From: a virus
Length of the DNA: 25,998 bases
Strand: one strand, 5' to 3'
Virus record (IMG/VR): IMGVR_UViG_3300017742_000100
Location: 1 to 25,998 of that record
Every line of letters starts with the position of its first letter. Position 1 is the first letter of the stretch. The position numbers were made by a program, and so were the translations under genes. Positions 1-25,998 of this stretch are shown here, piece after piece. The notes under the pieces are model-generated. The model saw nothing but the letters and a program-made list of their open reading frames with translations. It had not been told where the DNA came from and did no database searches.

Positions 1-1428
1 AATGAACAATTAAGAGAGCTAGACGGGCTTGATACAACTATTGACTGGAAAAATACTGGTGATAACTCTTATGATGGTGAAAAGCTAAAGCTATTAGCTC
101 ATGATGAAAGTGGTAAATGGGAGAGACCTGATAATATATTAAATAACTGGAGAGTTACAAAAACTACATTAAGACTAGGATCTAGAATCGTAGGTAAATG
201 TATGATGGGCTCAACTTCAAATGCTTTAGATAAAGGTGGAGAAAACTTTAGAAAACTTTACTACGCTTCAGACGTTACAAAAAGAAATAGAAACGGACAA
301 ACATCTTCTGGGCTCTATAGCTTGTTCATTCCTATGGAATGGAACTACGAAGGATTCATCGATAATAATGGATTACCTGTATTCGTTAGACCAGAAAGTA
401 CAATTAAAGGAGCAGATGGTTACGAAATTACAGGAGGAGTTATTGAGCACTGGCAAAACGAAGTTGAAGGACTTAAGTCGGACAGTGACAGCTTAAACGA
501 ATATTACAGACAGTTTCCAAGAACAGAGCAGCACGCTTTTAGAGATGAAACAAAAGATAGTTTATTTAATTTAACTAAAATCTATGAACAAATAGATTAT
601 AACGAAGAAATAAATAACGTAAACAGCGTTACTAAAGGAAGTTTTCAATGGGCTAATGGTGTTAAAGACACTTCAGTGGTTTTTGTACCAAACAACAATG
701 GTAGATTTTTAATTTCTTGGGTACCACTTAAAAACTTACAAAACCGAGTGATACTAAAGAATGGAGTTAAACACCCTGGCAATGAACACATTGGAGCTTT
801 TGGGCTTGATAGTTATGATATATCAGGCACTGTTGATGGTAAAGGTTCTAATGGTGCTTTACACGGGCTTACAAAGTTTTCAATGGAAGACGTGCCTCCT
901 AATCACTTCTTTTTAGAATATATATCAAGACCACAAACGGCTGAAATATTCTTTGAAGATGTTTTAATGGCTATGGTTTTTTATGGCATGCCTATATTAG
1001 CTGAAAATAATAAACCTAGATTTTTATATTACTTAAAAAGAAGAGGTTATAGAGGTTTTTCTATGAATCGTCCTGATAAAATTTGGAATAAACTTTCTAC
1101 AACAGAAAAAGAAATAGGTGGAATACCTAATTCAAGCGAAGATATTAAGCAAGCACATGCTGCTGCAATTGAATCCTATATAGAAACATACGTGGGATTA
1201 AAAGAAAATGAATATGGAGATATGTATTTCCAAAAAACCCTAGAAGACTGGGCTAAGTTTAATATAAACAACAGGACAAAGCATGATGCTTCGATAAGTT
1301 CTGGTTTAGCTATAATGGCTTGTAATAAAAACTTATACAAACCAGTTGCAGATAGAAATATAAAAAATGTTAATCTAGGTATTAAAAGATATAATAACGA
1401 AGGAAGTTTTTCACAAATAATAAAATAA
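1..1428 (+). CDS. terL: Terminase large subunit (C-terminal part; 5' end outside window)
   Basis: The motor that cuts and pumps phage DNA into the prohead. The reading frame is open from base 1, so 475 codons are visible and the N-terminal Walker A region is missing. Residue numbers here count from base 1. A Walker B-like strand (LKLLAHDES) ends in the acidic pair D35-E36, and a coupling-type motif (MMGSTSN, 68-74) follows, as in terminase ATPases. The C-terminal half looks like an RNase H-fold nuclease: the first acidic residue is in GAFGLDSYD (D270) and a late Asp is in TKHDASISSGLAIMA (D429), the usual place for the last metal ligand. An ATG at 202 is internal and not the true start. The TAA stop directly abuts the portal ATG in the same frame. 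The assignment rests on these motifs and on lying next to the portal gene. Confidence 0.88.
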   Translation, partial: NEQLRELDGLDTTIDWKNTGDNSYDGEKLKLLAHDESGKWERPDNILNNWRVTKTTLRLGSRIVGKCMMGSTSNALDKGGENFRKLYYASDVTKRNRNGQTSSGLYSLFIPMEWNYEGFIDNNGLPVFVRPESTIKGADGYEITGGVIEHWQNEVEGLKSDSDSLNEYYRQFPRTEQHAFRDETKDSLFNLTKIYEQIDYNEEINNVNSVTKGSFQWANGVKDTSVVFVPNNNGRFLISWVPLKNLQNRVILKNGVKHPGNEHIGAFGLDSYDISGTVDGKGSNGALHGLTKFSMEDVPPNHFFLEYISRPQTAEIFFEDVLMAMVFYGMPILAENNKPRFLYYLKRRGYRGFSMNRPDKIWNKLSTTEKEIGGIPNSSEDIKQAHAAAIESYIETYVGLKENEYGDMYFQKTLEDWAKFNINNRTKHDASISSGLAIMACNKNLYKPVADRNIKNVNLGIKRYNNEGSFSQIIK

Positions 1429-3840
1429 ATGGTTGTAACTGATAGTAATAGTATTTTTCCAGATCAAGTTGTTCCTGATGAAGTAAAATCAAGTTATGAT
1501 TATGGTATGCAAGTAGGCAAAGCCATAGAAGGTGAGTGGTTTAGTGGAACTAGAACTGGTTTAGGTAATAGATACTCTACTAACTTTAATAATTTTAGAA
1601 ACTTAAGGCTTTATGCTAGAGGAGAACAAGCAGTTCAAAAGTATAAAGATGAATTAGCTATTAATGGAGATTTATCTTATTTAAACTTAGACTGGAAACC
1701 AGTTCCTGTAATACCTAAGTTTGTAGACATAGTTGTAAATGGAATGTCTGAAAAGCTTTACGAAATAAAAGCTTATGCTCAGGATCCTGAATCACTTAAA
1801 TCTAGAACAGAATATGCTAATAGAATATTAAGAGATATAGAGACTAAAGAGTATTTAGATAACATACAACAAACGCTAGGTCTAAATATGTATTCTTCAG
1901 AAAACCCTGAAGATCTTCCTCAAAACAAAGAAGAGTTAGAGCTTCACATGCAATTAGATTATAAGCAGTCTGTTGAAATAGCTGAAGAAGAATTAATAAA
2001 CAATACGTTAGATAGAAATAGATACGAGCTAACTAGAAGAAGAATAAACGAAGACTTGGTTATATTAGGAATAGGTTGTACTAAAACAAGTTTCAACAAA
2101 GCTGAAGGTATTACTGTTGATTACGTTGATCCAGCTAGATTAGTTTATTCATACACTGAAGATCCTAACTTTGAAGACATATGGTATGTAGGTGAAGTAA
2201 AAAGAATTAGCCTATCAGATCTCAAACAAGAGTTTCCTAATTTAACTCCAGACGAATTAGAAAAAATACAAAAATACCCAGGAAACAGCAACTATATGTT
2301 TGACTGGCAAGGTAGAGACGATAATAATAGTGTTTATGTTTTATATTTTGAATACAAAACCTACAGCGAACAAGTATTTAAAATAAAAGAAACGGCTACT
2401 GGTTTAGAAAAAGCTTTAGAAAAAACAGATGCTTTTAACCCACCAGCTAGTGATAAGTTTGATAGAGTGTCTAGGTCTATTGAAGTGTTATATTCTGGTG
2501 CTAAAATACTAGGTCATGAAAACTTACTACAATGGGAGCTTGCTAAAAATATGACTAGACCAGAATCTAATTTGGTTAAAGTTAACATGAACTACAACAT
2601 ATGCGCTCCTAGGATGTATAAAGGTAGAATTGAATCTTTAGTTAGTAGAATAACTGGTTTTGCTGATATGATACAGCTTACACATTTAAAGCTACAGCAA
2701 GTAATGTCTAGAATAGTACCTGACGGTGTGTATCTAGATGCAGATGGTTTAGCAGAAATAGATTTAGGTAGTGGAACTAGCTATAACCCACAAGAAGCAT
2801 TAAATATGTACTTCCAAACTGGTAGTATTATTGGTAGGTCAATGACACAAGATGGTGGTCAAAACCCTGGTAAAGTACCTATACAAGAGTTATCTACATC
2901 TAGTGGTATGAGTAAAATACAAGGACTTATACAAACTTATCAATATTATTTACAAATGATAAGAGATGTAACTGGACTCAATGAAGCTAGAGATGGAAGC
3001 ACACCTGCTAGTGATTCTTTAGTTGGATTACAAAAATTAGCTATTGCTAATTCTAATACTGCAACTAGACATATAGTGCAAGCAAGTCTATATTTAACAT
3101 TAAGAACATGTGAAAATATAGCTCTTAGAGTTGGAGATTGCTTAGAGTTTGATTTAACTAGAGACGCTTTAAAAGCTAGCATAAGTTCTTACAACGTAGG
3201 AACGCTTGAGGATATATATAACTTACATCTATATGACTTTGGTGTATTTTTAGACTTAGTACCTGACGAAGAAGAAAAAGCTCAATTAGAACAAAACATT
3301 CAAGTAGCTTTACAAGCTGGCCAAATATACTTAGAAGACGCAATTGATATTAGACAAGTTAATAATTTAAAACTTGCTAATCAATTACTAAAGCAAAGAA
3401 GAAAACAAAAGCAAGCTCAAGACCAACAAGCTCAACAAGCTAATATAGCTGCTCAAGGTCAAGCTCAAGCAGAGACTGCAGAGAGAACAGCTATGGCTGA
3501 GGTGCAGAAACAAGAAGCTTTAGCTCAAACTACATTACAAATTGAACAAGGTAAATCTCAATTTGAAATACAACGCATGGAAAGAGAAGCTGAAATTAAA
3601 AGACAATTAATGCAAATTGAATTTGATTTTAATATACAGCTGACTCAAGCTAAAGGTGAAGCTGAAAGAAATAAAGAAACTTTTATAGAAGATCGTAAAG
3701 ATAAAAGAGCTAAACTTATAGGTACTCAACAGAGTCAAATGATAGATCAAAAGAAAAATGATCTATTACCAACAAACTTTGAATCCGCTGGAAATGATAA
3801 TCTTGGCGGTTTTGGATTAGAGCAATTTGCTCCACAATAA
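1429..3840 (+). CDS. Portal protein
   Basis: Probable dodecameric portal at the special capsid vertex, through which terminase packages DNA and to which the ring proteins attach. The 803-aa length and position straight after terminase and before the scaffold and coat genes support this. The N-terminal part contains LDWKPVPVIPKFVDIVVNGM (residues 87-106), a segment I recall from portals of crAss-like and related podoviruses. Residues about 654-770 form a long Gln/Ala-rich then charged coiled coil (QAQDQQAQQAN and onward), consistent with a portal barrel or an internal extension. The ATG at 1429 follows the terminase TAA with no spacer and no Shine-Dalgarno sequence. It is in the terminase frame, so only one stop codon separates the two products. 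The portal call is firm from context; the closeness to crAss-like portals is from memory. Confidence 0.85.
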   Translation: MVVTDSNSIFPDQVVPDEVKSSYDYGMQVGKAIEGEWFSGTRTGLGNRYSTNFNNFRNLRLYARGEQAVQKYKDELAINGDLSYLNLDWKPVPVIPKFVDIVVNGMSEKLYEIKAYAQDPESLKSRTEYANRILRDIETKEYLDNIQQTLGLNMYSSENPEDLPQNKEELELHMQLDYKQSVEIAEEELINNTLDRNRYELTRRRINEDLVILGIGCTKTSFNKAEGITVDYVDPARLVYSYTEDPNFEDIWYVGEVKRISLSDLKQEFPNLTPDELEKIQKYPGNSNYMFDWQGRDDNNSVYVLYFEYKTYSEQVFKIKETATGLEKALEKTDAFNPPASDKFDRVSRSIEVLYSGAKILGHENLLQWELAKNMTRPESNLVKVNMNYNICAPRMYKGRIESLVSRITGFADMIQLTHLKLQQVMSRIVPDGVYLDADGLAEIDLGSGTSYNPQEALNMYFQTGSIIGRSMTQDGGQNPGKVPIQELSTSSGMSKIQGLIQTYQYYLQMIRDVTGLNEARDGSTPASDSLVGLQKLAIANSNTATRHIVQASLYLTLRTCENIALRVGDCLEFDLTRDALKASISSYNVGTLEDIYNLHLYDFGVFLDLVPDEEEKAQLEQNIQVALQAGQIYLEDAIDIRQVNNLKLANQLLKQRRKQKQAQDQQAQQANIAAQGQAQAETAERTAMAEVQKQEALAQTTLQIEQGKSQFEIQRMEREAEIKRQLMQIEFDFNIQLTQAKGEAERNKETFIEDRKDKRAKLIGTQQSQMIDQKKNDLLPTNFESAGNDNLGGFGLEQFAPQ
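3400..3500 (+). repeat. Low-complexity CAAGCTCAA-type repeat inside the portal gene
   Basis: Imperfect reiterations of CAA-GCT-CAA encode the Gln/Ala-rich stretch of the portal coiled coil. The frame is kept throughout, so this is coding low complexity and not a separate element. Such tracts may vary in length between related phages. Confidence 0.6.
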
Positions 3841-3866
3841 TTTTTTATTAATTATTATATTATATT

Positions 3867-5060
3867 ATGTCAAAACAAGTAGAAAAGGGCCCTCCTACTG
3901 ACGAAAGCAAGGAAGGTTTAAAAGTAAAGAAAAAAGTAGGTAGACCTAAGAAATTAAACAAAGCTACTGAAACAGTAAAATTAGATTTAAGTAAAAAACA
4001 AGAAGATGCCGTTCAAGAGCCAGAAACAAAGAAAGTTGTGCTACAGTCTAATGAGACGAAAGAAGAACAAAAGCTGGGACTGCAAGAAGTGGGAGAAGCA
4101 CACGAAGAGCAAAAAGCTACCGAAGAAGGTGTAAGTCCAGTATCTGAAATAACTGAAGAAGAAGTTAAGCAAGAAACTAAAATTGTAGAACAGGAGTTAA
4201 AAGAAGCTATAAGAGATGAAAAAGTAACAGGGAAGCCTTTACCAGAAAACATCGAAAAATTAGTTTCATTTATGGAAGAAACAGGAGGTGATATTAATGA
4301 TTATGTTAGATTAAACGCTGATTATACTAATATTAATGAAGATGTTTTACTTAGAGAATATTACAAACAGACTAAACCACATTTAGAAAGAGAAGAAGTT
4401 GACTTTATATTAGAAGACAATTATTCTTGGGACGAAGATGTGGATGAAGAGCGAGATATAAAGAAAAAGAAACTCGCTTATAAAGAAGAAATTGCCAAAG
4501 CACGTAACTTTCTAGAGCAAACAAAGAGTAAATATTACGACGAGATCAAGTTGAGACCGGGCGTTACTCAAGAGCAACAGAAAGCAATGGACTTTTTCAA
4601 TAGATATAACAAAGAGCAAGATGTAGCAACACAGCAACATGCTGATTTTGAAAAGCGAACTAATCAAATGTTCTCTGATGAATTCAAAGGTTTTGAATTT
4701 AATGTTGGAGAAAAAAGATTTAGATATGGAGTTTCAAACCCTCAGGAAGTTGCTAAGAGCCAATCAAACTTATCTCATTTTGTTAAGAAGTTCTTAAACG
4801 AAGATGGAAGTGTAAAGGATCATGTTGGTTATCATAAAGCTATTTATGCAGCAGAAAATGCAGATACTATAGCAAAACATTTTTATGAGCAAGGCAAAGC
4901 CGATGCTGTTAAGGATGTTGTAGCAAAATCTAAAAACATAAACTTAGAGTCTAGGACGCCAGCGTCTGAAGGCGATGTATATGTTGGTGGATTTAAGGTG
5001 AAAGCTATTTCTGGTGTTGATAGCTCTAAGTTAAAAATACAACGTAAAATAAAAAAATAA
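3867..5060 (+). CDS. Scaffold-like virion assembly protein
   Basis: A 397-aa, very charged protein lying between portal and coat, the normal place for a capsid scaffold. The first 110 residues are Lys/Glu-rich and probably disordered. They include an AT-hook-like VGRPKKLNK (GRPKK at 25-29) within a basic patch. The middle has alternating acidic and basic helices, with a strongly acidic stretch around SWDEDVDEERDIKKKK, followed by coiled-coil-prone segments. The C-terminus is basic (LKIQRKIKK), as is common in scaffolds that contact coat protein through a basic tail. No serine protease or other head-maturation protease motif is visible. It starts 26 bp after the portal stop behind a leader made only of A and T. 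The role is inferred from position and composition; an internal head protein is the alternative. Confidence 0.6.
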   Translation: MSKQVEKGPPTDESKEGLKVKKKVGRPKKLNKATETVKLDLSKKQEDAVQEPETKKVVLQSNETKEEQKLGLQEVGEAHEEQKATEEGVSPVSEITEEEVKQETKIVEQELKEAIRDEKVTGKPLPENIEKLVSFMEETGGDINDYVRLNADYTNINEDVLLREYYKQTKPHLEREEVDFILEDNYSWDEDVDEERDIKKKKLAYKEEIAKARNFLEQTKSKYYDEIKLRPGVTQEQQKAMDFFNRYNKEQDVATQQHADFEKRTNQMFSDEFKGFEFNVGEKRFRYGVSNPQEVAKSQSNLSHFVKKFLNEDGSVKDHVGYHKAIYAAENADTIAKHFYEQGKADAVKDVVAKSKNINLESRTPASEGDVYVGGFKVKAISGVDSSKLKIQRKIKK

Positions 5061-5073
5061 AAACTAAATTAAA

Positions 5074-6588
5074 ATGGGTTTTAATACAGGCGGGAGTTTT
5101 CCTGCATCATTAGCTCCTGCGCAGAAAAAATTAACTTTGCAGGACAATTATCTTAGTTTTAACGGGGACGCCGCAGGCGGAGATCCAGTTAATAACTTTG
5201 CACAACAATATCTACCTGAGCTTTATGAAGCGGAAGTAGAAAGATACGGAAACAGAACTTTATCTGGTTTCTTGAGAATGGTAGGCGCTGAAATGCCTAT
5301 GACATCTGATCAAGTTATTTGGTCTGAACAAAATAGATTACACGTAGGTTATTCAAACGTTTCAGCTACTGTTGCTGGTAATTTTGATATTACAGTTGTT
5401 CTTGATTTAACCGCTGCTTATCCAGGTGCTGATTCAACTTCTGGTGCTGTTAGACAGGGGCAAACTATTCTACTTGCTGATAGAGCTACAGGTTTAGTTA
5501 CTGCTAAAGCTTTAGTTCAAAAAGTTGGTGACTCTGGTGCTGCTGGTAAAACAAATGACAGTTTAGAATGTACTTTATATGAAACTAACGCTGCTGGTTT
5601 TCCCGCTGCTTTAACTGGAGCAAACTTAGCTAATCTTTTTGTTTATGGTTCTGAATACGGAAAAGGTTCTGTAGGAATGGAAGGATCTATTCAGCCACAA
5701 TTTACTCAGTTTTCTAATTCACCAATTATTCTTAAAGACAACTTTGAGATTAATGGATCTGATACTGCTCAAATTGGTTGGGTTGAAGTTGCTACTGAAG
5801 ATGGAACATCTGGATACTTATGGTATCTAAAATCTGAATCTGAAACAAGATTAAGATTTGATGACTATCTTGAAATGGCAATGGTTGAAGGTGAAAAAAT
5901 GGCGCAAGCTGGAATAGACTTCAATTACGGTCCTACAAGTGCTAATTCACAAATTAAAGGTACAGAAGGTTTATTTGCCGCTATTGAAGATAGAGGTAAT
6001 GTATACTCTGGTTTTGCTGGTGCTGCTGCTCCTGGAGCTGGTGCATTAGGAGATTTTGATGCTATCCTTAAGCAATTAGACAAGCAAGGTGCTATTGAAG
6101 AAAACATGCTTTTCTTATCTAGATCTACTGCTTTAGATTTTGATGATATGATCGGTGCTATGGCCGGTGGAGGTTATGCTTCTACTCAGTCTGCTTCTTA
6201 TGGTCTTTTTGACAATGAAGAAGATATGGCATTAAACTTTGGATTTTCAGGATTTAGAAGAGGTTCTTATGACTTCTACAAAACTGACTGGAAATATTTA
6301 AACGATGCCTCTACTAGAGGATTATCAAATGCTATTGACGGTGTTATGATACCTGCTGGAACTACAACTGTGTATGACCAAATGATGGGTGTTAACATTA
6401 GACGTCCTTTCTTACATGTAAGATATAGAGCTTCTGAAACTGAAGATAGAAGATATAAAACATGGATCACTGGCTCTGTCGGTGGTGCTTATACTTCTGA
6501 TCTTGATGCTATGAGAGTTAATTTCTTATCTGAAAGATGTTTAGTAACTCAAGCTGCTAATAACTTCGTGTTATTTAAAGGAGCTTAA
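5074..6588 (+). CDS. Major capsid protein
   Basis: Probable main shell subunit, expected to have the HK97 fold. It is 504 aa, follows the scaffold-like gene by 13 bp, and has a well-ordered, Gly/Ala-rich composition unlike the charged protein upstream. The N-terminal region (DNYLSFNGDAAGG, then FAQQYLPELYEAEVERYGNR, residues about 25-65) looks like the N-arm and first long helix. The C-terminal part (MMGVNIRRPFLHVRYR, then ETEDRRYKTWITGSVGGAY) looks like the closing beta strands of a coat domain. GCT, GGT and other favoured codons are denser here than in neighbouring genes, as expected for the most abundant protein. A hairpin with a short T-rich tail follows the stop. The call rests on position, size and composition, because coat proteins diverge too far for certainty by eye. 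Confidence 0.8.
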   Translation: MGFNTGGSFPASLAPAQKKLTLQDNYLSFNGDAAGGDPVNNFAQQYLPELYEAEVERYGNRTLSGFLRMVGAEMPMTSDQVIWSEQNRLHVGYSNVSATVAGNFDITVVLDLTAAYPGADSTSGAVRQGQTILLADRATGLVTAKALVQKVGDSGAAGKTNDSLECTLYETNAAGFPAALTGANLANLFVYGSEYGKGSVGMEGSIQPQFTQFSNSPIILKDNFEINGSDTAQIGWVEVATEDGTSGYLWYLKSESETRLRFDDYLEMAMVEGEKMAQAGIDFNYGPTSANSQIKGTEGLFAAIEDRGNVYSGFAGAAAPGAGALGDFDAILKQLDKQGAIEENMLFLSRSTALDFDDMIGAMAGGGYASTQSASYGLFDNEEDMALNFGFSGFRRGSYDFYKTDWKYLNDASTRGLSNAIDGVMIPAGTTTVYDQMMGVNIRRPFLHVRYRASETEDRRYKTWITGSVGGAYTSDLDAMRVNFLSERCLVTQAANNFVLFKGA

Positions 6589-6601
6589 TTATTATATAAA
6601 T

Positions 6602-6627
6602 GTGGAGGGTTAACGCTCTCCACTTTA
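6602..6627 (+). terminator. Hairpin after the coat gene (TTAACG loop)
   Basis: An 8-bp stem GTGGAGGG/CTCTCCAC (6602-6609 with 6616-6623, one G-T pair) closes the hexaloop TTAACG and is followed by TTTATT. The T tract is short, so termination is probably partial and lets some transcription continue into the accessory genes while protecting coat mRNA. Confidence 0.7.
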
Positions 6628-6649
6628 TTAACATTTAAAATAAGAAAAA

Positions 6650-6934
6650 ATGGGATATGTAAAATTATTAAAAGCAAACAGTGAGTTTGACTTGCTTCCA
6701 GCTGAAGACATAGGTAGTGTTTCTACAAATCTAAGTCTGAACACAATAATTGTTAGTTATGTTAATGGTGAAAAGATAACTATTAGCTGTGCTAATCAAC
6801 CAGTTAGAGGAAGAGACGGCGACGATAATAAAATACTTGATGCTGTAGAATTAATTAATGGTGCTTCAGGAGAAGGTATTTTTCCAGCAACATTAAGCAC
6901 TTTAATCACCGGAACACAGGTAAGTGCTATATAA
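6650..6934 (+). CDS. Small putative capsid accessory protein, paralogue 1
   Basis: A 94-aa protein of unknown function, first of four small genes after the coat gene. It starts MGYVKL, exactly like the next gene, and shares with it a P-A-(D/E) then SV pattern, a strand I-x-x-x-Y-x-x-G (IIVSYVNGEK) and a helix ending INGASG. This layout of beta strands followed by one helix suggests a compact alpha/beta domain. There is no signal peptide or membrane segment. The position between coat and tail genes, plus the duplication, suggest a decoration, cement or head-fibre-base protein, but this is inference. The start is the ATG in an A-rich leader just beyond the terminator hairpin. Confidence 0.65.
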   Translation: MGYVKLLKANSEFDLLPAEDIGSVSTNLSLNTIIVSYVNGEKITISCANQPVRGRDGDDNKILDAVELINGASGEGIFPATLSTLITGTQVSAI

Positions 6935-6958
6935 AATAAATAAAATAAACATACAATT

Positions 6959-7264
6959 ATGGGATATGTAAAATTAACAGCAGGACCAGACAGTGGTACA
7001 GAATTTGTAGGATCTACAATTTTAGTTCCAGCTGACAATGTGGCCTCGGTGAAAGATGACGGTGGAGATGTAATTATCAAATACTTTGGTGGATATGAGC
7101 TATATTTCAGTTTAGATGGAACTGGAACTCAAGCTGATGTAGATGCTTTTATAGGAGCTATAGACAAAGCTAATGGAATTTCAGGTAACCCAGTGTCTTT
7201 GACTCTTCCTAGTGATCCTATCTACTTATATAACGGTGCTGGAATAGTTCAAGCTTGGTCATAA
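6959..7264 (+). CDS. Small putative capsid accessory protein, paralogue 2
   Basis: A 101-aa protein of unknown function, clearly related to the gene before it. Both begin MGYVKL and share a PAD/PAE-x-(V/I)-x-SV segment, a strand with I-x-x-x-Y-x-x-G (VIIKYFGGYE) and a helix ending in ANGISG. It is longer at the C-terminus, ending PVSLTLPSDPIYLYNGAGIV, which resembles the tails of the next two genes (strand, then P-S). It lies 24 bp downstream of paralogue 1 and is followed by a terminator-like hairpin. A role on the capsid surface is a guess from position. Confidence 0.65.
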   Translation: MGYVKLTAGPDSGTEFVGSTILVPADNVASVKDDGGDVIIKYFGGYELYFSLDGTGTQADVDAFIGAIDKANGISGNPVSLTLPSDPIYLYNGAGIVQAWS

Positions 7265-7281
7265 CAAACTAAAAAACAAAT

Positions 7282-7309
7282 AAAAGGTCCTACTTAGTTA
7301 GGATCTTTT
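7282..7309 (+). terminator. Hairpin terminator, possibly bidirectional
   Basis: An 11-bp stem AAAAGGTCCTA/TAGGATCTTTT (7282-7292 with 7299-7309, one G-T pair) with loop CTTAGT. The A tract before and T tract after the core make it look like an intrinsic terminator from either strand, although no gene converges on it from the right. Confidence 0.7.
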
Positions 7310-7322
7310 AAAACAATAATAA

Positions 7323-7637
7323 ATGGAAAACTCAATTTTAAATATAGCATGGGAAGCTGGAGGAAGCCTTCCAGTAAATGTCAAACAAGCATATAGGTGT
7401 GATCAAGGTAGTGGTTCTAGTAAAATAAAAATTATTTATGATTCGCTTATAAATAATGCTAAGCCTTGGGCATTAGAACTTGATTTTAACAAAGATGTAA
7501 CTGAAAGTGATAAGTTAGCTTTAGAAAACGCTTTGATAAATATACAACAACAACCTAGCTCTTTAGTAAATTTTAAAATGCCTAGTGGAGCAGTTTTGAA
7601 GTCTGATATTCCTTTTACAAACCTTTCTAAAAGTTAA
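7323..7637 (+). CDS. Small putative capsid accessory protein, diverged paralogue 3
   Basis: A 104-aa protein of unknown function. The sequence is distant from the two preceding genes, but the plan is the same: LPVNVKQAY near residue 16, a strand KIKIIYDS, another strand ALELDF, an acidic turn DVTESDK, a helix LALENALINIQQ, and a closing strand VNFKMPSG. The turn, helix and P-S-G strand also resemble the C-terminus of the next gene. It starts 13 bp after the preceding hairpin in an A-rich leader and ends 4 bp before the next gene, so the two are probably translated together. Paralogy is a visual judgement. Confidence 0.6.
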   Translation: MENSILNIAWEAGGSLPVNVKQAYRCDQGSGSSKIKIIYDSLINNAKPWALELDFNKDVTESDKLALENALINIQQQPSSLVNFKMPSGAVLKSDIPFTNLSKS

Positions 7638-7641
7638 ACCA

Positions 7642-8298
7642 ATGGGAAATATAATAAAAATACCAACCGTTAATACCGGTTTAAGAACTGATTATAATAG
7701 TCCTTTGTGGGATGATTGGAGCGTAACTCAAGGGTTGGTTAACGGAAGTGAATACACACCGGTAAACTCCCTCCAAACAGAAACGAGCGGAGATGGACAA
7801 GGACTTATTGTAAACTTCTTTCATGAAACTGGAGGTAGTTTTACATTAGAAAACGGTCCAAATTCTAATACAGTAGATTATAAAGTTGGAGATGTAGTAT
7901 TTTTTACAATACCAGCTGGAAATCCTGATTTACAAAACGAAAATGAATTTACTATTTCAACTACGCTAACAGAGGATATGATTTCTTATGAAGGTGATAA
8001 GATGCAGTATCTGCCAGTTTTTGATTCTTTGGCCGGTCTAATAGCAACTGTTGTACCACCTAGTTCTGGTAATGTAGATGGTTATTGGCAAATACCAAAA
8101 TTTTGGGGATCACATAGTAATTGTTGGAGAATAAATATTAATGGTGTCACTAATGACAATAGAGTATTAATAACTCAGTCTATTAATAGAGCTTTTATAA
8201 AAGCTGCACAAAAAACAAATTCACACCCTACTATAGAGCTGCCAAGCGGAGTAACTTGTAGCAGTGTTGATTCTTCGGATTTTCAAATTCCATCGTAA
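7642..8298 (+). CDS. Putative capsid accessory protein, larger relative of the preceding genes
   Basis: A 218-aa protein with no recognised family. The N-terminal 130 residues are beta-rich with Gly, Asn and Thr turns (ETSGDGQGLIVNFFHETGG, then VGDVVFFTIPAG). This looks like a surface or fibre-like domain. The last 60 residues follow the small-protein pattern: strand WRINING, turn VTNDNR, helix ITQSINRAFIKAAQ, closing strand TIELPSG. It could therefore be an accessory unit with an added N-terminal domain. It sits 4 bp after paralogue 3. A strong terminator lies about 60 bp downstream and separates it from the next gene. A head-fibre or decoration role is inferred from position only. Confidence 0.6.
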   Translation: MGNIIKIPTVNTGLRTDYNSPLWDDWSVTQGLVNGSEYTPVNSLQTETSGDGQGLIVNFFHETGGSFTLENGPNSNTVDYKVGDVVFFTIPAGNPDLQNENEFTISTTLTEDMISYEGDKMQYLPVFDSLAGLIATVVPPSSGNVDGYWQIPKFWGSHSNCWRININGVTNDNRVLITQSINRAFIKAAQKTNSHPTIELPSGVTCSSVDSSDFQIPS

Positions 8299-8407
8299 CC
8301 TGGAGGGGCTTAATACTTGCTATAAACCTTTAAAATTACAAGTAAAAATAAAAACATAACGATCCCGTTTAGGCGGGGTTTTTTTAAAAACAATTATATT
8401 ATATATT
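8299..8407 (+). other. Longest intergenic gap, with no gene
   Basis: This 109-bp gap holds a GGAGGGG run (8302-8308) just after the preceding stop, a weak inverted repeat TACTTG/CAAGTA (8314-8319 with 8339-8344), then a terminator and an A/T leader for the next gene. I looked for a Bacteroidota-type promoter (TAnnTTTG with an upstream TTG) and saw none convincing. Confidence 0.5.
8362..8385 (+). terminator. Intrinsic terminator
   Basis: A stem ATCCCG/CGGGGT (8362-8367 with 8374-8379, one T-G pair) closes loop TTTAGG and runs straight into seven T residues. It is GC-rich against an AT-rich background and has the classic intrinsic-terminator form. It ends the small capsid-accessory group. Confidence 0.82.
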
Positions 8408-9223
8408 ATGGAAACAAAAGAAAAGAAAAACACAGCTAAAGCTGTAAAAAAAGTTGAAAAAACTGTTGAAACTCCTAAGGTAAAAAAAGATACTTGGGAA
8501 TATAAAGATAGAAATTATTATTTATTAGGAAATAAAAATCCTTTAACTTATACTATAATTAGTAGACATACTAGTAGGTACCCTTTAGTTTGGTTTGACC
8601 CAGAAAAAGGTTACGAAAGAGAAATGAGATATGCTACTAACCAAAAATCTGTATTTGTAGATGAGCAACAAGGAACTTCAACTCTTTCTCATATAGTTTT
8701 TTCTAATGGTCATTTATTTGTGCCTAAAGAAAAAAGAAGCTTACAAGAATTACTACTAAAGCATCCGCATAGAAATTTAATATTTGGAGAACATGATGCT
8801 GTAATAGAAGCTGAAGATCAATATGATAGTCTAGAGTTAGAGATAGCTGCTATGAATATGGCATACGATATGGATATTGATAAAGCAGAAGCTATATTAA
8901 GAACTGAGATAGGATCTGAAGTGAATAAACTATCTTCTAAAGAGTTAAAAAGAGATTTATTACTTTTTGCTAAGAGAAATCCTAAGTTGCTTTTAGATCT
9001 AGCAGAAGATGAAAATGTTGAACTTAGAAATGTTGCTATTATAGCAGTAGAATCAAATATAGTTTTACTTTCTCAAGATCAAAGAACTTTTTCATGGGCT
9101 AGTAATAGTAAGAAATTATTGAATGTTCCTTTTGAAGAAAACCCATATTCAGCTATGGCTGCTTGGTTTAAAACAGATGAAGGTTTTGAAGTTTACAACT
9201 CAATAATGAAAAAACTAAAATAA
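8408..9223 (+). CDS. Conserved hypothetical virion-associated protein (271 aa)
   Basis: Function unknown. The first 30 residues are Lys-rich (KEKKNTAKAVKKVEK) and probably disordered. Residues about 35-130 contain TYTIISRHTSRYPLVWFD and a patterned strand region (GYEREMRYATNQKSVFVDE), then HIVFSNGHLFVPKEK. The second half is helical (SKELKRDLLLFAKRNPKLLLDLAEDENVELRNVAI) and ends with AMAAWFKTDEGFEVYNSIMKKL. I recall similar proteins beside the structural genes of uncultured marine phages, but I cannot name a family. It has its own terminators on both sides (8362-8385 and 9241-9267), so it may be a separate transcription unit. The start ATG sits in a leader made only of A, C and T, with no Shine-Dalgarno sequence. 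Confidence 0.65.
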   Translation: METKEKKNTAKAVKKVEKTVETPKVKKDTWEYKDRNYYLLGNKNPLTYTIISRHTSRYPLVWFDPEKGYEREMRYATNQKSVFVDEQQGTSTLSHIVFSNGHLFVPKEKRSLQELLLKHPHRNLIFGEHDAVIEAEDQYDSLELEIAAMNMAYDMDIDKAEAILRTEIGSEVNKLSSKELKRDLLLFAKRNPKLLLDLAEDENVELRNVAIIAVESNIVLLSQDQRTFSWASNSKKLLNVPFEENPYSAMAAWFKTDEGFEVYNSIMKKLK

Positions 9224-9240
9224 ACAAGTGATTATAATTT

Positions 9241-9267
9241 AGGGTGGTTAACGCCACCCTTTTTTTT
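9241..9267 (+). terminator. Strong intrinsic terminator (TTAACG loop)
   Basis: A perfect 7-bp stem AGGGTGG/CCACCCT (9241-9247 with 9254-9260) closes the hexaloop TTAACG, and the T tract spans 9260-9267. The loop is identical to that of the hairpin after the coat gene. Because it covers 9244, a GTG there cannot reasonably be the start of the next gene. Confidence 0.88.
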
Positions 9268-9279
9268 AAAAATATTAAA

Positions 9280-10014
9280 ATGGCAATAAGTGTAAATAAA
9301 GTATATAAAACTGTATTACTTATACTAAATAAAGAACAAAGAGGTTATATGACACCTGAAGAGTTCAATAGAATAGGTACACAAGTCCAAAGAGAAATCT
9401 TTGAAAAGTATTTTGAAGATTTGAATCAATATACTAGAATGCCACAAACTGATGTGGACTACGCTAATAGGTTAATGAACCTAAATGAAAAAATGAACAT
9501 ATTTAAAAGAGATGGTAACGCTACTTATGTTCTTGCCGACAACAACTTTACTTTACCAACTGGTACTCATATAGTAGGATCTGTTACATATGAAGATAAA
9601 AATAGAATGCCTGTTGAAATTCAAAGAGTAGATAGAGGAGAATTTTACAATCTAAGACTATCTCCGCTAGTTACACCAAGCGAACAGTTTCCTATATATT
9701 TATTTGAAAACAATAAGCTTCAAGCATATCCAAATATTATAAATACCAAAGCAAATGCTGGCACAGCTAATGTGGCTGTTCAGTATATAAAGGTTCCAGA
9801 AGACATAAATTGGGCTTATACAGTAGGTAATCTTGGCCAGTTTATATTTAATGCCAATACGCCTCCTACTGTAGATTTTGAACTACACAACTCTGAGTTT
9901 ACAGAAGTAGTTTTAGCTATATTAATGTATGCTGGTATAGTAATAAGAGATCCTCAAATAGTTCAAGCTGCATCAGGCCAATTACAAGCAGACAGAGCAA
10001 ATCAAAAACAATAA
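9280..10014 (+). CDS. Ring/adaptor (head-to-tail connector) protein 1
   Basis: Probable tail-ring or head-completion protein docking below the portal. With the ATG at 9280 it is 244 aa (MAISVNKVYKTVL); the frame extends upstream to a GTG at 9244, but that lies in the terminator hairpin. The N-terminal pattern NKEQRGYMTPEEFNRIG, then QVQREIFEKYFEDLNQY, recalls connector or ring genes next to the stabiliser gene in crAss-like and other marine podoviruses. The C-terminal half has alternating strands (TANVAVQYIKVPEDINWAY) and a helix (TEVVLAILMYAGIVI). The stop is TAA-TAA followed immediately by the ATG of the second ring gene, in the same frame. The ring role is inferred from this recalled family and from the order; the exact ring position is not known. 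Confidence 0.68.
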   Translation: MAISVNKVYKTVLLILNKEQRGYMTPEEFNRIGTQVQREIFEKYFEDLNQYTRMPQTDVDYANRLMNLNEKMNIFKRDGNATYVLADNNFTLPTGTHIVGSVTYEDKNRMPVEIQRVDRGEFYNLRLSPLVTPSEQFPIYLFENNKLQAYPNIINTKANAGTANVAVQYIKVPEDINWAYTVGNLGQFIFNANTPPTVDFELHNSEFTEVVLAILMYAGIVIRDPQIVQAASGQLQADRANQKQ

Positions 10015-10017
10015 TAA

Positions 10018-11202
10018 ATGAGCTTAATTAATCAGACTAACGAAGAATATTATGCAGGAGAAAAAATGTTTGCAGTTACAGCAGCTCCTCAAACTGTTTT
10101 TACTTGCACATTTGAACCTAAATTAACTTTAGCTACGTCAACAGAGCCTGCTAACTTCGGTGTACAAGTAAGTACAGATAATGGTGTTACTTTTAATGAC
10201 TATGCTTTTAATATTTCAGTAGTTAATGACAACACTGTAAATCCTCCATATAATCAACAAACAATAACGCTTAGTGTAGCTGTTGCTAACTCGCCAACAA
10301 CATTAGTAAGAGTAGTATTAAAAGCCGGGGCACTATGGAATAATTATGGAAGTTATGAATATGTTAAATTAAATGACATAGTAAATAATTTTTTAGTAGC
10401 TTACACTGGTATTGGAAAACTAATACCACTGGTTAAAAGAACTGACGTTATATTTCATGCTAAAAGAGGATTACAAGAATTTAGCTATGATACTTTAAAC
10501 AGTATAAAAACTTTAGAATTAAATCTACCTCCAAGCAATTCTGTTATTATACCTCAAGATTATGTTAATTATGTTAGAATGTCTTTTGTTGATAACATGG
10601 GAGTATTACATCCAATATACCCAGCAAACAATTTAACAACTGACCCTACCTCTGTTCCACTACAAGCTAAAAACGGTGATTTTCTACAAGACATATATGG
10701 AGCTAATACAGAGGCTGATCAATCAATTACTAGAACAAGATGGGAAAACTCTAATGATAATCTTATAAATGGAGCTTATGACGAGTACTTCTATAATGCT
10801 AATGTTTATGACTGGAGTTGGAGAAAAGAAACTTATGGAAGAAGATATGGTTTAGATCCTGTTGTATCTCAAAGCAACGGATGGTTTAACATAGACAAAA
10901 GAAAAAATGTAATATCTTTTTCTAGTGATTTAAAAGGTAGAATTATAATACTAGAATACATATCTGATGGTTTAGCTTCTGACTTAGATACTAAAGTGCC
11001 AAAAATGGCAGAAGAAGCAATGTACATGCATATAGCTTATTCTATATTAGCAGGTAGATCAGGTGTTCAAGAATATATAGTTCAAAGATTTAAAAGAGAT
11101 AGATCAGCTCAACTTAGAAATGCTAAAATACGTTTAAGTAATATAAAGCCAAGTGAGATGATACAAACTATGAGAGGTAAATCTAAATGGATAAAGCATT
11201 AA
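10018..11202 (+). CDS. Ring/tail stabilisation protein 2 with added N-terminal beta domain
   Basis: Probable adaptor ring that joins portal to muzzle, in the role of crAss-like R1, T7 gp11 or P22 gp4. The 394-aa protein has two parts. Residues about 118-394 begin LNDIVNNFLVAYTG and continue KRTDVIFHAKRGLQEFSYDT, a segment I recognise from tail-stabilisation proteins of marine and crAss-like phages. The region ends in a basic helix (MIQTMRGKSKWIKH). Residues 1-117 are a beta-rich domain (FAVTAAPQTVFTC, FGVQVSTDNG, LVRVVLKAG) that such proteins, as I remember them, usually lack. The ATG follows the double stop of the preceding gene with no gap, and the stop lies 1 bp before the muzzle gene. The ring assignment is reasonably firm; the status of the N-terminal domain as an addition is inference. 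Confidence 0.72.
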   Translation: MSLINQTNEEYYAGEKMFAVTAAPQTVFTCTFEPKLTLATSTEPANFGVQVSTDNGVTFNDYAFNISVVNDNTVNPPYNQQTITLSVAVANSPTTLVRVVLKAGALWNNYGSYEYVKLNDIVNNFLVAYTGIGKLIPLVKRTDVIFHAKRGLQEFSYDTLNSIKTLELNLPPSNSVIIPQDYVNYVRMSFVDNMGVLHPIYPANNLTTDPTSVPLQAKNGDFLQDIYGANTEADQSITRTRWENSNDNLINGAYDEYFYNANVYDWSWRKETYGRRYGLDPVVSQSNGWFNIDKRKNVISFSSDLKGRIIILEYISDGLASDLDTKVPKMAEEAMYMHIAYSILAGRSGVQEYIVQRFKRDRSAQLRNAKIRLSNIKPSEMIQTMRGKSKWIKH

Positions 11203-11203
11203 T

Positions 11204-14200
11204 ATGGCAGAAGTAAGAAATGTATTTGTCAAGTCTAAAATGAATAAAGACTTAGATGAAAGACTTTTACCCAACGGCGAATATAGAGATGGTAGAAATA
11301 TATCCGTAAATAAAAGTGAAGGGCCAGATGAAGGAGTTGTTGAGAATATAATAGGAAATAATATATATTCTAATTTCGACTTTGGAGTGGGTGTAGAAAT
11401 TATTGGTACTTATGTTGATACTGACAAAGATAGAATATTTATATTTGCTACCAACCACTCAGATGGGTCGCCTAATCAGTTGGACGCTAGAGCTATAGGT
11501 AATGTAGAAACAGCGTCAGGTAGGCAGATAGGAACTGCTACTTGTGTTATAGCATACATAGAAGGACCTACTGCTTCAAACAACAATACTCCAAATTTTG
11601 ATAAACTTGTTGAAGGAGCTTTTTTAAATTTTTCAAAAACACATCCTATAACTGGTATAGATATGATAGAAGATCTATTGTTTTTTACAGACAATAGGAA
11701 TCAACCTCGAAAAATAAATGTAGAAACAGCTATTGGATCTTCTGCAACTAGCCCAGACCCTTATTATACAACAGAAGATCATATATCAGTAGCTAAGCTA
11801 TCTCCTGTGTTTCCTATATCTTTTATACAAGGATCTGGATTAAATTCTACACCTGGTTTAATGGATGAAACTAGTGAATATTTACCAGCTAATAGTATTA
11901 GTATTTTCAGCACCATCACAACACCAGGAGAACTTAATTTAGAAGAGCAAAATCCCCAATTAGATATTCCATCTAGATTTAAGAACATAAACTTTCCAGA
12001 ACTAGGATACTTTAAAGTTGTTAGTTTTAACAATACTTTTCCTCCAAAAGTAGCTTTTCAATATCCTATAGGTTCAGATAATGATGGTCCTGAGTCAATG
12101 TCTGCAGCTAATAAAGCAGCTGCAACTTTTAAAGGTGGAACAAACATCGCGCCTACTAGACCTCCATTTGAAACTAATGATGTACTTCAATTTGAAAGAG
12201 AAAATCCTATTTACAATCAAAATTACTCAGGTGATAAAGATTATTTAAGAAATAAGTTTATTAGGTTTAGTTATAGGTTTAAATTTGATGATGGTGAGTT
12301 CTCTTTAATGGCACCTTTTACACAACATGCTTTTGTACCTAAGCAATATGGTTACTTCTTAGACAGTGCTTATGGAGATGATAAGTTAAAAAGAGATGAA
12401 AAAGACACTGCAGAAAGTGGTATAAATAAGTTAATGGAAAACCAAGTAACTTCAGCTGTTTTTAAGCTTGAATTACCGCATTTATGTAGCGCTACAAATA
12501 TTCAGTCTAGACTTGATACATTTAAAAAACAATTTAAAATAGAATCTATACAAATACTGTTAAAAGAGTCAGATGGTTTAGCTATAAAAGTTGTAGATGA
12601 AATTGAAATAGACCAAGCTGGTAGTTGGTACATAAACCAAGGCCAGAGTGGTAATGAAAAATTTTATGAGTACAATTATAAATCTGAAAAACCTTTTAAA
12701 GTATTACCAGATGCAGACGCTACAAGAGTTCATGATAAAGTACCTATAAGAGCTCTAGCTCAAGCGGTTACTTCTAATAGAGTAGTTTATGGTAATTTTA
12801 TAGAAAAACATGAGTCACCAAGCTTTATAGATTACGACATAAGTATAACTGATAAACCAGATAGTAGCTCTAGTTCTTTTGACCAAAAAGAATATCCTAA
12901 TCACACATTAAAACAAAATAGATCTTATAAAGTAGGAGTTGTTTTAGTTGATAGATATGGTAGATCATCAAACGTAATTTTAAGAAATCCAACTAGATCT
13001 ACATCGGCATCTGGAACTGGTCCTAGCAATTTTGCATCTATATATTCTCCTTATGAAAATCTTACAAGCACGTTAAACTGGCCAGGTAACAACTTAAACT
13101 TACTTTTTAATGATGTAATACCTGAAAATAAAACCACAACAGGTTATCCTGGCGTGTGGTCAATTAATAATCCACTAGGTTTTTATAGTTATAAAATAGT
13201 TGTTCAGCAAAAAGAACAAGAGTATTATAATGTTTATGTGCCCGGCGCTTGCTCTGGTAAGATAACTTTTAAAGGTGAAGCACAAACTCAACAGAATTTT
13301 CCAACTTACCCAAGATCAAACAGTTTTAGTAATATAGTATTATACGGTGACAATATAAATAAAATACCAAAAGAGCTTGCTGACGTTGGGCCTACAGAAG
13401 AAATATACGGAAGTGAAACTTTGCTTTACCCTAGAGTAGTTACTAAATATATAGTAGACATTACCAATGTAACACCTTATAAGCCTGTTTTAGCAACTAC
13501 TGAATCTTCTCAAGTAAGAGAGTTAAACGAATTTACTGTAACCTCTATAATGTCTTTTAACGATTTAGGAGTTTGGACTTCAGATAGAAGTAAAAAACCA
13601 GCAGACTCTTCCTATCCTCATGATGGAACAGATTATGTAGACCCATTATATTTAGAAGGCTCTCACAATCCTTTTGTAGCTCAGTTATCAACAAATTTTT
13701 TAGTAGGTTTTGCGCCTACTGATCAAGAAGCAGTTCCACCTAGTTTTTCTAAAAATTTAAACGTATTTGAAACAGATCCAGTTACATCTAAAATAGATAT
13801 ATATTGGGAGTCTAGTTCTTCAGATAGAATAAGTGTTTTAAATGATGAGATAAAAACAGATACAGCAGGTCAACCATCAGGAATAAGTGAACCTAACTTA
13901 GCTATGTTAGAATCTTTAACTCCAGGTGTTAGCTCTTGGATTTCAGACCCCTTTGAAGTGATCGATGGAACAGGAATTGTTGTACCTGACGCAACTGCTA
14001 CCATGACAGTTACTAATGGTAATAATGCTGCTGTTTCTATGTTTGAGATACTTAAGCCAGATCCTCTAGGACAGGAGTATAGAATAAGGTATAATCCTAC
14101 AGATGCTAATATATATTATGGAGCTGACTCAAGCGTTAGGACTTTTAACTTTAACATAACAGGAACTGCGACATCTGGAGAAAGTAACACAAGTACTCAC

Positions 14201-14680
14201 CAAATGTTATTAAGTAACGTAGAACCAACTTTTACTGTGCCTAATAATGGCGTTGGCTTAAAAGAATATTTACACATAGGTGAAACTGGTTTTCCTTCAG
14301 GTGAAGGATCTCTTAGTAGTCCATTTCCTATATTTACATTTAACCCATCTGCTAGCAATCCTCAACCAGGATCTTCATTAGGAACTGTCAATAAAATCAC
14401 TGAAATATTTAATGGAAGTGGAAGCACGAATACAAATACAACAAGCGCAGAAACAGATATAAAAAAATCAGGTACAGTAAATTCACAAATCTTATTTGAA
14501 ATAGATAACACATCGTCTAATATTGAGTTTAAGGTTAATAGTGATACCGCAACTGTTTCAAACTTAAAGAACGCAAATGATGGTAATGGACCTGGTATAT
14601 TTCTTTTTAAAGTATATGTCCAAGATGCAGGTTTAATAGGCGCTCAAACTTTTTATTCTGGATATTTTGAAGTACAATAA
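11204..14680 (+). CDS. Muzzle/nozzle-type tail protein, N-terminal part
   Basis: Large (1158 aa) tail protein, probably forming the muzzle or nozzle below the ring. The N-terminus FVKSKMNKDLDERLLPNGEY (residues 8-27), then RDGRNISVNKSEGPDEGVVE, is a signature I recall from giant tail proteins of crAss-like and many marine podoviruses. The following blocks are beta-propeller-like (DRIFIFATNH, DLLFFTDNRNQPRKINVE). A later block NVFETDPVTSKIDIYWES (about 852-870) is also typical of that family. From about residue 915 the sequence turns Thr/Ser/Asn-rich and Ig-like (ATMTVTNGN, VRTFNFNITGTATSG). No cysteine pattern, signal peptide or enzyme motif is seen. The next gene, 2 bp downstream, carries the block that in relatives normally continues this protein, so this is probably the front part of a split protein. 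Confidence 0.75.
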   Translation: MAEVRNVFVKSKMNKDLDERLLPNGEYRDGRNISVNKSEGPDEGVVENIIGNNIYSNFDFGVGVEIIGTYVDTDKDRIFIFATNHSDGSPNQLDARAIGNVETASGRQIGTATCVIAYIEGPTASNNNTPNFDKLVEGAFLNFSKTHPITGIDMIEDLLFFTDNRNQPRKINVETAIGSSATSPDPYYTTEDHISVAKLSPVFPISFIQGSGLNSTPGLMDETSEYLPANSISIFSTITTPGELNLEEQNPQLDIPSRFKNINFPELGYFKVVSFNNTFPPKVAFQYPIGSDNDGPESMSAANKAAATFKGGTNIAPTRPPFETNDVLQFERENPIYNQNYSGDKDYLRNKFIRFSYRFKFDDGEFSLMAPFTQHAFVPKQYGYFLDSAYGDDKLKRDEKDTAESGINKLMENQVTSAVFKLELPHLCSATNIQSRLDTFKKQFKIESIQILLKESDGLAIKVVDEIEIDQAGSWYINQGQSGNEKFYEYNYKSEKPFKVLPDADATRVHDKVPIRALAQAVTSNRVVYGNFIEKHESPSFIDYDISITDKPDSSSSSFDQKEYPNHTLKQNRSYKVGVVLVDRYGRSSNVILRNPTRSTSASGTGPSNFASIYSPYENLTSTLNWPGNNLNLLFNDVIPENKTTTGYPGVWSINNPLGFYSYKIVVQQKEQEYYNVYVPGACSGKITFKGEAQTQQNFPTYPRSNSFSNIVLYGDNINKIPKELADVGPTEEIYGSETLLYPRVVTKYIVDITNVTPYKPVLATTESSQVRELNEFTVTSIMSFNDLGVWTSDRSKKPADSSYPHDGTDYVDPLYLEGSHNPFVAQLSTNFLVGFAPTDQEAVPPSFSKNLNVFETDPVTSKIDIYWESSSSDRISVLNDEIKTDTAGQPSGISEPNLAMLESLTPGVSSWISDPFEVIDGTGIVVPDATATMTVTNGNNAAVSMFEILKPDPLGQEYRIRYNPTDANIYYGADSSVRTFNFNITGTATSGESNTSTHQMLLSNVEPTFTVPNNGVGLKEYLHIGETGFPSGEGSLSSPFPIFTFNPSASNPQPGSSLGTVNKITEIFNGSGSTNTNTTSAETDIKKSGTVNSQILFEIDNTSSNIEFKVNSDTATVSNLKNANDGNGPGIFLFKVYVQDAGLIGAQTFYSGYFEVQ

Positions 14681-14682
14681 TT

Positions 14683-16476
14683 ATGGCAACTAGATTAAAC
14701 GTTAAATATTATAATTCTTTTTGGTTAAAAAAGACTATATATGTTGGTCATTTAGATGAAACTGATCCCAATAACAGAGGAGGACTTGGGTCTGCTTTTC
14801 CTGGTTTACCATGGACACCAGATCAAGGCTCTGCAGGTTTTCCTGTGTTTCCTTCTGGTGCTGGTGACTCTGAAAATAGCGTTTATGACGAGGTAGAAAA
14901 CTGGTTTATTGAAGAATCTAGGTATCAAGGTGGTTATAACAACGTATCTACTGACTATGGTGCTAAAGCATATTTAAAAGAAGATAATAATGCTCAAGAA
15001 TATAGACCTAATGCTTTGATATATTCAGGCGTTTATAATTCTAGAACTGGATTAAATGATACTAACGTTTTTTCTGTAGGAGAGGCAATAACAAAATCTG
15101 CTGACCCTCATAAAGGTAGTATACAAAAGCTATATGCTGAAGATACTAACTTAATAATATTTCAAGAAGATAAAGTTAATAGAGCTTTAATAGATAAAGA
15201 TCAAATATATACATCTGAAGGCGGTACACAGACACTTCCACAAGGAACTGTAATTGGTCAAATAATTCCTTATAGAGGAGAGTTTGGTATAAGTAAAAGC
15301 CCAGAATCATTTGCTGTTTACGGCTTTAGAAAATACTTTGCAGATAAAGACAGAGGTTCTATACTTAGATTATCTCACGATGGCATGACAGAAATATCAG
15401 AATATGGTATGTCTAACTTTTTTAGAGATCAATTAAAAAACATAAGCGAGCTTCAACAACCTATTGATATTAAAAAGACTTCTAATGGAGATAAATCTTC
15501 ACCAAGTAATCCACCTGTTTTTCCAGATCCTAAGTATATAGAATTGCAAACTTCTCCAAATTTAGATATTGAAACAGGTTCTATGCTAATAGTTAATGGA
15601 CTTGAATACTCTATATATGTAACAGCCACTGAAGCCAATAATGTTTATTTAACAACTCATTTTCCTGGAGAAATAAACGATGGTGACGAAGTTATTTTTA
15701 GATCTTTTAAGAAAGATAAAATACAAGGAGCTTGGGACATATATGATAGAAACTACATAGTGTCAATACAACAAGAGTCTCAAGAAGACTACCACACCTT
15801 GAGTTTTGATGAAGGTGTTTTAGGTTGGCCAACCTTCTATAGCTATAGACCAGGTGAAATGTTTAGTTTAAAAAATACTTTTTTCACAACAAAGTCTGGT
15901 GAAATATACCAGCATTATTTTGAAGGATCATCAAACAATAGAAATGTTTTCTATGGAGCTCCTCCAGCTAAATCTTCTATCACTTTTGTTTTTAATCCTC
16001 AGCCAAATGTAAATAAAAACTTTTTAACTCTAGGCTATGAAGGAAGTAATGGTTGGCAAGGTGAAAGTTTTATATCTGACATTAGAGGACTTCAAGAAGT
16101 TCCTAGCAACTATGTAAACCCTAATATTAACCTACCATCATATGTAAATTACAATGATAGTAGTGTAATAGTAAATAGTTACTATGAAGGTGCTTATGAT
16201 AGTGCCGGTAATGAATATCCAGCGGCTTTAACAGAGCCAATATATAGAGCTGGTTTTAAATTAAAAGAAGGTAAGTATGTTGCTAATTTAAAAAGCAATA
16301 GCCAAGTAAGAGCAGGCGAAGTTGTATTTGGCCCAGATTCTTACGGAGGTTACCCAACTAGTGGAATAAAAGGATTTATAGCAACAGTTAAATTATCAAC
16401 TGATTCAAGTACTGATCCAGGCGGGCAAAAACAAATATTTGCAGTGTCTTCAAATCAAGTACAATCATCTAATTAA
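14683..16476 (+). CDS. Muzzle/nozzle-type tail protein, C-terminal part
   Basis: A 597-aa tail protein. Residues about 105-255 hold a chain of motifs (NALIYSGVYNSRTGLNDTN, GSIQKLYAEDTNLIIFQEDK, GEFGISKSPESFAVYGFRKY, GSILRLSHDGMTEIS) that I remember as the C-terminal half of the very large tail protein whose front half is the gene upstream. The rest is beta-rich, with YIVSIQQESQEDYHTLSFDE and a Gly/Ser-rich end. The two genes are separated by TAA plus two bases and are in different frames, so they must be translated separately and probably assemble together. The TAA stop is followed in the same frame, two codons later, by the TTG start of the GNAT-like gene. The receptor-contacting end of the tail is an alternative role. 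Confidence 0.72.
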   Translation: MATRLNVKYYNSFWLKKTIYVGHLDETDPNNRGGLGSAFPGLPWTPDQGSAGFPVFPSGAGDSENSVYDEVENWFIEESRYQGGYNNVSTDYGAKAYLKEDNNAQEYRPNALIYSGVYNSRTGLNDTNVFSVGEAITKSADPHKGSIQKLYAEDTNLIIFQEDKVNRALIDKDQIYTSEGGTQTLPQGTVIGQIIPYRGEFGISKSPESFAVYGFRKYFADKDRGSILRLSHDGMTEISEYGMSNFFRDQLKNISELQQPIDIKKTSNGDKSSPSNPPVFPDPKYIELQTSPNLDIETGSMLIVNGLEYSIYVTATEANNVYLTTHFPGEINDGDEVIFRSFKKDKIQGAWDIYDRNYIVSIQQESQEDYHTLSFDEGVLGWPTFYSYRPGEMFSLKNTFFTTKSGEIYQHYFEGSSNNRNVFYGAPPAKSSITFVFNPQPNVNKNFLTLGYEGSNGWQGESFISDIRGLQEVPSNYVNPNINLPSYVNYNDSSVIVNSYYEGAYDSAGNEYPAALTEPIYRAGFKLKEGKYVANLKSNSQVRAGEVVFGPDSYGGYPTSGIKGFIATVKLSTDSSTDPGGQKQIFAVSSNQVQSSN

Positions 16477-16482
16477 ATTAAA

Positions 16483-16884
16483 TTGAATATACGTAGACTT
16501 ACAGATAAAGACTGGGATACGTTAGTATCTTGGTGGGACAACTGGCCTAAATGGAAAGCGCCAGTAAAAGACTTTTTACCAGAAAATGGTAATGGAGGTT
16601 TAATAGTAGAAATAAATGACATACCAGTAGTAGCTGGATTTATTTATTTAACTAATTCTAAGACAGCTTTGTTAGAATGGATAGTATCTAATCCAAAGTA
16701 TAGAGAAAGTGACAGAAAAGCAGCTATAGAGCTTCTTATAACTGGTGCTGAAAACTTAGTTAAATCTCTTGATTATAAATATTTATTTGCAGTAATGCAA
16801 CATAAAGGACTAATACAAACACATGAAAAACTAGGGTGGAAGGCTGATACTAAACACTCTTACGAATTAACAAAAGTATTGTAA
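16483..16884 (+). CDS. Degenerate GNAT-fold protein, candidate T7 gp13-like internal virion protein
   Basis: A 133-aa protein with the length and strand/helix order of a GNAT acetyltransferase: IRRLTDKDWDTLVSWW, GGLIVEINDIPVVAGFIYL, ALLEWIVSNPKYR, a long helix, YKYLFAVMQHKGLIQTHEKL, then GWKAD. The acetyl-CoA loop normally reads Q/R-x-x-G-x-G/A; here it is PKYRESDRKAAIELL (71-85), with neither glycine. The enzyme is probably inactive or has changed role. T7 gp13, a 138-aa internal virion protein with a GNAT-like fold, occupies the equivalent position before gp14. The only usable start is TTG at 16483, six bases after the previous stop and in the same frame, so ATT at 16477 or stop readthrough are alternatives. 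The fold call is fairly firm; the gp13 role is inferred. Confidence 0.68.
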   Translation: MNIRRLTDKDWDTLVSWWDNWPKWKAPVKDFLPENGNGGLIVEINDIPVVAGFIYLTNSKTALLEWIVSNPKYRESDRKAAIELLITGAENLVKSLDYKYLFAVMQHKGLIQTHEKLGWKADTKHSYELTKVL

Positions 16885-16885
16885 T

Positions 16886-17545
16886 ATGGCAGTAGCAACA
16901 ACACTAGCAATAGGAGCGGCAGTAGGTGGTATCACCAGCATGGTAGGAGCTCAAGTGCAAAAAAACGAAGCTAAAAAGCAAATGGAAGCAGAAGCAGCGA
17001 AAGCTAACGATGCTAAAACTGCTTTAGAAGAATTAGAAAAGAACAGGCAAGAAGTTATTAACCCTTATGAAAATATGGCTAATGAGTTTGAAAATTTAGG
17101 CGTCGCTACTCAAGCTTCTAAGTTTCAAGCTGAAGAGGCTGACATTGCTTTAGCTAATACTCTTGATACTATTATGCAAACTGGTGGTGGTTCAGGTGGT
17201 GCAACAGCCTTAGCAAGAGCTGCTTTAGAATCAAAACGTGGTATTTCTGCTGATATACAAAAACAAGAAAAAGCTAATAACGATGCTAGAGCTGAAGGAG
17301 CTAATCAAGTACAACAACTCAAAGCTCAAGGTGAAGCTTATAAATTTGAAACTCAAGAAGCTAGAGATGTTACTGAAATGGATAGGCTTCAATCAGAACA
17401 ATTTAATGCTGAAAACAGAGAAATGATGGCTCGTAATGCTAAAATGGCAGCTAATCAAGAGATGATAGGTGCAGTTGGTAGTATGGCATCGAGCTTAACT
17501 GGTCCCGACATGTTGACTGGAAAAAAAGGTAAATTATTCGGGTAA
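16886..17545 (+). CDS. Internal core/ejection protein, candidate T7 gp14-like
   Basis: A 219-aa protein with the plan of T7 gp14. An N-terminal hydrophobic Gly/Ala segment (ATTLAIGAAVGGITSMVGA, residues 4-22) could enter a membrane. A long Ala/Glu/Gln-rich coiled coil runs to about residue 185. A second Gly/Ala/Met-rich hydrophobic patch (MIGAVGSMASSLTG) lies near the end, and the tail is basic (GKKGKLFG). In the middle is a flexible TGGGSGGATALARAALESKR. It lacks a cleavable signal peptide pattern. The start is 1 bp after the preceding stop. In T7, gp14 is ejected and forms the outer-membrane pore for DNA entry; a similar job is plausible here for a Gram-negative host. Sequence identity with T7 is not claimed, only position, size and architecture. 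Confidence 0.62.
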   Translation: MAVATTLAIGAAVGGITSMVGAQVQKNEAKKQMEAEAAKANDAKTALEELEKNRQEVINPYENMANEFENLGVATQASKFQAEEADIALANTLDTIMQTGGGSGGATALARAALESKRGISADIQKQEKANNDARAEGANQVQQLKAQGEAYKFETQEARDVTEMDRLQSEQFNAENREMMARNAKMAANQEMIGAVGSMASSLTGPDMLTGKKGKLFG

Positions 17546-17555
17546 AATATAAATT

Positions 17556-19286
17556 ATGGCAAAAGTACAAAACTACGGTAGAGCATTAGGTAGAGGTGGT
17601 GCAGCTTCAAAAAGCACGGGTGCATATGCTAACCCTCAACAAGTAACTAATCAACAGTTCGCTGACTATATAGCTAAACAAAAAAGTGTTTCTCAAATTA
17701 TGAGAGAAAATACTGCTGCATTAATAGCTAAAAACGAACTTGAAAGAGCTAAGCAAGAACAATTGTTCGCTAAACAAAACACAGAACAAAGAGCTATGTA
17801 TGATAAAGTAGCTGGTATTAAAGAAACTGGTTACGGTACTTTTGATCAAAACATGAATGACTTTTTTGGTGATCAAACAGAAAAGTATTTTAAAATTAAA
17901 CAAGGTATACAAGACGGTACTATATCTCAAATGGAAGGTAATAGAACATTGTCTTATTTAAATAATCAAGTAGTTGAATTTAAAGATTCTGTTGTTCCTA
18001 TAATGGCTCAAGTTAAACAACTACAAGAAGCTTTAAAAATACCGCCTGGACAGCCTGGCGCTATAAGTTCAAGAGTACCTACTGCTCAGCAAGAAGTTTT
18101 ATTAGCTTTATCACAAGGTGGTAATGTAAAAATAGTTGACGATAATGGTCAGCTATGTTTATTTAAACCTGGTGAAGGAGATGAAGAAGCTGCTATGATT
18201 AACATAAATGAATTGTTAAATTTAGAGAGTAATGGTAAAGAATATTTTAAAACAGTTCCTGATATATCTGAATCTTTAAAAGGTGTTTATGATAACACTG
18301 TAAAGCCTGGCGGCAAGGACAATGCAGACTTAGTAATGTTTGAAACAAAAAGAATAGGTGATCAAGAGGCTACTGTTAAGTTTATGACACCTGAACAAAG
18401 AGCTAAAGCTGCTGAATCAATGGTTGCTTCTAATCAATTTAAAGGCATCTTAGATGATGAAGAACGTATGCAGAGCATTTGGGCTGATATGATGGGTAAA
18501 GACACAGACTGGATGGATGTTGAAGGAGCTACAGCTGAAGAGACAGAAGCTAATATTAAAAAGCAAAGAGATGAAGCTGCTAAATGGATGGCTAATAAAT
18601 CTATAGAGGATAATGCTGCAGCTGATGGTATTAAAATGATACAATCTACTAGAAAGTACAAAGCACCTGGATCAGGTAAAGCAACTAAGTCAAGTTTAAC
18701 AGATCAAGCTAGAGAACAAAGATACAATGTATATGCTGAAAAATCAAACGAGCTGGTCGGTAATCCTGACAAAATAGCAGCTGCTTTAACTGAGGTAAAT
18801 CCAGTTGGCAAAACATACAGTGTGGTTGATGAAGGCTATGTAGTTGATATGATGAATGAAGAGGATTTTGACAAATATAACGACTTAGACACTAAAGAAG
18901 AAAAAACTAAGTTTGCTAACAAGTTAGCTAAAGATAATAAAATAGTTATAGGTTCTATAATTGATGAGCAAGGCGATACAATACCAGGAACTAATACTGC
19001 TGAAGGTATAAGAGCTGCTTTGGCTGATGAAGGTGGTATAAACTTAGATCAACAAACCATATATTCTCAAAGGAGATCTCAAGCTGCAGAGCAAGCTTAT
19101 AAATCAGTAGATCCAAAGCCTAGTTCTGATCAACAATTTTTTAACTATAAAGGAAGAAGATATTTAAACCCTGATTATCAAGGTGTAAACGCGAACGCGC
19201 CGTCTAAATCTTTCAAAAATCAAGGAAAACCTGGTCAAGCTGGACAACCTACTCAACAAGGTGGAGGTACTGTAACTAATCCATAA
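17556..19286 (+). CDS. Internal core/cargo protein, candidate T7 gp15-like
   Basis: A 576-aa protein of unknown fold, placed as the second internal core protein. The N-terminus is basic and Gly-rich (YGRALGRGGAASKSTGAY). Residues about 35-90 form a charged coiled coil (NELERAKQEQLFAKQNTEQR), and long helical segments follow. The C-terminal 30 residues are Gln/Gly/Pro-rich and disordered (KPGQAGQPTQQGGGTVTNP). No transmembrane segment, protease or lysozyme motif is visible. It begins 10 bp after the gp14-like gene and ends 9 bp before the giant gene. T7 gp15 (747 aa) lies between gp14 and gp16 and forms the periplasmic tube; the position here matches but the length is smaller. A tail-chaperone or scaffold function cannot be excluded. 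Confidence 0.55.
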   Translation: MAKVQNYGRALGRGGAASKSTGAYANPQQVTNQQFADYIAKQKSVSQIMRENTAALIAKNELERAKQEQLFAKQNTEQRAMYDKVAGIKETGYGTFDQNMNDFFGDQTEKYFKIKQGIQDGTISQMEGNRTLSYLNNQVVEFKDSVVPIMAQVKQLQEALKIPPGQPGAISSRVPTAQQEVLLALSQGGNVKIVDDNGQLCLFKPGEGDEEAAMININELLNLESNGKEYFKTVPDISESLKGVYDNTVKPGGKDNADLVMFETKRIGDQEATVKFMTPEQRAKAAESMVASNQFKGILDDEERMQSIWADMMGKDTDWMDVEGATAEETEANIKKQRDEAAKWMANKSIEDNAAADGIKMIQSTRKYKAPGSGKATKSSLTDQAREQRYNVYAEKSNELVGNPDKIAAALTEVNPVGKTYSVVDEGYVVDMMNEEDFDKYNDLDTKEEKTKFANKLAKDNKIVIGSIIDEQGDTIPGTNTAEGIRAALADEGGINLDQQTIYSQRRSQAAEQAYKSVDPKPSSDQQFFNYKGRRYLNPDYQGVNANAPSKSFKNQGKPGQAGQPTQQGGGTVTNP

Positions 19287-19295
19287 TAAAATTTT

Positions 19296-22200
19296 ATGCC
19301 AAAATATACAATGCGAGATTCCACAGGTCAACTGTGGCACGATATAGATGATAATAATTTTTCTGATTTTATGTCTACATATCCAGACGCTGTTATAGTA
19401 GAAAAAATAGAAGATGAAACAGGCGATGGGCAAGAAGTAAGTACTACAGATAAGCTTATACCTGAAGATCCAGTTATAGAAGAAGTTGTTGAAATTAGTC
19501 CAGACGACAAGTATAGAGATAGAATTAAAAATAAGCTTTCTGGATATGATCCTAATAAAGCTTTATTAATAGAGTCTTTTGATCATCTACCTACTGAAGT
19601 TAGGATGAAACTTAAAGATTCAGATTTTGAATTAGGTAAATCTGGAGAGTGGGATAATATAAGTGTTGAAGGTAAAAAAATTTTAGCAGGAGACAAACCT
19701 TTTAATGAATTTTTAAACGCTCAGAAAGAAGTTGGTTTTAACACAGAGGCTGGTGGAATAGCTAGTTATAGAAATTTTGACGAAAGCTCTACATATGATA
19801 ATAAATTAGGGCAGTATAATAAAGATTTATATAATGCTTTATCTAACGTTAAACAAGGAGAAATACCTACTAGTGTATTAGACGGAGATCTTGGAGCTAA
19901 AATAGTAGGCCACGAAGAAGAGCAAGTTTATGGCACTCTAAATAACCTATATGGTGATTATGGTTTTACTTTTGAAGAAACAGGTATTGGAGACAATATA
20001 AAAGTGTATGCGCCTAATGGTCAGGCAACTGAAATATCTTTAGATAATTGGACTAACGTAGGTGATAAAGAACAAGCAGCAAAATTAAAAAGTTTTTTAG
20101 ATTTAAATAAAGGCAACTATAATCCTACTAGTATTAAGAAAATGGCTACTATAGCTAATGGAGATCTAGATGTAGCTGCAATGGAAAAAATTGCTAAAGA
20201 CGAAAAAGGAGAGGGTGACTGGGACTGGGTTACTAATATTTTTAAAGAAGAAAAAGTTTCTGATGATATAGTAAAAAACTTTGATGCAATTTATGATGCT
20301 GACATTGTAAAAGAAGAAACACAAAAACTAAATAACCAGCTAATAGACGTAAACAAGCAGTATTCACAAAATCAAGCTGCGTTTAATACTTATAAATTAG
20401 ATTTACAAAACTTACAAAACGAAATAAAACAAGGTAATTTATCTAACGAAGAAATTGCACAAAGAAAAGCTTTATTAGTTAAAACAGAACAAGATATATT
20501 AGCTACTGACAAAAGATTAAGTGGCATGTACAGTAGTCAAATACAACCTTTACAAGCACAACTACAAATAGTAAATGCTAAAAAATACGTAGTAGAAGCT
20601 GAAAAAGGTAATATAGCTGGTATAACAGCAAACACTATACTAGGCGTTGGGGATAAAATAACATCTTACTTTAATGGAGGTATGCTAGCTTTAAAAGAAG
20701 ATGACATTGAAAAATATTGGAGTGAAGATCCTGAGCAAGGTAAAAAAGCTTTAGCAAGAGAAGCTGAAATGGCTATATCTAAAATGACTGAAAAGTATGG
20801 AGCTGACGTAACTAATGAATATGAACAAGAGTTTAATTCTACTGTTGCTGGCGGTGTGTATACTTCTATGGTCGAAATGGGTAGCATGATGTTAGCCGCT
20901 GGTTTAACAGGCACTGGAGCTGTTGGTTATGGAGCTTTAATGGGATTATCTATAGCTGGCGGTGAGATGGAAGAGATGATGGGTGAAGACTTTGAAGGGT
21001 TATCAATGAAAGAAAGGTTTGGTTTAGCTACGACAATAGGTGTTGTTAATGGTGCTATAGAAGGTGCTGGTGGTTATTTTGGAGGTATGATAGGTGGTAT
21101 GGGAGCTAAAGGAGTTAGTTCAGTTGTTAGAAAAGGTGTGTTAGGTAAAGTAATGAGCAAGCTAGCTGGCAAACAAGTTTCTAAAGCCGCCATTAAAAAA
21201 GCTACTAATGAAATAATAGAAGAAGGATTAGAAACAGGTGTATACGCTTTAACTAAGGCTGGTTTAAAAGCTGGTAGCGCTGAAGCTGTAACTGAAGCAG
21301 CGCAAGAAATAGCTACTATGTCTATTAAGTCTGGTGTTAATTCTTGGAAAGAAAAAGAAGTGTTTGATAAAATGGCTACTGAAATAACTATGTCAAACGT
21401 GGTTAGAGCAGGAGCTATGGGATTTTTAGCAGGTGGACCTATTGGAACTATATCTGCAGGTTATAGAGCTAGTAAAGCTAAAGCAATGGATAAAATATCT
21501 GATAGCCAATATAGAATGGCTAAAGGCTTTACACTTAATAAAGGTTTTCAAGAAGGTTATTCTCAGCATTTGCAATTGAAAGTAATGGACCCTAATGATC
21601 CTATGACTCAAGAGCAAGCTAATACAATACTTAGAGATTTGAAACAAGACGGGGCCATGATGAGAGATATAGATGGCATGAGTCTGACTATTGAAGGAGA
21701 GAAAAAAGCTTTCACTTTATTACAAAGAAAACAAAAACTACAACAGCAAGTAGATAAAGCGGCTGATAAAGCTATTGTAAAAAAACAAAGAGAAGATATA
21801 ACTCAAATAAATGAACAGTTAGAAGCTATTAGTTTGCAGTACAATTTTGAATCAGCATTTGAGGCTGGTTTAGAACAAGCTAGAGAAACAACTGAAGCTT
21901 CTGGTAAAACTTTTACAGAGTTTAATTCATCTAAAGAGTTTGAAGCTAAGATGAAAGAGCTAGGAGAACAAGATGATGCTGGTTTTAAAGGAACTTCTGG
22001 TTACATAGACAATAGTGGTAATATATATATAAATAGAGAAGCTGCTAAAAACCTTAGAGACATTTCAGTTGGTCAGCACGAGTTACTTCACGGTGTTGTA
22101 GGTAAACAACTAGGAAGCGTAGCTCCTGAAACTGTACAAGGATTTAAAAATTCTTTAACAAGCAAAGAATTACAGGTAGTAGAGAAAAGATTAAAAGATG

Positions 22201-25200
22201 ATTATGGAGTTACTAGTGTAGAAGATGCTAATGCAGAAGAATATTTTAACGCTTTAGTAGACGGAGTTGTCAAAGGGGATATTAAATATGATGAAAATGT
22301 ATTTACTAAAATAGGTAATTTTATAGTTGAAAACGTATTAAGACCTATGGGATTTTCTAATGCTCAGCTAGGTTTTAAAGATGGTAGACAAGTTTATAAC
22401 TTTGTTAAAGACTATGCTAAGCAATCAAGACGTATAGCACAAGGACAACAAGAAGGATTTGAGGGTGAAGTAGGAGACATAGTAGCAAAGGGTACTGAAG
22501 GTAGAACTACTGGAGCTAAAAGTGCTCAAAAAATTTCTGACTCTTATAAAAAAATTGATGAGTTTTCAAAAAATCCAGACTTTGATATAGACTCTGAGTT
22601 TGACACTAAAAGATTATTAAAAGAAGCTGGAGGCATTATAGAGTCAACAACATCTAGGCTTTATGACGGAACTGCTCAAATGAACAAAGAGGGTGTTTCA
22701 AGAGAAGATTTTAAAAGAGATTTAGAAGCGTTGTTTACCGAGATATACAAGGGGTACGACGAAGACATGGATGTAAACATGCAAGGTGCTGGTAGACAAA
22801 CTAGTAATCTATTTAATTTAAGAGCAAATAAATTAGCTACAGATACCTTTAAACAAACTAGCAACGAAGTAAGAGCTGACCAAAGCACCTTACAAATAGC
22901 AGCTGAAGAAGACACTTCCAAAGACACTAGAACTGATAGAGAAATAAGACAAGCGGAAAGAAAAGGAGTTAAGGTTAGAGAGAAGTTACCTAAAGTTTAT
23001 GATGTAGATACAGTGGTTAAGTCTATAAGAGACAAAGCAAAAGGAAAAAGTTTTAAAGGTAAAAACATAAAGCAATTAAAAGGTTTTGCTTTACGTGAAG
23101 TAGTTGACATGATAGCTAGAGATGATAAAGATCTTGCAGATTCTATGTTTAGAAAGTTAGAGAAAAACTCTGACCTTAATAAACCAGAAATGTTTGCTAT
23201 ACAGAACTTTATAAATTCTAATATTGATATGGCTAAAGGTTCTTTACTTGAAGGTTATACTTCAAAATTTAAATCTTCAGGAGTAGTAAATAAATTATTA
23301 GAAAAGTTTTATAATAAACGTAGTGTAAGAGCTAAGACAGGACCAGGTTTAAATATTCAAATAAAAAAACCTAATATATCAGATGTTGAATTTAAAGAGG
23401 CTTTTGGAATTACAGGTAAAGATCAAGCTAACTGGAATCAAAAAGTAGCAGCAAGTAAAGGTGGTGTAAGTGACATATTAAAAGGCTTTGTTAGAAATTT
23501 TGATCAAGTAATATCTAGTCAAGAGATTAGAGAGCAAAAGATTATTGATGGAGATGCAGAGTCTGCAAGTGAATTAGCAGAGGCTATACCTCAAGGATTC
23601 TTTTCTAAATCTTCAGATGCTAACCAAGGTAAAAGTTTTGATGAAATACTAAACGATATATATGGTATTGAAAAAATTGATAATAAACAAAAAGCTCAAA
23701 TACTAAGTGATGCTTTAAGAGTTAAATTATTTGAAAATCCAGAAGAAACTATAGGAGATATAATAAAAGCAGTAGCTAATGGATTAGAAATAAAAGAAGG
23801 TTTTGCTTATGAACAAGTTTTATATGATGTTATAAACGATGCTGTAGCTCAATATGATATACCTGGCTTGCAATTATCAGCAGGTCCTACTGAAGTTGGA
23901 GGTGCAGCAGATATAGTATTAACTTATTATGGACAAGAAATAGGTATAGAAGCTAAAAAAGGCAATGCTAGATTTGGAAGTGTTACTGCTAAATACGATG
24001 AAGACGGTAATTTAATTATTAAAAAAGACTATACTTTTAACAAATTGTTAAATAAAATGTTAAAAGATGCTAAGCCTGAAATAGATGCTTATGTAAAAGA
24101 AGCGAATATAATTGGCAAAAGATTATTTGGCAAAAAATATATTCCTATAAAATACATTACTGATGCAATACCTCAAGAAGTCTACAATGAATTACAAATT
24201 AGAGGATTTCAAAAACGTATAACTCAAAACGCGAAAGTAGATACTAATTTTGTTTCAGAATTATATTGGGCTAAACAGAATGGAACTTCTTATATTCAAA
24301 TACAAGGACTAGGAACTTATTATTTAACAGATCCTTCAAATACTAATCTTGAGAATCCATTAAATTTAGATGTTCCACCTTTTACTGCTGATTTAATATT
24401 GTCATTTGCAACTGGATCTAACACAGCTAACAATCCAGCAGCATATAACAATAATGATTTAGAAGTTAAAACTAAAAATGCAAAAGGTAATCCACTAAAA
24501 AGGGCTTTACCTGGTAGTTCAGGTTTTAGAAGAATATCACTTAGGTTTCAGCCTAGTAAACTAACTGGATTAGAAAAATCATCATTACAGCTAGATCAAC
24601 CAGCAAGTGTTGCTAAAGCTTTTAGTCAAGCTGATATTAATAATCAAATAACTAAAGAACAAGAAGGAGCTTTTAAAGATAACAAACAAGAAGGTTTTTT
24701 TAGCAAAGTAATGGATCCAAATAATACTAATAACTCAGAACTTATTAATGAGTTTAGTAAAATGGATAAGGCTTTAGAATTAGCTAACTCGCTTGATCAA
24801 CCTGTTAAAAAAATTAGAGTGTTTGATTTTGATGACACATTAGCTACTAGCAGCAACTTGGTTTTTGCTAGTAAAGATGGAGAGACTATAACATTAAATG
24901 CAGAAGAGTTTGCTAAAAAAGGAGATAAACTATTGAATGAAGGATACGAGTTTGATTTTACAGATTTTAATACTGTTAGAGATGGAGAGCAAGGCCCTTT
25001 ATTTGACATAGCTAAAAGAATAAAAGCAGCTAGAGGCAATGAAGATTTATTTGTTTTAACAGCTAGAAATCCTGATGCTCAATCAGCAATATATGAATTT
25101 TTAAAATCAAAAGGTCTAGAAATACCATTAGAAAATATAGTAGGATTAGGTAATTCAACTGGAGAAGCTAAAGCACAATGGCTAGTAGGTAAAGCAGCGG

Positions 25201-25998
25201 AAGGATATAATGATTTTTATTTTGCAGATGACGCGCTTGCTAATGTAAGAGCCGTTAAAGAAAGCATGTCTAAATTAGATGTTAAATCTAAAACTCAATT
25301 AGTAAAACAAAATAAAATACAGCCAGGTAAGTTTTCTAAAACTAAATTAGATTTTACTACTGATGAAGTTGGAAATATGAAATCTAGTTTTAACATTAAA
25401 GATAAAAATTATGTTGTTAGTTTAGACCCAGTAGATGATCAAGGAGATTATAGATACGAGTTTGAATTAAAAACTAAAACTGGCGCAACTCAAGATATAA
25501 CAGGAACCGGAGATGCTGTTGCAGTTTTTAGAAAAGTTTACAATGGTTTAGTTAATGCTATAAAACAAAATCCTAATATAAAAAGAGTTGAGTTCAGTGC
25601 CACTAAAGCAGAGCCTAGTAGAATTAGTCTTTACACTTCTCTTATGGAAAAACTAGGTAAAGATCTAGGTTGGGAAACAGATATATGGGAAACTACAAAT
25701 TGGGATGGTACAGGAAGTTTTGATTTTGAAATATCTAAACCTAGAATAAAACAATCTAGTTCGGTTGAAAGAGTATTAAACGTGGTTGATATTAAATCTA
25801 AAACTCAAGAGTCAAGAGGTAGATTTAGCAAGCAAATGAGTGATGATTTTAATAGAATCATAGAAGAAACAGAAGGTGTTGGTAGACAAAAAGTATATTC
25901 AGAAGCTAGAGCAAAACAAATAGGTAGTCAAAAAGGTAAACGTAAATTCTGGATACCTTACTCTGCTGAAGATATGCTAGGTCTTATATACCCCTTAC
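19296..25998 (+). CDS. Giant multidomain ejection/polyvalent protein (3' end outside window)
   Basis: Open from the ATG at 19296 to the window edge, 2,234 codons without a stop. Proposed packaged protein delivered with the DNA, by place (after the core genes) and size. Visible order: acidic N-terminus; coiled coil 339-442; hydrophobic Gly-rich region 516-606 and another about 700-728; second coiled coil 802-868; zincin-like motif HELLHGVVG (H928, E929, H932) with E981/E982 in AEEYFNALVD as possible third ligand; helical region to about 1430 with NKRSVRAKTGPGLNIQIKK; PD-(D/E)XK-type nuclease about 1490-1765 (helix E1506, D1539, then E1552-A-K1554); HAD phosphatase about 1838-2000 (FDFDDT, D1844 and D1846; T1922; K1959; D1978/D1979); an unclassified domain 2018-2148; then the start of another. 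Four G-x-F-S-K pentapeptides mark the later domain borders. T7 gp16 and large polyvalent proteins are the comparisons. Activities are inferred from motifs. Confidence 0.82.
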   Translation, partial: MPKYTMRDSTGQLWHDIDDNNFSDFMSTYPDAVIVEKIEDETGDGQEVSTTDKLIPEDPVIEEVVEISPDDKYRDRIKNKLSGYDPNKALLIESFDHLPTEVRMKLKDSDFELGKSGEWDNISVEGKKILAGDKPFNEFLNAQKEVGFNTEAGGIASYRNFDESSTYDNKLGQYNKDLYNALSNVKQGEIPTSVLDGDLGAKIVGHEEEQVYGTLNNLYGDYGFTFEETGIGDNIKVYAPNGQATEISLDNWTNVGDKEQAAKLKSFLDLNKGNYNPTSIKKMATIANGDLDVAAMEKIAKDEKGEGDWDWVTNIFKEEKVSDDIVKNFDAIYDADIVKEETQKLNNQLIDVNKQYSQNQAAFNTYKLDLQNLQNEIKQGNLSNEEIAQRKALLVKTEQDILATDKRLSGMYSSQIQPLQAQLQIVNAKKYVVEAEKGNIAGITANTILGVGDKITSYFNGGMLALKEDDIEKYWSEDPEQGKKALAREAEMAISKMTEKYGADVTNEYEQEFNSTVAGGVYTSMVEMGSMMLAAGLTGTGAVGYGALMGLSIAGGEMEEMMGEDFEGLSMKERFGLATTIGVVNGAIEGAGGYFGGMIGGMGAKGVSSVVRKGVLGKVMSKLAGKQVSKAAIKKATNEIIEEGLETGVYALTKAGLKAGSAEAVTEAAQEIATMSIKSGVNSWKEKEVFDKMATEITMSNVVRAGAMGFLAGGPIGTISAGYRASKAKAMDKISDSQYRMAKGFTLNKGFQEGYSQHLQLKVMDPNDPMTQEQANTILRDLKQDGAMMRDIDGMSLTIEGEKKAFTLLQRKQKLQQQVDKAADKAIVKKQREDITQINEQLEAISLQYNFESAFEAGLEQARETTEASGKTFTEFNSSKEFEAKMKELGEQDDAGFKGTSGYIDNSGNIYINREAAKNLRDISVGQHELLHGVVGKQLGSVAPETVQGFKNSLTSKELQVVEKRLKDDYGVTSVEDANAEEYFNALVDGVVKGDIKYDENVFTKIGNFIVENVLRPMGFSNAQLGFKDGRQVYNFVKDYAKQSRRIAQGQQEGFEGEVGDIVAKGTEGRTTGAKSAQKISDSYKKIDEFSKNPDFDIDSEFDTKRLLKEAGGIIESTTSRLYDGTAQMNKEGVSREDFKRDLEALFTEIYKGYDEDMDVNMQGAGRQTSNLFNLRANKLATDTFKQTSNEVRADQSTLQIAAEEDTSKDTRTDREIRQAERKGVKVREKLPKVYDVDTVVKSIRDKAKGKSFKGKNIKQLKGFALREVVDMIARDDKDLADSMFRKLEKNSDLNKPEMFAIQNFINSNIDMAKGSLLEGYTSKFKSSGVVNKLLEKFYNKRSVRAKTGPGLNIQIKKPNISDVEFKEAFGITGKDQANWNQKVAASKGGVSDILKGFVRNFDQVISSQEIREQKIIDGDAESASELAEAIPQGFFSKSSDANQGKSFDEILNDIYGIEKIDNKQKAQILSDALRVKLFENPEETIGDIIKAVANGLEIKEGFAYEQVLYDVINDAVAQYDIPGLQLSAGPTEVGGAADIVLTYYGQEIGIEAKKGNARFGSVTAKYDEDGNLIIKKDYTFNKLLNKMLKDAKPEIDAYVKEANIIGKRLFGKKYIPIKYITDAIPQEVYNELQIRGFQKRITQNAKVDTNFVSELYWAKQNGTSYIQIQGLGTYYLTDPSNTNLENPLNLDVPPFTADLILSFATGSNTANNPAAYNNNDLEVKTKNAKGNPLKRALPGSSGFRRISLRFQPSKLTGLEKSSLQLDQPASVAKAFSQADINNQITKEQEGAFKDNKQEGFFSKVMDPNNTNNSELINEFSKMDKALELANSLDQPVKKIRVFDFDDTLATSSNLVFASKDGETITLNAEEFAKKGDKLLNEGYEFDFTDFNTVRDGEQGPLFDIAKRIKAARGNEDLFVLTARNPDAQSAIYEFLKSKGLEIPLENIVGLGNSTGEAKAQWLVGKAAEGYNDFYFADDALANVRAVKESMSKLDVKSKTQLVKQNKIQPGKFSKTKLDFTTDEVGNMKSSFNIKDKNYVVSLDPVDDQGDYRYEFELKTKTGATQDITGTGDAVAVFRKVYNGLVNAIKQNPNIKRVEFSATKAEPSRISLYTSLMEKLGKDLGWETDIWETTNWDGTGSFDFEISKPRIKQSSSVERVLNVVDIKSKTQESRGRFSKQMSDDFNRIIEETEGVGRQKVYSEARAKQIGSQKGKRKFWIPYSAEDMLGLIYPL

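Follow-up and report, generated by a model that had tools for sequence, protein, structure and literature searches.

A probable T7-like ejection-protein cassette with a degenerate GNAT-fold member in a crAss-like marine podovirus

Organization of the locus

The window, i.e. the whole 25,998-base stretch of viral DNA that was analysed, contains two tail genes followed by a row of four open reading frames (ORFs) on the same strand, which encode proteins of 133, 219, 576 and at least 2234 residues (Table 1). The last ORF is cut off where the 25,998-base record stops, so 2234 residues is a minimum length. The genes are tightly packed, with gaps of 6, 1, 10 and 9 bases from the muzzle gene through to the giant gene. 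The muzzle call of the initial annotation agrees with the Pfam match in Table 1, and the muzzle is fused to the product of the preceding gene in several cultured relatives (ORFs in L027, L030, L033 and L034).

Table 1. Features of the locus and the evidence for each assignment
Feature	Coordinates	Strand	Evidence
Tail (ring/muzzle-type) virion protein, 1158 aa	11204..14680	+	phrog_14478 virion structural protein, 1.6e-45
Muzzle protein, 597 aa	14683..16476	+	PF25729 crAss_MUZ_C, E 2e-8
133-aa protein of predicted GNAT fold, gp13 (IVP-A) position	16483..16884, TTG start	+	phrog_17252, 2.3e-32; model; gp13 profile match
Residues 71-85 of the 133-aa protein, strand 4 to helix 3 loop, glycine-free	16693..16737	+	Family alignment
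219-aa gp14-like (IVP-B) protein, predicted all-helical, hydrophobic N end	16886..17545	+	Profiles, model, hydropathy
576-aa protein, gp15 (IVP-C) position	17556..19286	+	Order; same-position orthologues noted as virion proteins
Giant protein, gp16 (IVP-D) position	19296..25998, open at window end	+	Order; phi40:1 gp101 counterpart

The initial annotation had likened the order of the genes behind the ring and muzzle genes to that of T7 genes 13-16. This order is real and is retained in the cultured or complete relatives MW202828, Panino, elemo, phi38:1 and Calle. Because it recurs in separately sampled contigs as well as in cultured phages, it goes beyond chance. Specifically, in both systems the row follows the nozzle gene, the first two proteins are of similar sizes, the first is GNAT-like with a degenerate loop and the second is gp14-like. 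Unlike T7, which has gp11 and gp12, the locus encodes crAss-type tail proteins.

The 133-aa protein has a predicted GNAT fold and a degenerate acetyl-CoA loop

The model of the 133-aa protein (pLDDT 95.6) has the canonical GNAT strand-helix order and matches RimI (5isv) with a Z score of 15.5 (2.4 Å over 128 residues). Nearly all of the 50 PDB matches listed (Z 13.8-15.5) are titled GNAT acetyltransferases, and by its predicted structure the protein belongs to the GNAT fold. The window protein alone matches no Pfam family, yet 9 of 34 members of its family match PF00583 (best 2.8e-4) and the family profile matches YqjY (1mk4) at 0.0016. The label "GNAT-like" is thus borne out by the family searches and the model. 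The protein is a member of phrog_17252, a family without an assigned function.

The acetyl-CoA loop of GNAT enzymes carries the motif (Q/R)xxGx(G/A). This strict pattern, which is also missed by SP6p28, a GNAT recognised by Pfam, is found at the loop in none of the 38 non-redundant members of the 133-aa family, and elsewhere in one of 58 distinct sequences. The loop is glycine-free in 32 of the 38, and position 78 is Arg in 36 and Lys in two. The absence of the acetyl-CoA glycines, first proposed for the window protein, therefore holds for its family as well. The companion proposal, that T7 gp13 has lost them too, stands in part: gp13 itself reads RLSGKA and fits a loose pattern, whereas only 4 of its 21 non-redundant relatives fit there. 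The dN/dS of the GNAT gene is 0.08-0.29 (six pairs), indicating that the gene is under constraint. Judged from the family alignment, the GNAT fold of the 133-aa protein has most likely lost the usual mode of acetyl-CoA binding.

Relation to T7 gp13 and occupancy of the first slot

Profile-profile alignment (hhalign) matches the GNAT family to T7 gp13 from end to end (E 0.0011 over 105 columns; range 105-112 columns). The score of 27.6 exceeds the maximum of block-shuffled controls (19.5; 0/150 as high) and the reversed control (11.1). This remote match, which need not be specific to gp13, agrees with the proposed role of the gene as the gp13 counterpart. PF11090 (T7 gp13) is not matched by the window protein and is not among the 17 Pfam families matched by the 34 family members; it is matched at 0.0015 by the protein in the same slot of P-SSP7. 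A roseophage GNAT adjoining internal virion proteins has likewise been equated with T7 gp13 in a passage of PMC6775973.

The slot between the muzzle gene and the gp14-like gene is variable. Among 97 distinct loci, it holds a GNAT in 49, a cupin-like protein in 23 and nothing in 25, with at least 22 switches on the muzzle tree. The GNAT count takes in ORFs with upstream in-frame starts (e.g. L118, L137 and L179) and a divergent GNAT in L170 that lies beyond the reach of the family HMM. T7-type phages also vary here, the slot being empty in SP6 and phiKMV. All of the cultured or complete relatives examined (MW202828, Panino, elemo 6-9C, phi13:2, phi19:3, Gundel, phi18:3, phi38:1, phi40:1 and Calle) carry a GNAT-like gene, which rules out a sporadic insertion, one of two outcomes that would have counted against the initial annotation. 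Its suggestion that the GNAT fold was kept as a part of the cassette needs qualifying: the gene recurs widely, but it is not fixed and is one occupant of a slot that is swapped.

Such swapping, together with the empty slots of SP6 and phiKMV, is what would be expected if T7-like and crAss-like phages had gained a GNAT independently, the slot drawing small folded proteins and the likeness to gp13 being convergence; a GNAT profile would also match any GNAT to some degree. The end-to-end match to gp13 and the degenerate loop in both lines argue in part against this explanation, which we regard as a serious but minority possibility.

Virion evidence and the role of the GNAT-like gene

Record notes report MS/MS detection of phi40:1 gp098-gp101, which are orthologous to the four genes of the row. 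In phi18:3, the GNAT-like gp116 carries no MS note, though its neighbours do. Over 1101 bases of this stretch, phi40:1 and phi38:1 are 100% identical. The label "phi18:1_gp98" in the phi38:1 record does not denote the phage that bears the name phi18:1 today (39 kb, 65 features); the MS note is present in the record of phi40:1.

The 133-aa protein could instead be a working acetyltransferase, either host-modifying or the product of an auxiliary metabolic gene, that lies beside structural genes by accident. Its predicted fold is intact, roseophage GNAT genes are interpreted as metabolic in a passage of PMC6918029, Pachyviridae carry the gene inverted or at a distance from the row, and the phi18:3 copy lacks an MS note. 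Against this, the usual motif is missing from the loop throughout the family, the position beside the 219-aa-like gene is retained across deep divergence, and the phi40:1 orthologue has an MS/MS note. We consider a working enzyme very improbable. The GNAT-like gene looks like an accessory part of the cassette, because the slot is swapped, the gene is displaced in Pachyviridae and the phi18:3 product has no MS note.

A remote link of the 219-aa family to gp14 through orthologues

The model of the 219-aa protein is all helix. The most hydrophobic 19-residue stretches score 1.69 at its N end and 0.82 close to its C end, compared with 1.31 and 1.01 at the corresponding ends of T7 gp14, in line with the hydrophobic ends noted in the initial annotation. 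Among the PDB matches listed (17 entries, 21 chains), the model resembles ordinary helical structures (best Z 7.1); gp14 is absent from this list, an absence that excludes nothing. Nine of the 50 BFVD matches listed are named internal virion protein. PF24072 (gp14) is matched by 6 of 55 family members (best 0.015) and not by the window protein, and tblastn of the window protein against phages gave no match.

The family was profiled in three versions: the full set (P), P1 and P2, the last comprising seven orthologues, five from cultured phages and two from metagenome contigs. P2 matches the T7 gp14 profile over nearly its full length (E 0.00072 over 162 columns; 167 columns in the shuffle test), with a score of 34.0 against a shuffle maximum of 21.6 (0/150 as high) and a reversed control of 20.9. 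The link from the window protein to gp14 is transitive, because the match between P1 and P2 (E 1e-16) joins it to that of P2. Compared directly with gp14, P gives no significant match (7/150 shuffles as high); it also scored E 0.015 with T7 gp16. The proposed gp14 likeness thus stands by way of the orthologues and not in the direct comparison of the full family. The second outcome that would have counted against the initial annotation, a lack of resemblance to gp14 and gp15, is therefore not borne out in full.

The 576-aa protein can be called gp15-like on the basis of order and size. Sequence-profile searches give no convincing kinship to gp15: the family profile F is equalled by 51 of 60 shuffles, and a second profile, F2, reaches E 0.16 over just 32 columns (1/60 shuffles as high). 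Proteins at this third position are highly diverged, an iterative profile from the window reaching 34 of 111. Comparison with crAss001 gp46 found nothing, and tblastn against phages gave no match. The 2234 residues of the giant protein that lie in the window match no Pfam family at E 0.1, and no domain is recognised in them, lysozyme and peptidoglycan hydrolase included. In these two respects, and in a first slot that is often filled by a cupin or empty among its relatives, the locus differs from T7.

Given the result for P and the lack of a convincing gp15 match, order alone might be shared with T7, the 219- and 576-aa proteins being similar in size to gp14 and gp15 but of no kinship with them. 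The nearly full-length match of P2, its tie to P1 and the Pfam and BFVD matches to gp14-type proteins make this improbable. Accordingly, the proposal of a T7-like cassette shared with Bacteroidota podoviruses is supported by the order and by the gp13 and gp14 links, but not by a gp15 link.

Comparison with other podoviruses

Roseophage SIO1 and cobaviruses have a tail appendage gene, an acetyltransferase, a 144-aa protein and a giant in the same order; they differ in lacking the middle (C) protein and in having alphaproteobacterial hosts. The profile match to the SIO1 GNAT has E 0.0007 but covers only 34 columns. P22 genes 14-7-20-16 also share the order (151, 229, 471 and 609 aa), and their profiles, which are shallow and in the case of gp7 a single sequence, show no link to the window families. 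In crAss001, the muzzle is similarly followed by gp45-gp47, of which the first has a membrane segment, the second is another cargo protein and the third is a giant. The 219-aa profile matches residues 139-204 of gp45, at and after the transmembrane segment (E 0.0031; 1/150 shuffles as high). The crAss001 locus differs in that the muzzle gene directly adjoins the gp45 gene and in that gp45 has 842 aa. A passage of PMC10172136 compares this cargo protein with T7 gp14.

Discussion

Most likely, the locus is an ejection-protein cassette, and the virus a crAss-like marine podovirus related to phages of flavobacteria. We favour, with a probability of about 0.7, a cassette of the T7/P22 type in which a gp14-like pore protein acts first and the GNAT-fold protein is an accessory. 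As in T7 and P22, the layout would comprise a nozzle, a small accessory (IVP-A), a membrane-pore protein (IVP-B), a middle protein and a giant. We infer that the gp14-like 219-aa protein would be stored in the virion and exit first, and that its hydrophobic segments would insert and begin a channel. The 576-aa and giant proteins would come next, either to finish the conduit or to function inside the cell. The 133-aa protein may be a protein-binding accessory, either an assembly factor or a minor virion part, and its partner is probably the product of the gp14-like gene, which follows after a single base.

Shared ejection cassettes, and the equation of a GNAT with gp13, are already published for other podoviruses. 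What the present analysis adds is the extension to Bacteroidota phages, the family-wide loss of the loop motif and the swapping of GNAT, cupin and nothing.

A more speculative and somewhat unlikely reading is that the post-nozzle place is a general docking slot of podoviruses for degenerate enzyme folds. GNAT or cupin pseudoenzymes would be interchangeable there and would move between phages as one-gene cassettes, each serving as chaperone or cap for the neighbouring gp14-type membrane protein. The GNAT occupants would be T7 gp13 and the proteins of SIO1, P-SSP7 and the Bacteroidota phages.

The results extend the T7 ejection plan to an abundant marine group of Bacteroidota phages that have crAss-type tails and little-understood cargo proteins, and give phrog_17252, which had no assigned function, a testable role. 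To our knowledge, the role of gp13 is unclear even in T7, and the presence of a GNAT, a cupin or nothing in one slot amounts to a natural experiment on that role. Our findings also suggest that some "acetyltransferase" genes of marine phages are structural rather than metabolic. If the docking-slot reading is true, several marine-phage GNATs called auxiliary metabolic genes would be virion parts.

Gene order in the window and its relatives

In the window, a virus record of 25,998 bases, the muzzle gene is followed directly on the + strand by the genes for the 133-, 219- and 576-aa proteins and then by the giant gene, with intergenic gaps of ≤10 bases. The window portal matched 87 phage records (Flavobacterium 68, Cellulophaga 15, Tenacibaculum 2, Maribacter 1, Caudoviricetes 1). 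As the initial annotation proposed for Bacteroidota podoviruses, the T7-like order recurs: muzzle, ~130-aa GNAT-like, ~200–300-aa, ~450–640-aa and giant genes follow one another in Maribacter phage Panino, Flavobacterium phage elemo 6-9C, Cellulophaga phages phi38:1 and Calle, and MW202828, whose second gene is assigned from position alone, its product being absent among the 219-family HMM matches. Pachyviridae retain the GNAT-like gene in another place. Specifically, a tRNA and a small gene separate it from the 219-like gene in phi13:2, while it lies on the opposite strand in phi19:3 and Gundel. A tblastn search with the 133-aa protein at E 0.01 found 78 records, of which 68 are isolates on one Flavobacterium strain, so independent cases are far fewer.

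Records of two phages carry notes of MS/MS detection: for phi40:1, gp097 (ring/muzzle), gp098 (GNAT-like), gp099, gp100 and gp101; for phi18:3, gp115, gp120, gp121 and gp123, with no such note on the GNAT-like gp116. The gp98 note of NC_021796 (phi38:1) cites "phi18:1_gp98", which is impossible in the phage now called phi18:1 (65 features); the MS notes are those of phi40:1.

Features of the window in order, with slot genes of relatives
Feature	Position	Basis or remark
Terminase fragment	left end of window, first in order	name from position
Portal	after terminase fragment	phrog_6547, 8e-144
Likely scaffold-position gene	after portal	name from position
Capsid-type gene, then small genes	after scaffold-position gene	
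Connector-type genes	after small genes	phrog_14543, phrog_13977
Ring/muzzle-type gene, then muzzle gene	after connector-type genes; muzzle 14683-16476	muzzle carries crAss muzzle domain
133-aa gene	16483-16884	GNAT-like
219-aa gene	16886-17545	
576-aa gene	17556-19286	
Giant gene	19296-25998	open at window end
Cupin-like genes of relatives	L055:7486-7935, L064:7479-7928, L133:8245-8712	and 20 further loci
P22 gene 14	L188:3912-4367	GNAT-like by eye

The 133-aa protein has a GNAT fold

Structure prediction, one of the checks named in the initial annotation, gives a GNAT fold for the 133-aa protein, with a pLDDT of 95.6 (alignment of 34 sequences from the window and metagenome loci). The first PDB match is RimI (5isv; Z 15.5, rmsd 2.4, 128 residues), rows less than 1 Z apart counting as tied and the 50 entries among the matches listed all falling at Z 13.8–15.5. 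Among 75 BFVD matches below E 0.001, rank 27 is the "Internal (Core) protein" of Klebsiella phage P510. PF00583 is matched by 9 of 34 family members (best 2.8e-4), and the family profile matches YqjY at 0.0016.

The acetyl-CoA loop of GNATs normally carries (Q/R)xxGx(G/A). The proposed lack of these glycines is borne out across the family: among 38 non-redundant members none has the motif at the loop position and 32 have no glycine in the loop, while 36 retain Arg78. The strict pattern is an imperfect test, as SP6p28, a GNAT recognised by Pfam, also fails it. T7 gp13, for which the initial annotation also suggested a loss of these glycines, has RLSGKA, a fit to the loose pattern; of 21 non-redundant gp13 relatives, only 4 match at this position.

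The GNAT-like profile aligns end to end with T7 gp13 (112 columns, E 0.0023), and over 105 columns at E 0.0011 when P-SSP7 is added. The latter score, 27.6, is never reached by 150 versions of the family shuffled in 7-column blocks (maximum 19.5), and the reversed family scores 11.1. The match to SIO1 has the lowest E among 42 profile pairs (0.0007, 34 columns). The family does not match the Pfam gp13 model. On these sequence comparisons, a GNAT in the gp13 slot is better shown than descent from the same gene as gp13. In passages of PMC6775973, a roseophage GNAT adjoining internal virion proteins is given as a possible counterpart of T7 gp13.

The 219-aa protein is linked to gp14 through orthologues

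The hydropathy of the 219-aa protein parallels that of gp14. The gp14 likeness first proposed is supported by way of seven orthologues, of which five come from cultured phages and two from contigs. Their profile matches gp14 over 162 columns (E 0.00072) and scores 34.0; the highest of 150 shuffles scores 21.6 and the reversed profile 20.9. The full family compared directly gives no significant match (E 0.0096; 7/150 shuffles as high). Next lowest among the 42 pairs are the full family with gp16 (0.015) and the window-type majority with gp14 (0.016). The majority and the seven orthologues, which together make up the full family, are clearly one family (E 1e-16); thus the gp14 link of the window protein is transitive.

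PF24072 is matched by 6 of 55 family members (best 0.015); most of the 75 families hit are unrelated. phi38:1 gp99 matches the gp14 PHROG at 0.41, along the length of gp99. The name "internal virion protein" appears on 9 of the best 50 of 88 BFVD matches, the best at 1.9e-5 and the remaining eight at 0.7 or worse. The full family also matches crAss001 gp45 at and just after its membrane segment (E 0.0031, 1/150 shuffles as high), which fits the comparison of gp45 with T7 gp14 in passages of PMC10172136.

The third and fourth proteins are assigned from position

The proposed likeness of the 576-aa protein to gp15 found no convincing profile match: 51 of 60 shuffles score as high for one family profile, and the other reaches E 0.16 over 32 columns (1/60). 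Nor did comparisons with crAss001 gp46 and P22 gp20 give a convincing match. Such a missing match is usual for gp15 homologues, which share 7–9% identity and are hard to match according to passages of PMC8954989. The giant protein has no Pfam match at E 0.1. By eye, it carries a metalloprotease-like HELLH at residue 928 and a HAD-like DFDDT at residue 1844; the elemo giant contains DUF3293 (4e-12).

The slot holds a GNAT, a cupin-like protein or nothing

We surveyed the slot between the muzzle and 219-like genes in loci gathered with the 219-aa protein (23, then 32, most of them repeats) and with the muzzle, free of selection by the 219-aa protein (best 80 of 534). From 145 loci examined, ten were set aside and near-identical 219-like proteins merged, leaving 97 distinct loci. 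Five of the ten (L025, L027, L030, L033, L034) were unplaced, mostly with a fused ring-muzzle ORF filed as ring, and all five have a GNAT-like gene; in the others (L104, L135, L139, L163, L169), 8.4–9.1 kb long and cut off by the contig end shortly past the muzzle gene or the slot gene, no 219-like gene was found. The initial tally was 48 GNAT, 23 cupin-like and 26 with neither. L170, counted in the last group, has a divergent GNAT (hhalign 7.6e-7), giving 49 GNAT, 23 cupin-like and 25 empty, the empty loci having −4 to 43 bases between the flanking genes. GNAT and cupin-like genes never occur in the same locus.

The cupin-like proteins (143–199 aa) are named from weak matches (2 of 18 match PF07883, at best 0.02; their profile matches a Cupin_2 structure at 0.0035). 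The second cupin motif usually holds a histidine; this position is Arg in 18/18 aligned proteins.

On a quick, coarse muzzle tree of the 97 loci, with long rows, the three slot states require no fewer than 22 changes, compared with a mean of 41 after shuffling; the GNAT state alone requires 14, at least 7 of them forced by starred branches. T7-type phages vary at the same slot: T7 has gp13 there, P-SSP7 a gp13-like protein and SIO1 a GNAT, and the slot is empty in SP6 and phiKMV. P22 gene 14 is flanked by the needle gene and gene 7; profile comparison gave no link to the window families.

In eight close relatives (L003-L008, L010, L012), the GNAT-like gene exceeds both flanks, taken as the final third of the muzzle gene and the initial half of the 219-aa gene, in DNA identity to the window; muzzle/GNAT/219-aa values are, for example, 80/93/79% in L006 and 80/94/79% in L012. 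Silent-site constraint may keep the GNAT gene alike. For L004, L005 and L012, the GNAT gene has a synonymous difference of 0.13–0.21 and the 219-aa gene one of 0.48–0.50; in the other three of six pairs, the values are 0.33–0.39 and 0.46–0.52. The simpler reading of these sequences is that the slot gene was probably exchanged recently, as if alone.

Discussion

In a 2016 paper (Virology 489:116), Hardies reportedly described internal virion proteins as ancestral to most podoviruses. Among the titles and abstracts searched, with subscription papers mostly outside coverage, none describes a GNAT/cupin/empty slot for crAss-like or flavobacterial phages. In Bacteroidota podoviruses, the case for a T7-style ejection cassette is good for the first two proteins, resting on the transitive link for the second, and positional for the third and fourth. 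The GNAT-fold part encoded first appears to be accessory and swappable, and not a fixed component.
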